From Thiemannella venezuelensis (GTDB taxonomy: Bacteria; Actinomycetota; Actinomycetes; Streptosporangiales; Streptosporangiaceae), in NCBI RefSeq assembly GCF_014203605.1, contig NZ_JACHJJ010000005.1, positions 1 to 64,000 of the forward strand: DNA of 64,000 nucleotides, given 5' to 3'. The stretch's first letter is position 1. Each line of letters starts with the position of its first letter. The notes beneath the pieces were generated by a model that was given only the letters and a program-made list of their open reading frames with translations, did no database searches and had not been told where the DNA came from. Below are positions 1 to 64,000 of the stretch, piece by piece. Made by a program: the position numbers and the translations under genes.

Positions 1-414
1 GGTCACACATCGATCCTCAACACCCTTCGTCGTCGGTGTCCTGGCGTGGAGGACAGGTTCAGCTGTCCTGGGGCACGGCCCGGGTGGGCGACACCTGTCC
101 CACCACGGACGCGCCTCACGGGTGGGCTCCTCAGCTGGTAGGCGTCGCCGTACCCGCTCTCAGCTTTAGGACTTACTCGTCTAGTGGTGGACCGGTCGAT
201 ACGGCGGGCCATGAGCGGACTCTACGGGAGTGGCGTCGGCTCGCTCTGCGAGTCGCTGAGTTACGGGTAACGACCTGGGGAAACGCCTTTAAGATCGTCC
301 CCCATATGTCCCCGATCATTGGCCTAGGGCTGCACACGACGGCACCCGGCTGCATGTGATCGCTGAGAGGGGCCGAACTAAGCCCCTGGTCAGGGGCCTG
401 ACGGCTGGTGGAGA
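1..414. other. intergenic region without a convincing gene
   Basis: No reading frame here has a plausible start, ribosome binding site and protein-like composition. The frames present on both strands are short and rich in Arg, Pro and Ser, as expected for antisense frames in GC-rich DNA. The stretch lies downstream of the leftward tRNA-Arg. Apart from a weak hairpin at 382-397 nothing recognisable was found. Confidence 0.6.
378..397 (-). terminator. weak hairpin downstream of tRNA-Arg
   Basis: On the minus strand GCCCCT and AGGGGC pair around a four-base loop about 18 bases after the tRNA 3' end. They are followed only by a short TTAGTT stretch. The position fits a tRNA terminator, but there is no proper U tract. 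Confidence 0.35.
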
Positions 415-490
415 TGGTGCCCCCGGCATGATTCGAACATGCGACACCCGCTTTAGGAGAGCGGTGCTCTATCCCCTGAGCTACGGAGGC
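415..490 (-). tRNA. tRNA-Arg (anticodon CCT)
   Basis: The minus strand folds into a full cloverleaf. The acceptor stem is GCCTCCG/CGGGGGC with one G-U pair. The D stem is GCTC/GAGC, the anticodon stem CCGCT/AGCGG with loop CTCCTAA, and the T stem GCATG/CATGC with loop TTCGAAT. The anticodon is CCT, which reads AGG. The 3' CCA is encoded (415-417), followed inward by discriminator A (418). It is a minor-codon arginine tRNA in a genome that prefers CGN. Confidence 0.95.
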
Positions 491-644
491 AGGGTCTGCA
501 TGTAAGAGTAGCGAAAATGGGGCGTGCATGCGCGGTCGGGAGAGGTCTGGCGAACAGGAACGAGTCATCCCTTCGCTGACCTGCGGCAAAGGGATGGTAA
601 GCCGACGGGTGCCCGGAGTGTCGGGATGACTAGCGTCACGCTTT

Positions 645-1532
645 GTGATCAGAGGACGGCAGAGGCGGGTCCAGACGCGGCGGGTGCTGCGGCCGGTGGT
701 GCTGTGTGCGGCGATATGTGCTCCCGCGCTGCTGGCCGGCGGTCTCTTCGTGGCGGAGCTCACCGGGTACCGGAAGGCGCCCGATGCGGTCGTCGCGAGC
801 GCGGAGCCCGCCGCAGAGCACGTGGAGCACGTGGAGCGCTGGGAAGGGGTGGTCGCCGCGATGTCGGTCGCGATCATGCCCGCCCGGGCGGAGGTGACGG
901 AGCCGAGGCTGGTGCCTCCGCGCTCGCCCGCCTCGCCCGACCGGACGTACGGGGGCTGGGTGCCCTCCGCAGCTCTGGGCGCCTCCTCTCCTCACGGGCC
1001 GGGAGGCGTGGCGCCCGGTGCGGGGTGGGGGACGGAGCCTCACGTGCCCTGGGTGCGGTCGGTACGGCGGGACGCGGGATCCTCGCCCGGCGCGGAGGAC
1101 GGCTCGGGCCGGAATTCGTGGGCGTGGGGGGCGGCGCAGAGGCCGTTCGGCGGCTCGGCGGAGGTCCGTACGGGGGCGGGGCCGGGGACGCGCGCGGGGT
1201 CCGGCTCGCACGGCGCGGCGACGGGGCCGGGCGCAGCGGCGAATCCGGGCGCGGGCACGAAGGCGGACGCGGGCACGAAGGCGGACGCGGGCACGAAGGC
1301 GGGCGCGGGCACGAAGGCGGGCGCGGAGGCGAAGCCGGGCTCGGACGGCGTGCGGACGGGCGCGGGGGCGGACGGCGCCGGCGTGGGTTCGGGGCCGGGC
1401 GGGACGAAGGCGGGGGCGGGGACGCGGGTGAAGACGGAGCCGGGAGCGGACGCGGAGGCCGGGTGTTCGGCGGAGTGGAAGGACACCTGGCTGTGGGAGG
1501 TCTGCGCGGAGAACGCGCGGAAGGAAGTCTGA
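645..1532 (+). CDS. membrane-anchored low-complexity protein with AGTKAD repeats
   Basis: The 295-residue protein begins with a basic segment and one hydrophobic helix (about residues 17-40), so it is probably anchored in or exported through the membrane. A long disordered region rich in Gly, Ala, Ser, Pro and Thr follows. It contains four 6-residue units, AGTKAD twice and AGTKAG twice. The C-terminal 25 residues are different in character, with a Cys-x-x-Glu-Trp...Thr-Trp-Leu-Trp-Glu-Val-Cys pattern that looks like a small conserved disulphide-bonded motif. That tail and the N-terminal helix suggest a real gene despite the biased middle. The GTG start has no strong ribosome binding site, so the start is uncertain. 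Function unknown. Confidence 0.6.
   Translation: MIRGRQRRVQTRRVLRPVVLCAAICAPALLAGGLFVAELTGYRKAPDAVVASAEPAAEHVEHVERWEGVVAAMSVAIMPARAEVTEPRLVPPRSPASPDRTYGGWVPSAALGASSPHGPGGVAPGAGWGTEPHVPWVRSVRRDAGSSPGAEDGSGRNSWAWGAAQRPFGGSAEVRTGAGPGTRAGSGSHGAATGPGAAANPGAGTKADAGTKADAGTKAGAGTKAGAEAKPGSDGVRTGAGADGAGVGSGPGGTKAGAGTRVKTEPGADAEAGCSAEWKDTWLWEVCAENARKEV
1251..1322 (+). repeat. four tandem 18-bp coding repeats
   Basis: Four head-to-tail units of 18 bp (GCGGGCACGAAGGCGGAC, then GGC-ending variants) encode AGTKAD/AGTKAG inside the preceding protein. They keep the reading frame, so copy-number change would alter linker length without a frameshift. Confidence 0.85.
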
Positions 1533-1682
1533 AGGAGGCTGCCGGAAGGTTTGCCGGAAAAGTTGGCGGAACCGGGCGTTCGACGCATAGCGGCTGTGCA
1601 GAGTGTGGCTCGTGCACTCGGTGAGCTGTAGTAGCGTGCGTGGCTGACCCAGGTCACGAGTTCGCAAACGGAGGGGTCGAAC

Positions 1683-2771
1683 GTGCCACCTCGACGATCA
1701 GCGGGTCTGATCGCCGTCGTCGCGACGATGATTTCCCTCTCACCGGGAGCCGCCGCCGCGGAGCGGGCGCCGGTGGAGGCCCGGGAGGTCCGGAGCGTCC
1801 TCGTCCGGGAGCCGGTGAACCTCGTGGAGCTCCGCAGGGAGGCCGAGAAGGCGGCGAAGGATCTCGAGGTCGCGACCAAGGCGCTGGAGCAGCGGCGGGC
1901 CGAGATCCAGGCGTCGGAGAAGGAGCTCACCGCCAAGCTGCGTGAGCTGCAGGCCGCCGAGCGGGCCTTCGCCCAGGTGCGGCAGCCGCTCTCGGACCTC
2001 GTCGGCCTGCTCTACCAGCAGCCGATCGGCGGGGACCTGGCGAGCCTCATGTCCGGCGGCTCCGACGTCTCCACGTTGCGGGCCATGACCGACGCGACGC
2101 AGCTCGTGGAGGAGCGGGAGCGGGTCCTGGAGGAGAGCGGCCGGCTGCACGCCGAGCGGGAGCGGCTCGCCGCCGAGGCGCAGGAGATCCGGGCGGGCAA
2201 CCTGCTCTCCGAGGCGCAGATGGGCGCCGAGATCCAGACGCTCCAGGCGCGCTCCGACAAGATCGTCAAGTCGCTGACCAAGGCGCTGGTGAAGCTCGGC
2301 GTGAAGGTCGACAAGTCCGGTCAGGCGGCGGGGGGCTGCAACCCGACGAAGGCGGCCTCGATCGGCGACCTGCCCAACGGCCTGATCCCGAAGCTCTACC
2401 TCTGCCCGCTCCAGCAGCGCGGCCAGGAGCTCCGGGCCGACGCGGCGCTCGCGTTCATCAGCCTGAACGAGGCCTACCGCAAGCGGTTCGGCAAGCCCAT
2501 ATGCGTGACGGACAGCTACCGGAGCCTGGCGGAGCAGCAGTCGGTCTACTACCGCCGTCCGGGACTGGCCGCCATCCCCGGCCGCAGCAACCACGGGCTC
2601 GGGCTCGCCGTCGACCTGTGCGGGGGCGTGCAGAACTTCCGCTCGGCGGAGTTCAACTGGCTGGAGGCCAACGGCAAGGAGTACGGGTGGATCCACCCGC
2701 AGTGGGCCTACGTCAGCCCCTTCGAGCCCTGGCACTGGGAGTACGACCCGAAGCTCGGCTCCCTGCTCTGA
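1683..2771 (+). CDS. secreted D-Ala-D-Ala carboxypeptidase (VanY/M15B) with coiled-coil domain
   Basis: Probable zinc peptidase acting on peptidoglycan stem peptides outside the cell. The 362-residue product has a signal peptide (about 1-26, ending in an Ala run). A long charged coiled coil follows (about 45-215), and then a C-terminal M15B domain (about 240-362). The zinc-ligand pattern is visible: SNHGLGLAVD gives His304 and Asp311, and WHWEY gives His351. The GTG start is fixed by a GGAGG ribosome binding site just upstream. The coiled coil resembles the regulatory arms of EnvC/PcsB-like division hydrolases, so recruitment to a division or growth complex is possible; that part is inference. 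It stands alone and converges on mscL. Confidence 0.9.
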   Translation: MPPRRSAGLIAVVATMISLSPGAAAAERAPVEAREVRSVLVREPVNLVELRREAEKAAKDLEVATKALEQRRAEIQASEKELTAKLRELQAAERAFAQVRQPLSDLVGLLYQQPIGGDLASLMSGGSDVSTLRAMTDATQLVEERERVLEESGRLHAERERLAAEAQEIRAGNLLSEAQMGAEIQTLQARSDKIVKSLTKALVKLGVKVDKSGQAAGGCNPTKAASIGDLPNGLIPKLYLCPLQQRGQELRADAALAFISLNEAYRKRFGKPICVTDSYRSLAEQQSVYYRRPGLAAIPGRSNHGLGLAVDLCGGVQNFRSAEFNWLEANGKEYGWIHPQWAYVSPFEPWHWEYDPKLGSLL

Positions 2772-2804
2772 CCCGCCGCCGGCCTCTGCTCCCGCCCCGG
2801 CGCG

Positions 2805-3230
2805 TCAGGTCGCCGGCCTGCTGTCGTCCGTCATCGGCGCGATCTGGGCGGTGCAGTGCGAGCAGCGGACCGCGGCCTTGGGGATCTCGGACAGGCACTC
2901 CGGGCACTCGCGCAGGGTGGTCTCCTCCGGCGTGGAGAACCGGGCGGTCAGTTTCTCGTACGGGGTGATGACGAAGAAGTAGACGACCGCCGCCATGATC
3001 AGGAACGAGAACACCGCGTTGAGGAAGACGCCGTATCTGATCGGGCTGGAGCCCACGTGCAGCACCAGGTCCTCGAAGCGCGGCTGGCCGCCGATCGCCG
3101 CGAGCATCGGGGTGAAGACGTCCTTGACGAGGGACTGCACGATGGCGTTGAACGCCGTGCCGATCATCACGGCGACGGCCAGTTCCAGGACGTTTCCGCG
3201 CAGTAGGAACTTCTTGAATCCGCTCAGCAT
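2805..3230 (-). CDS. mscL: large-conductance mechanosensitive channel MscL with C-terminal zinc ribbon
   Basis: MscL opens a wide pore when the membrane is stretched and releases solutes during hypo-osmotic shock. The 141-residue protein has the family N-terminus (MLSGFKKFLLRGNVLELAVA), two membrane helices (about 15-40 and 68-90) and a cytoplasmic tail. The tail carries two Cys pairs, Cys109/Cys112 and Cys123/Cys126, spaced like a zinc ribbon, in place of the simple helical bundle of E. coli MscL. The ATG at 3230 has AGGAG five bases upstream, which excludes longer upstream starts. Confidence 0.95.
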   Translation of the reverse strand: MLSGFKKFLLRGNVLELAVAVMIGTAFNAIVQSLVKDVFTPMLAAIGGQPRFEDLVLHVGSSPIRYGVFLNAVFSFLIMAAVVYFFVITPYEKLTARFSTPEETTLRECPECLSEIPKAAVRCSHCTAQIAPMTDDSRPAT

Positions 3231-3316
3231 GGCCACTCCTAGCCCGGGGGTTCGGCTGCTCCCACCGGCCCGTCCCGGCAGGGCGGAGGTCTTATTACCC
3301 GTCCGTGACCGGGTTA

Positions 3317-3964
3317 TCACCGGGCGGAGGAGATGGTGATCGAGAGCCGGCCGCCGGCCTGCGCCGAGGCGAGCTCGGCCGCCTGCCCCGGGGTGGTGGC
3401 CAGCACGACGAGCGCACCCCGGTCGGACCCGCCCGGGGGCAGGGCGAGGACCGGGACGTCCTCGGCCACGGTCCTGGCGGGAGCCGAACCGTCCCAGTCG
3501 GAGGGGGCGGCCAGCACGTTCACGAGGTTGCCCGGGGAGAGCAGGCGGGCGCTCTCGGGGTCGGAGACGCGGACCGGGGTGGCGACCGTACCGGGGGTGC
3601 GGGCGGCCAGCAGGTCCGGGCCGAGCAGGCGGACGTCGGTGAGGGGCTCGCCGCGCCGGACGGGACCGGCCAGGACCCGCCCGGCGACCGGCGCGCCCGG
3701 TCTCAGCGCGCCGTCGGGGGCGGTGCCGGGCCGCAGGGCCACGGGCTTGACGTCGGCGGCGGTCAGCACGCCGCCGGGGAGGTCGCGGGCCGCCGCGAGC
3801 ACGGTCACGGACGCGCCGCCGTCCGGCCGCAGCCCGATCACGGCGCACGCCGCGGCGAGGGCGGCCAGGACGGTGGCGAGGACCCGGCGGCGCCGGCCGA
3901 GGAGGCCGCGGAGGAGGCGCCGGCCGGGGGAGAGGGGGCCCGGAGGCCCGAGAGGAGCGCGCAC
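3317..3964 (-). CDS. SAF-domain membrane protein (CpaB/RcpC-like)
   Basis: The product has 215 residues. A basic N-terminus is followed by one transmembrane helix (about 27-46) and a SAF-type domain (about 50-115, beginning with a VTVLAAARDLPGG-like motif). A further beta-rich region follows. SAF proteins of this type include the CpaB/RcpC pilus assembly factors. No Flp pilin, TadA ATPase or secretin-like gene is nearby, so a pilus role is not supported here. The GTG start has TGGAG seven bases upstream. The gene is on the same strand as the upstream MTA phosphorylase gene, with a 71-base gap. Confidence 0.8.
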   Translation of the reverse strand: MRAPLGPPGPLSPGRRLLRGLLGRRRRVLATVLAALAAACAVIGLRPDGGASVTVLAAARDLPGGVLTAADVKPVALRPGTAPDGALRPGAPVAGRVLAGPVRRGEPLTDVRLLGPDLLAARTPGTVATPVRVSDPESARLLSPGNLVNVLAAPSDWDGSAPARTVAEDVPVLALPPGGSDRGALVVLATTPGQAAELASAQAGGRLSITISSAR

Positions 3965-4035
3965 GACTGAACTCCAGGGGACGGGAGCCGGGCGGCGCGG
4001 TGCCCGGGGGCGGTCGGGAGGAACTGCCGGAGAGG

Positions 4036-4845
4036 CTACTGGGGGATCTCGAAGGGGAGCTTCAGCCCGTCGAGGGCGTTGCCGCAGGAGCAGGCGCGGT
4101 CCTGCGGGAGGGCGGTGACGAGGTCGGTGACCAGCGAGCGCATCCGGGTGACGTTGGCGGCGAAGAAGGCCAGGACCTCCTCGTGGGTGACGCCCTCGCC
4201 CGCCTCGACCCCGGCGTCGTGGTCGGTGACCAGGGAGAGCGACGTGTAGCACATGGCCAGCTCGCGGGCGAGGACGGACTCGGGGAAGCCGGTCATGCCG
4301 ACGATCGTCCAGCCGTTCGCGGTGAACCAGCGGGACTCTGCGCGGGTGGAGAAGCGGGGCCCCTCGATGACCACCAGGGTGCCGCCGTCGGCCACCTCCC
4401 AGCCGGCGGACCCGGCGGCCGCGACGGCGGCGGCGCGGCCCGCGGGGCAGTAGGGGTCGGCGAAGGGGACGTGGACCACGCCGCCGGCGTCGTAGTAGGT
4501 CTGCACGCGGCCGGAGGTGCGGTCGACGAGCTGGTCGGGGACGACCAGGGTGCCCGGGCCGAGCTCGGGGCGGAGCGAGCCCACGGCGCTGGGGGCGAGG
4601 ACCTGCCGGACGCCGAGGGAGCGCAGGGCCCACAGGTTGGCGCGGTAGGGGATGCGGTGGGGCGGGAGGCGGTGGTCGCGCCCGTGGCGGGGGATGAACG
4701 CCACCGGCCGCGAGCCGACGCGCCCGACGGTGACGGCGTCGCTGGGCGGGCCGTACGGAGTGGAGACCTCGACCTCCGTGGTGTCGTCGAGCAGGGAGTA
4801 GAAACCTGAGCCGCCGATGACCCCGACGTCCGCGCGAGTGACCAT
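4036..4845 (-). CDS. mtnP: S-methyl-5'-thioadenosine phosphorylase
   Basis: The enzyme splits methylthioadenosine with phosphate into adenine and methylthioribose-1-phosphate, feeding methionine salvage and purine recycling. The 269 residues show the PNP/MTAP-family phosphate-binding start (GVIGGSGFY), the FIPRHGRDHRLPPHRIPYRAN region, and GPRFSTRAES. A TDHDA motif near the base-binding Asp is typical of the MTAP/MTIP subgroup. Other methionine-salvage genes are not adjacent. A closely related activity on methylthioinosine cannot be excluded from sequence alone. Confidence 0.92.
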   Translation of the reverse strand: MVTRADVGVIGGSGFYSLLDDTTEVEVSTPYGPPSDAVTVGRVGSRPVAFIPRHGRDHRLPPHRIPYRANLWALRSLGVRQVLAPSAVGSLRPELGPGTLVVPDQLVDRTSGRVQTYYDAGGVVHVPFADPYCPAGRAAAVAAAGSAGWEVADGGTLVVIEGPRFSTRAESRWFTANGWTIVGMTGFPESVLARELAMCYTSLSLVTDHDAGVEAGEGVTHEEVLAFFAANVTRMRSLVTDLVTALPQDRACSCGNALDGLKLPFEIPQ

Positions 4846-4947
4846 GGCGCAGACATTAGCGGTACGGGCGGGCCGTCAACGAGGACCGGGTCCGGCCTGT
4901 GGATAACCGTATCCGTAATGTGACTGTCCGGTCGCTATGGGTAGTGA

Positions 4948-6972
<2,025 letters not shown>

Positions 6973-6973
6973 C

Positions 6974-7267
6974 TCAGGAGGCCGCGGGGGCGGGCGCCGG
7001 GGTCGCGGCGGGGGCGGCGGGCTTGGACTCCGCGGAGGCCGGCGCCGAGGACGCCGGCGTGGTGGAGCTCACCGTGCTGGACGAGCCGGACGACCGGTTG
7101 TCGGTCCGGTAGAAGCCGGAGCCCTTGAAGACGATGCCGACCGCCGAGAACACCTTGCGCAGCTCGCCCTGGCAGCTCGGGCACACGGTGAGCGCGTCGT
7201 CCGTGAACTTCTGGACGATCTCGAACTGGTTGTCACAGGCGGTGCAGGCGTACTGGTAGGTGGGCAC
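6974..7267 (-). CDS. FmdB-family zinc-ribbon protein
   Basis: The 97-residue protein starts MPTYQYACTACDNQFE and carries two CxxC pairs (CTAC near residue 8 and CPSC near residue 30). This is the FmdB putative regulatory zinc-ribbon fold, followed by a disordered Ser/Ala/Pro tail. The family is widespread in actinobacteria and often lies near folate, galU or mscL genes, as here; its precise role is not established. Its stop codon is one base from the stop of the convergent MFS gene. Confidence 0.9.
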   Translation of the reverse strand: MPTYQYACTACDNQFEIVQKFTDDALTVCPSCQGELRKVFSAVGIVFKGSGFYRTDNRSSGSSSTVSSTTPASSAPASAESKPAAPAATPAPAPAAS

Positions 7268-7411
7268 GCTCTCCTCCTCGTTCGGGCCGCGCCGATTGGC
7301 ACTCGACTGACGCGACTGCTAATGGTAAGGCGTCGACAAGCATAAACGCGAGCCGGAGCCATCACATTCCGTCCGAGGCATGGAAAGAGCGGACACCGTG
7401 CGACCGGGGGG

Positions 7412-8917
7412 TCACGTACCGCGCTCGCCGAACCACCCGGCGAGCTTGCCCCGGCGGCTGATCGCGCGCAGCCGCTGCTCCACGACCTCCCGGCAGGCGG
7501 CGGTGGCCACCACGAGAAGCTGGTCGTCGGTCCTGATCCTGGTGGAGTCCGACGGCACGAACGTCCTGCCGTCCCGGACGATGAGCGTGACCTGGGCGTC
7601 GGAGGGCAGCCGGAGCTCGAAGATCTCCACACCGTGCAGCCTGGACGTCTGCGGCACCCTGATCTGCAGCAGGTCGGCCTTGAGCTCCTCCAGCGGCGCC
7701 GACTCCACCTCCAGGTCGCGCGCCTCGTCCAGGACGGACACCCCGAGGACCCGCGCCACCCACGGCAGCGTGGGCCCCTGCAGCAGGGTGTAGACGACCA
7801 CGATGACGAAGACCTCGTTGAACACGAACCTGGCGGTGGCGTCGTCGACCGAGGTGGCGGCCCAGGGAATGGTGGCGAGCACGATCGGCACCGCGCCGCG
7901 CAGCCCGGCCCACGACAGGAACGCCTGCTCCCGCCAGTCCAGCCGGTCGACGCCCGCCAGCCGTACGAGGAGGGCCGAGACGGTGATGGACAGCGGCCGG
8001 GCCACCGCGACCAGGATCAGGCCCGCCACCAGGCCGGGGACGATCGCCGACGGCATCTCCGACGGGCTGGCCAGCAGGCCGAGCATGACGAACAGGCCGA
8101 TCTGGGCCAGCCAGGCGACGCCCTCGGCGAAGCCCCGGCTGGCGGCGCGGTGCGGCATCCTGGAGTTGCCCATGACCAGCGCGGCCAGGTAGACGGCGAG
8201 GAAACCGCTGCCGTGCAGCTGTACGGCTCCCGCGTAGGCGACGAAGGCGAGCGCGAGGACCGCGATCGGGTAGAGGCCGGAGGCCGGCAGCGCGACGTGG
8301 CGCAGCGCGTACACCCCGAAGGGGCCGACCACGAGGCCGATGCCCGCGCCCACCGCCAGCTCGAAGACCACCTCGCCCAGCGCGCCCCAGAGGCTGGGCG
8401 AGGCGCTGGTGCTCAGCAGCATCACGGCGATGACGACGGGGGCGTCGTTGAAGCCGGACTCGGCCTCCAGGGTGCCGGAGAGCCGCCGGGGCAGAGGCAG
8501 CCGGCGCAGGACGGAGAAGACGGCCGCGGCGTCGGTGGAGGCGAGGATCGCGCCGAGCAGGAGCGAGGTCCGCCAGTCCGCGCCGAGCAGGAAGTGCACC
8601 GGCGCGGCGACGGCGGCGATGCTCACCCCGACGCCCGCGGTGGCCAGCACCAGCGCGGTGGGGATGGAGCCCTTGACCTGGCTCCAGGTGGTGGTCAGGC
8701 CTCCCTCGGCCAGGATGATCGCCAGCGCGATCAGGCCGAGCTGCTGGGCCAGCTCGGCGTCGTCGAACTGGAACCCGAGGCCGGACTCGCCGATGACCAG
8801 GCCGAAGCCGAGGAAGATGAGCAGGCTCGGCAGCCCGCTCCAGTGGGCGACGCGCACCGCGACGATGGCGGCCATGACGATGAGCGCGCCGAGAAGCAGC
8901 CAGATGTTCCAGTCCAT
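7412..8917 (-). CDS. CPA1-family potassium/proton antiporter (NhaP2/CvrA-like)
   Basis: Predicted monovalent cation/proton antiporter in the cytoplasmic membrane. The 501 residues comprise about 12 hydrophobic helices (about 5-390), including the Na/H-exchanger core around ESGFNDAPVVIAV. A cytoplasmic tail with a TrkA-C-like domain (about 400-480) is expected to sense ions or nucleotides. That tail makes K+/H+ exchange of the NhaP2 type more likely than simple Na+/H+ exchange; the substrate is inference. A GAGGGGG stretch precedes the ATG. Confidence 0.9.
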   Translation of the reverse strand: MDWNIWLLLGALIVMAAIVAVRVAHWSGLPSLLIFLGFGLVIGESGLGFQFDDAELAQQLGLIALAIILAEGGLTTTWSQVKGSIPTALVLATAGVGVSIAAVAAPVHFLLGADWRTSLLLGAILASTDAAAVFSVLRRLPLPRRLSGTLEAESGFNDAPVVIAVMLLSTSASPSLWGALGEVVFELAVGAGIGLVVGPFGVYALRHVALPASGLYPIAVLALAFVAYAGAVQLHGSGFLAVYLAALVMGNSRMPHRAASRGFAEGVAWLAQIGLFVMLGLLASPSEMPSAIVPGLVAGLILVAVARPLSITVSALLVRLAGVDRLDWREQAFLSWAGLRGAVPIVLATIPWAATSVDDATARFVFNEVFVIVVVYTLLQGPTLPWVARVLGVSVLDEARDLEVESAPLEELKADLLQIRVPQTSRLHGVEIFELRLPSDAQVTLIVRDGRTFVPSDSTRIRTDDQLLVVATAACREVVEQRLRAISRRGKLAGWFGERGT

Positions 8918-8952
8918 CTGGCCCCCTCTCGTCTTCTGGGGACCATTGTGTC

Positions 8953-9540
8953 CTATTCGACAGGGTTTCCTGTCCCCACCCGGACAATGCCGCTCGGTGA
9001 CGCAGCGTAGCGGACCGCCCGGTCATGGGCCTCCGCGGGGACGCCGTCCAGCAGTTCGCCCTCGTGGAGCAGCGCGACCGTCGGCACGTTCGGTCCGACC
9101 CTCGCCAGGGCGCGGTCGTAGGAGCCGCCGCCCCGGCCGAGCCGCACCCCGGTGGACCGGTCGACCGCCAGCGCGGGGACGATCACCAGGGCGGCGGTCC
9201 TGATCGCGTCGACGCCGCGCCGGGCGTCCACCGGCTCCATGATCCCGAAACGGCCGGGGGCCAGGGTGTCGGGCCCGTCGTACACCGCCCAGTCGAGGTC
9301 GTCGTCCGGCCGGAGCACCGGGAGCATCACCGTCGCGCCGTGCTTCCACAGGGCGAAGACCAGCCCGTGCGTCGCGGGTTCGGCCCCGACGGACCAGTAG
9401 CAGGCGACCAGCCCGGCCATCTGCACCCAGGGCCGGTCCAGCAGGGACTCCCTTATCTGGACGGAAGCCGCATGCCGCTCGTCTTCGGGGAGCGCGGCAC
9501 GCGCGGCCTCGATCGCCCGGCGCAGCTTCAGCTTCTCCAC
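8953..9540 (-). CDS. 5-formyltetrahydrofolate cyclo-ligase
   Basis: The enzyme uses ATP to turn 5-formyl-THF into 5,10-methenyl-THF, returning stored folate to one-carbon metabolism. The 195-residue product has the family C-terminal nucleotide-binding signature GVRLGRGGGSYDRAL and the basic N-terminal KLKLRRAIEAARAAL. I chose the GTG at 9540 because GGAGGG lies four bases upstream of it; an ATG 27 bases further out would include that site in the coding region. Divergent from galU with only 13 bases between start codons. Confidence 0.92.
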   Translation of the reverse strand: MEKLKLRRAIEAARAALPEDERHAASVQIRESLLDRPWVQMAGLVACYWSVGAEPATHGLVFALWKHGATVMLPVLRPDDDLDWAVYDGPDTLAPGRFGIMEPVDARRGVDAIRTAALVIVPALAVDRSTGVRLGRGGGSYDRALARVGPNVPTVALLHEGELLDGVPAEAHDRAVRYAASPSGIVRVGTGNPVE

Positions 9541-9553
9541 AGATCCCTCCACT

Positions 9554-10465
9554 ATGGTTTCGGTCATGGCCGACTTCGATCCTGTGACGAAAGCCGTCGT
9601 TCCCGCGGCGGGTCTGGGCACCCGCTTCCTTCCGGCGACCAAGGCGACGCCCAAGGAGATGCTGCCGATCGTCGACAAACCCGCGATCCAGTATGTCGTC
9701 GAGGAGGCCGTCTCCGCCGGGCTGCTCGACGTGCTCATGGTGACGGGAAAGAACAAGCGCTCCATCGAGGACCACTTCGACCGGGCGATCGAGCTCGAAG
9801 ACGTGCTGGAGGCCAAGGGCGACGACGAGCGCCTCTCCCAGGTGCGCGAGCCCGCCGACCTGGCGACCCTCCACTACGTACGGCAGGGCGAGCCGCGCGG
9901 CCTCGGCCACGCGGTGCTCTGCGCCAAGCAGCACGTGGGCCGCAACCCGTTCGCCTGCCTGCTCGGCGACGACCTGATCGACCCCCGCGACGAGCTGCTC
10001 AAACGCATGATCGAGGTCCGCGCGACCCACGGCGGCAGCGTCATCGCGCTGATGGAGGTCCCCAGGGAGCAGGTCTCCCTGTACGGCTGCGCCGCCATCG
10101 AGCCCACCGCCGAGGACGACGTGGTCCGGGTGACCGACCTGGTGGAGAAGCCCCCGGCCGAGGAGGCGCCGTCCAACTGGGCGATCATCGGCCGCTACGT
10201 GATCGACCCGGCCGTCTTCGAGGTCCTGGAGAACACTCCGCCGGGCCGCGGCGGCGAGATCCAGCTCACCGACGCCCTGCGCACGCTGGCCGGCCGGGAC
10301 GTCGACGGCGGCGGGCCGGTCCACGGCGTGCTGTTCCGGGGCCGCCGCTACGACACCGGCAACAAGCTCGACTACCTGCGCACGGTCGTGCAGTTCGCCG
10401 CCGACCGGCCCGACCTGGCGCCGGAGTTCCTGCCCTGGCTGAAGGACTTCCTGGGCTCACGATGA
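9554..10465 (+). CDS. galU: UTP-glucose-1-phosphate uridylyltransferase
   Basis: GalU makes UDP-glucose from UTP and glucose-1-phosphate for glycans and cell-envelope sugars. The 303 residues carry the nucleotidyltransferase signature AAGLGTRFLPATKATPKEML, the sugar-binding VEKPP motif and an LTDALRTL region typical of GalU. A second ATG at 9566 (MADFDP) is an equally good start. Neither has a clear ribosome binding site, and the facing gene begins 13 bases away, so a leaderless transcript is plausible. It overlaps the next gene by ATGA. Confidence 0.95.
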   Translation: MVSVMADFDPVTKAVVPAAGLGTRFLPATKATPKEMLPIVDKPAIQYVVEEAVSAGLLDVLMVTGKNKRSIEDHFDRAIELEDVLEAKGDDERLSQVREPADLATLHYVRQGEPRGLGHAVLCAKQHVGRNPFACLLGDDLIDPRDELLKRMIEVRATHGGSVIALMEVPREQVSLYGCAAIEPTAEDDVVRVTDLVEKPPAEEAPSNWAIIGRYVIDPAVFEVLENTPPGRGGEIQLTDALRTLAGRDVDGGGPVHGVLFRGRRYDTGNKLDYLRTVVQFAADRPDLAPEFLPWLKDFLGSR

Positions 10466-11667
10466 ACCAGACGATCCCGATGAGATCGGTCGACGACCAC
10501 CTCGCCGACATCCTGGGCACCGTGCGGACGCTCGCCCCGCTGGAGCTGGAACTGGAGCAGGCGCTCGGCACCACGCTGGCCGAGGAGGTGACCTCCCCGG
10601 TCCCGCTGCCGCCGTTCGACAACTCGGCCATGGACGGCTACGCCGTACGGGCCGAGGACGTCGCGGACGTCCCGGTGACGCTGCCGGTGATCGACGACGT
10701 CGCCGCCGGCGACGGCCGCCTGCACGCGCTCGGCCAGGGGATGGCCGTGCGGATCATGACCGGCGCGCCGATGCCCGCCGGGGCCGACACGGTGATCCCG
10801 GTCGAGTGGACCGACGGCGGCACCGCCCGGGTCGGGATCGGCCGGTCCGCGCCGAGGGGCAACGCGATCCGCCGGGCGGGCGAGGATGTGCGCCCCGGCG
10901 AGCCGGTGCTGCCGGAGGGGACCGTGATCGGTCCCGCCCAGCTCGGCATCCTGGCCGGCGTCGGCCGGCGCCGGGTGCTGGTACGGCCCCGCCCCCGGGT
11001 CGTGGTGATCTCCACCGGGGCCGAGCTGGCCGAGCCGGGCGTCCCGCTGGCCCCCGGCCAGATCTGGGAGTCCAACAGCTACACCCTGATCGCCGCGGTC
11101 CGCGAGGCGGGCGGCGAGGGCTACCGGGCCGGGATCGTCGCCGACGACGCCGCCCGGTTCATGGACCAGCTCGACGCCCAGCTCGTCAGGGCCGACATGG
11201 TGATCACCAGCGGCGGGGTCTCCATGGGCGCGTACGAACCGGTCAAGGAGGCCCTCGGCCCGCTCGGCACGGTCCGGTTCGAGCGCGTCGCCATGCAGCC
11301 GGGCATGCCCCAGGGCTTCGGCGTCGTGGGCGAGGACCAGGTGCCGGTCTTCACGCTGCCGGGCAACCCGGTCTCGTCTTTCGTCTCGTTCATGCTGTTC
11401 GTCCGCCCGGCGCTGCGCAAGATGCGGGGCCTGCCCGCGGGGCCCACCCCGACGGTGCCCGCCGTGACCAGCGCCCCGCTCCGCTCGCCGGCGGGCAAGC
11501 GGTCGTACCTGCGCGGCGTGCTCGGCCCCCTGGGCACCGTGGCCCCGGTGCTCCGCCAGGGCTCCCACCAGCTCGCTGCCCTGGCCTCGGCCAACGCCCT
11601 GATCGTCGTCCCGGAGGACGTCACCGAGCTGCCCGAGGGGGCGTCCGTGGAGGTCATCCCGCTGTGA
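10462..11667 (+). CDS. glp: gephyrin-like molybdotransferase Glp (MoeA family)
   Basis: MoeA-fold protein of 401 residues with the expected domains: DNSAMDGYAV near the N-terminus, a MoCF/MogA-like domain with TSGGVSMGAYE, PGNPVSSF, and a C-terminal beta domain. MoeA inserts molybdenum into molybdopterin. In Corynebacterium and Streptomyces the homologue linked to galU and to a membrane receptor (GlpR/SepX) is called Glp and acts with the division machinery. Because galU is directly upstream and a SepX-like gene closes this run, I favour the Glp role (inference from context). The start overlaps the galU stop (ATGA), so translation is coupled. Confidence 0.9.
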   Translation: MNQTIPMRSVDDHLADILGTVRTLAPLELELEQALGTTLAEEVTSPVPLPPFDNSAMDGYAVRAEDVADVPVTLPVIDDVAAGDGRLHALGQGMAVRIMTGAPMPAGADTVIPVEWTDGGTARVGIGRSAPRGNAIRRAGEDVRPGEPVLPEGTVIGPAQLGILAGVGRRRVLVRPRPRVVVISTGAELAEPGVPLAPGQIWESNSYTLIAAVREAGGEGYRAGIVADDAARFMDQLDAQLVRADMVITSGGVSMGAYEPVKEALGPLGTVRFERVAMQPGMPQGFGVVGEDQVPVFTLPGNPVSSFVSFMLFVRPALRKMRGLPAGPTPTVPAVTSAPLRSPAGKRSYLRGVLGPLGTVAPVLRQGSHQLAALASANALIVVPEDVTELPEGASVEVIPL

Positions 11668-11722
11668 ACGACCGGATCGACAGGTACGGCGCGGGCGCCG
11701 GACCACTGGCAGGGGAGACGGC

Positions 11723-12193
11723 ATGACCGGATTCACCCATATCGACGAGACGGGCGCCGCCCGCATGGTGGACGTCTCGGCCAAGGACGTCTCGGTCCGT
11801 ACGGCCGCCGCCACCGGCAGGGTGCTGCTCTCGGCCGAGGCCGTGGGCCTGCTCAGGTCCGGGGACGTCCCCAAGGGCGACGCGATCGGCACCGCGCGGA
11901 TCGCCGGGATCATGGGGGCCAAGCGCACGCCCGACCTGATCCCGCTCTGCCACCCGATCGCGCTGCACGGCGTGAAGGTCGAGCTGGCCGTCGCCGACGA
12001 CGGGGTGGAGATCACCGCCCGGGTGAAGACCGCCGACCGGACCGGCGTCGAGATGGAGGCGCTGACCGCCGTCACGGTCGCCGCGCTCGCGCTGATCGAC
12101 ATGGTCAAGGCCGTGGACCCCGCGGCCGTGATCACCGATGTCCGGGTCGAGGAGAAGACCGGCGGCAAGACCGGCGTCTGGACCCGGCCGTAG
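11723..12193 (+). CDS. moaC: cyclic pyranopterin monophosphate synthase MoaC
   Basis: MoaC acts with MoaA on GTP to form cyclic pyranopterin monophosphate, the first stable molybdopterin precursor. The 156 residues include MVDVS near the N-terminus, the diagnostic PLCHPIAL motif, VEMEALTAV and MVKAVD. It is 55 bases after glp and is probably co-transcribed. moaA, moaD and moaE are not in the window. Confidence 0.95.
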   Translation: MTGFTHIDETGAARMVDVSAKDVSVRTAAATGRVLLSAEAVGLLRSGDVPKGDAIGTARIAGIMGAKRTPDLIPLCHPIALHGVKVELAVADDGVEITARVKTADRTGVEMEALTAVTVAALALIDMVKAVDPAAVITDVRVEEKTGGKTGVWTRP

Positions 12194-12204
12194 GAGGGAA
12201 GCGC

Positions 12205-12678
12205 GTGCGAGCTCTGGTGATCACGGCGTCCAACCGGGCGTCGGCCGGGATCTACGAGGACAGGTCGGGAAAGCTCCTGGCCGGGCTGCTCGCCGAGGCC
12301 GGATGCGAGGTGGACGGCCCGCAGGTGGTCCCCGACGGCGAACCCGTCGAGGAGGCGCTCAGATCCGGCGTGGCCGAAGGCTACGACGTGATCGTCACCA
12401 CCGGCGGGACCGGGCTGACCCCCGCCGACCTGACGCCGGAGATGACCCGCAGGGTGCTCGACCGGGAGATCCCCGGGATCGCCGAGGCGATCCGCCAGGC
12501 CGACCGGGACAGGGTGCCGACCTCGATCCTCTCCCGCGGCCTGGCCGGCCAGGCGGGCCGCACCCTGGTCGTGAACCTGCCCGGCTCCTCCGGCGGGGTC
12601 CGCGACGGCATGGCCGTACTCGCCCCCGTCCTGGCGCACGCCGTGGACCAGATCCGGGGCGGGGACCACCCGCGCTGA
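12205..12678 (+). CDS. moaB: MoaB/Mog-type molybdopterin protein
   Basis: Member of the MoCF-binding family that adenylylates molybdopterin before metal insertion. The 157 residues show TTGGTGLTPADLTPE and the LPGSSGGVRDG loop that binds the pterin. GAGGGAAGCGC precedes the GTG start, and the gap to moaC is 11 bases, consistent with one operon. Sequence alone does not separate MoaB from Mog function. Confidence 0.9.
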   Translation: MRALVITASNRASAGIYEDRSGKLLAGLLAEAGCEVDGPQVVPDGEPVEEALRSGVAEGYDVIVTTGGTGLTPADLTPEMTRRVLDREIPGIAEAIRQADRDRVPTSILSRGLAGQAGRTLVVNLPGSSGGVRDGMAVLAPVLAHAVDQIRGGDHPR

Positions 12679-12723
12679 CCTGCACCGTGGCACGGGAGCG
12701 TGTCTTCGGGAGATGATGAGGGC

Positions 12724-13368
12724 GTGGATCGACTTCGTGGCTGGCCGGTGACCCTGACCGAGGGCCCGGTGGGACTCCGGCCGCTGCGCCTGCGGGACGT
12801 GCGCGTCTGGCGCGAGTCGCGGCTGCGCAACGCCGCCTGGCTCCGCCCCTGGGAACCGAGCAACCCGGAGACACCCCTGTTCCGGACCGGCCTCGGCCCC
12901 TACGTCTCGATGGCGGGCTCCCTGCGCCGGGAGGCCAGGCAGGGGCTCGCGCTGCCCTGGGTGGTGACCTACGAGGGCGCCTTCGCCGGACAGCTCACCG
13001 TGGGGGCCGTCGTCTGGGGCTCGGCCAGGTCGGCGCAGATCGGCTACTGGATCGACGGCGCGCTGGCCGGGCGGGGGATCACCCCGACCGCGGTGGCCAT
13101 GGCGGTCGACCACTGCTTCTTCACCACCGGACTGCACCGGGTGGAGGCCAACATCCGGCCGGAGAACCACGCCAGCCGCCGGGTGGTCGAGAAGCTCGGC
13201 TTCCGGGAGGAGGGCGTCCGCCGCCGGCACCTGCACATCGACGGCGCGTGGCGCGACCACATCTGCTACGCGCTCACGGTCGAGGACGCGCCCCGGGGCC
13301 TGCTGGTTCGGTGGCGGCGCGACCGCGAGGCCGCCTCCCGCGGCGGCGCCTCCCACGAAGAGGTTTGA
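12724..13368 (+). CDS. GNAT acetyltransferase, RimJ/RimL type
   Basis: Probable N-terminal or amino-group acetyltransferase using acetyl-CoA. The 214-residue protein has the RimJ-like pattern: LRPLRLRD near the N-terminus, the strand/loop IGYWIDGALAGRGI for CoA binding, and HRVEANIRPENHASRRVVEKLGF, which is characteristic of RimJ/RimL proteins. A GTG at 12700 in the same frame is an alternative start; GGGAG about eleven bases upstream slightly favours 12724. It is conserved in this gene order between moaB and sepX, but the substrate is unknown. Confidence 0.85.
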   Translation: MDRLRGWPVTLTEGPVGLRPLRLRDVRVWRESRLRNAAWLRPWEPSNPETPLFRTGLGPYVSMAGSLRREARQGLALPWVVTYEGAFAGQLTVGAVVWGSARSAQIGYWIDGALAGRGITPTAVAMAVDHCFFTTGLHRVEANIRPENHASRRVVEKLGFREEGVRRRHLHIDGAWRDHICYALTVEDAPRGLLVRWRRDREAASRGGASHEEV

Positions 13369-13492
13369 AGATCTCGCGACACACCGCATTGGATGCTCGT
13401 CAAATAGTGACACGCGGTCTTACGGTGCGTGACGTGAGCACATCGAGGGCGCCGATGGACCCCCGGCGTCTTCGTGCTGCCCGGAGGTGGCC

Positions 13493-14137
13493 GTGAGCAG
13501 CGTAGTCCTGTATCTGGCCATCGTCGTCATGTGGTTGTGCGTGCTCGTGCCCATGTGGCTGCGCCGCGACCGCGGCACCTTCGACGAGTTCCACGACGTC
13601 GCGGAGCCGTACGTCCAGGACGAGCAGCCCGCCGAGGCGGAGGGGCCGGGGGCGGCGCCGGAGGGAGAGCTCCGTTCCGAGCCCGGGGACGGGCCGGAGC
13701 CCGACGCGGGCCCTGAGACCGGGCCCCAGCTCAAGCCCGTGCCCGGCCGGGCCGAGCGGCGCCGGGCAGAGCTGCGCCGCCGGGCGAAGATCGTGGCCAA
13801 GCGCAGGCGGCTGACGTTCTGGTGCGTGCTGCTGCTGCTCGCCTCGGTGGTGACCGCCGCCGTCCGGGTGATCCCCTGGTGGGGGGCGGCGCCCTCGGCG
13901 GTCCTCCTGGGCGCCTACCTGAGCGTGCTGCGCGTCTCGGTCCGGGTCGACGCCGAACGCCGCCGGGCCGCCGCCCGGGCCCGCGCGGAACGTGCCAGGC
14001 TCGCCCGCCGCCGCGCCGCCGAACGGGCGGCGCGGGAGGCCATGCGCCCGGTGGCCGAGGTCATCGAGATCGCCGCGGCCCGTGACGAGATCTTCGACCA
14101 GTACGCCGAGCCTCCGGCCCGCGCGGTCGGCGACTGA
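13493..14137 (+). CDS. sepX: SepX/GlpR-like membrane division protein
   Basis: The 214-residue membrane protein has an N-terminal helix (MSSVVLYLAIVVMWLCVLVP), a conserved WLRRDRGTFDEFHD segment, an acidic Pro-rich linker, and two more helices (about 108-150). An Arg/Ala-rich cytoplasmic tail ends in VAEVIEIAAARDEIFDQYAE. Its position after galU-glp-moaC-moaB-GNAT and its layout match SepX of Streptomyces and GlpR of Corynebacterium, membrane partners of the division machinery and of Glp. GGAGG five bases upstream selects the GTG at 13493 over one at 13487. A GACAC pentamer, the core motif known for WhiA, lies at 13409-13413, but so short a match may be chance. Confidence 0.8.
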   Translation: MSSVVLYLAIVVMWLCVLVPMWLRRDRGTFDEFHDVAEPYVQDEQPAEAEGPGAAPEGELRSEPGDGPEPDAGPETGPQLKPVPGRAERRRAELRRRAKIVAKRRRLTFWCVLLLLASVVTAAVRVIPWWGAAPSAVLLGAYLSVLRVSVRVDAERRRAAARARAERARLARRRAAERAAREAMRPVAEVIEIAAARDEIFDQYAEPPARAVGD

Positions 14138-14202
14138 GTCACGTGATCGGCGCTTCGGTGGCGCGAGTGCCCCTGGATGTTTGCTAACCTAGAGCACGTC
14201 TT

Positions 14203-14279
14203 GGGGATGTAGCGCAGTCCGGTAGCGCACTTCGTTCGCATCGAAGGGGTCAGGGGTTCGAATCCCCTCATCTCCACCA
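14203..14279 (+). tRNA. tRNA-Ala (anticodon CGC)
   Basis: Complete cloverleaf: acceptor GGGGATG/CATCTCC, D stem GCGC/GCGC, anticodon stem CTTCG/CGAAG with loop TTCGCAT, T stem AGGGG/CCCCT, and an encoded CCA. The anticodon CGC reads GCG. The acceptor stem has G3-U70, the identity pair for alanyl-tRNA synthetase, which confirms the assignment. Its 3' half is copied three times downstream, marking it as the attachment site for integrative elements. Confidence 0.96.
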
Positions 14280-14282
14280 AGT

Positions 14283-14321
14283 CGGAAGGCCCGGTTCCAG
14301 ATCATGGAGCCGGGCCTTCCG
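14283..14321 (+). terminator. hairpin terminator after tRNA-Ala
   Basis: A 12-bp perfect stem (CGGAAGGCCCGG / CCGGGCCTTCCG) begins three bases after the tRNA. The loop can pair further through TCC/GGA. There is no T tract, as is common in actinobacteria. The same stem also stands between the tRNA and the convergent ankyrin gene and may serve both. Diverged versions of this hairpin follow each downstream tRNA copy. Confidence 0.7.
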
Positions 14322-14334
14322 CCATCTCCGCAGG

Positions 14335-15294
14335 TCAGGTCCGCCAGTCTCGTTCGGGCAGCCTGAGCCACATGTCGGAGCCGATGATCGGCCCGCCGTC
14401 GGTCAGCCGCAGGCTTGCGCCGGCGCAGCAAAACGCCACAGAGTGGTCGCGGTAGAGGTAGGCGGCGAGAATCTTCTCGGCAGGGGCGTCAAGGGGCATG
14501 GTGTAGGCGCTGTGCGGCTGCCAGGCTGAGACTGCGCCGTCTCGGGCGATGTATCCGCCATTGCCACCCAAGACGTACATGCTGTAGCAGACCGTGCCCG
14601 GTGAGACGCGTTTGGCGACACCGCGAGTGGACGCGGTGTATCCCCAGGGTTGGATGATGACGCAGCCGCCGGGCACGTCCGTGATACCGACGATCAGCTC
14701 GGCGTCCGGCTTGTTCCACGGGCACTCGTAGAGCGCATCCATGTCCATGTCGTCGGCAGGTGTGGCTTCCAGTCGCGCTGCCGCCTCGGCTGCGCTGACG
14801 TCGGCCACGCAGGCCAGGCTCAGGTCGTCGTAATAGATGTCTCTCAGCGAGTCTTCCAGCGCGGGAATGAGACGTCTGGCTTCCCTCGCGGCGGCGGCCT
14901 CGGCCTCGGACAGGCCGACCTCCGGTGCGGGAAGGGGGAAGAGGTCGGGAGTGGGGCCGGCCAGGCTGAGGCGGCCGGGGGACCAGTCCGCCATCATGGG
15001 GCGCCACGGGTCCGCCCCGGCGGAGACGAGGGCTCGGGCGTTGTCGGTGCGGCCTTCGAAGACGGCCATCCACAGCGCGGTACGGCCCTCGCGTTCCGCG
15101 TCGACGTCATCGACGAGCCTGGCCAGTTCGGCGACCACCTCGGGTGAGCCGCGATCAGCCGCGGCGTGCAGCGGCTTTTCGAAGACATGCGCGCCGTAGT
15201 TCGGATCGGCGCCTGCGGCGAGCTCGGCGCGGACCAGGTCGAGATCTGCCCAATTGTTGATGTCCCACCATCTGACACCGTCGGTGGCGGCCAT
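14335..15294 (-). CDS. ankyrin-repeat protein with C-terminal actinobacterial domain
   Basis: Soluble 319-residue protein. Residues about 5-110 form two to three ankyrin repeats (ADLDLVRAELAAGADPNYG, then KPLHAAADRGSPEVVAELARLVDDVDAEREGRTALWMAVFEGR). A helical linker follows. A C-terminal domain of about 110 residues contains GGCVIIQPWGYTAST, GTVCYSMYV and LRLPERDW, a pattern I associate with immunity-like actinobacterial ankyrin proteins. I chose the ATG at 15294 because AAGGAG lies four bases upstream. It is the first gene inside the tRNA-Ala accessory region and points back towards the tRNA. No toxin gene is adjacent; function unknown. Confidence 0.8.
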   Translation of the reverse strand: MAATDGVRWWDINNWADLDLVRAELAAGADPNYGAHVFEKPLHAAADRGSPEVVAELARLVDDVDAEREGRTALWMAVFEGRTDNARALVSAGADPWRPMMADWSPGRLSLAGPTPDLFPLPAPEVGLSEAEAAAAREARRLIPALEDSLRDIYYDDLSLACVADVSAAEAAARLEATPADDMDMDALYECPWNKPDAELIVGITDVPGGCVIIQPWGYTASTRGVAKRVSPGTVCYSMYVLGGNGGYIARDGAVSAWQPHSAYTMPLDAPAEKILAAYLYRDHSVAFCCAGASLRLTDGGPIIGSDMWLRLPERDWRT

Positions 15295-15442
15295 GGCACT
15301 CCTTGAGGGGACGTACAGGACATGCGAATGCCGATCATGGCGGATGGGGCCGACAGATTCGGGCCGGTGCCACGATTGGTCTACGAAGGACATCCTCCGC
15401 AGATCATGGCCATACCGGTCTGTGGACGGCTGGGTGAAGCCA

Positions 15443-15455
15443 GCGAAAAGTCAGC
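15443..15455 (+). repeat. GCGAAAAGTC motif, copy 1
   Basis: GCGAAAAGTCAGC lies about 114 bases before the first tRNA-Ala 3'-end copy. The same 13-mer occurs at 17710 and 20722 and a shorter form at 21918, all within the accessory region. It may be an integrase arm site or other attP-derived sequence; that is inference. Confidence 0.6.
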
Positions 15456-15568
15456 GAACCCGTTGGCACGGAAGCGCAACCGGGATCAACGGACGTCATC
15501 CTTGCCGCACCTGACGGCACCGGACGGCATCCAGTGACCAGGAGCGGCACGCGCCACCGGGGCTCACG

Positions 15569-15603
15569 TCGAAGGGGTCAGGGGTTCGAATCCCCTCATC
15601 TCC
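15569..15603 (+). repeat. tRNA-Ala 3'-end copy 1 (att-like scar)
   Basis: These 35 bases are identical to positions 14241-14275, the anticodon-stem 3' strand to the acceptor stem of tRNA-Ala. They are followed by a diverged hairpin like the tRNA terminator. Only the 3' part is present, so it is not a tRNA gene. This is the footprint expected at the far end of an element integrated by a tyrosine recombinase. Confidence 0.9.
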
Positions 15604-15738
15604 GCCCAGGTCGGAGGCTGCTTCCGAGAGATCGGGAGCGGCCTTCCGCGTTGCCGGGTGATCGACTGAGTGACTACGGTCCGTCCACCGGGTCCGTGTC
15701 CCGGACTTCGCGGAATCCAGTGACGAGGTGTCTCAGCA

Positions 15739-16023
15739 GTGAGTGATTCCAGCCCCGCGACCGTGTGGGTTTTTCTGGGCGAGGGCGCTCGGTGGCCGTC
15801 CGGCGTGTTCCGGACGCGAGAGCGCGCCGAGTCCTGGATCAAGATCGGCGAGCTGACGGGGATGCTCACGGAGTACCCCCTCGACACGGGGGTCTACGAC
15901 TGGGCGATCGAGCACGGCCACTTCCAGCCTCGCGCCGCTCACCAGCAGACCCCCTCGTTCGTCGGGCGCTTCACGACCGCGTACCAGGAGCACTTCCACT
16001 ACACCGATGGGAACCCGGACTAA
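15739..16023 (+). CDS. DUF7710-type small protein
   Basis: The 94-residue soluble protein has the pattern ATVWVFLGEGARWPSGVF...EYPLDTGVYDWAIEHGHF...FVGRFTTAYQEHFHY, which I recognise as DUF7710. The fold and function are not established. Such proteins occur among other small immunity-like genes in actinobacteria. GAGG lies about ten bases before the GTG start. It is the first gene after the first tRNA copy. Confidence 0.75.
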   Translation: MSDSSPATVWVFLGEGARWPSGVFRTRERAESWIKIGELTGMLTEYPLDTGVYDWAIEHGHFQPRAAHQQTPSFVGRFTTAYQEHFHYTDGNPD

Positions 16024-16060
16024 GGAGCCTGTATCAAAGATCTTGTGCCAAGATCGCGGA

Positions 16061-16471
16061 ATGCTGCGACTCACCGATTTCATCATTGACTGCCCGGACA
16101 CGATGAAGCTGGCGGCCTTCTACTCTGAGGTGACGGGCCGACCGATCAAGGAAGGCAGCGACGAGAACTGGGCCGGCATCAAGTTCGGCGAGGTCGAGCT
16201 GGCCTTCATCCGGGTGGACGGCTACCGCGCTCCGCAGTGGCCCGACAGCGAGCACCCCAAGCAGTTCCACCTCGACTTCGAAGTGGACGAGATCGAGTCC
16301 GAGCAGCGCCGCATCCTCGACCTCGGCGCGACGCTGCGGCAGGACTTCATCGGCCCCGACGGCTACGGCTGGCGGATCTACACCGACCCGATCGGCCATC
16401 CCTTCTGTCTGTGCCGCAACAAGGGCGTCGTCTGGACCGACCAGGGCCCGGTCTGGCCCGAGCGCGGCTAG
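16061..16471 (+). CDS. VOC-superfamily (glyoxalase/bleomycin-resistance fold) protein
   Basis: The 136-residue protein begins MLRLTDFIIDCPDTMKLAAF and has two beta-alpha-beta-beta-beta modules of the VOC fold, with FHLDFEVDEI at the module boundary and DPIGHPFCLC near the end. The DPxGHPFCL signature is shared by a large actinobacterial VOC subgroup of unknown substrate. Metal ligands of true glyoxalases are not obvious. I chose the ATG at 16061 because upstream in-frame sequence has no family similarity. Confidence 0.85.
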   Translation: MLRLTDFIIDCPDTMKLAAFYSEVTGRPIKEGSDENWAGIKFGEVELAFIRVDGYRAPQWPDSEHPKQFHLDFEVDEIESEQRRILDLGATLRQDFIGPDGYGWRIYTDPIGHPFCLCRNKGVVWTDQGPVWPERG

Positions 16472-16532
16472 AAGGCCTGCTCGTCGACCGCCGATCCGCC
16501 ACGGCGTTGCCCTCTACGCGGCCGGATGGCAT

Positions 16533-16949
16533 GCGGTAGACGGCCTCCGTCACCGAGGTGCTGCAGTGGCCGACCAGGCGGGAGATGTTCTCCAGCGGGA
16601 TGCCGGAGTCGGACGGCAGGAAGACGAAGCTGTGCCGTGTCCCGTGGGGTGTCCACTCCTCGGTGGACTTTCGGGTCCTGGTGTCGCCGCCCTCCCGGAC
16701 CGAGCGCCGGACGATGATGGGCGGCGGGGTGCCGTCGAGGCCGATGTGGGACCAGGTGGGCGCCCGCAGTCCCTCCGTCCGCGCCCCCAGCAGCAGTGAG
16801 AGCACGATGCAGGCGTGCAGCGCCGTACTCTCGGACGCCTTGAGTACGGCTTCCGCCTGCTCCGGGGTGAGCGACTTGGACGGACGGCCCTGCCTGCCCT
16901 TGGGGATCCCGCACAGCAGCACGACGTTCCGGTCGAGGCGGGTGACGGC
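16533..16949 (-). pseudogene. degenerate tyrosine recombinase (integrase) with internal deletion
   Basis: The frame encodes a recognisable phage-type integrase: RNVVLLC..PKGRQGRPSKSLTPEQAEAVL, GARTEGLRAPTWSHI (first catalytic Arg), HGTRHSFVFLPSDSGIP (the His-x-x-Arg box), NISRLVGH and VTEAVYR (nucleophile Tyr). The N-terminal DNA-binding part is missing. About 80 residues normally lying between the TRKS strand and the His-x-x-Arg box are deleted in frame, and the tail after Tyr-Arg is unrelated. With so much of the catalytic core missing, activity is very unlikely. It points towards the tRNA, as expected for an element integrated there. Confidence 0.85.
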
Positions 16950-16989
16950 GGAGCCCGCGCCTGTCGGTGGCGGCCGGCAGCATGACGAC

Positions 16990-17562
16990 ATGACCATGCA
17001 GCCCCTCGATGTCTCCTGGCTCCGCGGTGAATACGGAGGGGAGTGCTACAGCTTCGTCTACGTCCGTGCCACGCCTGAACAGGTGGTCGCCCGCCTCGGC
17101 GGTCGATGGGAGGAGTTCACGCCAGGCCCCTTCCCCGACGACCCGGATCACTACCCGAGCCACGGGGATCCCCTCGGTGTCACCTCCATCGGCGACTGGA
17201 CGTTCGTTTTCGATCCTGACTGGCTCGGCACCCGTGAAGAGGTGATCACTCAACTCTCCGAAGGCACCCGCCTGGTCTCCCAAGCCGCACTCGGCATCGA
17301 GGACATCGACTACCTCTACTGGTGCGAGGACGGCGAGATCAGATTCGCCTGGGGCGACGAGGACAACTACTTCGAGGAGACCCCGGGCGAACTCGTGGAC
17401 ACGATGGCGGAGATCGACAAGCTCTATCCATCGTTTCCCCGGCCCTACGAGGGGCCGGCCTTCCTGCTCGTCGAGCACCTGACCGGGATCAGGGTGACAG
17501 AACAACTGCTGAAAGGCTCCACGCTCATGTGGGGCGTCGTCCCGGAACCGGCCACGTCGTAA
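16990..17562 (+). CDS. DUF6461-like protein A
   Basis: Soluble acidic protein of 190 residues. YSFVYVRATPEQVVARLGG, DWTFVFDPDWLGTREEVITQLSEGTRLVSQA and DGEIRFAWGDED follow the DUF6461 pattern of alternating strands with a conserved tryptophan-rich core. Function is unknown. Related proteins lie at 17776 and 22651, so the region holds three divergent members. The ATG at 16990 is 41 bases from the end of the integrase remnant on the other strand; no strong ribosome binding site is visible. Confidence 0.75.
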   Translation: MTMQPLDVSWLRGEYGGECYSFVYVRATPEQVVARLGGRWEEFTPGPFPDDPDHYPSHGDPLGVTSIGDWTFVFDPDWLGTREEVITQLSEGTRLVSQAALGIEDIDYLYWCEDGEIRFAWGDEDNYFEETPGELVDTMAEIDKLYPSFPRPYEGPAFLLVEHLTGIRVTEQLLKGSTLMWGVVPEPATS

Positions 17563-17709
17563 TGCCGGCCGTCGGTCCTTGGATCGTCACCCTGCCGCAG
17601 TGGGGGAGTTCCATGGCCGGCAGGGGAAGCGGCCGATGGAGAGCCGGGTGAGCAACGGGGTGACAACGGCCGCGGACCGGGCCGGACGATCACGGACGGG
17701 CCGGGGTCG

Positions 17710-17722
17710 GCGAAAAGTCAGC
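17710..17722 (+). repeat. GCGAAAAGTC motif, copy 2
   Basis: Exact GCGAAAAGTCAGC between the two DUF6461-like genes, the only copy without a tRNA fragment shortly downstream. It may mark the remnant edge of an element that has lost its attachment site. Confidence 0.55.
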
Positions 17723-17775
17723 AGACGTCCTCGGAGCGGCGAACTGCCGTGGGGAGGGATCGGCTGGCGGCCGGA

Positions 17776-18399
17776 TCAGGCGTCAGGGTTGTCGAGGATG
17801 ACGACGGGGGCGTCCTCCACATCCGGCCACCCGGCTTCGATTCTCATACCGGTGGCAGCCTCGATGAAGGCGAACGCCGCACTGCGCTTACCGCTGTAGT
17901 CTTCCGGGCCCAGGCTGTCGAGCATGGTGCGGAAGCCGGCCAGGACGTTCGGATCGCCTTGCTCGAAGATGTGCTCGGTGAAGATGAAGTCGCGCATCCG
18001 CGCCCTGATCTCGCCGCCGGCCGCGTAGAGAACCGTGTAGCCGCCGTTGAAGTGCCAGGTCACCATCCATACGCGTGATTCTTCGCTGAGCTCCATGAGG
18101 ACGCGGTCGGACAGGCCGAAGCCGTAGGCGAGTTCGAGGAAGCCCCAGGTCCCTTCGCCCTCGGAGACGAGGAGGACGGGCCGGTCCTCGTCCATGGCCT
18201 CCTCCCGCGGGTACTCCATGGTGCGCTGTTCGGGATCGCGGCCCCCGTTCATCCGTCGCAGGAGGTCGCCTGGGGTGATCTCTTCGTTGAGGGGTTGCAC
18301 CACGGTCCAGGAGAGTCCGTCCTCCAGCCACTGATGCTGTTCGAAGAAATCGCGGTAGTAATCGATCACATGATCATTGTGGTGGAGGCCGGGCCGCAT
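17776..18399 (-). CDS. DUF6461-like protein B
   Basis: Soluble acidic 207-residue protein with LSWTVVQPLNEEITPGDLLRRM, TWGFLELAYGFGLSDRVLMELSEESRVWMV and TVLYAAGGEIRARMRDF. These correspond in order to segments of the DUF6461-like proteins at 16990 and 22651, though similarity is low. FIEAATGMRIEAGW near the end matches the closing segment of the 22651 protein (VIDRTTGARLTGEW). No catalytic motif is visible. The start is uncertain: the ATG at 18399 has no clear ribosome binding site and an in-frame GTG follows ten codons later. Confidence 0.7.
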   Translation of the reverse strand: MRPGLHHNDHVIDYYRDFFEQHQWLEDGLSWTVVQPLNEEITPGDLLRRMNGGRDPEQRTMEYPREEAMDEDRPVLLVSEGEGTWGFLELAYGFGLSDRVLMELSEESRVWMVTWHFNGGYTVLYAAGGEIRARMRDFIFTEHIFEQGDPNVLAGFRTMLDSLGPEDYSGKRSAAFAFIEAATGMRIEAGWPDVEDAPVVILDNPDA

Positions 18400-18402
18400 G
18401 AT

Positions 18403-18437
18403 GAAGGCCCGACCCCAGGTGGTGGAATCGGGCCTTC
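18403..18437. terminator. hairpin between two minus-strand genes
   Basis: GAAGGCCCGA and TCGGGCCTTC form a perfect 10-bp stem around a 15-base loop, between the DsbA-like gene and DUF6461-like protein B. There is no T tract on either side. The stem resembles the one after tRNA-Ala (AAGGCCCGG). Confidence 0.5.
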
Positions 18438-18504
18438 TGTCCGCTCGGAAACCATGCGGGTGATTCTTCCGGCGACGAGCCAGGTCGCGTAACAGCGCCG
18501 CAGG

Positions 18505-19131
18505 TCAGGGAAGAGCGCGGCCAGACTCCAGCAGCTCACGCAGCGCGGCGGGGGACTGGACGCCGGGGACCGGCCGGGCGCCGTCAATCACCAGGGAGGG
18601 GACTCCGGCGACACCGCACTCGATCGCCCGGCGCCGATCGGCTCGTACGGCGTCCGCGTAGCCGTCGCCGGTGAGGACGGCGCGCACCTCGTCATCGGCC
18701 AGACCGGTCTCGCCGCCCAGGAACCGCAGAACCTGAAGGTCGGCCACGTTGAGACCTTCGGTGTGATATGCGCGCAGCAGACGCTCCATCATCTGGTCTC
18801 CCCGGCCGCGATCGGCCGCCAGGTGGCACAGCCGGTGCGCGTCGAAGGTGTTCACCGGTCGGGCCAGGTGCAGGTTGAGCTCCAGTCCTTCGGCGACGCC
18901 CAACGACCGGATCTGCGCGATACGGGCTGCAGCCTGATCGCCCCACCACCCGGCCATGGCTTCGGCGGCCGTCGGCCCAGGAACCCGGCCTCCATCCGGT
19001 GCGAGCTCGTAGCTGCGCCACACGAGCTCCACGTCGTCACGGTCGGCGACCGTCTCCAGTGCCGCCGCCAAGCGTCTTTTGCCGATATAGCACCATGGGC
19101 ACAGCACATCGGCATAGATTTCGACCTTCAT
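18505..19131 (-). CDS. DsbA-family oxidoreductase (FrnE-like)
   Basis: Cytoplasmic thioredoxin-fold protein of 208 residues without a signal peptide. It opens MKVEIYADVLCPWCYIGKRR, with active-site Cys11-Pro-Trp-Cys14. A helical insertion follows, and GVAGVPSLVIDG provides the cis-Pro loop before the last strands. This is the FrnE/2-hydroxychromene isomerase-like DsbA subgroup found in polyketide clusters and stress responses. AAAGGA about six bases upstream fixes the ATG at 19131 and rules out a longer reading. It is ordinary housekeeping-type cargo in the accessory region. Confidence 0.9.
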   Translation of the reverse strand: MKVEIYADVLCPWCYIGKRRLAAALETVADRDDVELVWRSYELAPDGGRVPGPTAAEAMAGWWGDQAAARIAQIRSLGVAEGLELNLHLARPVNTFDAHRLCHLAADRGRGDQMMERLLRAYHTEGLNVADLQVLRFLGGETGLADDEVRAVLTGDGYADAVRADRRRAIECGVAGVPSLVIDGARPVPGVQSPAALRELLESGRALP

Positions 19132-19533
19132 GAACGTCCTTTCCTCGATTGACCGCCGCCGGCGGTGGAACCCCACCTCGATGGCATGAAGGAGCGGGGT
19201 CTCCGCCCGGCCGGGAGACGGCCCGCCGGGCGAGACGCAGGTGCGGTCAGGAGCCGAGGCGCTGCGGTCCGGGGCCGACCCCACGGACGGCGGTGTGGGT
19301 GGGCATGCCGCTCATACGCGCTCCGTCCCTCCCGAAGGGACCCTCCAGGGCCGCACGGAGATCGGACAGGACCCGGGATCGGTGCTCACCTGATGCTCCT
19401 CGTGATCGGCCGCAGGTTCGGTGGCTCATCCTGCAACCTCGACCATGGTTGAGATCAAGGGGGCTTTCTCTGGACCGAGCGGTGCCCGGCATCGGATGGC
19501 GCCCGGTGATCAGGGGTGGCACGTCCCACCGGG
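19132..19533. other. gene-free stretch before second tRNA copy
   Basis: About 400 bases between the DsbA-like start and the second tRNA-Ala fragment. No frame has protein-like composition with a start signal. The last 80 bases resemble the region before the other tRNA copies (GTCCCACCGGGTTCGCGTCG is shared with the third copy, apart from an insertion there). Confidence 0.5.
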
Positions 19534-19576
19534 TTCGCGTCGAAGGGGCAGGGGTTCGAATCCCCTCATCTCCACC
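19534..19576 (+). repeat. tRNA-Ala 3'-end copy 2 (att-like scar)
   Basis: Corresponds to tRNA-Ala from the anticodon loop to ACC of the 3' end. Relative to 14235-14278 there is one substitution in the loop (CGC followed by G instead of A) and one deleted T in the variable region. The variable-region deletion and missing 5' half show that it is not functional. A diverged terminator-like hairpin (gaccgcttcc / gggagcggtc) follows. Confidence 0.88.
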
Positions 19577-19730
19577 CGGGCCAGAGACCGCTTCCAAGAG
19601 ATCGGGAGCGGTCTTCTGCATTGCCGGGTGACTTGTGGCACTGCGGTGCGCACCACCGGAAGCGAGGCGGCGCCGTCAGTCGAGTGGGCCCGTCGCCTTC
19701 GCCGCTCGGACGAACTCGCGCACACGCTCG

Positions 19731-20060
19731 CTGGAGGGCGAGCGCGCCGAGGAAGCCGCCGCGTAGGACGCCGCTGACGCCGCGCCCGGCGTCGATCGCC
19801 CGTTGGAGGGCATTCCGGATGCCGCCGACGTGCGGCCTCAGGTCGTCGGCCGACTGCCTGCCGAGCGGTGCCAGCCGGACCTGGCGGCTGGCCCGTTCGA
19901 ACAATGGCGCGCCGATCAGCCGCTCCACCTTCTTGACCGCCTGGCTGATGCGTCCCGGAGTGAGCCGCAGGCGTTCGGCGGTGCGGGTGAAGTGCAACTC
20001 GTCGGCGAGCACCAGGAGCACCTGGATCTCCTGCCGTTCCAGCGCCGCGGCCTCCGTCAT
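19731..20060 (-). pseudogene. LysR-family regulator truncated after the DNA-binding domain
   Basis: About 110 residues read as a normal LysR N-terminus: EIQVLLVLADELHFTRTAERLRLTPGRISQAVKKVERLIGAPLFERASRQVRLAPLG, then the linker helix. The effector domain of about 190 residues is absent. The frame instead runs on into non-coding sequence and ends inside the second tRNA-Ala copy, so the break lies within about 160 bases of that scar. The gene was probably cut by recombination at the attachment site. A bare HTH domain might still bind DNA, but this is best called a pseudogene. Confidence 0.8.
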
Positions 20061-20279
20061 TGAGTCCGGCTAAACGCCCCTTCGCTGATCGCGGGTTGAT
20101 TCGGTCGTTGCCACACGGGATCGTTCACTCCGGAAATGCAATGGGAGGCACCACGCGCCGACGACGCGGATCGACGGTCGTGATGAGTGACCGGAACGGA
20201 TCGGCCGGTGGGCCTGCTCATGCGGAACCGTACGGGTAGGAGATCGCGGACCGGCGGTCCACGGCGAACGGAGACAGGC

Positions 20280-20567
20280 ATGTCGTTCCAGGCGTACTTG
20301 GACAACATCGAGGACAAGACCGGCCTCACCCCGCGTGAGTTCATCGCGCTGGCGAAGGAGCGCGGTTTCGATGACCCGTCCACGAAAGCGGGCGTGATCG
20401 TTGACTGGCTGAAGCAGGACTACGGTCTCGGGCGCGGACACGCGATGGCGCTAGTGCATGTGATCAAGAACGGGCCGAAGATCGATGCCAAGCACGTCGG
20501 CGGCTCCGGCTCCCACCGTGACGAGTCTGACACGCTCTGGCTGGACGGAAAGAAGAACCGGCCCTGA
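20280..20567 (+). CDS. DUF4287 domain protein
   Basis: The 95-residue protein matches DUF4287: MSFQAYLDNIEDKTGLTPREF, KAGVIVDWLKQDYGLGRGHAMALVHVIKNG. DUF4287 proteins are small, helical and of unknown function, sometimes fused to a DUF5655 module that is not present here. GGAG six bases upstream fixes the ATG. It lies between the second and third tRNA-Ala copies and is the only intact gene in that interval. Confidence 0.88.
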   Translation: MSFQAYLDNIEDKTGLTPREFIALAKERGFDDPSTKAGVIVDWLKQDYGLGRGHAMALVHVIKNGPKIDAKHVGGSGSHRDESDTLWLDGKKNRP

Positions 20568-20721
20568 TGCGGCTGCCGGTCGCCGTGGCCGGAGACGGCG
20601 ACCGTACGGATGCGAGACCCGCGTGCTCCCGAGCGGTGGGCCGTGACCACGGTGAAGCCACGCGGTGAGGTATCACGTCGGATGAAACGCGATGGGTCCC
20701 GGGGCGACCGCGCCGGAGTCT

Positions 20722-20734
20722 GCGAAAAGTCAGC
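20722..20734 (+). repeat. GCGAAAAGTC motif, copy 3
   Basis: Exact GCGAAAAGTCAGC in the context CCGGAGTCT, about 120 bases before the third tRNA-Ala copy. Spacing and flanks match copy 1 (15443), and the whole interval to the tRNA fragment is recognisably homologous between the two. Confidence 0.65.
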
Positions 20735-20853
20735 GGCCCCGCTGGCGGGAGAGCGCAGCAGAGATCAACGGATGTCACCGTCGTGGTACCCGACGGCACC
20801 GGACGGCATCCGCTGATCGGAGGCGATGCGTCCCACCGGATCAAGCCCACGGG

Positions 20854-20894
20854 TTCGCGTCGGAGGGGTCGGGGGTTCGAATCCCCTCATCTCC
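20854..20894 (+). repeat. tRNA-Ala 3'-end copy 3 (att-like scar)
   Basis: Copy of tRNA-Ala from the anticodon loop to the acceptor 3' strand with three substitutions, one of which breaks the anticodon stem. A weaker hairpin follows. It is the most diverged of the three copies, so probably the oldest. Confidence 0.87.
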
Positions 20895-20972
20895 ATCCAG
20901 GTCAGAGGTCATTTCCGAGAAGTCGGGAGCGGCTTCTGGCGTTCCTGGGTGACCGACTGAGCGCTATGCCCG

Positions 20973-21167
20973 CTACTCGGGGTCGCGACCGGAGATCGCC
21001 ATCACGGCGGAGGTCAGGATGCAGCCCAGCCCGACGGCGGAATTGGCGATCAGGAAGGGGATGGCGTCGTTGTCGACACCACTGGCGACCGCCCCGCATC
21101 CCCCCAGGAGGAGAACGGCCCACCCGAGGGTCAGGGGGAACATGTGAGATCGGTTCTGAGGTTTCAC
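20973..21167 (-). CDS. small two-helix membrane protein
   Basis: The 64-residue product has two hydrophobic segments (about 10-30 and 36-59) joined by a short polar loop with Asp-Asn-Asp, and ends GRDPE. AAGGA lies seven bases before the GTG start, which supports a real gene. The family is not recognised. It sits between the third tRNA copy and the integrase shard. It could be a small actinobacterial membrane protein of no known function. Confidence 0.5.
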   Translation of the reverse strand: MKPQNRSHMFPLTLGWAVLLLGGCGAVASGVDNDAIPFLIANSAVGLGCILTSAVMAISGRDPE

Positions 21168-21221
21168 TGATCATCCTTCGCGGGGACGGACCGAGCCGGA
21201 CGATGATGCCACGGCATGAAA

Positions 21222-21326
21222 TCAGTCAGGGAACAGCTGGTCCATGGCCTCGGCTCCTTCCAGGAGCATCGGGCGGAGCTGCTTGCGGTAGACGGTCTCC
21301 GTCACCGAGGCGTTGCGGTGTCCGCA
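21222..21326 (-). pseudogene. C-terminal shard of a tyrosine recombinase
   Basis: 34 codons encode GHRNASVTETVYRKQLRPM, then LLEGAEAMDQLFPD and a stop. This is the normal end of an actinobacterial integrase including the nucleophile Tyr. Upstream of Gly-His the similarity stops. It differs in sequence from the integrase remnant at 16533 and retains the tail that one lacks, so it comes from a second integrase. Confidence 0.85.
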
Positions 21327-21349
21327 CTTCAGGGGCAAGCCTCGGTCTC

Positions 21350-22084
21350 TTACTCGGGGCGGATGGCGATGGTGCTGACGGTGCCGTTGCCCCAGACGGT
21401 GGTGTTCATCATCATCCGCCCGTCCAGGGACACGACTGTGAACTCCGGTACGAAGCGTGTCGTGAACGTCCCGGCGATCCAGCTCCGCAACTGATCTACT
21501 TCACTCGCGACCCAGTCCCACTCGTCGAGGAGCCGCACTCGGACCCACGCCCTGTGCTCCTCTATGTCGTCCACGTCATCGCTCTCGGAGTAGGTGACCG
21601 CGAGCAGGAACTCGCGGTCTTCGTTGAAGAGCCCGTACTCCGTCGCCATCCGGAACCAGCTCGCATTGACCTTGTCCGGCATGTCCAGGTCGTCGACACC
21701 AGGTATCTCGTCCGGGTGGGAGTCGAACCGGCCGTGCTCGGGGCCGGCGCTCCCGGGTGAGTGGTACGGGGGAAGCGGAGGCAACCGGACTTCATCCCGG
21801 CTTCTCCGCTCTATGAGGTGGAGTCCGGCGGGTGCGAGCAGAGTGGCCATCTCGTCATCGGTGAGCGTCACGGATGCACGGTAGCCATCAGGAAGGGGGT
21901 CCCGTGAGCCGGAGTCAGCGAAAAGTCGCAGGAATGCCACGTCGATGGGATCAAGATGATCAGGCGTCAGGGGCTCGGCCGAGCGGGCTTTGCTCTCCTC
22001 CGCAAACGTGGGCTGCTCGCCCTCTGGCGATCGCCTTTCTCTGATCGGCCCCAGCGCCGGGAGAAAGGGATCGGTTGTCGTCAT
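21350..22084 (-). CDS. hypothetical acidic protein
   Basis: The 244-residue reading has a low-complexity N-terminal third and a well-ordered remainder from about residue 75 (TLTDDEMATLLAPAGLHLIE onward). It ends in WDWVASEVDQLRSWIAGTFTTRF, VVSLDGRMMMNTTVWGNGTVSTIAI. The composition of the last 150 residues is clearly protein-like. The fourth GCGAAAAGTC motif falls inside the first third (21918), which raises the possibility that the true gene starts downstream of it. I do not recognise the family. No membrane segment or catalytic motif is seen. Confidence 0.6.
   Translation of the reverse strand: MTTTDPFLPALGPIRERRSPEGEQPTFAEESKARSAEPLTPDHLDPIDVAFLRLFADSGSRDPLPDGYRASVTLTDDEMATLLAPAGLHLIERRSRDEVRLPPLPPYHSPGSAGPEHGRFDSHPDEIPGVDDLDMPDKVNASWFRMATEYGLFNEDREFLLAVTYSESDDVDDIEEHRAWVRVRLLDEWDWVASEVDQLRSWIAGTFTTRFVPEFTVVSLDGRMMMNTTVWGNGTVSTIAIRPE
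21918..21929 (+). repeat. GCGAAAAGTC motif, copy 4 (shorter)
   Basis: GCGAAAAGTCGC in the context CCGGAGTCA, sharing about 19 of 20 positions with copy 3 but diverging after GTC. It lies within the reading frame of the hypothetical protein at 21350, near its N-terminal end. Confidence 0.5.
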
Positions 22085-22286
22085 GCGGGCCACGATGGCA
22101 GGCCGGGCCGGCAATCTGCCGGAGTGGCAACCCCGGTGGTCATGCCGGTGACAAGCTCCCCTGGACCACTGTCCGCGACCGCTTCACGGACTTCGATCCA
22201 GATCTGGAATTCGGCGATGACCGGTCCACCGCGCATCCGCCCGGCAGCCGGATCACGGCGAAGTGCCGTCCGATCCGGCTCATCCG

Positions 22287-22469
22287 CTAACGGACGCGGG
22301 GCAGCCCCAGCGGCAGGAGATCCCACAGGGCATCCAGCAGCGCGTCCCACCCCGTCGCCAGCGCCCACCACGCGCCCGCAGCGAGCATGACACCCAACAG
22401 CAGCGTCAGCACGGTCAGCTTCGCCAGGGCGCGCCCCGGGGACCGCTCGGGGCTCCGGAAAGCCATCAT
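22287..22469 (-). CDS. possible small single-helix membrane protein
   Basis: 60 codons give a basic N-terminus, one strong hydrophobic helix (LAKLTVLTLLLGVMLAAGAW) and an amphipathic end rich in Trp and Leu. The arrangement looks like a small membrane protein, but no clear ribosome binding site precedes the paired ATG codons and no family is recognised. It is divergent from the DUF6461-like gene at 22651. Confidence 0.4.
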   Translation of the reverse strand: MMAFRSPERSPGRALAKLTVLTLLLGVMLAAGAWWALATGWDALLDALWDLLPLGLPRVR

Positions 22470-22650
22470 GACGCCAGCCAACCAAACAGACAGGCGGCAC
22501 ACCAGTCCTTGCGGCTACGCACACATGGCAGTCCAGACACGCAACCCCGCGGAGCCGGCTGAGAGCTCCGGCTGTGGATGGTCTGGCCGGTTCCGCCGCG
22601 CTTCTGGGACGATCTCGGTGATCCGTTCCCGCCGAGCGAAGGGGCCCTGC

Positions 22651-23328
22651 GTGACCACCGGACAGCCGCCGACATCCGACCTGCGCGAGTACTACCGGCG
22701 GCTGATGAACGACACGCAGTGGCTCAGTGCGGGCATGTGCTGGACGGCGGTGGTCCCCGACGACGGGCGAGCGCTCACCCTGGACGAGGTCGCCGCCCGG
22801 CTCGCCGGGAACACGCCCTACCGGCTGCACGAGCCGACGCCGCTGGACGCCGTCGGGCCGCCCGAACGCGACGCCTACCCCGTGCTCGTCGACTGGTACG
22901 GCGCGACCACCGTGCTCTTCGAGTGGGACTACCTCGGGACGGAGCCCGTCGTGCTCCGGCGGCTCAGTGCGGGAGCGCGCGTCTACAGCGCCTGGTGGAA
23001 CGTCAACGCCAACAATCGGCTGAGCTTCGCGGCCGGAGGCGAGCACCTCCTGGCGATCGACGGGATGTTCCCCGGGCAGAAGGAACACCACGCCCACCTG
23101 GCCCGGTGGCCCGAACTGCAGGCGATGACGGACTTCTTCGCCGACCCCCCGCCCGAGGACCTCGACGAGGACGAAGATGACGACGACCTCGGTGACCGCG
23201 CCGACTACGACTGGCAGGCCGCCTTCCTCGCGGTCATCGACCGCACCACCGGGGCGCGGCTGACCGGCGAGTGGCTGGAGCGGCCGCACCCCTGCGTGAC
23301 GGTCCGCGTGCCCGACGTGACCCGCTGA
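22651..23328 (+). CDS. DUF6461-like protein C
   Basis: The 225-residue acidic protein gives the clearest DUF6461 pattern in the window: CWTAVVPDDGRALTLDEVAARLAG, VDWYGATTVLFEWDYLG, and ARVYSAWWNVNANNRLSFAAGGEHL. A run of Asp/Glu (DEDEDDDDLGD) precedes the final segment TTGARLTGEWLE. AAGGGG seven bases upstream supports the GTG start. Together with the genes at 16990 and 17776 it makes a dispersed family in the accessory region. Immunity- or binding-type roles are suggested for such families but not shown. Confidence 0.8.
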   Translation: MTTGQPPTSDLREYYRRLMNDTQWLSAGMCWTAVVPDDGRALTLDEVAARLAGNTPYRLHEPTPLDAVGPPERDAYPVLVDWYGATTVLFEWDYLGTEPVVLRRLSAGARVYSAWWNVNANNRLSFAAGGEHLLAIDGMFPGQKEHHAHLARWPELQAMTDFFADPPPEDLDEDEDDDDLGDRADYDWQAAFLAVIDRTTGARLTGEWLERPHPCVTVRVPDVTR

Positions 23329-23566
23329 CTTCTCAGCGGTCCGCACGCCCGATGCGATCCGCTGACTCCTCAGCGGTCGGCGCGCGGGCTGCATGCGCGG
23401 GAAGCGACCTTCTCAACCCCTCGTGCGCGCCGGGCACGCCCTGTCTGCGAAGACCCCGAAGGGAGCGTCTTCCGGGACGCCCTCTCTCTTCGAGAGGTGG
23501 CCATGCGCTCACGGACCTACCTGCACGGCCTTCTGGTGTCGACGATCTTCACCGAGGGGCTCGACG

Positions 23567-24370
23567 CTAAAGGTCGAGCGTCAACGCGCGGTGATCGGAC
23601 ACCTCGGGTGCGGCCGCGATCTCGAATCGCCGGACGGCGGTGGGCTCGGAGACGAGCAGGTAGCTCGCATGCCGTACGGGCTTGGGATAGCGGGAGGTTC
23701 TGGTGTCGGCGTCCTGGACCAGATCGGTGAGGCCGAGCTTGGCGAGGATCTGGAGCGTCTCGCTGTCGGGCAGCACGTTGAAGTCGCCGCACACCACGGT
23801 CAGGTCGCCGTTCTCGCGCACGCCGGTGATGAGGCCGGCGAGCCTTTCGGCCTGTGCGCGGCGAGCCGGAGTATCGGTTTTCCCGCGTGCGTCACGCAGG
23901 CCGTGGAGGTTGACGACGGTGACGAACCGCTGCGCCCGGCGGTCGAAGACGCGTACGGCCAGAGCGGCGCGGGGGCGGTCGTCGGCCGGCCAGTGATCGC
24001 GGTGTTCGGCGTAGTCGCCGTGTACGAACGCGGATCGCATGCCGACGATGGGAAGCGTCTCGGCGACGAAGGTGGCGAGCCCGAAGTCCTGCCGGTGTGA
24101 ACCGCGTTCGCGGTCCTGGACCGGCCCGGAGTCGCTCGCGGTGAACAGGTCGTGGTGGCGGGGAAGGCGCGACCGTACATCACCCAGGAGGTCCGCTCGT
24201 TGCGGCAGCGACCGCTCGGCGTCGTCGAATCGTGTCCAGCCGCGGGCGGTCGGCGTGTGCGTCACCTCCTGCAGGCACAGGACGTCGGCGTCGCAGTCGT
24301 CGAGCCAGGGGGCGAGCTCGCTGAACATCGCGCCGCCCCAAGCGTTGAGGGAGATGATCCGCACGATCAC
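23567..24370 (-). CDS. endonuclease/exonuclease/phosphatase-family protein
   Basis: The 267-residue protein is a metal-dependent phosphodiesterase of the DNase I-like fold. The motifs occur in order: SLNAWGG, CLQEV (metal-binding Glu), HGDYAEHRD, VNLHGLRD (catalytic His), CGDFNVLP (Asp/Asn pair) and SDHRALTL (final Asp-His). No signal peptide is present, so it is cytoplasmic. The substrate could be DNA, an inositol phosphate or a small phosphodiester. Two GTG codons six bases apart are possible starts, without a clear ribosome binding site. It is divergent from the DoxX gene. Confidence 0.88.
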   Translation of the reverse strand: MIVRIISLNAWGGAMFSELAPWLDDCDADVLCLQEVTHTPTARGWTRFDDAERSLPQRADLLGDVRSRLPRHHDLFTASDSGPVQDRERGSHRQDFGLATFVAETLPIVGMRSAFVHGDYAEHRDHWPADDRPRAALAVRVFDRRAQRFVTVVNLHGLRDARGKTDTPARRAQAERLAGLITGVRENGDLTVVCGDFNVLPDSETLQILAKLGLTDLVQDADTRTSRYPKPVRHASYLLVSEPTAVRRFEIAAAPEVSDHRALTLDL

Positions 24371-24443
24371 AAACCTAGACCAAGCCGACTCCTCCCGGCC
24401 GGCACGGCAAGGATCTTGCTCCGAGAGGGTTCACCCTCAATTA

Positions 24444-24481
24444 GATAGTGCTACTATCCATTAATAGATAACGTCACTATC
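24444..24481 (+). promoter_or_regulatory. paired inverted-repeat operators before doxX-like gene
   Basis: Two 15-base sites 23 bases apart: GATAGT-GCT-ACTATC (perfect arms) and GATAAC-GTC-ACTATC. They sit in the 129-base divergent region 20-56 bases before the start codon, in a distinctly AT-rich stretch. This is the form of a TetR- or MarR-type operator. No regulator of those classes is adjacent, so control in trans is likely. Confidence 0.65.
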
Positions 24482-24499
24482 CAAAGGAGGGTGAGTCCT

Positions 24500-25051
24500 G
24501 TGACCGTGATCGTCCTCGTCGCCGCCACGCTGTGCTTCCGCCTGCTGGGCGCGGCACTCGGCCTGGCCCGCTTCGCCACCTGGCGGGTAAGCGCCGCGCA
24601 CGGCCTGGCCGTCATGCTCGTGATGACGGCCGGCGCCCACTTCGTCCCGTCGGATGTGGCCTTCATGCCGAACCACGCCGACATGGTGGCGATGGTTCCG
24701 CCGTTCGTCCCGTTCCCCGCCCTCGTGGTCTACCTGACCGGCCTCCTGGAACTGGCCGGTGCGGTGGGCCTCGTGATCCCGGCCACCCGGCGGGCGGCCG
24801 GGATCTGCCTGGCGCTGCTGTTCGTGCTCATGCTCCCGGCCAACATCCACGCCGCCCTGGCCGGGGTGACCCTGGCGGGGGAGGCGGCGACGCCGCTGTG
24901 GCAGCGCATCCCCGAGCAGGTCCTCTACATCGGCGTCGCGCTCTGGGGGGCGGGCGCCGTCGGGGGACGCGAGGGCCGTACGGCTTCCGCGGGCCGTACG
25001 GGCGCGGGAAGCGGGAGCGGGCGGCCGCGGGCGGAGCCGGAGCGGACGTAG
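24500..25051 (+). CDS. DoxX-family membrane protein
   Basis: The 183-residue integral membrane protein has four hydrophobic helices (about 2-20, 30-50, 70-95, 100-125). The DoxX-type conserved segment MVPPFVPFPALVVYLTGLLELAGAVGLVIP is present, followed by a disordered basic tail. DoxX proteins are linked to redox and organic-hydroperoxide stress, but the biochemical role is uncertain. GGAGG nine bases upstream selects the GTG at 24500 rather than the one directly after the ribosome binding site at 24491. Confidence 0.85.
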   Translation: MTVIVLVAATLCFRLLGAALGLARFATWRVSAAHGLAVMLVMTAGAHFVPSDVAFMPNHADMVAMVPPFVPFPALVVYLTGLLELAGAVGLVIPATRRAAGICLALLFVLMLPANIHAALAGVTLAGEAATPLWQRIPEQVLYIGVALWGAGAVGGREGRTASAGRTGAGSGSGRPRAEPERT

Positions 25052-25057
25052 GCCGGG

Positions 25058-26068
25058 TCAGGCGTCAGGGGCGCCGGGCGCGGAGCCGGCGCCGCCCTGC
25101 CCCGAGGAGGCTCCTCCGCAGGCGGCGGACAGGCGGCGGGCGAAGGCGGAGCAGGCCTCCCGGAACTCCGGGGGCTCGATGATGGAGAAGTCGGCGTCCA
25201 GGAAGACGAGGCTGAGGACGAGCCACTCCCAGGAGTCGAGCCAGACGGTGACCCGGGTCTCCTGGTCGTCGACGCGCTGGATCCGGGCGTCCTGGTACTT
25301 CAACGCGTCGGCGACCTCGTGCGGCTTCGCCCTCACGGTGAGCCGGACGCGGCGGCGGTCCGCGTTCAGGCCCTGCCGGAGGTACGACAGGGCCGTGTCG
25401 GCCGGCAGTTCGCGGGAGGGGCCGCGGGCGTCGGTGCGTACGGCGTCGGTGACGCGGTCGACGCGGAACACCCGCCAGTCGTCCCTGCCCAGGTCCCAGC
25501 CCAGCAGGTACCAGCGCAGATGCAGGTGGACCTGCCGGTGCGGCTCCACCCGCCGCCGGCTCGTCCTCCCCTGCCGGTCCGTGTAGTCGAACGCCACGAC
25601 CTCCCGGCGGGCGATCGCCTCGGCGAGGCCGGCCAGGACCTCCGCGTTCACACCGGGTGCGAGTTGCTGCCCCGTCTCCAGGCTGGTGCGCAGCGCGGCC
25701 GCGCGCGGGCGGAGCCTCGCCGGGAGGAACTGGTCGAGTTTGCCGTAGGCGCGGGTGGCCGCGTCGTCGAGGGCCCCGTCCTGTCCGGAGCGCGCGGAGG
25801 CGAGAGTGGCGAGACCGAGCAGCGTCGCGACCGCCTCGTCGTCGTCGAGGACGAGCGGAGGCAGCGTCCGGCCCGCCACGAGCCGGTAGTAGCCGCCGGG
25901 CCCCGGCTGCGTCTCGACGGGGTAGCCGTAGCCCCGGAGCCGTTCGATGTCGCGGCGGACGGTCCGGGGACTCACGGCCAGCCGGGAGGCCAGTTCCTCC
26001 CCGCTGAACGGCCGACCCGTCTGCAGGGTCGACAGCAGGGCCAGCATGCGTCCGGTCACGTCGGCCAT
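25058..26068 (-). CDS. YafY-type WYL-domain transcriptional regulator
   Basis: The 336-residue regulator has an N-terminal DeoR-like winged helix (about 5-60: GRPFSGEELASRLAVSPRTVRRDIERLRGYG). A WYL domain follows (about 135-200, with the namesake RWYLLGWD and the basic RRRVEPHRQV), then a WCX-like C-terminal extension. WYL proteins sense nucleic-acid or nucleotide ligands and often control DNA-damage or defence genes. It is divergent from the UvrA2-like gene with 62 bases between starts, so that gene is the probable target. A second ATG at 26083 is possible. Confidence 0.9.
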   Translation of the reverse strand: MADVTGRMLALLSTLQTGRPFSGEELASRLAVSPRTVRRDIERLRGYGYPVETQPGPGGYYRLVAGRTLPPLVLDDDEAVATLLGLATLASARSGQDGALDDAATRAYGKLDQFLPARLRPRAAALRTSLETGQQLAPGVNAEVLAGLAEAIARREVVAFDYTDRQGRTSRRRVEPHRQVHLHLRWYLLGWDLGRDDWRVFRVDRVTDAVRTDARGPSRELPADTALSYLRQGLNADRRRVRLTVRAKPHEVADALKYQDARIQRVDDQETRVTVWLDSWEWLVLSLVFLDADFSIIEPPEFREACSAFARRLSAACGGASSGQGGAGSAPGAPDA

Positions 26069-26130
26069 GACCTCATCATGCATAGAATTGCGGTCAATAT
26101 CCGGCCACATCTAGCCATACTGTCGGAAGC

Positions 26131-28434
26131 ATGGTGAAGCGCAGCATCTCCATCAGAGGCGCCCGTACGAACAACCTCCGCGACCTGGATGCGGAGATCC
26201 CGCGGAACCGCCTCGTCGTCTTCGCGGGCCTGTCGGGCTCGGGCAAGTCGTCGCTGGTCTTCGACACGATCGCGGCGGAGGCGGGTTACCAGCTCAACGA
26301 CACCTTTCCTCCGTTCACGAGGAACCGGCTCCCGAAGTGGACGCGCCCCGACGTGGAGCACATCGACGGGCTCTCCCCGGTGGTGGTGATCGGCCAGCGG
26401 CGCATCGGCGGCAACGCGCGCTCCACGGTCGGCACGATCACCGACACCTGGACCTACCTGCGGCTGCTGTTCTCGCGACTCGGTGAACCCCACGTGGGCG
26501 AGTCGAACCGCTTCTCGTTCAACGACCCGGCCGGGATGTGCCCGACGTGCTCGGGGCTCGGTGAGGTCGTCTCCCCCGCCGTCGACCGGTTCCTCGACCT
26601 GGACAAGTCGCTCCGGCAGGGCGCGATCCGCCTGCCGGGCTTCGGCGAAGGGGGTTACTGGTACGCGCAGTACGCCGACATCGGCACCTTCAGCCCGGAC
26701 ACGCCGCTGCGGGACTGGAGCCGGGACGAGCGGAACGCCCTGCTCCACGGCGGAGAGGCGGCGGCGCGGCTGGGGCGGAGGCCGCCCAGGGACTACGAGG
26801 GGGTCGTCGAGCGATTCGAGCGGATATATCTGCACACCTCGGACAACATGTCCGAGCGCAAGCAGGAGACGATCCGCCGGTTCACCCGGTCCGAGGTCTG
26901 CCCCGACTGCGGCGGGGACCGGCTCAACGAGCAGTCCCGCTCCGTCACCGTCCTGGGCCGCACGATCGGCGAGATGTCCCGCATGGAGATCGCCGAACTC
27001 GCCGGACTCGTCCGGGGCGTCGACGCGCCGCAGGTCGCCCCCGTCGTGGCCGCGCTGGTCTCCAGGCTCGACGCCATGGACGCCATCGGGCTGGGCTACC
27101 TCGCCCTGGCCCGCGCGACCACGACGCTGTCGGGCGGCGAGTCCCAGCGCGTCAAGATCGTGAAGCACCTCGGCTCCAGCCTCACCGAGATGATCTACGT
27201 GTTCGACGAGCCCACGGTCGGGCTCCACCCCACCGACGTCGAGTCCGTGACGAGACTGCTCGGGCGGCTGCGCGACAGCGGCAACAGCGTCCTCGTCGTC
27301 GAGCACGACCCCGCCGTGATGGCGGTCGCCGACCAGATCATCGAGATCGGTCCCGGCGCCGGAGCCGACGGAGGCCGGCTCGTCTTCCAGGGCACCTTCG
27401 AGGAGCTCCGGCAGGCCGGCACGCACACCGGCCGCGCGCTCTCCCGGGGCCGTCCCCGCGGGAAGGCCCCGCGTACGGCCGGGCGGACGATCAGGATCGC
27501 CGGAGCGACCCGCAACAACCTGCGGAACGTCACCGTGGACGTCCCCGTCGGCGTGATGACCGCCCTCACCGGCGTCGCGGGCTCCGGGAAGTCCAGCCTC
27601 GCCGCCGAGCTGGTCGAGCAGCACGACGTCACCGTCATCGACCAGAGGCCCGTCGGCACCAACCGCCGGTCCACCCCCGTCACCTACACCGGCATCGCTC
27701 CGGCCGTCCGCAGGCTGTTCGCCCGGCACAACGGCGTCCCCGCCGCCCTGTTCAGCGCGAACTCGGAAGGGGCCTGCCCCGGATGCGACGGTCTCGGGAT
27801 CGTCTACACCGACCTGGCCTTCATGGACGGCCAGGAGGCCGTCTGCGAGGTGTGCCGCGGGCGGCGCTTCGTTCCCGAGGTGCTCGCCCACACCGTCGAC
27901 GGCCTGTCCATCGCCGACGTCGACGCCCTCTCCGTCGACCAGGCCGTGCGCCGGCTGCCGGACGAGGCCGTCGTCAAGGCCCTCCGGCACCTGTCGGAGG
28001 TCGGTCTCGGCTACCTCCGGCTGGGCCAGTCGCTCACCACGCTCTCGGGAGGGGAGTGCCAGCGCCTCAAAATCGCCAGGGAACTGCGCGACAGCGAGCA
28101 GCCCGCGGTCTACCTGCTCGACGAGCCCACGACGGGCCTGCATCCCGGCGACATCGACACCCTGCTCCATGTGCTGGACACGCTCACCGGGCAGGGGCAC
28201 ACCGTCGTGGTGATCGAGCACGACCTGGACGTCGTCCGGCACGCCGACTGGTTGGTCGATCTGGGGCCGGGAGCGGGAAGGCACGGCGGGACGGTCCTCT
28301 ACGAGGGGCCCGTCTCGGACTACGGGCAGGACGCCGGCACGCCGACGGCTCGGGCGCTCGCGGCCCGCGCCCGGACGGGCCGGGGCCGGGACGGGGACGT
28401 CCCCGCGCCCGCCGGGCCGTCATCCGCGCGCTGA
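26131..28434 (+). CDS. UvrA2-like excinuclease ATPase (drug-resistance type)
   Basis: The 767-residue protein has two ABC ATPase halves. The first has Walker A GLSGSGKSS, signature LSGGESQRVKIV and Walker B VFDEPTVGLHP; the second has GVAGSGKSS, LSGGECQRLKIA and LLDEPTTGLHP. Zinc-finger Cys pairs are present (CPTC, CPDC, CPGC...CEVC). It is about 180 residues shorter than UvrA1, and the usual UvrB-contact region appears reduced. This fits the UvrA2/DrrC group that protects against DNA-binding drugs rather than canonical repair. No uvrB or uvrC is nearby. The divergent WYL regulator probably controls it. Confidence 0.93.
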   Translation: MVKRSISIRGARTNNLRDLDAEIPRNRLVVFAGLSGSGKSSLVFDTIAAEAGYQLNDTFPPFTRNRLPKWTRPDVEHIDGLSPVVVIGQRRIGGNARSTVGTITDTWTYLRLLFSRLGEPHVGESNRFSFNDPAGMCPTCSGLGEVVSPAVDRFLDLDKSLRQGAIRLPGFGEGGYWYAQYADIGTFSPDTPLRDWSRDERNALLHGGEAAARLGRRPPRDYEGVVERFERIYLHTSDNMSERKQETIRRFTRSEVCPDCGGDRLNEQSRSVTVLGRTIGEMSRMEIAELAGLVRGVDAPQVAPVVAALVSRLDAMDAIGLGYLALARATTTLSGGESQRVKIVKHLGSSLTEMIYVFDEPTVGLHPTDVESVTRLLGRLRDSGNSVLVVEHDPAVMAVADQIIEIGPGAGADGGRLVFQGTFEELRQAGTHTGRALSRGRPRGKAPRTAGRTIRIAGATRNNLRNVTVDVPVGVMTALTGVAGSGKSSLAAELVEQHDVTVIDQRPVGTNRRSTPVTYTGIAPAVRRLFARHNGVPAALFSANSEGACPGCDGLGIVYTDLAFMDGQEAVCEVCRGRRFVPEVLAHTVDGLSIADVDALSVDQAVRRLPDEAVVKALRHLSEVGLGYLRLGQSLTTLSGGECQRLKIARELRDSEQPAVYLLDEPTTGLHPGDIDTLLHVLDTLTGQGHTVVVIEHDLDVVRHADWLVDLGPGAGRHGGTVLYEGPVSDYGQDAGTPTARALAARARTGRGRDGDVPAPAGPSSAR

Positions 28435-28457
28435 CCGTCCGCGGCGGGCGGCCGGGT

Positions 28458-28916
28458 TCAGGGAGTGCCCGCCCGGTCGGGACGGCTCGCCTGGAGGGAC
28501 TCGATGCAGCGGCCCAGCAGGGCGATCAGCGTCTCCCTCTCCTCCGCGCTGAACTCGGCGGCGAGCCCCCGCTCGACCCGCACCGCACGGGTGTCCCCGT
28601 CGGCCAGCACCCGTTCGCCCTTCTCGGTGAGCCGGGTCTCCAGGATGTTCTTGTGCCACTCGTGCGGAGTGCGCTCGATGAGGCCGTTCTCCTGGAGGTT
28701 CTTGAGCACGGTGTTCATGGTCGGCGGGGTGACGGCGCACGCGCGGGCGAGCGCGGCGGCCGAGATGCCGGGACTCTGCGACAGGTGCAGCAGCGCCGCG
28801 TACTGCGACACCGTCAGGTGAGCCGGCTTCAGTGCGGCGTGCTTGGCCGCGCTGAGCGCCTGCTCGGCGCGCTTGAGGTGGGAGCCCAGGCGCTCCGGTA
28901 GCGGCATCGAGGTCAT
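28458..28916 (-). CDS. MarR-family transcriptional regulator
   Basis: The 152-residue winged-helix repressor contains LTVSQYAALLHLSQSPGISAAALARACAVTPPTMNTVLKNLQENGLI (helix-turn-helix), a wing around HEWHKNILETRLTEKGERVL, and a C-terminal dimer helix. It is divergent from the SMP-30-like gene. A palindrome, ATTAGAGCTCTAAT, in the shared intergenic region is the obvious operator. Confidence 0.92.
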   Translation of the reverse strand: MTSMPLPERLGSHLKRAEQALSAAKHAALKPAHLTVSQYAALLHLSQSPGISAAALARACAVTPPTMNTVLKNLQENGLIERTPHEWHKNILETRLTEKGERVLADGDTRAVRVERGLAAEFSAEERETLIALLGRCIESLQASRPDRAGTP

Positions 28917-28949
28917 CCCTGCATGGTAACGGCCCGGAAGGTTCGTATG

Positions 28950-28978
28950 TTGACATGCATTAGAGCTCTAATTATTGT
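28950..28978 (+). promoter_or_regulatory. promoter with embedded MarR operator
   Basis: TTGACA at 28950-28955 and TATTGT at 28973-28978 are separated by exactly 17 bases, a good housekeeping-type promoter. The spacer contains the perfect 14-base palindrome ATTAGAGCTCTAAT (28959-28972). A repressor bound there would block RNA polymerase. The promoter reads towards the SMP-30-like gene. Confidence 0.75.
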
Positions 28979-29037
28979 TCGTGCACAGGTTAAGAGTAGA
29001 TATTTAATGTAGATGAGTGTACGAACGGAGAAGTATC

Positions 29038-30078
29038 GTGTACCGCCTCCGCCGGTCCGTCGCCGCCGCGACCGCGGCCCTCGCCGCCACCCTGTCCTGC
29101 GTCCCGGCCGCCCAGGCGGCGCCGGCCGCCGTGACCACCGTGCCCGCCGCGGCCGGTTCGTCCGCGCCGGCCGCCCTCGGGACGCACCCCCGGATCTCCA
29201 CGGCGTACGAACTGCCGGGGGACCGGGTCTACCCCGAGGGCATCGCCGCCGACCCGCGCACCGGCGACCTCTACGCCGGATCCTTCGCCGACGGCACGGT
29301 CTTCAGGATGACGCCGGGACGGCGCACGGCCCAGGTCTTCCTGCCGGCGGGCGCGGACGGCCGCCGCACCGCCAACGGCCTGAAGGTGGACCGGCTCGGA
29401 CGGCTCTGGGTGACCGACTCCACCACCGGGGTCTCCGTGTACGACACGCGCAGCCGCCGCCTGCTGGCCCGTTTCGAGGTCCCGGGGCACGACGCGCGCT
29501 TCGTCAACGACCTCGCCATCACCCCCGACGGCAGCGCCTACCTGACCGACAGCGTCCGGGCCGTGGTCTACCGCGTCACCCCCGAGCAACTGGCCGGGGC
29601 GGGCGGCGAACCCGTCGCGCTCACGCCCCGCTTCGACCTGGGCGGCGTCCTCGACGCGCACGCGCCCGGCGCGTTCACCCTGAACGGGATCGTCGCCGAC
29701 CGGTCCGGACGCCACCTGCTGACCGTGGACATGACCGGCGGCGATCTCTACCGCCTCGACCCCGCCTCGGGAGAGGTCCGCCGGGTCGCCCTGCGCGGCG
29801 GCGACATGCTCCACGCCGACGGCCTGGAGCTGCAGGACGGCAGGCTCTGGGTCGTCCACAACACCGACGACGCCATCAGCCGGTGGCGGGTCTCCGGGGA
29901 CGGCTCCTCGGCCCGGATGGAGCGGCGGGTGACCGACGAGGCGCTGCAGCTCCCGACGACGCTGGTGCGCTCCCGCGGGACGCTCTACGTGGTCCGCTCG
30001 CAGTTCGACAAGGGCGGCCCGCTGGGAGAGGGCACCCCGCAGCGGCCGTTCACCGTCGCCGCCGTGCGCGGTCTCTGA
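29038..30078 (+). CDS. secreted SMP-30/gluconolactonase-like beta-propeller protein
   Basis: The 346-residue protein starts with a signal peptide (about 1-30, ending AAQAAPA). A six-bladed propeller of the SMP-30/strictosidine synthase-like class follows: VYPEGIAADPRTGDLYAGSF, NGLKVDRLGRLWVTDS, FVNDLAITPDGSAYLTDS, LNGIVADRSGRHLLTVD, HADGLELQDGRLWVVHN. Conserved Glu, Asn and Asp positions for the metal are present, so lactonase-like activity is possible. GGAG seven bases upstream selects the GTG at 29038 over one at 29017. Repressed, by inference, by the divergent MarR. Confidence 0.88.
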   Translation: MYRLRRSVAAATAALAATLSCVPAAQAAPAAVTTVPAAAGSSAPAALGTHPRISTAYELPGDRVYPEGIAADPRTGDLYAGSFADGTVFRMTPGRRTAQVFLPAGADGRRTANGLKVDRLGRLWVTDSTTGVSVYDTRSRRLLARFEVPGHDARFVNDLAITPDGSAYLTDSVRAVVYRVTPEQLAGAGGEPVALTPRFDLGGVLDAHAPGAFTLNGIVADRSGRHLLTVDMTGGDLYRLDPASGEVRRVALRGGDMLHADGLELQDGRLWVVHNTDDAISRWRVSGDGSSARMERRVTDEALQLPTTLVRSRGTLYVVRSQFDKGGPLGEGTPQRPFTVAAVRGL

Positions 30079-30120
30079 GCCGCTCCGCCCGCGGGCGGAG
30101 CCCGGCTCCGTCCGGCGGGA

Positions 30121-31545
30121 TCAGGGCCGGTCGCGGTTCAGCACGACGTAGCCGTCGCGCTCGAAGACGACCCGGTACCCGTTCCGCTTCAGGAGGCCGA
30201 CGCGGGCCACCTGCTCGTCGCGGGTCGTGAAGGGGAAGGTCTTCCTTCCGGTGTCCGCCACCACCCACGGGGCCCAGCGGGGCTCGCGGTCCCACAGCAG
30301 CACGCGCGTGCGCGAGGTGAGCGCGGGCCCGACGTAGTTGGCCGCCTCGACCAGCGCGCCGTCCGGCACGGCCGCCGCGGCCTCGGTGGCCGCGGGTGCC
30401 CGATGGCCCGCGGGAGTGATCCTCCCGTAGGCGAAGAACGGCAGTGCCGCGACGGCGACGGCCACGAGGGCGGTGGCCGCCGGGACCCTCAGGCGGGCGG
30501 GCGCCGTACGCCGTATCCCGTCGGCGGCGGCGCAGAAGAGCACCACCGCGAGAAACGCGTTGTAGTGGTACTCGGTCCCCCACCAGTTCGGAAAGGAGCT
30601 CGCCAGCATCCGCGCGGCCAGCAGCGGCACCGCGATGAGCACCATCGGCGACAGCAGGCACAGGAACAGGACCATCGCGCCCAGCAGGAGCATCGTGGTC
30701 AGCTTCTCCGGAGGGGTGCCGAGCAGCGCGAGCGCGTCCAGCGGGCTGCTCAGCAGGTGCCCCGCGGCCGACGGCAGGTCGGCTCCCAGCGCGCCGTAGG
30801 CCCAGTAGTAGTCCTCCCGCCCGCCGAACGCCGGGATGAGGACCCTGCTCGTCACGATGACGGCGCCCAGGCCGGCGGCCACCAGCGCCGGCCCGGCCTT
30901 CCACCGCCGGGTGGCGAGCAGGAAGATCCCGTAACCGGCGACGACCAGCCCCATGTCCTCCTTGACGCACAGCAGCAGCGCGCCGGCGAGGACGGCCTGC
31001 CCGGTCCGCCCGGCGTCGTGGCGCTCGATCATCCACGCGGTGAGCACGGGCGCGAAGGCCACCTCGTGGAAGTCGAAGACGACGGCCTCGGCCACGGGCC
31101 ACGAGAGCGCGTAGGCGACCGCCGTCAGGTGCGCGGCCGCCGTCCCCAGCCGCCGCCGGACGAACAGCCACAGCGGAGGCACGGCCGCCGCCATCAGCGC
31201 GCCCTGGAGGACGAGCAGGGTCTCGGGTCCGTCGTGCAGCCAGTAGAAGGGCGCCAGCAGCGCCAGGATCGGCGACCAGTGGTCCCCCAGGACCGGGAAC
31301 TCCCACCCGAAGCCGTTGTGCACCCCCTTGGCGATCGAGACGGGAAGCCCGAAGCGCGAGTAGGAGCGGACGGCCTGGTCGAAGATGACGAGGTCGTAGG
31401 TCCCCAGGTGGAACGTGCGCAGGCGGATCAGGCTCACGGCCGAGTAGAGGACCGCGGCCGATGCGGTGATCACGCCCACGGTGAGCGCCGCCCGGTCGCC
31501 GCGGGGGAGCAGGCGGGTCGTCGCCGACCGGATCGTGCTTCTCAC
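30121..31545 (-). CDS. DUF2079 polytopic membrane protein
   Basis: The 474-residue membrane protein has about ten helices, with the DUF2079 start TYDLVIFDQAVRSYSRFG, HNGFGWEFPVLGDHWSPI and NWWGTEYHYN. The layout (loop with acidic residues after the first helix, then many helices and a soluble tail) resembles GT-C-fold glycosyltransferases, to which DUF2079 has been related, but activity is not established. It runs in the same direction as the PerM-like gene upstream, 108 bases away. Confidence 0.85.
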   Translation of the reverse strand: MRSTIRSATTRLLPRGDRAALTVGVITASAAVLYSAVSLIRLRTFHLGTYDLVIFDQAVRSYSRFGLPVSIAKGVHNGFGWEFPVLGDHWSPILALLAPFYWLHDGPETLLVLQGALMAAAVPPLWLFVRRRLGTAAAHLTAVAYALSWPVAEAVVFDFHEVAFAPVLTAWMIERHDAGRTGQAVLAGALLLCVKEDMGLVVAGYGIFLLATRRWKAGPALVAAGLGAVIVTSRVLIPAFGGREDYYWAYGALGADLPSAAGHLLSSPLDALALLGTPPEKLTTMLLLGAMVLFLCLLSPMVLIAVPLLAARMLASSFPNWWGTEYHYNAFLAVVLFCAAADGIRRTAPARLRVPAATALVAVAVAALPFFAYGRITPAGHRAPAATEAAAAVPDGALVEAANYVGPALTSRTRVLLWDREPRWAPWVVADTGRKTFPFTTRDEQVARVGLLKRNGYRVVFERDGYVVLNRDRP

Positions 31546-31653
31546 AGCAGGCCAGCGTAACCGCTCCCGGCGGCGGCCGGTCGCCGGTCCGCCGCCGGTT
31601 CCGCCGCGGCCGCCAGGTCCGGGTACGGCCCGCCGCCGCGGTGCCCGTGCCGG

Positions 31654-32961
31654 TCAGAGGCGTTCCTGGCGGGGCAGGACCACCTCGCGCAGGATGAGCA
31701 GGACCGCGGCGGCGATCGGGATCCCGAGCAGCGCGCCGATCACGCCGAGCAGCGCACCGCCCAGGAGCGCGCCCACGACCGTGGCCAGCGGCGGGACGTC
31801 CACCGAGCTCAGCATCACCTTCGGGGCGATCAGGTAGTTCTCGACCTGCTGGTAGACGGTGAAGAAGACGATGCACACGATGCCGACCGTGGGGGAGACG
31901 AAGAACCCGACGAGCGAGGCCACGCCCGCGCCGATGAAGGCGCCGACCATCGGGATCAGGTCGGTCAGGGCCACGATCAGGGCGAGGGCCAGCGCGTACG
32001 GCACCCGCATGATGCTCAGGAAGAGGAAGGTCGTCACCCCGGCGATCAGCGAGACGATCAGGTTCCCGGCGACGTAGCCGCCGATCCGCTGGATGATCTC
32101 GTCGCCGAGCAGCCGGGTCCGGGTCCGGCGGGACCGGGGCACCAGCCGGTAGCCCATCTCCTTGATGGAGGTGAGCGAGCCGAGGAAGTAGAGGGTGAGG
32201 ACGAGCACGGTCAGCGAGTTGAAGACCGCGCCGAGCAGGACCGTGCCCAGGCCGAGCACGCCGCCGAACATCTGGGTGCCGAAGTCGCCGCTGGTGACGT
32301 ACTGCTGGAGCTTCTCCAGCAGCTGGAAGCGCTGGTCGAGGTCGCGGACCAGGGGATTGTCCTGCAGCTCCTGGACGTAGCGGGGGACGTTCTCCACGAA
32401 CTCGGTGAACTGCGTGGTCAGCGGGGGCACGACCGCAAGCCCGAAGACGACGAAGAGCGCGATGACGCCGAGGAAGACCACGGTGATCGCGAGCAGGCGC
32501 GACAGGTTGCGCCGCTGGAGGGCTTCGACGGCCGGGTTCAGGCCGACGGCGAGGAAGAGCGAGACCACGATCAGGAGGAGCACCGAGCCCGCGCTCGCGA
32601 CGGCCTGCACCAGCCACCAGGCGGTGAGCACGCCCAGGGCCGCGGTGAAGCCGAAGACGAACGGGCTGCCCCGCATCGACCGGCCGGGACGTCCGAAGGG
32701 CCCGTCGGCGATGGTCGTGTCGAAGGAGGCGTCCGCGGGGTCGCGCAGGGGGGCCGACGGAGCCGGGGCGGGCCCCGTCTCACCCGGGGAGGGCAGGGGG
32801 CCGGCCGAGGTGAGGATCGGCTCCGCGGCCGGGGCGAGGACCTGCCCGGTGGCCGGGACGGTCTCGACGGCGGGGGGCGGCGCGGCCGCCGGAGGTTCCG
32901 CTGCGGAGGTCTCCTGGGGCCCCGGCGCCGGCGGTCCGCCGGGGGAGGTGGGTTCGGGCAC
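31654..32961 (-). CDS. AI-2E family transporter (PerM-like)
   Basis: The 435-residue protein has a disordered Pro/Ala-rich N-terminus (about 1-85), then the PerM/AI-2E exporter core of about eight helices with PPLTTQFTEFVENVPRYVQELQDNP between them. IQRIGGYVAGNLIVSLIAG, LALIVALTDLIPMVGAFIG and YQQVENYLIAPKVM are typical. Substrates are unknown outside a few cases; the autoinducer name should not be taken literally here. Confidence 0.9.
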   Translation of the reverse strand: MPEPTSPGGPPAPGPQETSAAEPPAAAPPPAVETVPATGQVLAPAAEPILTSAGPLPSPGETGPAPAPSAPLRDPADASFDTTIADGPFGRPGRSMRGSPFVFGFTAALGVLTAWWLVQAVASAGSVLLLIVVSLFLAVGLNPAVEALQRRNLSRLLAITVVFLGVIALFVVFGLAVVPPLTTQFTEFVENVPRYVQELQDNPLVRDLDQRFQLLEKLQQYVTSGDFGTQMFGGVLGLGTVLLGAVFNSLTVLVLTLYFLGSLTSIKEMGYRLVPRSRRTRTRLLGDEIIQRIGGYVAGNLIVSLIAGVTTFLFLSIMRVPYALALALIVALTDLIPMVGAFIGAGVASLVGFFVSPTVGIVCIVFFTVYQQVENYLIAPKVMLSSVDVPPLATVVGALLGGALLGVIGALLGIPIAAAVLLILREVVLPRQERL

Positions 32962-33038
32962 GATCGTTCACTGCCCTTATCTTGGGGGAAATAGTCGGAT
33001 AATGGAGGAATCGCGACGTCGGCGGCGGCCCGCACCGG

Positions 33039-34262
33039 TCAGCCCATGCTGACGTACCGGCGGGGGCGCAGGGCGTGGCCGCGCAGGGCCGCCAGGGCGG
33101 CGGAGCGCCCCGCGGCGGTGAGCTCACCGCCCGAGCGGAGGTCGAAGGCGTCCAGCCGGAGGGCCAGCTCGGCCAGGGAGGCCTCGAGGTCGGGCCGGCG
33201 CCACTCCTCGCAGCCGATCACGGCGATCACGCTCTCGCTGTCGGCGGGACGGCCGTCGGCCAGCAGCATGAGCGCCACCTCCCGGGCGGAGGCCCCGAGG
33301 TCGTGCTCCCGGGCCACCGGGGCCAGCAGTGTGGCCGTGGCGGCCTCCCAGAGCAGGCCCGGGTCGCCGAGCAGGCGCCGCCCGCCGGCGGTGGCCGCCA
33401 GCGCCGGGCCGGTCCGGTGCAGCGCCTCCATCTCCTGCGCGGCGGCCAGGGCCGCGTCCAGCTCGGCGTCGCTCCAGCGGCCGTCCGACAGCACCGCCAG
33501 CACCGGGCGGACCGGGTCTCCCTCCGGGGTCAGCGGGATCCCGGAGGGTGCCGTGCCCAGCCGGAGCAGCCGCCGCAGCACCTCCAGGCAGTCGCCGTCC
33601 GGGACGGGGATCGGGGCGTGCAGGCGGACCTCGAACGGCTGGGCCAGCTCGCGCCAGGCCGTGCCCCGGCCCAGCACCCAGCGGTTCAGCCGCTCGCCCT
33701 GGACCCGGTGGAGCCAGTTGTCCCCGCCCAGTTCGGCGCGGGGCGTGGTGAGCCAGCGGCGGGTCAGCGCCGCCCGGTCGGCCGCGGCCCCGGGGGCGAG
33801 CCCACCGGAGACGATGGCGAGCTCCAGCGCGGCCGAGCAGGCGCCGTGCGCGCCCAGCTCCTCCGGACCCATGATGGAGCTCCAGCGCAGCTCCGGCACG
33901 TCGGGCGGGAGCACCCCGGTGGCGTCCAGGGCCGCCTGGTAGGCGGCCAGGCCCGCGTCCTCGCCGGAGCGGGCGTAGGTGCGCAGGATCTGCGCCGTCA
34001 TGGGAGCGGCGCAGAGCGCGGCGTAGCGCTCCAGGCCGCCGCGCAGGAGCAGCCGCCCCAGCGCCCGGGCGATCGCGGGGCGGTCGCCGCTCACCTTGGT
34101 GGGCAGCGTGTACCAGAGGAACTCGCACACGTTGAGCTCGGTGATGGTCTCCAGCGGCTCGCCGCCGGTGAGCCACTCGATCGCGCTCCGGGCGTACTCG
34201 GCGTAGTCGGGTTCGGACCGCTCCATCTCGACCAGGAGCGCAGCCACGTCCGGTGCAGGCAT
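33039..34262 (-). CDS. conserved actinobacterial hypothetical protein
   Basis: Soluble helical protein of 407 residues, rich in Leu, Ala and Arg. Recognisable segments are NVCEFLWYTLPTKVSGDR, WSSIMGPEELGAHGACSAALELAI and RWLTTPRAELGGDNWLHRVQGERLNRWVLGRG. No catalytic motif, membrane helix or known domain is evident. It lies between PerM-like and PMT genes and runs in the same direction as both; the family is known to me only as hypothetical. Start at the first ATG with in-frame protein-like sequence. Confidence 0.75.
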   Translation of the reverse strand: MPAPDVAALLVEMERSEPDYAEYARSAIEWLTGGEPLETITELNVCEFLWYTLPTKVSGDRPAIARALGRLLLRGGLERYAALCAAPMTAQILRTYARSGEDAGLAAYQAALDATGVLPPDVPELRWSSIMGPEELGAHGACSAALELAIVSGGLAPGAAADRAALTRRWLTTPRAELGGDNWLHRVQGERLNRWVLGRGTAWRELAQPFEVRLHAPIPVPDGDCLEVLRRLLRLGTAPSGIPLTPEGDPVRPVLAVLSDGRWSDAELDAALAAAQEMEALHRTGPALAATAGGRRLLGDPGLLWEAATATLLAPVAREHDLGASAREVALMLLADGRPADSESVIAVIGCEEWRRPDLEASLAELALRLDAFDLRSGGELTAAGRSAALAALRGHALRPRRYVSMG

Positions 34263-34372
34263 GCTTCGCAGTCTGCCGTATGCCGGCCTGCCCTGACGAT
34301 GAACGTGACGTAGTGGATCGCGCACGTCGCCTACCCTACGAAATCAGCTCTAAGCGGCTCGTATGCGAACGG

Positions 34373-35995
34373 TCAGATCCAGCCCTTCTTGAAGAGCATG
34401 CGCGCATGCCAGTCCGTGTACGGGATGCTCTCCGCGGTGAGCACCGGGTGGAGCCACCAGAAGTTGACCAGCGCCAGGAGCATGAAGGCCCCCGTCACCC
34501 CCGCCCCGATCAGCCGCCGCCGCGGCGAGGCGTCCGCCGGGCCGATGATCAGCCCGGCGGCGAGCACGATCGCCAGGATCATGAACGGGATCAGGGGCAT
34601 CGTGTAGAACAGGAACATCGTCCGGTCGTGCGCGATCGCGTAGTAGAGCCAGGGCAGCCAGCCCGCGGCGTAGGCCAGCAGCACGGCCCCGGCCCGCCAG
34701 TCGCGGGTGGCCACGTACCAGGCGATCATCGCGATGAGCGCGGCGAGCGCGCCGTACCAGATGACCGGGGTGCCGACCCCGAGCACCGCCTGGGAGCAGC
34801 CGTTGGCGTCCCCGCAGCCGGGTTTGACCGACTCGTAGTAGAACGCCACCGGGCGCAGCAGCAGCGGCCACTCCCACGGCTCGGACTGGTAGGCGTGCGG
34901 GGTCGACAGGTCCTCGTGGAAGTTCAGGATCTGGAAGTGGTAGGCCAGCCAGGAGCGGGCGGAGTCGAAGACGAAGAAGAACGGCCCCTGCGAGGTGGCC
35001 TGGCCCCAGTTGCGCCCCCAGCCGTTCGGCGAGGCGAACCAGCCCGCCCACGAGGCGACGTAGGTGACGGCGGGGACCAGCGCCATGGCCAGCAGCGCGG
35101 TGGGCGCGTCCTTGTTGAGGGCCCCGGTGTACGGCCTGCGCAGGCCCACGGCGCGGCGGGCGCCGGCGTCCCAGACCAGGGACATGACCGCGAAGGCGAC
35201 CAGGAAGAAGATCCCGGACCACTTGACCGCGCAGGCGGCGCCCAGCATGGTCCCGGCCGCGATCCGCCACGGGCGCATGCCGAGCCAGGGGCCCTGGACG
35301 CCCGCCGGCGCCTTGACGTACCAGTCGGCGAGGCGGTCCCGTGCACGGTCGCGGTCGACCACCAGGCAGGCGAACCCGGCCAGCACGAAGAGCATCAGGA
35401 AGACGTCGAGCAGCGCCGTCCGGGAGAGCACGAAGTGCAGGCCCTCAAGGGAGAGCAGCAGGCCCGCCAGGCAGCCCAGCAGGGTGGAGCGGGTCATCCG
35501 CCGGGCCGTCCTGGCCAGGATCAGGATCGACAGCACCCCGGCCGCGGCCACGGCGAACCGCCAGCCGAAGGGGTTCATGCCGAAGAGCTGCTCACCGGCC
35601 GCGATCAGCCACTTGCCCAGCGGCGGGTGCACGACGTAGGAGGCGCACTTGTCGAGCTCCTCGGGGGCGCACTGCTGCCAGATGTTCAGGTCGCCCTGCA
35701 TCAGGAGCTTGTCGGCGTCCTTGACCGTGTTGTGCTCGGCGCCGAAGGTGAGCAGCGCGAAGCCGTCCTTGGCGTAGTACGTCTCGTCGAACATGACCGC
35801 GTGCGGCTGCCCGAGGTTGACGAAGCGCAGGATCGCGCCGAACCCGGCGACCAGCAGCGGGCCGAGCCAGCCCCACAGCACGCTGCCGGGCATGGGCGGG
35901 ACCAGCCGGTCGTGCACGGAGTCGGCGGGCCCGCGCGGGGACGGCTCGGGCTCCGGCTGCTCGAACGCCTGGTCAGGAAAGTCGGTCACGGCCAC
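34373..35995 (-). CDS. pmt: protein O-mannosyltransferase, paralogue 1
   Basis: GT39 enzyme that transfers mannose from polyprenyl-phosphate-mannose to Ser/Thr of secreted proteins as they cross the membrane. The 540 residues have about 11 helices. The catalytic Asp-Glu is in MFDETYYAKDGFALL, and VHPPLGKWLIAAGEQLFG, GWRFAVAAAGVLSILILART and FASPNGWGRNWGQATSQGP are family landmarks. A polar N-terminal extension (about 1-30) is missing in the second copy. GTG at 35989 is an alternative start. Inverted relative to its paralogue at 36981, with rsmI between them. Confidence 0.93.
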   Translation of the reverse strand: MAVTDFPDQAFEQPEPEPSPRGPADSVHDRLVPPMPGSVLWGWLGPLLVAGFGAILRFVNLGQPHAVMFDETYYAKDGFALLTFGAEHNTVKDADKLLMQGDLNIWQQCAPEELDKCASYVVHPPLGKWLIAAGEQLFGMNPFGWRFAVAAAGVLSILILARTARRMTRSTLLGCLAGLLLSLEGLHFVLSRTALLDVFLMLFVLAGFACLVVDRDRARDRLADWYVKAPAGVQGPWLGMRPWRIAAGTMLGAACAVKWSGIFFLVAFAVMSLVWDAGARRAVGLRRPYTGALNKDAPTALLAMALVPAVTYVASWAGWFASPNGWGRNWGQATSQGPFFFVFDSARSWLAYHFQILNFHEDLSTPHAYQSEPWEWPLLLRPVAFYYESVKPGCGDANGCSQAVLGVGTPVIWYGALAALIAMIAWYVATRDWRAGAVLLAYAAGWLPWLYYAIAHDRTMFLFYTMPLIPFMILAIVLAAGLIIGPADASPRRRLIGAGVTGAFMLLALVNFWWLHPVLTAESIPYTDWHARMLFKKGWI

Positions 35996-36110
35996 CGGGA
36001 CATCGTACGGGCCGGGCCGCCCCTGTCACCCGGGAAACACCCCTTAACCCCTTAATTAGGGAGCTTCTCCCCGCGCCGGAGCCCGGTCCGGGATGGGGGA
36101 GGATGGGAGG

Positions 36111-36959
36111 GTGACGGAGAGCGGGACCGGGAACGGCAGGCTGGTGCTGGCGGGGGCGCCGATCGGGCAGGCGGGTGACGCCTCCCCGCGGCTGCGCGAG
36201 GCGCTGGAGACGGCCGACGTGGTGGCGGCCGAGGACACGCGCCGCCTGCGCCGCCTCGCCGCCGACCTGGGCGCGGAGATCGGCGGCCGGATCGTCTCCT
36301 ACTACGACGCCAACGAGACCGGCCGGGCCGCCGAACTGCTGGAGGTGCTCCTGGCGGGTTACACCGTGCTGGTCATCACCGACGCGGGCATGCCCGGCGT
36401 CTCCGACCCGGGCTACCGGCTGACCCGCCTGGCCGTCGAGGCCGGGGTCACGGTCACCTCGCTGCCCGGTCCGTCCGCGGTCACCGCCGCGCTGGCGATC
36501 TCCGGGCTGCCCAGCGACCGGTTCTGCTTCGAGGGGTTCCCGCCGCGCAAGCCGGGCGAGCGGGCGCGCAGGCTGGCGGCCCTGGCCGCCGAGGAGCGCA
36601 CGATGGTCTTCTTCGAGGCGCCGCACCGGCTGGCGGCGGCGCTGGCGGCGATGGCCGAGGCCTTCGGGGCCGAGCGCCCCGCGGCGGTCTGCCGGGAGCT
36701 CACCAAGACCTACGAGGAGGTACGGCGGGGCGGTCTGGGAGAGCTCGCCGAGTGGGCCGCCCCGGGCGTCAGGGGTGAGATCACCGTCGTCGTCGGCGGG
36801 CACGTCGCACAGGAGGCGGAGCCGGTCATCGAGGACCTGGTCGCCGAAGTGGAACGGCGCGCGGAGACGGGTGTGCCGCGCAAGCAGGCGATCGCGGACG
36901 TCGCCAAGATCGCGGGAATTCCCAAACGCGATCTCTATGACGCTGTCCACCGGAGCTGA
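36111..36959 (+). CDS. rsmI: 16S rRNA (cytidine1402-2'-O)-methyltransferase
   Basis: RsmI methylates the ribose of C1402 in the 16S decoding site using S-adenosylmethionine. The 282 residues show the tetrapyrrole-methylase fold: LVLAGAPIGQAGDASPR, AAEDTRRL, VLVITDAGMPGVSDPGYRL, SLPGPSAVTAALAISGLP, and the C-terminal GVPRKQAIADVAKIAGIPKRDLYD. GGGGGAGG eight bases upstream favours the GTG at 36111 over an ATG at 36093 that overlaps the ribosome binding site. It lies 21 bases from the second PMT start, so co-transcription is likely. Confidence 0.95.
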   Translation: MTESGTGNGRLVLAGAPIGQAGDASPRLREALETADVVAAEDTRRLRRLAADLGAEIGGRIVSYYDANETGRAAELLEVLLAGYTVLVITDAGMPGVSDPGYRLTRLAVEAGVTVTSLPGPSAVTAALAISGLPSDRFCFEGFPPRKPGERARRLAALAAEERTMVFFEAPHRLAAALAAMAEAFGAERPAAVCRELTKTYEEVRRGGLGELAEWAAPGVRGEITVVVGGHVAQEAEPVIEDLVAEVERRAETGVPRKQAIADVAKIAGIPKRDLYDAVHRS

Positions 36960-36980
36960 TTTGTCACCATAATTTCCTGA

Positions 36981-38552
36981 ATGGGATCAACGCGGGAGCG
37001 GCTGGTGCCGTCCATGCCGGGCAGCGTGCTGTGGGGCCGGCTCGGCCCGCTGCTGGTCGCCGGGTTCGGCGCGATCCTGCGCTTCGCCGACCTCGGGCGG
37101 CCGCACGCGGTCATGTTCGACGAGACGTACTACGCCAAGGACGCGTTCGCGCTGCTCACCTTCGGCGTGGAGCGCAAGGCGCTCGGCAGCGCCGAGGACC
37201 CGGTCGCCGACCGCCTGCTCGTCGCCGGGGACACCCGCATCTGGGAGACGTGCACGCCCCCGGACGCCGACCCCTGCCCGCTCTTCGTGGCCCACCCGCC
37301 GCTGGGCAAGTGGCTGATCGCGGCCGGTGAGCAGCTCTTCGGCATGAACCCCTTCGGCTGGCGGTTCGCCGCGGCCGCGGCCGGGGTGCTGTCGATCCTG
37401 ATCCTGGCCAGGACGGCCCGGCGGATGACCCGCTCCACCCTGCTGGGCTGCCTGGCCGGGCTCCTGCTGGCCCTGGACGGCCTGCACTTCGTGCTCTCCC
37501 GGACGGCGCTGCTCGACGTCTTCCTGATGCTCTTCGTGCTGGCCGGGTTCGCCTGCCTGGTGGTCGACCGCGACCGCATGCGCGCCGGACTGGCGGACTG
37601 GTACGGCTCCTCCCCGCTGAGCGAGCGGGGGCCGTGGCTCGGCATGCGCCCGTGGCGGATCGCGGCCGGGACCATGCTGGGCGCCGCCTGCGCGGTCAAG
37701 TGGTCCGGGGTCTTCTTCCTGGTCGCCTTCGCGGTCATGTCCCTGGTCTGGGACGCCGGCGCCCGCCGCGCCGTGGGCCTGCGCAGGCCGTACCTGGGGG
37801 CGCTGGACCGGGACGCGCCCACCGCGCTGCTGGCCATGGCGCTGGTCCCCGCCGTCGCCTACGTCGCCTCCTGGGCGGGCTGGTTCGCCTCGCCGAACGG
37901 CTGGGGGCGCAACTGGGGCCAGGCCACCTCGCAGGGGCCGTTCTTCTTCGTCTTCGACTCCCTCCGATCCTGGCTGGCCTACCACGTGCAGGTGCTCGGC
38001 TTCCACAGCGGCCTGTCGACCCCGCACGACTACCAGTCCGAGCCGTGGGAGTGGCCGCTGCTGCTGCGCCCGGTGGCGTTCCACTGGGAGACCCCGCAGA
38101 GCGGGTGCGGCGCCGACCGGTGCGCGCAGGCGGTGCTCGGGGTCGGCACCCCGGTCATCTGGTACGGCGCGCTCGCCGCGCTCATCGCGATGATCGCCTG
38201 GTACACGGCCGCCCGCGACTGGCGGGCCGGGGCCGTGCTGGCCGCCTGCGCCGCGGGCTGGCTGCCCTGGCTCTACTACGCGGTCGCGGACGACCGGACC
38301 ATGTACCTGTTCTACGCGCTCCCCGTGGTCCCGTTCATGATCCTGGCGATCGTGCTCGCCGCCGGGCTGGTCGTCGGGCGCGCGGACGCCCCGCCCAACC
38401 GCAGGGCGGTGGGGGCCGCGCTGGCCGGCACGTTCGCGCTGCTCGTGCTGGCCAACTTCTGGTGGCTCCACCCGGTGCTCTCGGCGGAGGTCATCCCCTA
38501 CGAGGAGTGGTGGCGGCGGATGCTGACGCGGGGGTGGGCAGGGCCCGGCTGA
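36981..38552 (+). CDS. pmt: protein O-mannosyltransferase, paralogue 2
   Basis: Second GT39 mannosyltransferase, 523 residues, with the same landmarks as the copy at 34373: MFDETYYAKDAFALL, AHPPLGKWLIAAGEQLFG, VNRGW-type core helices and FASPNGWGRNWGQATSQGP. Long stretches are identical in protein and nearly so in DNA, yet the first external loop (around EDPVADRLLVAGDTRIWETC) and the N-terminus differ. Both copies keep the catalytic Asp-Glu, so both may work, perhaps on different acceptors. No ribosome binding site is visible before the ATG. The 3' end overlaps the convergent gene by 62 bases. Confidence 0.93.
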   Translation: MGSTRERLVPSMPGSVLWGRLGPLLVAGFGAILRFADLGRPHAVMFDETYYAKDAFALLTFGVERKALGSAEDPVADRLLVAGDTRIWETCTPPDADPCPLFVAHPPLGKWLIAAGEQLFGMNPFGWRFAAAAAGVLSILILARTARRMTRSTLLGCLAGLLLALDGLHFVLSRTALLDVFLMLFVLAGFACLVVDRDRMRAGLADWYGSSPLSERGPWLGMRPWRIAAGTMLGAACAVKWSGVFFLVAFAVMSLVWDAGARRAVGLRRPYLGALDRDAPTALLAMALVPAVAYVASWAGWFASPNGWGRNWGQATSQGPFFFVFDSLRSWLAYHVQVLGFHSGLSTPHDYQSEPWEWPLLLRPVAFHWETPQSGCGADRCAQAVLGVGTPVIWYGALAALIAMIAWYTAARDWRAGAVLAACAAGWLPWLYYAVADDRTMYLFYALPVVPFMILAIVLAAGLVVGRADAPPNRRAVGAALAGTFALLVLANFWWLHPVLSAEVIPYEEWWRRMLTRGWAGPG

Positions 38553-40047
38553 GCGGGCGGGGCCGCCGGACCCCGTGGCGCAGCGAGATCGCCGCGGCGA
38601 GGCACGCCAGCGGCACCGCGGGCAGCAGGTAGCGGTAGTCGAACTCGGCGGTCGCCGCCGGGGCGAGGATGAGGCCGAAGGCGGCCAGCCAGGGCAGCAG
38701 CACCGGCCCGCCCAGCGTGCGCCGGCGCGCCGCCACCCCGGCCAGGCCGACCAGGAGCAGGGCGCCGAGCACGATGCCCGGCAGCCGGACGACCCGCTGG
38801 TAGCCCTGCATGAAGGAGGCCCACGGGTCGTGGACGTCGGTGCCGACCACCCGCTGCTTCTCGCTGATCACCGCGGTGGGCAGGCCCGGATCGTAGGCCT
38901 GCGCGTCGCGGTCGGTGGTGCTCCCCTTCGGGGACGACCAGACGGGCAGGACCTTGGTGTCCGGCGGGAACTCGTACTGCAGGTAGGTCTTGGCGTCGGG
39001 GAAGCGCGGCCGGCCCCAGTGGAAGGCGCGGAAGAAGTCGCCGGCCACGAGCGCCAGGTAGTCGCCGGGCTGGGAGAGGATGGCCCGCTTGGCGAACTCG
39101 CCGGCCGTCCGGTTCATCTCGGGGGTGAACGTGGCGCCCGTCCCGAAGGCGTGGAAGCGCTGGCCGTTCTCCGCCCACCACAGGTACTTCTGCCCGGAGA
39201 AGTGGCGCTGCTCCGGCGGGTCGCTGATGCACAGCAGCGCCAGCTCCAGCTCCGTGCGCTTGTCGACGCCCATCTTCGTGCAGTCGGCGAACAGCGCGGT
39301 CCGCATGTAGAGGATCGCGCCGTCGCTGTTGGTCATCGCGAAGGGGCCGTGCGCCGAGGCGAACCAGGCCATGTAGCCGGCCACCGGGATCCCGCACGCG
39401 GCCACCATGGCCGCGATCGGCTTCCATCCGGCGCGCTTGACCAGCATGTAGACCGCGACGAGCGCGAGGATCGGCAGGCCGATCGAGCGGGTCAGCGCGG
39501 TGAGCGCGAGCAGCAGCCCGATCACCGCGCCGAGCTTCCAGGTGACCGTGCGGTGCCAGAGCACCAGCGTGACGACGCCCACGACCAGCAGCATGAACAT
39601 CGTGTCGGACATGATCATGTGCTCGAGCTGGATCTGGTAGGCGTCGAACAGCACCGGCACCGCCGCCAGCGTCGCGGCCCAGCCCGGCAGCCGGAACCGC
39701 GCGTACAGCAGCGCGTAGACCAGCGCCGCCACGCCCAGCCCCATCAGGTGCTGGGTGAGCGCGACCAGGCCGAAGCTGTGGAAGGGGCGCAGCAGCAGGA
39801 GCCAGAAGGAGTAGCCGTTCGGGCGCAGGGCGCTGGGCCGGTCGGGGTTGACCGCTCCCGAGACGTACTCGTAGGAGTCGTTGAACCACAGCGCGGGGCC
39901 GTACCCGAGCATGGTGACCAGGCGGAGCAGGAACGCCGCCGCCAGGACGGCGGCGAAGACGCGATGGCGGCGCAGGAACATCAGCACCCGGGCCTTCCTG
40001 CCGGCCGGGGGTGTGTCCAGGCGTGGTCGATCCGCGACGGTCACCAT
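38491..40047 (-). CDS. GT-C-like polytopic membrane glycosyltransferase
   Basis: The 518-residue membrane protein has about 11 helices. It carries an Asp in the first external loop (YGPALWFNDSYEYVSGAV), as expected for lipid-phosphate-sugar-dependent GT-C enzymes, and LRPNGYSFWLLLLRPFHS plus HMIMSDTMFMLL further on. A large soluble loop near residue 250-380 contains CTKMG..CISDPPEQRHFSG. The family is ArnT/PMT-like in organisation, but the substrate is unknown. It lies between PMT and a GT2 gene, supporting a role in envelope glycosylation. Its 3' end overlaps the PMT gene on the other strand. Confidence 0.82.
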   Translation of the reverse strand: MVTVADRPRLDTPPAGRKARVLMFLRRHRVFAAVLAAAFLLRLVTMLGYGPALWFNDSYEYVSGAVNPDRPSALRPNGYSFWLLLLRPFHSFGLVALTQHLMGLGVAALVYALLYARFRLPGWAATLAAVPVLFDAYQIQLEHMIMSDTMFMLLVVGVVTLVLWHRTVTWKLGAVIGLLLALTALTRSIGLPILALVAVYMLVKRAGWKPIAAMVAACGIPVAGYMAWFASAHGPFAMTNSDGAILYMRTALFADCTKMGVDKRTELELALLCISDPPEQRHFSGQKYLWWAENGQRFHAFGTGATFTPEMNRTAGEFAKRAILSQPGDYLALVAGDFFRAFHWGRPRFPDAKTYLQYEFPPDTKVLPVWSSPKGSTTDRDAQAYDPGLPTAVISEKQRVVGTDVHDPWASFMQGYQRVVRLPGIVLGALLLVGLAGVAARRRTLGGPVLLPWLAAFGLILAPAATAEFDYRYLLPAVPLACLAAAISLRHGVRRPRPLSRALPTPASASAATTPRRG

Positions 40048-40148
40048 GCATTACAGAATGCCAGCCGTTTGGCCGAGACGACGCGGGCACCTGAAGGTAG
40101 GGGGCATCATGGTGGGATTGCCTGTGCTGTGACTGAAGGGTTCGAGAC

Positions 40149-41420
40149 GTGGAACTGACCGTGGTCATGCCCTGCCTCAACGAGGCGGAGACCGTGGAGA
40201 CCTGCGTGCGCAAGGCCCTGGCCTGCATGCGCGAACACGGCATCGACGGGGAGGTGCTGATCGCCGACAACGGCAGCACCGACGGCTCGCAGCAGCTCGC
40301 GCGCGACGCCGGGGCCAGGGTCGTGCACATCGACGCCAAGGGGTACGGCAACGCCCTCATCGGCGGCATCCGCGCCGCCCGCGGCACGTACGTCATCATG
40401 GGCGACGCCGACGACTCCTACGACTTCACCGCGCTGCTGCCCTTCGTGGAGCAGCTGCGCGACGGCGCCGACCTGGTGATGGGCAACCGGTTCAAGGGCG
40501 GGATCGCGCCGGGCGCCATGCCCCCGCTCCACCGCTACCTGGGCAACCCGGTGCTCTCCTTCATCGGCAGGCTCTTCTTCCCCAGCGCGATCGGCGACTT
40601 CCACTGCGGGCTGCGCGGTTTCCGGCGCGACTCCATCCTGCGGCTGGGCCTGCAGACCGGCGGCATGGAGTTCGCCAGCGAGATGGTGGTCCGCTCGACC
40701 CTGGCCGGGCTGGACGTGCGCGAGGTCCCCACGACCCTCTCGCCCGACGGCCGCTCCCGCCCGCCGCACCTGCGCTCCTGGCGGGACGGCTGGCGCCACC
40801 TGCGCTTCCTGATGCTCTACAGCCCGCGCTGGCTGTTCTTCATCCCCGGTCTGGCCCTGATGACCCTCGGCCTGGTCGCGGGCACCCTGCTGACCTTCGG
40901 CCCGGTCTACATCGGCAAGCTCGCCTTCGACGTCGACACGCTGGTCGGCGCCTCCGCCATGGTGGTGATCGGCTTCCAGGCGGTGCTGTTCGCCCTGTTC
41001 ACGAAGGTGTACGCGGCCGAGGAGGGCTTCCTGCCCGAGGACCGGCGGGTGCGCAGGCTCGTCGACATCGTGACCCTGGAGAAGGGGCTGGTCGCCGGCG
41101 GCCTGCTGGCCCTGGCCGGTCTGGGCGGCCTGGTCGCCTCGCTGGTGCACTGGCAGACGCGCAGCTTCGGCCCGCTGATCCCGTCGGAGTCGCTGCGCAT
41201 CGTCGTGCCCTCGGCGACGGCGCTGATCGTCAGCTTCCAGACCATCCTGGCCTCGCTGTTCATCAGCATCCTCGGCATCCGCCGCACCAAGGAGACGCCC
41301 ATCGACGTGGCCGCCTCCGCCGCCGAGGAGGCCGCCGAGGCCGTGACCCGGGAGCGCCAGAGCGCGCAGGCCCGGGAGGGCGAGGACGAGGCGGAGCAAC
41401 GGGAGGCCAGCACCGCCTGA
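40149..41420 (+). CDS. GT2 glycosyltransferase with membrane tail (polyprenyl-phosphate sugar synthase type)
   Basis: Predicted to move a sugar from a nucleotide donor to a lipid phosphate at the inner face of the membrane. The 423 residues have a GT-A domain (about 1-220) with VVMPCLNEAETVETC, DNGSTDGS and GDADDSYDF (Asp-x-Asp-like metal site). Four to five C-terminal helices and a disordered acidic tail follow. This layout matches polyprenyl-phosphate-glucose or similar synthases. It could supply the lipid-linked sugar used by the neighbouring GT-C enzymes, but the donor is not known. Divergent from the gene at 38491. Confidence 0.88.
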   Translation: MELTVVMPCLNEAETVETCVRKALACMREHGIDGEVLIADNGSTDGSQQLARDAGARVVHIDAKGYGNALIGGIRAARGTYVIMGDADDSYDFTALLPFVEQLRDGADLVMGNRFKGGIAPGAMPPLHRYLGNPVLSFIGRLFFPSAIGDFHCGLRGFRRDSILRLGLQTGGMEFASEMVVRSTLAGLDVREVPTTLSPDGRSRPPHLRSWRDGWRHLRFLMLYSPRWLFFIPGLALMTLGLVAGTLLTFGPVYIGKLAFDVDTLVGASAMVVIGFQAVLFALFTKVYAAEEGFLPEDRRVRRLVDIVTLEKGLVAGGLLALAGLGGLVASLVHWQTRSFGPLIPSESLRIVVPSATALIVSFQTILASLFISILGIRRTKETPIDVAASAAEEAAEAVTRERQSAQAREGEDEAEQREASTA

Positions 41421-41509
41421 GGCTCCCGCGGCCGGCCGGCCGCGGGCGGATCCGGCCGTGTCGCGGGTAGGCACAGGATCCACAGGCGACCGGCACTAGG
41501 CTTAGGGCC

Positions 41510-43297
41510 ATGTCCCAGCAGTCCCAGCACATCCTGACCGCGGTCGCCTGGCCCTACGCCAACGGCCCCCGCCACATCGGGCACGTCTCCGGGTTCGGCG
41601 TGCCGTCCGACGTCTTCAGCCGCTACCAGCGGATGGCGGGCAACAAGGTCCTGATGGTCTCCGGGACCGACGAGCACGGCACGCCCATCCAGGTCCAGGC
41701 CGACAAGGAGGGCCTGGGCGTCCGGGAGGTCGCCGACCGCTACAACCGGGTGATCGCCGAGGACCTCACGGCCCTGGGGCTCTCCTACGACCTGTTCACC
41801 CGGACGACGACCGAGAACCACTACGCCGTGGCGCAGGAGATCTTCAAGGGCCTGCACGCCAACGGCTACATCTTCCCGAAGACCACGATGGGCGCGATCT
41901 CGCCGTCCACCGGCCGCACGCTGCCCGACCGCTACATCGAGGGCACCTGCCCGATCTGCTCCTACGACGGCGCCCGCGGCGACCAGTGCGACAACTGCGG
42001 CAACCAGCTCGACCCGATCGAGCTGGTCAACCCGGTCAGCCGGATCAACGGCGAGACGCCGGTCTTCGTGGAGACCGAGCACTTCATGCTCGACCTGCCC
42101 GCCTTCGCCGAGGTGCTCGGCACCTGGCTGCAGTCCAAGCAGGGCGAGTGGCGGCCCAACGTGCTGAAGTTCTCCCTCAACCTGCTCGGCGACCTGCACC
42201 CGCGGGCGATCACCCGCGACCTCGACTGGGGCGTGCCGATCCCGCTGGAGGGCTGGAGCGACCAGGCCAACAAGCGGCTCTACGTCTGGTTCGACGCGGT
42301 CATCGGCTACCTCAGCGCCTCCATCGAGTGGGCCCGCCGCTCCGGCGACCCGGACGCCTGGCGGCAGTGGTGGCAGAACCCCGAGGCCCGCGGCTACTAC
42401 TTCATGGGCAAGGACAACATCGTCTTCCACTCGGAGATCTGGCCGGCGCTGCTGCTCGGCTACAACGGCCAGGGCGCCCGCGGCGGCACGGCCGGCCCGC
42501 TCGGCGCGCTGAACCTGCCCTCCGAGGTCGTCTCCAGCGAGTTCCTGACCATGGAGGGGCGCAAGTTCTCCTCCTCCCGCCAGGTCGTCATCTACGTGCG
42601 CGACTTCCTGGAGCGCTACGACGCCGACGCGCTGCGCTACTACATCGCGGTCGCCGGGCCGGAGAACCAGGACACCGACTTCACCTGGTCGGAGTTCCTC
42701 AACCGCAACAACGGCGAGCTGGTGGCGGCCTGGGGCAACCTGGTCAACCGCTCGATCTCGATGGCCGCCAAGAACTTCGGGGCCGTCCCCGAGGCGGGTG
42801 AGCTGACCGACGCCGACCGCGCCCTGCTGGCCAGGTCCCGCGCGGCCTTCGCGCCGGTCGGCGCCGAGCTGAACCGCTCCCGGTTCAAGAACGCGGTCAC
42901 CGAGGCGTTCGACGTCGTCCGCGACGCCAACCGCTACCTCGCCGAGCAGGAGCCCTGGAAGATCAAGGACGACCCCGAGCGGGTCAAGTCCATCCTGCAC
43001 GTCGCCCTGCAGGTGGTCGACGACGCCAAGACCCTGCTCACCCCGTTCCTGCCCAACTCCTCCAACAAGATCCACGCGATGCTCGGGGGAACCGGCCTCT
43101 GGTCGGGCATGCCGGAGCTGCAGGAGGTGGAGGAGGGCGGCCGGAGCTACCCGGTCATCACCGGCTCCTACGAGGGCGGCGCCCGCTGGGAGTCCACCCC
43201 GATCCGGCCCGGCACCCCGCTCGCCCCGCCGACCCCGCTGTTCCGCAAGCTCGACCCCAAGATCGTCGATGAGGAGCTCGCCCGCCTCGGCGAGTAG
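41510..43297 (+). CDS. metG: methionyl-tRNA synthetase
   Basis: Charges tRNA-Met with methionine. The 595 residues contain the HIGH-type motif in [11 protein letters not shown], the zinc knuckle [18 protein letters not shown], and EGRKFSSSR, the KMSKS counterpart. The anticodon-binding helical domain follows; there is no C-terminal tRNA-binding extension. A TAGGCT hexamer ends seven bases before the ATG and no ribosome binding site is present, which suggests a leaderless transcript. A strong intrinsic terminator follows. Confidence 0.97.
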
Positions 43298-43356
43298 CCC
43301 GCGGGAGCCGTACGGCCCCAGCCGCCCTTGCCGGGCAGCACGTCGACTGCGGCCAA

Positions 43357-43389
43357 CCGCCCGGACTATCCAGGTCCGGGCGGTTTTTT
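43357..43389 (+). terminator. intrinsic terminator after metG
   Basis: Perfect 10-bp GC-rich stem CCGCCCGGAC / GTCCGGGCGG with a seven-base loop followed by six T residues. It is the cleanest rho-independent terminator in the window and separates metG from the ATPase island. Confidence 0.95.
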
Positions 43390-43422
43390 ATGGCCTCGGC
43401 TGCGAGAAACGCCCCATTACCT

Positions 43423-43479
43423 CATGATATTCATGAAGTCGTCCTATGAAAATCGCCTTGTCATCCTGTGAATTTCATA
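43423..43479 (+). repeat. upstream cluster of TGA(A/T)TTTCA-type motifs
   Basis: Three related elements before the DUF4143 gene: the palindrome CATGATATTCATG (43423-43435), CCTATGAAAATC (43443-43454) and CCTGTGAATTTCATAG (43464-43479). The second is the inverse of GATTTTCATGGG found after the gene, so the gene has short inverted flanks. The stretch is much richer in AT than its surroundings. Confidence 0.65.
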
Positions 43480-43503
43480 GTCTGACCTCGCTATCGTGGG
43501 TAC

Positions 43504-44778
43504 ATGAGCCGACTGATTCCCCGAGCGATCGAGCCTCTCCTGCACGAGCTCGCCTCCGGGCTGCGGATCGTCATCGTCAACGGGCCGCGACAGTCGGGGA
43601 AGACCACGCTCCTCCGGCAGGCCCACGCCGTGCGCGGCGGGCAGTACGTGACGTTGGACGATGAGAAGACGCTGGCCGCCGCGTTGGAGGATCCGGTCTC
43701 CTTCGTCAGGGGAAGGCCACGGCCGCTCATCATCGATGAGATCCAGCGGGGTGGCGACAAACTCGTGCGGGCCATCAAGATGGCCGTGGACGAGAGTCGA
43801 GACCGTGGCCAGTTCATCCTCTCAGGGTCCAGTAAGTTCCTCACCATCCCCACACTCTCCGAGTCGTTGGCGGGACGCGCCGGCTTCCTCGACCTGTGGC
43901 CCCTGTCGTTGTCCGAGCGAGTGGCAGGGCCGATCGACTTCATCGAGCGGGTCTTCGAGGAGCCGCAGTCGCTGATCGGGGCGCGATCGGAATGGAGCCG
44001 CGAGGACTACCTTGAAGCGATCATCCGAGGCGGCTATCCGGAGACGTTCCCACTCAAGTCGGACCTCGCGAGGTCCAGATGGTACGAGGGGTATGCGTCG
44101 ACGATCCTCAACCGTGACATCACCGACTTCGCGCAGGTGCACCACGTCGGAAGTCTTTCCCGGCTTCTCGTCCTGATCGCTGCGCGGGCCGGGAGCCCCG
44201 CTGTTCTGGCGGACCTGGCCCGCGACGCCGATCTGGGGAGGGACACCGTGCGCAACTACCTGAGCTACCTGAACATGGTGTTCCTCACCAACGACCTTCA
44301 GGGGTGGGCGGCGAATCTGAACACCCGGGCGGCCAAGACCCCGCGCACGTACATCACCGACTCGGGACTGGCCACCCAGCTTCTCTCCGTGACGCGTGCC
44401 AAACTGCGCACCCCCGGACACAGGGCGCTGGGAGGGCTGCTCGAGACCTTCGTGGTGGCAGAGCTGACCAAGCTCAAGGCCATGAGCCTGAGCCGCGTCG
44501 ACCTGTACTTCTACAGGGACAGCAACGACCATGAGGTGGACATCGTTCTGGAGAGTCCTCGCGGTGAGGTGGTCGCCATCGAGGTGAAGGCCAGCGTCTC
44601 TCCCGGGCTCGGGGCGGCCAAGCATCTGGTGTGGCTGAGGGAGAAGCTGGGAGACCGGTTCGTGGCCGGAGTGGTCCTCCATCTGGGAGAGCAGGCGCTC
44701 TCCTTCGGGGACCGGATTCTCTCGCTGCCGGTGTCGGCCCTGTGGGGACACACTCGTCTGCCGGGCTATACAGATTGA
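43504..44778 (+). CDS. AAA ATPase with DUF4143 C-terminal domain
   Basis: The 424-residue protein has an AAA_14-type ATPase domain (about 15-150: Walker A NGPRQSGKTTLL, Walker B PLIIDEIQ, sensor LSGSSKF). A winged-helix-like middle follows (DLARDADLGRDTVRNYLSYL), then a DUF4143 domain. HEVDIVLESPRGEVVAIEVKAS there has the Asp...Glu-x-Lys arrangement of a PD-(D/E)xK nuclease-like fold. The family is widespread, patchily distributed and of unknown function. TATCGT six bases before the ATG suggests a leaderless transcript. It stands alone between metG and tatD, flanked by repeated short motifs, with signs of recent acquisition. Confidence 0.88.
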   Translation: MSRLIPRAIEPLLHELASGLRIVIVNGPRQSGKTTLLRQAHAVRGGQYVTLDDEKTLAAALEDPVSFVRGRPRPLIIDEIQRGGDKLVRAIKMAVDESRDRGQFILSGSSKFLTIPTLSESLAGRAGFLDLWPLSLSERVAGPIDFIERVFEEPQSLIGARSEWSREDYLEAIIRGGYPETFPLKSDLARSRWYEGYASTILNRDITDFAQVHHVGSLSRLLVLIAARAGSPAVLADLARDADLGRDTVRNYLSYLNMVFLTNDLQGWAANLNTRAAKTPRTYITDSGLATQLLSVTRAKLRTPGHRALGGLLETFVVAELTKLKAMSLSRVDLYFYRDSNDHEVDIVLESPRGEVVAIEVKASVSPGLGAAKHLVWLREKLGDRFVAGVVLHLGEQALSFGDRILSLPVSALWGHTRLPGYTD

Positions 44779-44790
44779 CGGGTCACCTTA

Positions 44791-44866
44791 TGATTTTCAT
44801 GGGTCAGAAGCGTGATCTTCATGGGATGAGCTAACGATTTTCAGCTACGTCAGCAGGGTTTTCAGC
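44791..44866 (+). repeat. downstream cluster of TGATTTTCA-type motifs
   Basis: Four related elements after the DUF4143 gene: TGATTTTCATGGG (44791), TGATCTTCATGGG (44813), CGATTTTCAGC (44835) and GGGTTTTCAGC (44856), spaced 21-22 bases start to start. The regular spacing equals two helical turns, as for co-operative protein binding. The rest of the interval to about 45075 holds no convincing gene. Confidence 0.7.
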
Positions 44867-45075
44867 TGTTGCGCGTCCGGTTGATGGACTATGGCCCGCT
44901 CTCGATGACGCGGTAGCGGAGAGTGGGAGAAAGTGGTCGGTTGGAGGGCCGGAGGCAAGCCGGCAGGACGTCGGAGTCGGCTTGGCGGTGTTCCACGGGC
45001 CGGCCGCCTCACTCGACGGGATCGTTCCGCCGGCCGTCGTCGGTCCCGTCGAGATCGCCCTGCCCTGGTCGCCCC

Positions 45076-45300
45076 TCAGCGCTGGGTGGGGGTCTGGTTC
45101 ACGTCACGCCGGTAGGCGTAGTGGATGAGCCCTTTGTGGAACTTGCCCACCTTGTCGTACAGCGCGCGAGCCGGGGCGTCTTCCAGCGTGTTCCAGTAGA
45201 GGCCTGGGAAGCCGCGCTCCTTGGCATCCCGCGCCACCCACTCGATCACCGCCGTCGCGATACCCTGCCGCCGGACTTCCGCATCCACGAAATCAGCGGT
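45076..45300 (-). pseudogene. GNAT acetyltransferase lacking its N-terminal part
   Basis: About 75 codons encode the second half of a GNAT fold: DAEVRRQGIATAVIEWVARDAKERGF (acetyl-CoA loop and helix), GLYWNTLEDAPARALYDKVG, and an ending IHYAYRRD. The N-terminal half (about 70 residues) is missing. Upstream of residue Asp the frame runs into the TGATTTTCAG motif cluster at 45308. A normal gene was apparently cut at the edge of the island. Confidence 0.75.
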
Positions 45301-45307
45301 GGGCTGC

Positions 45308-45365
45308 CTGATTTTCAGCTGGTGCAACCGCTGATTTTCAGGCACTATGACCGTCATTTTTCAGG
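45308..45365 (+). repeat. third cluster of TGATTTTCA-type motifs
   Basis: CTGATTTTCAGC (45308), CTGATTTTCAGG (45331) and TCATTTTTCAGG (45354), again 23 bases apart. These abut the truncated end of the GNAT gene. Together with the clusters at 43423 and 44791 they bracket a segment of about 1.9 kb. Confidence 0.7.
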
Positions 45366-45523
45366 AAGCGCTCCGGGACTCCGGGGCCGGGGCCGGGTCG
45401 GTGCTCAGGGCTCGGTGGCCTGCCGGGTGGAGCGCCGGTGAGAAACGCGGCGGTGGGTTCTCACGTTCTGTGGAGAGACGCTCTCAGGACACCCGCCGGC
45501 CGGCTGGCGGTAGGTTGGGCCGT

Positions 45524-46378
45524 GTGACCACGATGCCCGCCGCGCCGGAAGCGCTGACCAGCGAAGTCTTCGACAGCCACTGCCACCTCGACATCATGGT
45601 GGGCAACCGCCAGGCGTCCTCGGGTGATCCCGTGGCGCAGGCCGCGCAGGCGGCCGGGGCGAGTGTGGAGAAGATCCTCGAGGAGTCCCGGGCGGTCGGG
45701 GTGACCCGGCTGGTCACGATCGGCTACGACCTGGCCTCCTCGCGGTGGAACGCCGACGTGGCCAGAATCCACCGCGACGTCTACGCCGGGGTGGCGATCC
45801 ACCCCAACGAGGCGCACGCCGCGACCCCCGAGGTCCTGGCGGAGATCGAGGAGCTCGCGGGCGAGCCCCAGGTCAGGGCGGTCGGGGAGACCGGCCTCGA
45901 CTACTACCGCGACTGGGCCTCCAGGGACGACCAGCACGCCTCCTTCCGGGCGCACATCGAGATCGCCAAGCGGACCGGCAAGGCCCTGGTCATCCACGAC
46001 CGGGAGGCCCACGACGACGTGCTCCGCGTGCTCGCCGACCAGGGCGCGCCCGACGCGGTGGTCTTCCACAGCTACTCCGGTGACGCCGAGATGGCCGAGA
46101 AGTGCGCCGAGGCCGGCTACTTCATGTCCTTCTCCGGCCCGGTCACCTACAAGAACGCCGGCTACCTTCGCGAGGCGGCCCGGGTGGCGCCCAGGGAGCT
46201 GATCCTGGTCGAGACCGACGCGCCCTACCTGCCGCCCATGCCGCACCGGGGCAAGCCGAACGCGCCCTACCTCATCCCGCTGGTCGTGCGCTGCCTGGCC
46301 GAGGTCAAGGGCATGGAGGCCGGCGAGCTGACCGCCGCGATCAGCGCGAACGGGGAGCGGGCCTTCGGGGCGTGGTGA
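45524..46378 (+). CDS. tatD: TatD-family metal-dependent hydrolase/DNase
   Basis: The 284-residue TIM-barrel hydrolase has the family pattern VFDSHCHLD (His-x-His), AVGETGLDYYRD, ALVIHDREAHDD, VFHSYSGD and LVETDAPYLPP. TatD proteins act as 3'-5' exonucleases or metal-dependent deoxyribonucleases. TAGGTT seven bases before the GTG start indicates a leaderless transcript. In many actinobacteria it lies between metG and rpf-rsmA-ispE; here metG is separated by the ATPase island. Confidence 0.95.
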   Translation: MTTMPAAPEALTSEVFDSHCHLDIMVGNRQASSGDPVAQAAQAAGASVEKILEESRAVGVTRLVTIGYDLASSRWNADVARIHRDVYAGVAIHPNEAHAATPEVLAEIEELAGEPQVRAVGETGLDYYRDWASRDDQHASFRAHIEIAKRTGKALVIHDREAHDDVLRVLADQGAPDAVVFHSYSGDAEMAEKCAEAGYFMSFSGPVTYKNAGYLREAARVAPRELILVETDAPYLPPMPHRGKPNAPYLIPLVVRCLAEVKGMEAGELTAAISANGERAFGAW

Positions 46379-46497
46379 GCCGCCGGGCCGGGAGCGCCAC
46401 CGGGAGGCCGTGACCGGCCCGCCCGGTCTCAGCGGGTCCGCCGGCGGGTCTCGGCCGGGCCGGCGGTCTCCCGCCGGCCCGGCGCGTTCCGCGAGGT

Positions 46498-47913
46498 TCA
46501 GCCCGTGGCGGAGCCGAAGTCGGCGGAGCCGCCGCGGTCGAGGGCGGGGACCTTCCCCGCTCCGGGGGCGGCCGGGGTCGCCGCGCCGTCGTTGCGGCCC
46601 AGCAGCGTCACGCCTCCCGACGTCCCCCGGTCGGGGGCACCGGCGACGATCTTGTTTCCGCTGGCCGCCACCGACCAGCCGAAGCGCTCGCCGGGCCCGG
46701 TCCCGTCGACCACCCGGGCCCGGCCGGAACCGCCGCCCACCGGGAACAGGCTCACGCTGCCGCGCTGGTCCGGCCCGCGGAACGGGACGCCCACCACCAG
46801 CCGGAGCTCCCCGCCCTCGGAGAAGGCCACCGCGAAGCCGTACCCGTCGCCCGCGACACCCTCCCGGCCCTGGCCGAACGTGGGCCCCGGGGTGATCTCC
46901 GCCGTGCTGGAGGCCTGGAAGAGCTGGACCACGCCGGAGTCCTTCACCGACTCGCCGTCGCCGAGCGGCGCGCCCACGGCCAGGTAGGAGGTGTCCCCGT
47001 CCTCCCCGTAGGCGAGGGCGTAGCCGAACCGGTCGCCGGCGTCGGCCTCGGTGATCTCACGCAGGTCCCACTTCTTGCTGACCTGCTTCCCCCGGTTCTT
47101 CCGCACGTCGAACAGGACGCCGATCGCCCCCGAGTCGAGCTTCCCCTCGCCGGCCTGCACGCCCGTCCCGTCGTCGTTCTCGTACGGCAGGCCGATCGCG
47201 AGGTCGAGCTCGCCCGCCGTCCCGCCCAGTCTGCCCAGCTCCACCGCCCAGCCGAACATGTCGCCGACCTCGCTGTTGCCGGTGACCCCGTCTGTGCTCT
47301 GGGAGATCTTCCAGGGCCGGTCCAGGGCCGAGGTCTCGAACAGGTGGGCCGCGCCGGAGTCGGCCACCCCGTCGACGTTCTCGTGCGGCGCCCCCACCGC
47401 GACCAGGGGGCCCCGCGCGGCCAGGGACCAGCCGAAGTGGGCGTCGGCCTCCGGCTCGGCGGCGGTCAGCCGGACGGGGTCGCGCGGGGTCCCGCCGTAC
47501 ACCACGTAGGCCGCCCCGGCGTCCTCCCCGGCCGGCAGGTCGGCGTACGGCGCGCCGACCAGCAGGTCGGCGCAGCGGTCGCCGTCGATGTGGACCAGCC
47601 GCACCGACCAGCCGAAACCGTCTCCGGCGGCGGGCCCGGGAGCGGTCACGACCGCCCCCTCCCCGCTCCGGCCGGACAGCACGTGCACGGCTCCCGCGCC
47701 GTTCACGGTCTCCGCGCCGTCCGCGCCCGCCACGTCCGCGAACGGGTCGCCGACCACGGCGTCGTCCACCCCGTCGCCGTCGAAGTCGCTCTCGCCCGCC
47801 GAGGCGCAGGGATCGGGGGCCGCGGCGACGGGGACGGCGGAACCGGGGACGGGGGCGCCCGCGGGCAGCACGGGGAGCGCCGCGGCGAGGAGGAGGGAGA
47901 GCAGGAACCTCAT
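46498..47913 (-). CDS. secreted FG-GAP repeat (integrin alpha-like propeller) protein
   Basis: The 471-residue protein has a signal peptide (about 1-32) and seven FG-GAP repeats. Calcium-loop motifs such as DFDGDGVDDAVVGDPFAD occur, with repeated FGWSV/FGYALAYG and LAVGAPLGDG blades. Such propellers bind proteins or glycans outside the cell. Its ATG overlaps the stop of the upstream kinase gene (ATGA), so it is translated with the kinase and may be its ligand-binding or surface partner; the partnership is inference. Confidence 0.9.
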   Translation of the reverse strand: MRFLLSLLLAAALPVLPAGAPVPGSAVPVAAAPDPCASAGESDFDGDGVDDAVVGDPFADVAGADGAETVNGAGAVHVLSGRSGEGAVVTAPGPAAGDGFGWSVRLVHIDGDRCADLLVGAPYADLPAGEDAGAAYVVYGGTPRDPVRLTAAEPEADAHFGWSLAARGPLVAVGAPHENVDGVADSGAAHLFETSALDRPWKISQSTDGVTGNSEVGDMFGWAVELGRLGGTAGELDLAIGLPYENDDGTGVQAGEGKLDSGAIGVLFDVRKNRGKQVSKKWDLREITEADAGDRFGYALAYGEDGDTSYLAVGAPLGDGESVKDSGVVQLFQASSTAEITPGPTFGQGREGVAGDGYGFAVAFSEGGELRLVVGVPFRGPDQRGSVSLFPVGGGSGRARVVDGTGPGERFGWSVAASGNKIVAGAPDRGTSGGVTLLGRNDGAATPAAPGAGKVPALDRGGSADFGSATG

Positions 47914-49739
47914 GACAGCCTCACCTCGATCTCCCCGCCGCCCTCGACCACCCGGCCGGTCAGCCGGGCCGGGGTGCGCGCCGGGGGCAGGTCGTAGACG
48001 AACTCGCCGTCGACCCTGCCGCCGGGGGTCAGGGCGGTCGGCAGCTCGGGAGCGAGCGCTCCCGGATCGTGGGAGACGCCCCGGTCGTCCACCAGGGTGA
48101 GCGGGGTGCGGGCGAGCGGGACCAGTTTTCCGCCGGTGTTGACCAGGATCCAGCGGACCACGCAGAACCGGCCGCGTTGCGGTGTGGCGCCCCGGTAGGA
48201 GGCCAGGCCGCAGGCCGGAGCGCGGGGGATGATCAGGTGCGGGTCCTCCACGGGGGAGCCGAGCGCGATCCGCCGGCCGACGTCGGTGTTCCCGGCGGGA
48301 GCGGAGGCGCCCGGCGAGGGCGTCGCCCGCCCGGCACCGTCACCGCCGGTGTTGGCCAGCACGACTCCTGTCACCGCCAGCGCCGCCACCGCGGCCAGCC
48401 CGGCGATCATCCAGCGCCGCCGCTCCCGGCCGGGAGCGGCGGCGCCCGGGGAAGGGGCGCCGGGAAGCGGGGGGCGGACCCCCTGGCCCGGTGGACCGCC
48501 TCCCGGTGCCGGCGCGGGGGTCCCGGGGGCCGCGGCACGCGCTCCCGCGCCGGCCTGCGGGGCCCCTGCCCCGTCTCCGGGCGGGGAGGGGAAGAAGGTG
48601 GATCCGGTCTCCGGGAGCGGGAGCGGGCCGGGCGCCGGGGTGGCGCCGCCCGGCGGCAGGGTCCCGGACGCCGGGGAGGCGCCGCCCGGACGGGTGCCGG
48701 CCCCGGACTCTCCCGGGGAGGTGTCGGACGTCCATGGATACGGGGGCGGCGGGGTGTCCGCCTCCGCGCCGAGCGTGCCGATGGCGCCGAGCGTCTGGGT
48801 GGAGTCGGGCTCGACGTTGGGCGGCGGCTGCCACGACTCGCCGAGCAGGTCGGTGGCGACCAGCGTGGGCGGGTCCACCCGGAGCTGCGGGGACGGGCCG
48901 CCGGACGGGGCCGCGATCCCCCCGCCGACCAGGGCGATCAGCAGGTCCTGCGCGGTCGGGCGCTGGTAGGGGTCCATCGCGGTGGCGCGGCGGGCCAGGT
49001 CGTTCAGCGGCGCCGGGAGCGCGCCGAGGTCGGGCGGGCTGTTGAGCAGCCGCGTGGCCATGGTGATCATGTCGCCCCGGCCGTACGGGTGGCGGCCGTT
49101 GCCCGCGTAGGCGACCAGGCAGCCCCAGGCGAACACGTCGGCCGCCGGGGTGATCTCCTGGCCGCGCACCTGCTCGGGGGCCCACCAGCCGGGGCTGCCG
49201 AGCACCTCGCCCGACTTGGTGAACCCGGAGGTGGAGTCCAGCGCGCGGGCGATGCCGAAGTCGATCACCCGCGGCCCGGACATGGACAGGATCACGTTGG
49301 CGGGCTTGAGGTCGCGGTGGACCAGCCCCGACACGTGGATGGCGGCCAGCGCGGCGGCCACGCCGAGGGCGACGCCGTGCAGCGGCCCCGGTTCGAGCGC
49401 GCCGTGCTCGGCGATCTGGCGGGAGAGCGGGGTGCCCGCGATGTACTCGGTCACCATGTACGGCCGGCCGTCGCCGGCGTTGCCGTTGTCGAGCACCTGG
49501 GCGGTGCAGAAGGAGGCCACCCGCCGGGCGTTGTCCACCTCCGCGTGGAACCGGGCGGCGAAGCCGTCCTCGATCGCGAACTCCGCCTTGACCACCTTGA
49601 CCGCCACCGGCCGCCCGGTCGGCGCCAGCGCCATGTAGACGGTGCCCATGCCGCCCTCGCCGAGCCGGCCGAGCAGGCGGTACGGCCCGATCTGCTCGGG
49701 ATCGCCGGGCCTCAGCCCTCCGACACCGGCCTGGTTCAC
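47910..49739 (-). CDS. transmembrane serine/threonine protein kinase
   Basis: PknB-like Hanks-type kinase of 609 residues. The kinase domain (about 15-275) has GEGGMGTVY, VAVKVVKAEF, HRDLKPANVILS, DFGIAR and the APE-like WAPEQV. A long disordered Pro/Gly linker with Thr-rich sites follows. One membrane helix comes next (WMIAGLAAVAALAVTGVVLANTGG, about residue 440), then an extracellular domain with two Cys and an Ig-like strand pattern ending in REV. I chose the GTG at 49739 (GGAGAG five bases upstream); a GTG at 49802 with GGGAGG is a serious alternative. No PASTA repeats are present. Confidence 0.92.
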   Translation of the reverse strand: MNQAGVGGLRPGDPEQIGPYRLLGRLGEGGMGTVYMALAPTGRPVAVKVVKAEFAIEDGFAARFHAEVDNARRVASFCTAQVLDNGNAGDGRPYMVTEYIAGTPLSRQIAEHGALEPGPLHGVALGVAAALAAIHVSGLVHRDLKPANVILSMSGPRVIDFGIARALDSTSGFTKSGEVLGSPGWWAPEQVRGQEITPAADVFAWGCLVAYAGNGRHPYGRGDMITMATRLLNSPPDLGALPAPLNDLARRATAMDPYQRPTAQDLLIALVGGGIAAPSGGPSPQLRVDPPTLVATDLLGESWQPPPNVEPDSTQTLGAIGTLGAEADTPPPPYPWTSDTSPGESGAGTRPGGASPASGTLPPGGATPAPGPLPLPETGSTFFPSPPGDGAGAPQAGAGARAAAPGTPAPAPGGGPPGQGVRPPLPGAPSPGAAAPGRERRRWMIAGLAAVAALAVTGVVLANTGGDGAGRATPSPGASAPAGNTDVGRRIALGSPVEDPHLIIPRAPACGLASYRGATPQRGRFCVVRWILVNTGGKLVPLARTPLTLVDDRGVSHDPGALAPELPTALTPGGRVDGEFVYDLPPARTPARLTGRVVEGGGEIEVRLS

Positions 49740-49964
49740 GTTCTCTCCACGGGGGGACTCCCCTTCCTCGCCGACCGTCCCCCGAGGGCTAACGGTATCC
49801 ACAACGGAACCTCCCGTGTCCATGATGCGTCGCCGCATGGCGTTCGATGCGGGAAACTTGTCGGATGACGTGGGAAGAGGGAAAGTGATCGAACGCGGCG
49901 GGCGGGCCCCCGGGCAGGGTATCCGGGCGAGTGCCGGTTCCGAGCCGTCGGGCGGGGAACAATC

Positions 49965-50810
49965 ATGAGCCTGCTGGGGCCGGTGGAGATACGTAATTTG
50001 GCGGAGAAGCTGGATATCCGGCCGACCAAGAAGCTCGGGCAGAACTTCGTGATCGACGGCGGCACGGTCCGCCGGATCGTCCGGGTCGCCGGGCTCCGCC
50101 CCGACGACGTGGTCATCGAGGTCGGGCCGGGCCTGGGCTCGCTGACGCTGGCGCTGCTGCCCGAGGCCCGCGCGGTGGTCGCGGTGGAGATCGACCCGGT
50201 CCTCGCCGCCCAGCTCCCGCTGACCGTCGCCGAGCGCGCCCCGGAGCTGGCCGGGCGGCTCACCGTGGTGCTCGCCGACGCCATGCGCGTCCGGCCGGAG
50301 GAGCTGCCGGAGCACCGGCCGACCGCGCTGGTGGCCAACCTGCCCTACAACGTCTCGGTGCCGGTGGTGCTGCACCTGCTGGAGACCCTGCCCTCGCTGC
50401 GGAACGTGCTGGTCATGGTGCAGTCGGAGGTGGCCGACCGGCTGGCCGCCGTACCGGGGTCGAAGATCTACGGCATCCCCTCGGTCAAGGCGGCCTGGTA
50501 CGCCGACGTCCGCCGGGCGGGCCCCGTCGGCCGGACGGTCTTCTGGCCCGTCCCCAACGTGGACTCCGGCCTCGTCGCGATGACCCGCCGCGAGCCGCCG
50601 GCCACCGGGGCCGCCCGTGAGGAGGTCTTCGCGGTCGTGGACGCCGCCTTCGCCCAGCGGCGCAAGACCCTGCGCGCCGCCCTGGCCTCCTGGGCCGGTA
50701 CGGCCGCCGCCGCCGAGCACGCGCTGCGCGCGGCCGGGGTCGACCCGTCGGCGCGCGGGGAGCAGCTCACGGTCGAGGATTTCGCCCGGATCGCCGAGAA
50801 CCGCCCGTAG
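49965..50810 (+). CDS. rsmA: 16S rRNA (adenine1518/1519-N6)-dimethyltransferase
   Basis: RsmA/KsgA dimethylates two adjacent adenines near the 3' end of 16S rRNA during late 30S assembly. The 281 residues have [10 protein letters not shown], the AdoMet loop [21 protein letters not shown] and the catalytic [10 protein letters not shown] motif. Loss of such enzymes confers kasugamycin resistance. It runs in the same direction as ispE, 127 bases upstream of it. Confidence 0.97.
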
Positions 50811-50937
50811 TGTACGGGCGCCGCCCACGGGGTGCGGCTACCGCCCGCGGGATGCGGCGCCGGTCCGGCGGCGTGGGCGGGAAGGCGGTCCCGTTACGAT
50901 CGGACACCGTGAACGACGAGTGTTCCGAGGGGAATCC

Positions 50938-51840
50938 ATGGACTCCGTGACCGTCCGCGTTCCCGCCAAGGTCAACCTGCAGCTGGCGGTGGGGCCGCTC
51001 CGCGACGACGGCTACCACGACCTGGTGAACGTCTTCCACGCCGTCTCGATCTTCGACGAGGTGACGGCCGTCGCGGAGACCGGGATGAGCGTCCGGGTCG
51101 AGGGCGAGTCCGCCGACCAGGTGCCCGAGAACGACGACAACCTCGCCATCCAGGCCGCCGTCGCGCTGGCCCGGCACGCGGGCCGCTCGTACGGCGTGAG
51201 CCTGGCGATCCGCAAGGCCATCCCGGTCGCGGGCGGCATGGCGGGCGGGAGCGCGGACGCCGCCGCGGCGCTGGTCGCCTGCAACGAGCTCTGGGGGCTC
51301 GGCCTGCCGGTCGAGGACCTGATGGAGATCGCCGCCGACCTCGGCAGCGACGTGCCGTTCGCGCTGCTGGGCGGGACCGCGGTCGGCACCGGCCGGGGCG
51401 AGCGGCTGACCCCCCTGGAGGTCGGCGGAAGGTTCCACTGGGTCCTCGCCCTCGCCGACGGAGGCCTGTCCACGGCGAAGGTCTACGGAGAGTGCGACCG
51501 CGTCCGCGCGGAGGGCGGCGAGCAGGTCGCCGCGCCGCGGACCAGCGAGGCGCTGCTGGCCGCGCTCCGCGCCGGCGACGCCAAGGCGCTCGGCGCCGAG
51601 CTCGCCAACGACCTGGAGCCGGCCGCCCTGTCGCTGCGCGGCTCCCTGGCCCGCACCCTGGACGCCGGCCGCGCGCACGGCGCCCTGGGCTCCCTGGTTT
51701 CCGGCTCCGGTCCGACCTGCGCCTTCCTGGCCGAGTCCGAGGCCCACGCCGCCGCCCTGGCCGCCGCCCTCACGGAGGCGGGCGTCGCCCGCGACGTCCT
51801 GACCGCCCACGGCCCGGTCCCCGGCCCCACGGTGGTGTGA
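50938..51840 (+). CDS. ispE: 4-diphosphocytidyl-2-C-methyl-D-erythritol kinase
   Basis: IspE phosphorylates CDP-methylerythritol in the MEP isoprenoid pathway. The 300 residues show the GHMP-kinase layout: VRVPAKVNLQLAVGPLRDDGYHDL, the phosphate loop PVAGGMAGGSADAAAAL, and GSDVPFALLGG. GAGGGGA precedes the ATG. It follows rsmA, a common bacterial arrangement. Confidence 0.96.
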   Translation: MDSVTVRVPAKVNLQLAVGPLRDDGYHDLVNVFHAVSIFDEVTAVAETGMSVRVEGESADQVPENDDNLAIQAAVALARHAGRSYGVSLAIRKAIPVAGGMAGGSADAAAALVACNELWGLGLPVEDLMEIAADLGSDVPFALLGGTAVGTGRGERLTPLEVGGRFHWVLALADGGLSTAKVYGECDRVRAEGGEQVAAPRTSEALLAALRAGDAKALGAELANDLEPAALSLRGSLARTLDAGRAHGALGSLVSGSGPTCAFLAESEAHAAALAAALTEAGVARDVLTAHGPVPGPTVV

Positions 51841-51885
51841 GCGCCGGAGTGAGCGCGTGCGGTCGTTGGATACCCTTGTCCCACG

Positions 51886-53700
<1,815 letters not shown>

Positions 53701-53810
53701 CGCGCCGCCCCCGAGGCGGGGCGCTCGTGCGGCGCGGCGTGGAACGGACCCAGGACGAGGGCCGGTCCGTTCCCGGTCGTCCCGGACCCGGATCTCCTCC
53801 GTCCGGAGGA

Positions 53811-53849
53811 TTGCCTCTGTGTATTCTATCTGTTAGATATATCTAACAG
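53811..53849 (+). promoter_or_regulatory. promoter with PadR-type palindromic operator
   Basis: TTGCCT at 53811 and TAGATA at 53834 are 17 bases apart. The perfect 20-base palindrome CTGTTAGATATATCTAACAG (53830-53849) covers the -10 region and probable start site. The AT-rich palindrome directly before a padR gene indicates autorepression. Confidence 0.8.
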
Positions 53850-53865
53850 AGAGAAGGAGGTGCCG

Positions 53866-54435
53866 ATGGCACGGCGGAGCCAGACGGAGACGGCGGTCCT
53901 GGGGGGCCTGAGCATGCACCCGATGACGGCCTACGCGCTGCGGGAGGCCATCCGGGACGTGCTCGGGCATTTCTGGAGTGAGAGCTTCGGGCAGATCTAC
54001 CCGACGCTCAACGCCCTCGAACAGCAGGGCCATGTGGAGCGCCGCGAGGGACCGCGCTCCGGCTCGTCGACCTTCGTCATCACCGAGTCCGGCACCGCGC
54101 GCCTGCGCGAGCTGCTGAGCGAGCCGATCACGGCGGCGCCCCCGCGCAACGGGCTCCTGCTGCGCCTGTTCTTCGGCCGGGTCCTGGGCGCGGAGAAGTG
54201 CCGGGAGCTGCTGCTGGAGGCGAAGGCGGACGCGGAGCGGAGCCTGGCCGAGTACGACCACCTGGCCCGCACGCTCTCCGCCGAGGAGGAGGGCTCCGCG
54301 GACCTGCCCTACGTCCTGATGACGGTCTCCGCCGGCAGGCACGACGCCGAAGGCGTCCTCGCCTGGATCGGCGAGGCCCTCGCCCTGCTCGGAGACGCCC
54401 CCGCGAACGACGCCCCCGCGAACGGAGAATCATGA
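53866..54435 (+). CDS. PadR-family transcriptional regulator
   Basis: The 189-residue protein has the PadR winged helix (ETAVLGGLSMHPMTAYALREAI, GQIYPTLNALEQQGHVERREG) and a VirR-like C-terminal helical dimer domain. GGAGG five bases before ATG 53866 settles the start. Its gene is overlapped by the downstream CPBP protease gene (ATGA), so the two are translated together, and a 20-base palindrome sits over the promoter. It probably responds to a hydrophobic or phenolic compound, as related proteins do; the ligand is unknown. Confidence 0.93.
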   Translation: MARRSQTETAVLGGLSMHPMTAYALREAIRDVLGHFWSESFGQIYPTLNALEQQGHVERREGPRSGSSTFVITESGTARLRELLSEPITAAPPRNGLLLRLFFGRVLGAEKCRELLLEAKADAERSLAEYDHLARTLSAEEEGSADLPYVLMTVSAGRHDAEGVLAWIGEALALLGDAPANDAPANGES

Positions 54436-55373
54436 TGACCGCACCGGCCGACGTCACGGCCGCCACGGAGCGGCGCCGTCCCCTCTCGCGGCTCCGCGCC
54501 CGGATCAACTTCGCCGTCTTCTCGGCCGTCGCCGTCGGCGGCGGCTGGCTCTTCGCCGCCATGGACCGGGCGACAGGGGAGGCCGTCGGCACCGGGAGCG
54601 TGACCTCCACCAGCGGCGGCACGAACGGGCAGGGGCTGTGGATCGCCGTCCCGGCGCTGACCGCGCTCGCCCTCCACTTCCTCAGCCGGGACGGCGCCGG
54701 GCCCCTGGGGCTCACGCCGCGCTTCGCGGGCCGTGTCCGCTGGTTCGGGTTCGCGGCGGGGTTCTCGCTGGTCACGACCGCCGTCGCGGTGGCGGCGGCC
54801 GCCGCCACCGGCGTCGCGACGTTCTCCGCCGCCCCCTCGGCCGGCGCGCCCTCCCTCCCCGTCGCGTTCGCCACCACGCTCGGCTTCCTGGTGGTCAAGA
54901 ACCTGCTGGAGGAGTTCATCTTCCGCGGTTACGGCACCCGCACCGCGATGGCTCTGGGCCTGCGCGGCGTCGCCCCGCACCTCCTCGTCGGGCTGGTGTG
55001 GGGGCTGTGGCACCTCCCGCTGTACACGGTCTGGATGTCCCAGGAGGACTTCCGCCGGTCCACGTCGCTGCCGTGGGCGCTGTACCTGCCGTTCTTCTTC
55101 GCGGGCATCATGGCGCTGTCCGTCCTCTACGGCGAGATGCGCGTGCGGACCGGCTCGATCTGGCCCGGCGTGGTGCTCCACACGGTCAGCAACGCGCTGG
55201 TGACCCCGCTCCTGCTCAACGGCCATGTGAGCTACGAGGGGCACGGCGACGCGCTGTTCGGCCTCGCCCCGAACTCGGTCGTCTCGGTCCTCCTCTTCGG
55301 CGGGGCGGGACTCCTCCTCCTGCACCGCCGGAACCGGGACGCGGGCGCGCTCGGGCGACCGGTTCGTTCTTGA
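54432..55373 (+). CDS. CPBP-family intramembrane glutamic endopeptidase
   Basis: The 313-residue membrane protein has eight or so helices and the three CPBP/Rce1 motifs: LLEEFIFRGYGTR (Glu-Glu-x-x-x-Arg), the His of WGLWHLPLYT, and the His of VLHTVSNAL. Related proteins cleave membrane substrates, process peptides or give bacteriocin self-immunity. GGAG just before the ATG and overlap with the padR stop show translational coupling. Its expression is therefore probably controlled by that PadR. Confidence 0.92.
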   Translation: MMTAPADVTAATERRRPLSRLRARINFAVFSAVAVGGGWLFAAMDRATGEAVGTGSVTSTSGGTNGQGLWIAVPALTALALHFLSRDGAGPLGLTPRFAGRVRWFGFAAGFSLVTTAVAVAAAAATGVATFSAAPSAGAPSLPVAFATTLGFLVVKNLLEEFIFRGYGTRTAMALGLRGVAPHLLVGLVWGLWHLPLYTVWMSQEDFRRSTSLPWALYLPFFFAGIMALSVLYGEMRVRTGSIWPGVVLHTVSNALVTPLLLNGHVSYEGHGDALFGLAPNSVVSVLLFGGAGLLLLHRRNRDAGALGRPVRS

Positions 55374-55407
55374 TCGCGTTTAGGGCCGGAGGATCGGGCA
55401 GAGTGCC

Positions 55408-55938
55408 TTAGTGCGCTCCGGTGTCGGTCGCGTCAAAAGGGATGAGTAGCGTGCGCAGCAGGCCCGCCAGGGCCTGCTGTTCATGCTGTCCGAGGCCGGA
55501 CAGCAGCTCGCGCTCGCGGCGGAGCAGGTCGGCGAAGGCGTCGTCCACGCGCTCGCGCCCGGCCTCGGTCAGCGAGACCAGGACGCCGCGCCGGTCCTCC
55601 GGGTCCGGGCGGCGCCGTACGAGACCGGTGGCGGCGAGGCGGTCGATGCGGTTGGTCATCGTCCCGGAGGTGACCAGGGTGGCGCGGAGCAGGGCCCCCG
55701 GACTCAGCTCGTACGGCTTGCCGGCCCGGCGCAGGGCGGTGAGCACGTCGAACTCCCAGGTCTCCAGGCCGTGTTCGGCGAAGGAGGCCCGGCGGGCGCG
55801 GTCGAGGTGGCGGGCCAGGCGGGAGACGCGGCTGAGCACCTGGAGCGGCTCGACGTCGAGGTCGTCGCGCTCCTGCCGCCAGGCCGCGACCAGGCGATCG
55901 ACTTCGTCCTCGGCGCGGTCGGGGTGGTGCGGGGTCAT
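55408..55938 (-). CDS. MarR-family transcriptional regulator
   Basis: The 176-residue winged-helix regulator contains HGLETWEFDVLTALRRAGKPYELSPGALLRATLVTSGTMTNRIDRLAATGLVRRRPDPEDRRGVLVSLTEAG in recognisable pieces: recognition helix TSGTMTNRIDRL and wing DPEDRRGVLVSL. This is close to the urate/phenolic-responsive MarR class. Two palindromes in the divergent region before the methyltransferase gene are the likely operators. Confidence 0.93.
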   Translation of the reverse strand: MTPHHPDRAEDEVDRLVAAWRQERDDLDVEPLQVLSRVSRLARHLDRARRASFAEHGLETWEFDVLTALRRAGKPYELSPGALLRATLVTSGTMTNRIDRLAATGLVRRRPDPEDRRGVLVSLTEAGRERVDDAFADLLRRERELLSGLGQHEQQALAGLLRTLLIPFDATDTGAH

Positions 55939-55955
55939 GACACGCAGTCTAGCTT

Positions 55956-56004
55956 TCTTGACATCGAGATATATCCGGGGATATCAATTATCTTGATGTC
56001 AAGA
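55956..56004. promoter_or_regulatory. two MarR-type operators in divergent intergenic region
   Basis: TCTTGA-TG-TCAAGA (55991-56004) is a perfect inverted repeat and TCTTGA-CA-TCGAGA (55956-55969) an imperfect one. The pair is itself arranged as a larger inverted repeat (CTTGACATC ... GATGTCAAG). One site overlaps the upstream ATG of the methyltransferase, the other lies just before the marR start, so both directions would be controlled. Confidence 0.75.
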
Positions 56005-56007
56005 GAT

Positions 56008-56775
56008 ATGTGGGACCCAGCGAGTTACGGCCGCTACGCCGACGAGCGGGCGCGCCCGTTCTTCGACCTCGTCGGCAGGATAGCCGCCGAGAACCCCTCC
56101 TACGTCGTCGACGCGGGCTGCGGCACCGGAGACCTCACCGCGGAGCTGGCCAGGCGCTGGCCCGGGGCCGAGGTGCACGGCTTCGACTCCTCGCCCGCGA
56201 TGGTGGACAAGGCGCCCGCGGGGGAGCGGCTCTCCTTCTCCGTCGGAGACGTCACGCAGTGGGCGCCCGGCCGCCCGGTGGACGTCCTGGTCTCCAACGC
56301 CGTCCTGCAGTGGGTTCCCGAGCACCGGGAGCTGCTGCCGCGCTGGGTGGAGGCGCTCGCCCCGGACGGGTGGCTCGCCTTCCAGGTGCCGGGCAACTTC
56401 GACGCCCCCAGCCACGTGATCCTGCGCGACCTGTGCCGGACGAAGTGGCTCGAATGGCTCGGGGACCTGGTCCGGCACGAGCCGGTGGGCACCCCGGCGG
56501 AGTACCTGGAGCAGCTCGCCGCCCTCGGCTGCGCGGTGGAGGCCTGGGAGACGACGTACCTGCACGTGCTGCCGGGGGAGAACGCCGTGCTCCACTGGGT
56601 CGGCGGCACCGCCCTGCGCCCCGTGATCGACCGCCTGCCTCCCGCCGAGCGCAACGAGTTCCTCGCCGACTTCGCGGCCCTGCTGGACGACGCCTACCCG
56701 CGCAGGCCGTACGGGACGGTCTTCCCGTTCCGGCGGATCTTCGTCGTGGCGCGCAAACCGGCGCTGGACGGGTAG
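56008..56775 (+). CDS. trans-aconitate 2-methyltransferase-like SAM methyltransferase
   Basis: The 255-residue Rossmann methyltransferase begins MWDPASYGRYADERARPFFDL, the usual start of Tam-like proteins. It contains VVDAGCGTGDLTAELARRWP (AdoMet loop), GFDSSPAMV, and DVLVSNAVLQWVPEH. Tam methylates trans-aconitate, removing an aconitase inhibitor. I favour the ATG at 56008; an upstream ATG at 55996 lies inside the operator. No ribosome binding site is seen. Divergent from a marR gene that probably represses it; trans-aconitate-responsive MarR regulators (TamR) are known in Streptomyces next to tam. Confidence 0.9.
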   Translation: MWDPASYGRYADERARPFFDLVGRIAAENPSYVVDAGCGTGDLTAELARRWPGAEVHGFDSSPAMVDKAPAGERLSFSVGDVTQWAPGRPVDVLVSNAVLQWVPEHRELLPRWVEALAPDGWLAFQVPGNFDAPSHVILRDLCRTKWLEWLGDLVRHEPVGTPAEYLEQLAALGCAVEAWETTYLHVLPGENAVLHWVGGTALRPVIDRLPPAERNEFLADFAALLDDAYPRRPYGTVFPFRRIFVVARKPALDG

Positions 56776-56834
56776 GGGAGGAGCAATAAATACTGCGAGA
56801 ACACAGTAGATATCTGGGCAAATGGGGTAGACCT

Positions 56835-58325
56835 GTGGCGCTAGAGATCGAAGACAAGTTCGACGTCCCGGCGGACTACGAGCTGCCGGACCTGTCGGAT
56901 CTGCCTGGTTGCGACGAGGTCACCGGCCCCCGCTCCCACCAGCTCGTCGCGATCTACTTCGACACCCCCGACCTCCGGCTCGCCGCCCGCGGCATCACCC
57001 TGCGCCGCCGCCGGGGCGGCACCGACCCCGGCTGGCACCTCAAACTGCCCAAGGCGAAGGGCGTCCGGCAGGAGATCACCCACCCGCTCACCCGGAGCAT
57101 CAAGATCGTCCCGCCCGAGCTGGCCGACCTCGTCCTGGCCTTCACCCGGGGCGCGCCCCTGGTCGCGGTCGCCGAGCTCGACACGCGCCGCTCGGTGACC
57201 GTGCTGCGCAACGGCGCCGGAGTGGCGCTGGCCGAGATCGCCGACGACCGGGTCAAGGGCACCGTGCTCGGCGACGAACCGCACGTCGAGCGCTGGCGCG
57301 AGGTCGAGGCCGAACTCGCCGAGGGCGACGAGCAGCTGCTCGCGAAGGTCGGCAAGCGGCTCCGCAAGGCCGGGGCGAGCCCCGCCGCGTCGGCCAGCAA
57401 GCTCGCCCGCCTGCTCGGCGCCGCCCGGGAGATCCCCCGGATCGAGACCGCCAGGACGGGCAGGGGCAGCGCCGGAGAGGTCGTCGTCGGCTACCTCTCC
57501 GCCCAGGTCGCCGCGGTGCTCTCCCAGGACCCCCGGGTACGGCGGGCGGAGAAGGACGCCGTCCACCAGATGCGCGTGGCCTGCCGCAGGCTGCGCAGCG
57601 CCCTCAAGTCGTTCAAGGCGGTCCTCAAGGACACCGGGACGCTCCAGGACGAGCTCAAGTGGCTGGGATGCATCCTCGGCGAGGCCCGCGACCTGGAGGT
57701 CATCCGGGAGCGGTTCGCCCGCGCCCTCGACGACCTGGACCGCGACTCGGACGGCGAGCTGATCGCGGGCCCGGTGCGCGCCCGGCTCGGCTCCGACCTG
57801 ATCGACGACGAGCACGAGGCCTACGAGCGGATCAGGCAGGCGCTCGGCGGCGAGCGGTACTTCGCCGTGCTCGACGCCCTCGACGACCTGGTCGCCGGGC
57901 CCGCGCTCACCAAGGCCGCCGCCAAGCCCGCCGCGACCCTGGAGGCCGTCGCGGCCAAGAGCTGGCGCCGGGTCGTCCGCGCCTACAACGCCGCCCAGGA
58001 GATCGCCGACCCCGGCGAGCGCGAGACCGCGACGCACGAGGTCCGCAAGGCCGCCAAGCGCGCCCGCTACACCGCCGAGGTGCTCGGCATGCCCAAGCTC
58101 GCCAAGCGGGCCGAGGCCGTGCAGGAGGTGCTGGGCCTGCACCAGGACGGCGTGGTGGCCCAGGAGCGGCTGACCGGCGAGGCCGGGCGGGCCCGGCGGG
58201 CCGGAGAGGACACCTTCACCTACGGTGTGCTGACCGGCATCGAGCGGGCCCGGGCCGCCCGCGCCTACCAGGACTTCCCCCGGGTGTGGAAGAAGACCTC
58301 CAAGGCGGTCTCCAAGCTCCTGTGA
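56835..58325 (+). CDS. CYTH-CHAD domain protein
   Basis: The 496-residue protein has an N-terminal CYTH triphosphate tunnel domain (about 1-195; ExExK motif in LEIEDKF, then YFDTPDLRLAARGITLRRR and WHLKLP) and a C-terminal CHAD domain (about 215-490; HQMRVACRRLRSALKSFK and HEVRKAAKRARYTAEVLG). CYTH enzymes hydrolyse triphosphates, and CHAD domains bind polyphosphate through conserved basic helices. The genes for MutT1 and polyphosphate kinase converge on it, which supports a place in polyphosphate metabolism. GTG start without a strong ribosome binding site. Confidence 0.94.
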   Translation: MALEIEDKFDVPADYELPDLSDLPGCDEVTGPRSHQLVAIYFDTPDLRLAARGITLRRRRGGTDPGWHLKLPKAKGVRQEITHPLTRSIKIVPPELADLVLAFTRGAPLVAVAELDTRRSVTVLRNGAGVALAEIADDRVKGTVLGDEPHVERWREVEAELAEGDEQLLAKVGKRLRKAGASPAASASKLARLLGAAREIPRIETARTGRGSAGEVVVGYLSAQVAAVLSQDPRVRRAEKDAVHQMRVACRRLRSALKSFKAVLKDTGTLQDELKWLGCILGEARDLEVIRERFARALDDLDRDSDGELIAGPVRARLGSDLIDDEHEAYERIRQALGGERYFAVLDALDDLVAGPALTKAAAKPAATLEAVAAKSWRRVVRAYNAAQEIADPGERETATHEVRKAAKRARYTAEVLGMPKLAKRAEAVQEVLGLHQDGVVAQERLTGEAGRARRAGEDTFTYGVLTGIERARAARAYQDFPRVWKKTSKAVSKLL

Positions 58326-58374
58326 AGGCCGGCGGGGACCCTGCGGGCCCCCGCCCGGCGGCCTCCCCCCGCGC

Positions 58375-59253
58375 TCAGGTGGTGTAGCGGTCCATTCCGA
58401 CGACCCGGCCGCCGGCGTGGTGCAGGACCAGGAACGCGCCCTTGCGCAGGTGCGCGTCGCCCGGACGGCCGATCACCTTCTTGATCAGGCCCGGGAGCAC
58501 CTTGCCGTGGCTGCACAGCACCGCCGCGCGGTCCGCCGCCAGCGCCTCGTGGAGCAGGCGCAGCGAGGCGCGCGGATCGTGGCCGGTCTCCGCGAGCAGG
58601 CGCTCCCGGCGGATCTCCAGCCCGGCCCGCGCGGCGTACGGCTCCAGCGTCTGCACGCAGCGCAGGCTCGGGGAGCTGACCAGCTCCGCCGGGCGGTAGC
58701 CGTACAGCGCCTCCGCCAGCACCTCGGCCTGCGCGGCGCCCGTCCCGTCCAGCGGGCGGAGGTCGTCGTCGCCGCGCCACTCCTGGCGCGATCCGGCCGA
58801 GCCGTGCCGGACCAGGAGCAGCGGAGTGGTCGCCAGCGGGAACGCGGCGAGCGCGCGCAGCAGCCCGGCGTCCCACTCGTAGGTCAGCCGCCGCCGGGCC
58901 TCCTCCAGGGGCAGCCAGGCGACCTCGTCCACCTCCTCGACCGCGGTGTACGGCTCGCCGGAGACCGCGCGGGCCAGCCAGTAGTCGACCCGCTTGAGCC
59001 GCCTGCCCTTCATGTAGTGGACCGGCGGGAGCGACCGGCCGAGCACCGCGGTGATCCCCGTCTCCTCGGCCACCTCGCGCAGCGCCCCGCCGATCACGTG
59101 CTCACCGGGCTTCAGCTTGCCCTTGGGAAAGGTCCAGTCGTCGTACTTCGGCCGGTGGACCAGCGCGATCTCCGGCGCGGACTCCGGACCCCGCCACAGC
59201 ACCGCCCCGGCGGCGCGGATCATGCCGGCCGGGCGCACGTCCAGATCAGTCAT
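58375..59253 (-). CDS. mutT1: NUDIX hydrolase fused to histidine phosphatase (MutT1-like)
   Basis: The 292-residue two-domain enzyme has an N-terminal NUDIX domain (about 10-135) with the full box [18 protein letters not shown], and a C-terminal histidine-phosphatase domain (about 142-290) with [10 protein letters not shown] and SHGK. Mycobacterial MutT1 of this layout hydrolyses 8-oxo-(d)GTP and diadenosine polyphosphates. The start overlaps the ppk stop by eight bases, so translation is coupled. Confidence 0.93.
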
Positions 59254-61318
59254 CGATGGTCCTCCACCTGCGAGTGCCGATCAGGTGGCTCTGCAGGTCG
59301 TCGCCGCCGTGCCGGGTCCAGGACCCGTCCGGGTTGAGCCACCACGTGGTCGTGTTCTCCGACATCGCCCGGTCGAGCAGGTCGCTGAGATAGACCCGGT
59401 GCTGCTGGCTGACCACCTTGACCAGCGCCTCCACCCGCCGGTCCAGGTTGCGGCGCATCAGGTCGGCGCTGCCGATCCAGACCTCCGGCCTGCGGCCGTG
59501 GCCGAACTCGTAGATCCGCGAGTGCTCCAGGAACCGGCCCAGCACGCTCCTGACCCGGATGTTCTCCGACAGCCCCGGGATGCCCGGCCGGAGCGTGCAC
59601 ACCCCGCGCACCCACAGGTCCACCGGCACGCCCGCCTGCGACGCCCGGTAGAGGGCGTCGATGACCGGCTGGTCCACCAGGGAGTTCGTCTTGATCCGGA
59701 TCCTGGCCGGGCGGCCCGCCTCCTGGTGCGAGATCTCCCGCTCGATCCTGGCCAGCAGCCCGCCCCGGAGCGAGTGCGGGGCGACCAGCAGCCGCCGGTA
59801 GGCCGAGTGGTTGGAGTACCCGGTCAGGTGGATGAACAGGTCAGTGACGTCCTCGCCGACGAGCGGGTCGGCGGTCAGCAGCCCCAGGTCCTCGTACATC
59901 CGGGCGGTCTTCGGGTTGTAGTTGCCCGTGCCGATGTGGCAGTAGCTGCGCAGCTCGCCGGAGGGCTCCTGCCGTACCACCAGGGCCAGCTTGCAGTGCG
60001 TCTTCAGGCCGACCACGCCGTAGACGACGTGGCACCCGGCCCGCTCCAGCTTGCGCGCCCAGCTGATGTTGGCGTGCTCGTCGAACCGCGCCTTGATCTC
60101 CACCACCACGACGACCTGCTTACCCGCCTCGGCCGCGTCTATCAGCGCGTCCACGATCGGCGACTCGCCACTGGTCCGGTAGAGCGTCTGCTTGATGGCC
60201 AGCACGTCCGGGTCGGCGGCGGCCTGCTCGATGAAGCGCTGCACGCTCGTGGCGAACGAGTCGTACGGGTGGTGCAGGAGCACGTCCCGCTCGCGCAGCA
60301 CCGCGAAGATGTCGTCCTCGACGTGCACGACCTCCGCGGGCACGAAGGGGCGGAAGCTCAGCTCCCCCCGGTCCAGGTCGGCGATCGCGTGCAGCCCCGT
60401 GAGGTCCAGCGGGCCGGGCAGCCGGTAGATCTCGTGCTCGGCCACGCCCAGCTCGTCCACCAGCAGCTCCAGCACCCCGGGCGAGATGGTGTCCTCCACC
60501 TCCAGCCGGACCGGCGGTCCGAACCGCCGCTTGAGCAGCTCCTTCTCCAGCGCCTGCATGAGGTTCTCGGTGACGTCCTCGTCCACGTCCAGGTCCTCGT
60601 TGCGGGTGACCCGGAAGACGTGGTGCTCGACGACCTCCATGCCCTTGAAGAGCTGGCCCAGGTGGGCCGCGATCACGTCCTCCAGGGGGACGAACCGGTT
60701 CTTGGACGCCGCGACGAAGCGGGGCAGCCGGCTGGGCACCTTCACCCGGGCGAACACCGTGTGGCCGGTCGAGGGGTTGCGCACGGTGACGGCCAGGTTC
60801 AGCGAGAGGCCGGAGATGTACGGGAACGGGTGGGCCGGATCGACGGCCAGCGGCGTCAGCACCGGCCGGATCCGCTCGCGGAACAGCTTGCGCATCTCCG
60901 TGCGCTCGTCACGGCCCAGGTCGTCCCAGCGGACGACCTCGATGCCCTCGGCGGCCAGTTGCGGGCTGACCCGCTCCTGGAAGCAGGTCGCGTGCCGCTG
61001 CGCCAGCTCGTCGGCTATCGCGGCGATCCTGGCCAGTTCCTCGCGGGGCTTGAGGCCGCTCTTGGTGCGCAGCAGCAGGCCGGTGGCCATCCGCCGCTTC
61101 AGGCCGGCCACCCGCACCCGGAAGAACTCGTCCAGGTTGCTGGCGAAGATCGCCAGGAACCTGACCCGCTCCAGCAGCGGCAGAGCCGGATCCTCCGCCA
61201 TCTCCAGGACACGTTGGTTGAACTGGAGCCAGCTCTCCTCGCGGTTGAGGAAGCGTTCCTGTGGAAGGGGCGACCCTTCTGGGGCGGAGTGCACGGGTTC
61301 GACGGACATAGTGACCAC
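59246..61318 (-). CDS. ppk: polyphosphate kinase
   Basis: PPK1 reversibly transfers the gamma phosphate of ATP to polyphosphate. The 690-residue protein has all four domains: [45 protein letters not shown], and the region with the phospho-acceptor His ([23 protein letters not shown]), followed by [14 protein letters not shown]. It may start at the GTG 61318 or ATG 61309; no ribosome binding site distinguishes them. It is translated with mutT1 and faces the CYTH-CHAD gene. Confidence 0.97.
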
Positions 61319-61372
61319 AATGCCCGCTTTTGTTGAACGGAACGTTAATTTCGGCTCAACGGGCGCTGTTGC

Positions 61373-62332
61373 TTACTCGGTCGTGCGAAGTTTTTCCTGG
61401 ACCGTATCCCGGTCGGCCAGCTTCGCCTGCCGTGCGGCCTCCCGCTCGGTCCTGATCCGGAGCTTCTCCTGCTCCTTCAGCTCGCGCTCGCGGGCCCTGT
61501 CCCGCTCCCGCTGCAGCTTCTCCTGCTCCTTCAGCTCGCGCTCGCGGAGCCTCTCCTGCTCCTTCAGCTCCCGCAGCCGCGCCTTCTCCTGCTCCCGCGC
61601 CAGCTTCTCCGCCTCGCGCTGCTCGCGCTCGCGGAGCTTCTCCCGCTCCCGCAGCTCCTTCTCCGACGGACGCGGTGCGGGCACCGGGCGCCGCTCGTCG
61701 GCGGCCCGGGAACCGGCGGTCAGCCGGGGCCGCGGGTCCAGGCCGGTCAGCCCGTTCCACGCCAGGTTGACCAGGTGCGCCGCGACCTCCTCGCGGGGCG
61801 GCCTGCGCACGTCCAGCCACCACTGGCCGGTCAGCGCCACCATCCCGACCAGCATCTGCGCGTACATCGGCGCCAGCTTCGGGTCGTAGCCGCGCCGTAC
61901 GAACTCGTCGACCATGACGTCCTCGACCTGGCTGGCGATGTCGTTGATCAGGCTGGCGAAGGTGCCCGTCCCCGAGGCCGCGTGCGAGTCGCGGACCAGG
62001 ATCCGGAAACCCTCGCTGTTCTCCTCCACGTAGGCCAGCAGGGCCAGCGCGGCCCGCTCCAGCTTGACCAGCGCGTGCGAGGCGGACAGCGCCTCGGTCA
62101 CCATGCCGAGCAGCTTCTGCATCTCCCGGTCGACGACGACCGCGTAGACGCCCTCCTTGCCGCCGAAGTGCTCGTAGACCACGGGCTTGGAGACGTTGGC
62201 GGTCGCCGCGATCTCCTCGACGGACGTGCCGTCGAACCCCTTCTCGGCGAACAGGGTCCGGCTGATCTGGATCAGCTGCTCCCGGCGCTCCTTGCCGGAC
62301 ATACGTCGTCGAGGTTGGCTCACACGTCCCAT
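61373..62332 (-). CDS. TetR/AcrR regulator with long charged C-terminal tail
   Basis: The 319-residue protein has a normal TetR part (about 1-215): REQLIQISRTLFAEKGFDGTSVEEIAATANVSKPVVYEHFGGKEGVYAVV, then a ligand domain with WWLDVRRPPREEVAAHLVNLAWNGL. The last 95 residues are almost entirely Glu, Lys, Arg, Leu and Gln in irregular repeats of the form ELKEQEKLRERE, a predicted long single helix or coiled coil. TetR proteins are usually about 200 residues, so the tail is an addition. It lies 134 bases downstream of the desaturase gene. TGACGTCA occurs just before the ATG. Confidence 0.9.
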   Translation of the reverse strand: MGRVSQPRRRMSGKERREQLIQISRTLFAEKGFDGTSVEEIAATANVSKPVVYEHFGGKEGVYAVVVDREMQKLLGMVTEALSASHALVKLERAALALLAYVEENSEGFRILVRDSHAASGTGTFASLINDIASQVEDVMVDEFVRRGYDPKLAPMYAQMLVGMVALTGQWWLDVRRPPREEVAAHLVNLAWNGLTGLDPRPRLTAGSRAADERRPVPAPRPSEKELREREKLREREQREAEKLAREQEKARLRELKEQERLRERELKEQEKLQRERDRARERELKEQEKLRIRTEREAARQAKLADRDTVQEKLRTTE

Positions 62333-62466
62333 AATGACGTCACCCCCCGACGAAAGGGGAACGCCGCCGGTCCGGAGCGGCGGGGCGGACGGGGGAGGCC
62401 CGCCCGGAGCCGGTGTCGCGAGGGCCGTCGCCGCGGCCCCCGCGGAGTGGTCAGACATCGGCCCGG

Positions 62467-63408
62467 TCAGACATTGACGCGCTTCGCCGCCAGCCGCTCG
62501 GGGGTCGGCCAGCGCACGTCGTAGGCCCAGCCGAGCCTCTCGAAGATGCGGATGACGCCGGCGCTGATGTCGATCTGGCCCTTGAGGGCGCCGTGGCGGG
62601 CGCAGGTCGGGTCGGAGTGGTGCAGGTTGTGCCAGGACTCGCCGAACGACGGGATGGCCAGCCACCACACGTTGCGCGACTTGTCGCGCGACTCGAAGGC
62701 CTCCTCGCCGAAGACGTGGCAGATGGAGTTGATCGACCAGGTCACGTGGTGCAGCAGCCCGATCCGGATCACCGTGCCCCAGAAGAAGCCGGTCGCCATG
62801 CCCCACCACGACCAGGTCAGCAGCCCGCCGAGCAGCGCCGGGGCGACCAGCGAGGTGATCGCCAGCACCGGGAACCACTTGTGCAGCTTGATGATGTCAG
62901 GGTCCTTGACCAGGTCCGGCGCGTACTTCTCCCGGTTGGCGCGGGTCGTCTCGAACAGCCAGCCCATGTGGGCCCAGAGCAGCCCCTTGGCCATCGACCA
63001 GAAGCCCGGCCCGAACCGCCACGGCGAGTGCGGGTCGCCCTCCTTGTCGGAGAACTTGTGGTGCTTGCGGTGGGTCGCCACCCAGTCGAGCACCGACATC
63101 TCCAGCGAGATGCTGCCCGCGATGCCCAGGGCGAGCTTCAGCGGGCGCTTGGCCTTGAACGAGCCGTGCGTGAAGTAGCGGTGGAAACCGACGGTGACGC
63201 CCAGACCGGAGACCACATAGAAGACGGCCGCGATCGCGACGTCGGTCCAGCCGAGCCCCCAGCCCCATGCGAACGGGACCGCGGCGATCAGCGCGATGAT
63301 CGGCGTCGCCACGATCACGCCGAAGGTGATGAGCTCGGGGACGGTCTTCGGCTCCGGGTCGATGTCGGGCTTGGGTCCAGGGGCAGAGCGTTCCGTGATG
63401 ACTGTCAT
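62467..63408 (-). CDS. acyl-CoA (delta-9) fatty-acid desaturase
   Basis: The 313-residue membrane di-iron enzyme is expected to put a cis double bond into acyl chains of membrane lipids. The three histidine boxes are GFHRYFTH, VATHRKHHK and ESWHNLHHSD, with four hydrophobic helices and a conserved HHVTWSINSICH. The ATG is preceded by GAGG within a 12-base palindrome (63414-63425). The TetR gene downstream on the same strand is its probable regulator. Confidence 0.94.
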   Translation of the reverse strand: MTVITERSAPGPKPDIDPEPKTVPELITFGVIVATPIIALIAAVPFAWGWGLGWTDVAIAAVFYVVSGLGVTVGFHRYFTHGSFKAKRPLKLALGIAGSISLEMSVLDWVATHRKHHKFSDKEGDPHSPWRFGPGFWSMAKGLLWAHMGWLFETTRANREKYAPDLVKDPDIIKLHKWFPVLAITSLVAPALLGGLLTWSWWGMATGFFWGTVIRIGLLHHVTWSINSICHVFGEEAFESRDKSRNVWWLAIPSFGESWHNLHHSDPTCARHGALKGQIDISAGVIRIFERLGWAYDVRWPTPERLAAKRVNV

Positions 63409-63464
63409 GCGCTACCTCATGAGGTTAGGAAGAGGATGGACCTTTTGTCCGGCTACGCCACCGT

Positions 63465-63484
63465 AACCTACGCTAGGGTAAGTT
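63465..63484. promoter_or_regulatory. candidate TetR-type operator upstream of desaturase
   Basis: AACCTAC-GCTAGG-GTAAGTT is an inverted repeat with six of seven arm positions complementary, 57 bases upstream of the desaturase start in an AT-richer patch. Its form and place fit a TetR-family operator. Pairing with the adjacent TetR is inference. Confidence 0.5.
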
Positions 63485-63729
63485 AGGAATCCCCAGGCGG
63501 CCAACACGGCGAAGGTGACTGTTTCCGGGGAATTTCGTGGCTCCGTCAAGCCTTGCGCCCCACCTTCTTGGCCTGATAGGGACCAGACGCCCTACGCGTG
63601 CCCCCGTGGGCGATCGCTAATCCCTCCACCCGCTGTGGACGAGCTGTCAATCGAGATGACCTCCGGCCGGAGGGCTTCGGTATGGTAGGGATCGGTGGAG
63701 TTCGGATCCTGTCCGAAACGCCGAGTTGA

Positions 63730-63801
63730 TCCGGCATTGGGTAATTGGCAGCCCCCAAGGTTTTGGTCCTTGTTGTCCAGGTTCGAGTCCTGGTGCCGGA
63801 G
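63730..63801 (+). tRNA. tRNA-Gln (anticodon TTG)
   Basis: Cloverleaf with acceptor TCCGGCA/TGCCGGA, anticodon stem CAAGG/CCTTG with loop TTTTGGT (anticodon TTG, reading CAA and by wobble CAG), T stem CCAGG/CCTGG with loop TTCGAGT, and G discriminator. CCA is not encoded. A possible -10 hexamer TATGGT lies at 63681-63686. A tRNA-Gln immediately upstream of glmU is a common actinobacterial arrangement. Confidence 0.94.
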
Positions 63802-63966
63802 CTGTGATTTTTGTCTGGTTTGGTGCCTGGCTGGTCGGCTGGGTGGATTCCCGTCGGGGAAGGTATCCTCACGTTGTCGAGCGGATGACGGTCCGGTGCC
63901 CCCGGGGTGGCCGTGCGTCGTCCCGTTTCGCCATGTCTCAGCCGCGATGCCGAGGGAGCCTCGTCC

Positions 63967-64000
63967 GTGAGTGTGCCGCGCCCGGCCGCCGTCATCGTCC
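63967..64000 (+). CDS. glmU: start of bifunctional GlmU (partial, runs off the window)
   Basis: The last 34 bases encode MSVPRPAAVIV from a GTG start. This is the usual N-terminus of actinobacterial GlmU before the nucleotide-binding loop. GlmU makes UDP-N-acetylglucosamine for the cell wall. The call rests on eleven residues plus the tRNA-Gln context. Confidence 0.6.
   Translation, partial: MSVPRPAAVIV

What the first reader, a model, noticed from the sequence alone, without database searches (positions are those of the whole stretch)
43423..45365. DUF4143 ATPase island bracketed by ten copies of a short TGATTTTCA-type motif
A solitary AAA/DUF4143 ATPase gene interrupts the metG-tatD interval. 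Related short motifs lie before it (43423, 43443, 43464), after it (44791, 44813, 44835, 44856) and at the far edge (45308, 45331, 45354). The last two clusters have 21-23 base spacing, and the nearest flanking elements are inverted (CCTATGAAAATC versus GATTTTCATGGG). The far cluster abuts a GNAT gene that has lost its N-terminal half. The DUF4143 domain has a PD-(D/E)xK-like Asp...Glu-x-Lys motif. Together this suggests a one-gene mobile or selfish unit whose product may bind the repeated motif.
Basis: partly seen in the sequence, partly recalled or inferred. Interest (0 to 1): 0.68.

Follow-up and report, generated by a model that had tools for sequence, protein, structure and literature searches.

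The report
ATPase-nuclease genes carrying private repeat arrays
A widespread bacterial ATPase-nuclease gene, so far only a suspected anti-phage gene, travels with its own row of evenly spaced DNA tags just upstream, and the tag changes along with the protein, so each protein probably recognises its own tag.

Summary
The ten motif copies are there: three upstream (22-nt steps), four downstream (22, 22, 21), three at the far edge (23). TGATTTTCA occurs 6 times in 8.18 Mb, 3 of them here. Array 1 alone is weak.

What generalises is the upstream array, not the bracket. In the window's family, 104 of 112 DUF4143 loci exceed the 95% shuffle null upstream and 100 the 99%; in 77 loci from a wide range of bacteria, 41 and 33. 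Copies are direct, 3-8 per array, 23 or 22 nt apart. Paralogues differ in motif, but motif similarity follows protein identity (about 0.25 below 50% identity, 0.71 at 80-95%) while DNA 200 nt upstream stays near 0.33. Close relatives mostly lie in different neighbourhoods and share array-to-stop DNA. In Agrobacterium a 1.49-kb unit (array plus gene) stands in five to six contexts between imperfect direct repeats.

The protein is a STAND-like AAA+ ATPase with a PD-(D/E)xK-fold domain, PADLOC's untested defence candidate PDC-S01. Best reading: a mobile one-gene cassette whose product binds its own array, mainly for self-control. Binding, regulation and defence are inferred. The window's downstream copies are atypical, probably one array split by an insert. 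I found no description of the arrays in print, in limited searches.

The parts
43420..43476 (+). array 1: three direct copies (CCTCATGATATTC, TCCTATGAAAATC, TCCTGTGAATTTC), 22-nt steps, last copy 40 nt before the ATG
   Evidence: conserved in G132 orthologue
43492..43497 (+). possible -10 element TATCGT, 7 nt before the ATG (read by eye, no promoter tool used)
   Evidence: sequence
43504..44778 (+). DUF4143 ATPase gene, 424 aa; PADLOC PDC-S01
43561..43923 (+). AAA+ ATPase domain (about residues 20-140), Walker A G27xxGK33, Walker B D78E79
44119..44373 (+). region read as winged-helix-like (about residues 206-290; boundary is my choice)
   Evidence: inference
44401..44748 (+). PD-(D/E)xK-type nuclease domain (about residues 300-415)
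44787..44864 (-). array 2: four copies (22, 22, 21), best read on the minus strand; atypical for the family
44859..44872 (.). left copy of 14-nt imperfect direct repeat (13 of 14) bounding the GNAT-containing insert
45076..45357 (-). GNAT acetyltransferase remnant without its N-terminal half
45306..45364 (-). array 3: three copies (23, 23), probably the rest of array 2
45312..45325 (.). right copy of the 14-nt direct repeat
45527..46378 (+). flank: tatD (TatD_DNase)

Best explanation
The gene is one of a very large family of mobile one-gene cassettes. Each cassette is a tandem array of a short, cassette-specific DNA motif at 22-23-nt steps followed by an ORF for a STAND-like AAA+ ATPase with a winged-helix-like middle region and a PD-(D/E)xK nuclease domain (DUF4143, PADLOC PDC-S01). 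Shown here: the array is an upstream, directional, regularly spaced feature; the motif changes between paralogues and follows the protein between genomes; array and ORF are found together in different neighbourhoods. Inferred: the ATPase binds its own array as a row of molecules on neighbouring sites, controls its own promoter there (holding a dangerous nuclease in check or storing it), and so each cassette recognises only itself. Defence against phages is plausible but untested. In the window, array 1 is this cognate array; arrays 2 and 3 are a secondary, atypical, probably once continuous array, later split by the segment with the GNAT remnant.
For: Real flank tiles as control: 2.4% of 1220 over 8.3 against 89.6% of 115 loci; 0.3% of 1033 against 42.9% of 77. 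Direction and place: 610 plus-strand against 16 minus-strand hits upstream, 0.08-0.15 per kb elsewhere, 136 loci. Cognacy: motif similarity against protein identity between genomes rises 0.24-0.28, 0.40 (55-60%), 0.52, 0.58, 0.71, 0.91 while the 200-nt-upstream control is 0.29-0.35 from 35% to 95% identity and 0.51 above 95%; overall r 0.74, 0 of 200 label permutations reach the AAA or wHTH coefficients, the nuclease adds nothing. Mobility: only 26 of 221 pairs at 80-90% identity share a flank; 130 of 147 pairs at 85% or more do not extend 400 nt beyond the unit, left edge within 25 nt of the shorter array's start in 113 of 130, right edge within 25 nt of the stop in 119 of 130; Agrobacterium unit in several contexts. 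Domains. PDC-S01.
Against: No binding, regulation or nuclease activity was measured. About half of the cross-phylum loci (36 of 77) and most viral-contig loci (27 of 41) do not pass the 95% null. Motif and protein descend together, so part of the correlation is shared ancestry, and pairs are not independent; the control argues against this being all. Within-genome paralogues are not always dissimilar (mean similarity 0.33 in 43 pairs). A -10-like hexamer at a fixed distance was found in one motif group (25 of 39) but not in another (1 of 24). The stricter edge test often ended inside the array or at the start codon (left edge minus first copy, median +82 nt). In Agrobacterium the unit's left edge lies some 90 nt outside the array, so array and unit end are not the same there. 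The window's own array 1 is weak, and its closest listed neighbours (45-54% identity) have unrelated motifs (similarity 0.07-0.37).
Confidence: 0.6

Rival explanations
1. The array is the recognition end of a self-mobilising element: the AAA+/nuclease protein itself cuts or pairs DNA and moves array plus ORF, rather than mainly regulating itself.
For: Array plus ORF is the shared block between non-syntenic relatives; in Agrobacterium a 1.49-kb unit holding only this ORF is bounded by imperfect direct repeats (GGTTCGATTCC-like) in five left and six right contexts; sites empty in relatives. AAA+ plus PD-(D/E)xK also occur, as separate proteins, in Tn7-type transposition (recalled).
Against: Array at one end only; no downstream array in the family; unit ends differ between clades; the direct-repeat ends resemble tRNA T-arms as used by integrases acting in trans, although no tRNA gene was found there. 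No terminal inverted repeats were looked for systematically.
Confidence: 0.17
2. Array is bound by a different host regulator that happens to control these genes (ordinary operators).
For: Nothing here shows which protein binds.
Against: Paralogues in one genome have different motifs, and the motif follows the protein across genera and phyla; motif absent elsewhere in the locus and nearly so in the own genome for TGATTTTCA.
Confidence: 0.08
3. Array acts in the RNA (leader) and the product controls its own translation.
For: In the cross-phylum set the last copy begins at a median 27 nt before the ORF, and in several loci it runs into the start codon.
Against: In the window's family the last copy is mostly 36-54 nt upstream, where very short leaders are likely; the domains suggest DNA binding.
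Confidence: 0.08
4. One reading: a unit bracketed by inverted terminal clusters.
For: True for this locus as a description.
Against: Not seen in relatives; G132 lacks the far cluster.
Confidence: 0.04
5. Chance or composition.
For: Array 1 alone is only at the 95th percentile of window tiles; coding DNA gives 21 and 24-nt false chains.
Against: Family-wide excess at 22-23 nt only upstream.
Confidence: 0.01

Closest known systems
PADLOC candidate PDC-S01 (single-gene phage-defence candidate; DUF4143/AAA_14, COG1373)
   Same: The window protein matches model PDLC04790 over residues 1-416 with E 5.7e-148; passages of PMC12988326 describe an ATPase fused to a PD-(D/E)-X-K member, 29,494 bacterial and 9,986 archaeal instances.
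   Different: Arrays, motif-protein coupling and cassette mobility are not mentioned in the passages read of PMC12988326 and PMC13356809; the source preprint (Payne 2024) is not held and was not read.
Archaeal STAND-like ATPases 2qen and 2fna; NLR/CED-4 type STAND ATPases
   Same: Best structural matches of the model: 2qen Z 16.2, rmsd 5.1, 253 aligned; 2fna Z 14.7; RPP1 Z 14.4.
   Different: Those matches cover residues 1 to about 300; here a PD-(D/E)xK domain follows.
MalT-type STAND regulators on rows of boxes (recalled)
   Same: An ATP-dependent multimer on repeated boxes at a promoter would work like the proposed mechanism.
   Different: No MalT domain test was made; here the motif is different for each gene, and there is a nuclease domain.
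Plasmid iterons with Rep initiators (recalled)
   Same: Direct repeats near two helical turns apart, next to the gene of the protein that binds them.
   Different: No Rep domain among Pfam matches; no replication origin features tested.
Tn7-type transposition proteins TnsA/TnsC and Mu MuB (recalled; MuB also a weak fold match)
   Same: PD-(D/E)xK nuclease plus AAA+ ATPase; MuB 8xvc Z 11.5.
   Different: One fused protein, no transposase of DDE type in the unit, repeats at one end only.

Membership tests
DUF4143 / AAA_14 ATPases | Pfam DUF4143 and AAA_14 above curated cut-offs | tested here: met
   131.5 bits (cut-off 28.1) and 79.9 bits (27)
PDC-S01 | match to the PADLOC models | tested here: met
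   7 of 7 listed families are PDC-S01 models, best E 5.7e-148
PDC-S01 | anti-phage activity | not testable with these tools
   no experiment; [quoted passage not shown]
STAND/AAA+ ATPase | Walker A and B conserved, AAA+ followed by helical and winged-helix parts | tested here: met
   invariant G27, G32, K33, D78, E79 in 26 sequences; fold match to 2qen/2fna and NLRs; winged helix not separately tested
PD-(D/E)xK nucleases | core fold and E...D...ExK residues | tested here: met
   Can2 8q41 Z 9.9, rmsd 3.9, 120 aligned; McrC 6hz4 Z 8.6, Foldseek best E only 3.6e-3; residues
PD-(D/E)xK nucleases | cleavage activity | not testable with these tools
   none
Iteron plasmids / Rep proteins | Rep initiator domain | tested here: not met
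   no Rep family among Pfam matches at E 0.001
Integrase-type integrative elements | direct-repeat attachment sites | tested here: met
   only in the Agrobacterium clade; the window locus has none found
Integrase-type integrative elements | own integrase inside the element | tested here: not met
   only one annotated CDS between the repeats in L339, L340, L341, L347, L349, L350, L351; L348 record has no annotation
DDE transposons / insertion sequences | terminal inverted repeats and target duplication | tested here: inconclusive
   inverted repeats of the island were listed, 14-nt direct repeat bounds only the GNAT insert; no systematic test

The most novel reading that the evidence does not exclude
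A new kind of self-addressed one-gene mobile element: an ATPase-nuclease that reads a private, roughly 23-nt-stepped array carried in front of its own gene and uses it both to control itself and to mobilise array plus gene into new sites, with motif and protein diversifying together so that cassettes in one cell do not cross-react.
Probability: 0.2. Interest if true: 0.9.

Novelty: new variant of a known kind. Interest (0 to 1): 0.72.

Why it matters
PDC-S01 is reported as the fourth most common defence type across prokaryotes (PMC12988326, passage) with no known mechanism. A private array in front of each gene, coupled to its protein, gives the first concrete handle on what the ATPase touches: it predicts a binding site, a specificity code that can be swapped, and a control circuit, all testable with one protein and one short DNA. 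It also supplies about a hundred natural protein-motif pairs from which a DNA recognition code could be learned.

Tried and rejected
First motif search with single 11-mers failed for the window and some near relatives: it picked the metG terminator hairpin or GC-rich repeats; replaced by the chained-copy search. Downstream arrays as a general feature: rejected. Motif common at unrelated loci: in 295 genomes AATGTCGG-N13..16-AATGTCGG has 12 places; 6 lie at three DUF4143 arrays, 1 at a locus with a partial DUF4143 match (L311), 1 at an orphan array without DUF4143 match (L310), 1 upstream of another ORF (L313), 3 in GC-rich repeats, of which only one (L312) was looked at in its surroundings; so arrays are not wholly exclusive. 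tRNA 3' ends as general target: rejected; strict T-arm motif within 150 nt after the stop in 5 of 120 family loci, four of them at one tRNA-SeC-type site, and 1 of 80 others. Phage origin: 8 phage records, all under 33% identity; PHROGs no match. Fragment of the GNAT gene traced to relatives: 3 other genomes of 61, the best 68% identical, no context examined. Empty site for L337 was not minimal (2.1 kb against 44 nt); L007 site in G001 2.6 kb against 32 nt; L009 leaves a 132-nt gene remnant in G001; L092 gave no useful site in the own genome. PDB by sequence: none. Papers: DUF4143 1 paper, COG1373 7, Rv2008c 2, AAA_14 11 unrelated in their titles, repeat terms 0, PDC-S01 3, PADLOC terms 17 (10 listed), guilt-by-embedding 4, repeat/ATPase terms 2; passages only were read of PMC4406477, PMC2905415, PMC12988326, PMC13356809, PMC4158269. 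Rows dropped: L008 (pseudogene) left out of all counts; of 249 loci, 3 had no match and 12 were dropped for late or absent starts. L153 and L155 of the cross-phylum set are 100% identical in protein to family loci L110 and L299, so counted twice. Viral set not deduplicated (36 distinct upstream regions, 11 over 6.3, 7 over 8.3).
Full report
What was reported and what is there. The window is the first 64,000 bases of contig 5 of an 8.18-Mb, 85-contig genome. It is unnamed; high G+C and gene content suggest an actinomycete (inference). The gene at 43504-44778 encodes 424 aa with AAA_14 and DUF4143 above their cut-offs. TGATTTTCA is rare: 6 in the genome, 3 here. Array 1 by itself is weak (score 7.3, 95th percentile of 615 window tiles).

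The other DUF4143 genes of the genome. There are five DUF4143 matches in all; one of the others (L008) is broken. None of the four other loci has the window's motif, but each has its own repeated motif just upstream at about 23-nt steps: by eye for L008, by the later array score for L007 (16.5), L009 (16.6) and L010 (27.9).

Survey in the family. Of 297 genomes of the window's family 98 have a match at E 1e-40 or better. I fetched 60 loci at first and 56 more DUF4143 places later, choosing from the listed matches, so this is not a random sample. In the 60 loci that had a usable start in the first analysis (the window, own-genome and fetched loci together), direct-repeat pairs within 220 nt upstream peak at 23 nt (961 against 14.6 in shuffles), 46 (589 against 15.0) and 69 (200 against 5.4). 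The downstream, gene-internal and distant stretches show no such 23-nt series; the distant and gene-internal stretches show codon-like multiples of three. A chained-copy score over 234 usable loci gives: own genome 4 of 4 over the 95% shuffle null and 3 of 4 over the 99%; family 104 and 100 of 112; loci from other bacteria 41 and 33 of 77; viral contigs 14 and 8 of 41. Real flanking DNA as control gives 2.4% of 1220 tiles over 8.3 in the family (89.6% upstream of 115 DUF4143 genes, here with the three own-genome loci) and 0.3% of 1033 (42.9% of 77) elsewhere; above 6.3 the family control is 12.5%, so the lower threshold alone would be lenient. Control chains in coding DNA step mainly by 21 and 24; the DUF4143 arrays step by 23 (368) and 22 (117), rarely 21 (5) or 24 (2).

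Wide range. The cross-phylum set comes from one capped scan (best 80 of 507) and includes records titled Acidobacteria, Dehalococcoidia, Turneriella, Verrucomicrobia, Comamonadaceae, Rhizobium, Agrobacterium, Dyadobacter and Mycobacterium gastri; arrays over 8.3 were found in examples of these groups. Thirty-six of 77 do not pass the 95% null; whether these lack arrays or have a misplaced start or degraded copies was not resolved.

Direction and place. With each locus's own array as model (136 loci), hits occur at 17.05 per kb upstream and 0.08-0.15 per kb in the gene, downstream and further away; upstream hits are 610 on the plus and 16 on the minus strand. The upstream figure is partly circular, since the model comes from there; the low density elsewhere is not. 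Arrays have 3-8 copies, median 4; the last copy starts at a median of 48 nt before the ORF in the family and 27 nt in the others. A -10-like TANNNT lies 33-35 nt after the last core in 25 of 39 loci of one motif group, but in only 1 of 24 of a second; in a third, 3 of 12 have one 14 nt after. So a promoter-proximal array is likely, its exact geometry is not settled.

The motif follows the protein. Between genomes, motif similarity is 0.16-0.28 below 50% protein identity, 0.38-0.40 at 50-60%, 0.52 at 60-70%, 0.58 at 70-80%, 0.71 at 80-95% and 0.91 above. The same measure 200 nt further upstream (at most 400 pairs per bin) is 0.29-0.35 from 35% to 95% identity and 0.51 above. Paralogues of one genome average 0.33 in 43 pairs. 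In a regression over 135 loci the AAA and middle regions carry the signal and the nuclease does not (200 permutations); sliding windows gave only weak partial correlations (0.17 at best), so no residue code is claimed.

Movement. Pairs of loci with 80-90% identical proteins share at least one flank in 26 of 221 cases, 70-80% in 12 of 493, over 90% in 23 of 49. For 147 pairs at 85% or more, 130 do not extend over 400 nt beyond the unit; their shared block begins within 25 nt of the shorter array's start in 113 and ends within 25 nt of the stop in 119. A stricter alignment ended more often within the array or at the start codon. These edges may mark insertion ends or only where selection stops. 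Better evidence comes from Agrobacterium: nine loci (eight plasmid records and one A. cavarae contig) hold the same unit at 95.8% identity or more, in five left and six right contexts. The shared block runs from about 90 nt before the array to 32-40 nt after the stop; both ends carry imperfect direct repeats like GGTTCGATTCC..TTCAAG, reminiscent of a tRNA T-arm, although ARAGORN finds no tRNA there. A related plasmid (L342) has the right flank without the unit. Where annotated, the unit holds one CDS, no integrase.

The window's site. G132, from another genus, has the orthologue (96% aa) at the same place with array 1 conserved; G001 (same genus) and G045 (genus of G132) have empty metG-tatD intervals. 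Nucleotide identity window-G132 is 94.6% (metG), 94.5% (DUF4143), 91.1% (tatD), so the gene is about as old at this site as its flanks, or came with them by recombination; losses or exchange explain the patchiness. The window has about 646 nt that G132 lacks, with three copies of array 2, the GNAT remnant and array 3. The 14-nt repeat at 44859/45312 suggests that this insert split one array. Why a second array stands behind the gene is unexplained; one possibility is a lost convergent DUF4143 gene, since one convergent pair exists in G126, but no trace of such a gene was sought beyond the BLAST searches made.

Protein. AlphaFold2 with 26 homologues gives pLDDT 90.3, pTM 0.92. Residues 1 to about 300 match archaeal ATPases 2qen (Z 16.2) and 2fna (Z 14.7), then NLR and CED-4 STAND proteins. 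The C-terminal 135 residues alone (pLDDT 88.4) match PD-(D/E)xK enzymes: Can2 Z 9.9, McrC Z 8.6, EndoMS Z 7.9; Foldseek alone is weak (best E 3.6e-3). PADLOC names it PDC-S01; NCBIfam and PHROGs have no match.

Mechanism, with odds. Most likely (0.6): a mobile one-gene cassette whose ATPase binds its own array and thereby controls itself; shown are array, spacing, direction, coupling and movement, inferred are binding, control and any defence role.

Novelty. The protein family is known as a defence candidate; I found no description of the arrays in the held library with the searches named under Tried and rejected, but the preprint that defined PDC-S01 is not held, and most subscription papers are not searched. 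I rate it a new variant of a known kind.

Noticed in passing
L119 and L122, metG-tatD interval: Repeats of GTTCGTGATCATGCAC / GTGCATGATCACGAAC in both orientations between metG and tatD in two other genera; not the DUF4143 motif.
   Followed up: no
L310 about 3850-4400: Orphan array of AATGTCGG-type copies with no DUF4143 match in the fetched 8.5 kb, and no match in that genome at E 1e-40.
   Followed up: partly
L313 (reverse strand), just upstream of ORF MDEDAPASRVDEAAAADVLRR...: Three TGTCGG-type copies upstream of an ORF with no DUF4143 match.
   Followed up: partly
L358:4884-5014: 132-nt remnant of the L009 DUF4143 gene in G001: cassette loss leaves scars.
   Followed up: partly
L008: Broken DUF4143 gene in the window's genome that still has an upstream array by eye.
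   Followed up: no
L107, L290, L293, L303, L056: tRNA-SeC (four loci) and tRNA-His (one) genes whose 3' ends face the DUF4143 stop codon at roughly 10-60 nt.
   Followed up: partly
window 45076-45357: GNAT remnant gives a weak C-terminal match to AAC(3)-I acetyltransferases (31.6 bits, cut-off 200); no resistance function implied.
   Followed up: partly
L292 (G126 contig 95): Two convergent DUF4143 genes about 108 nt apart.
   Followed up: no
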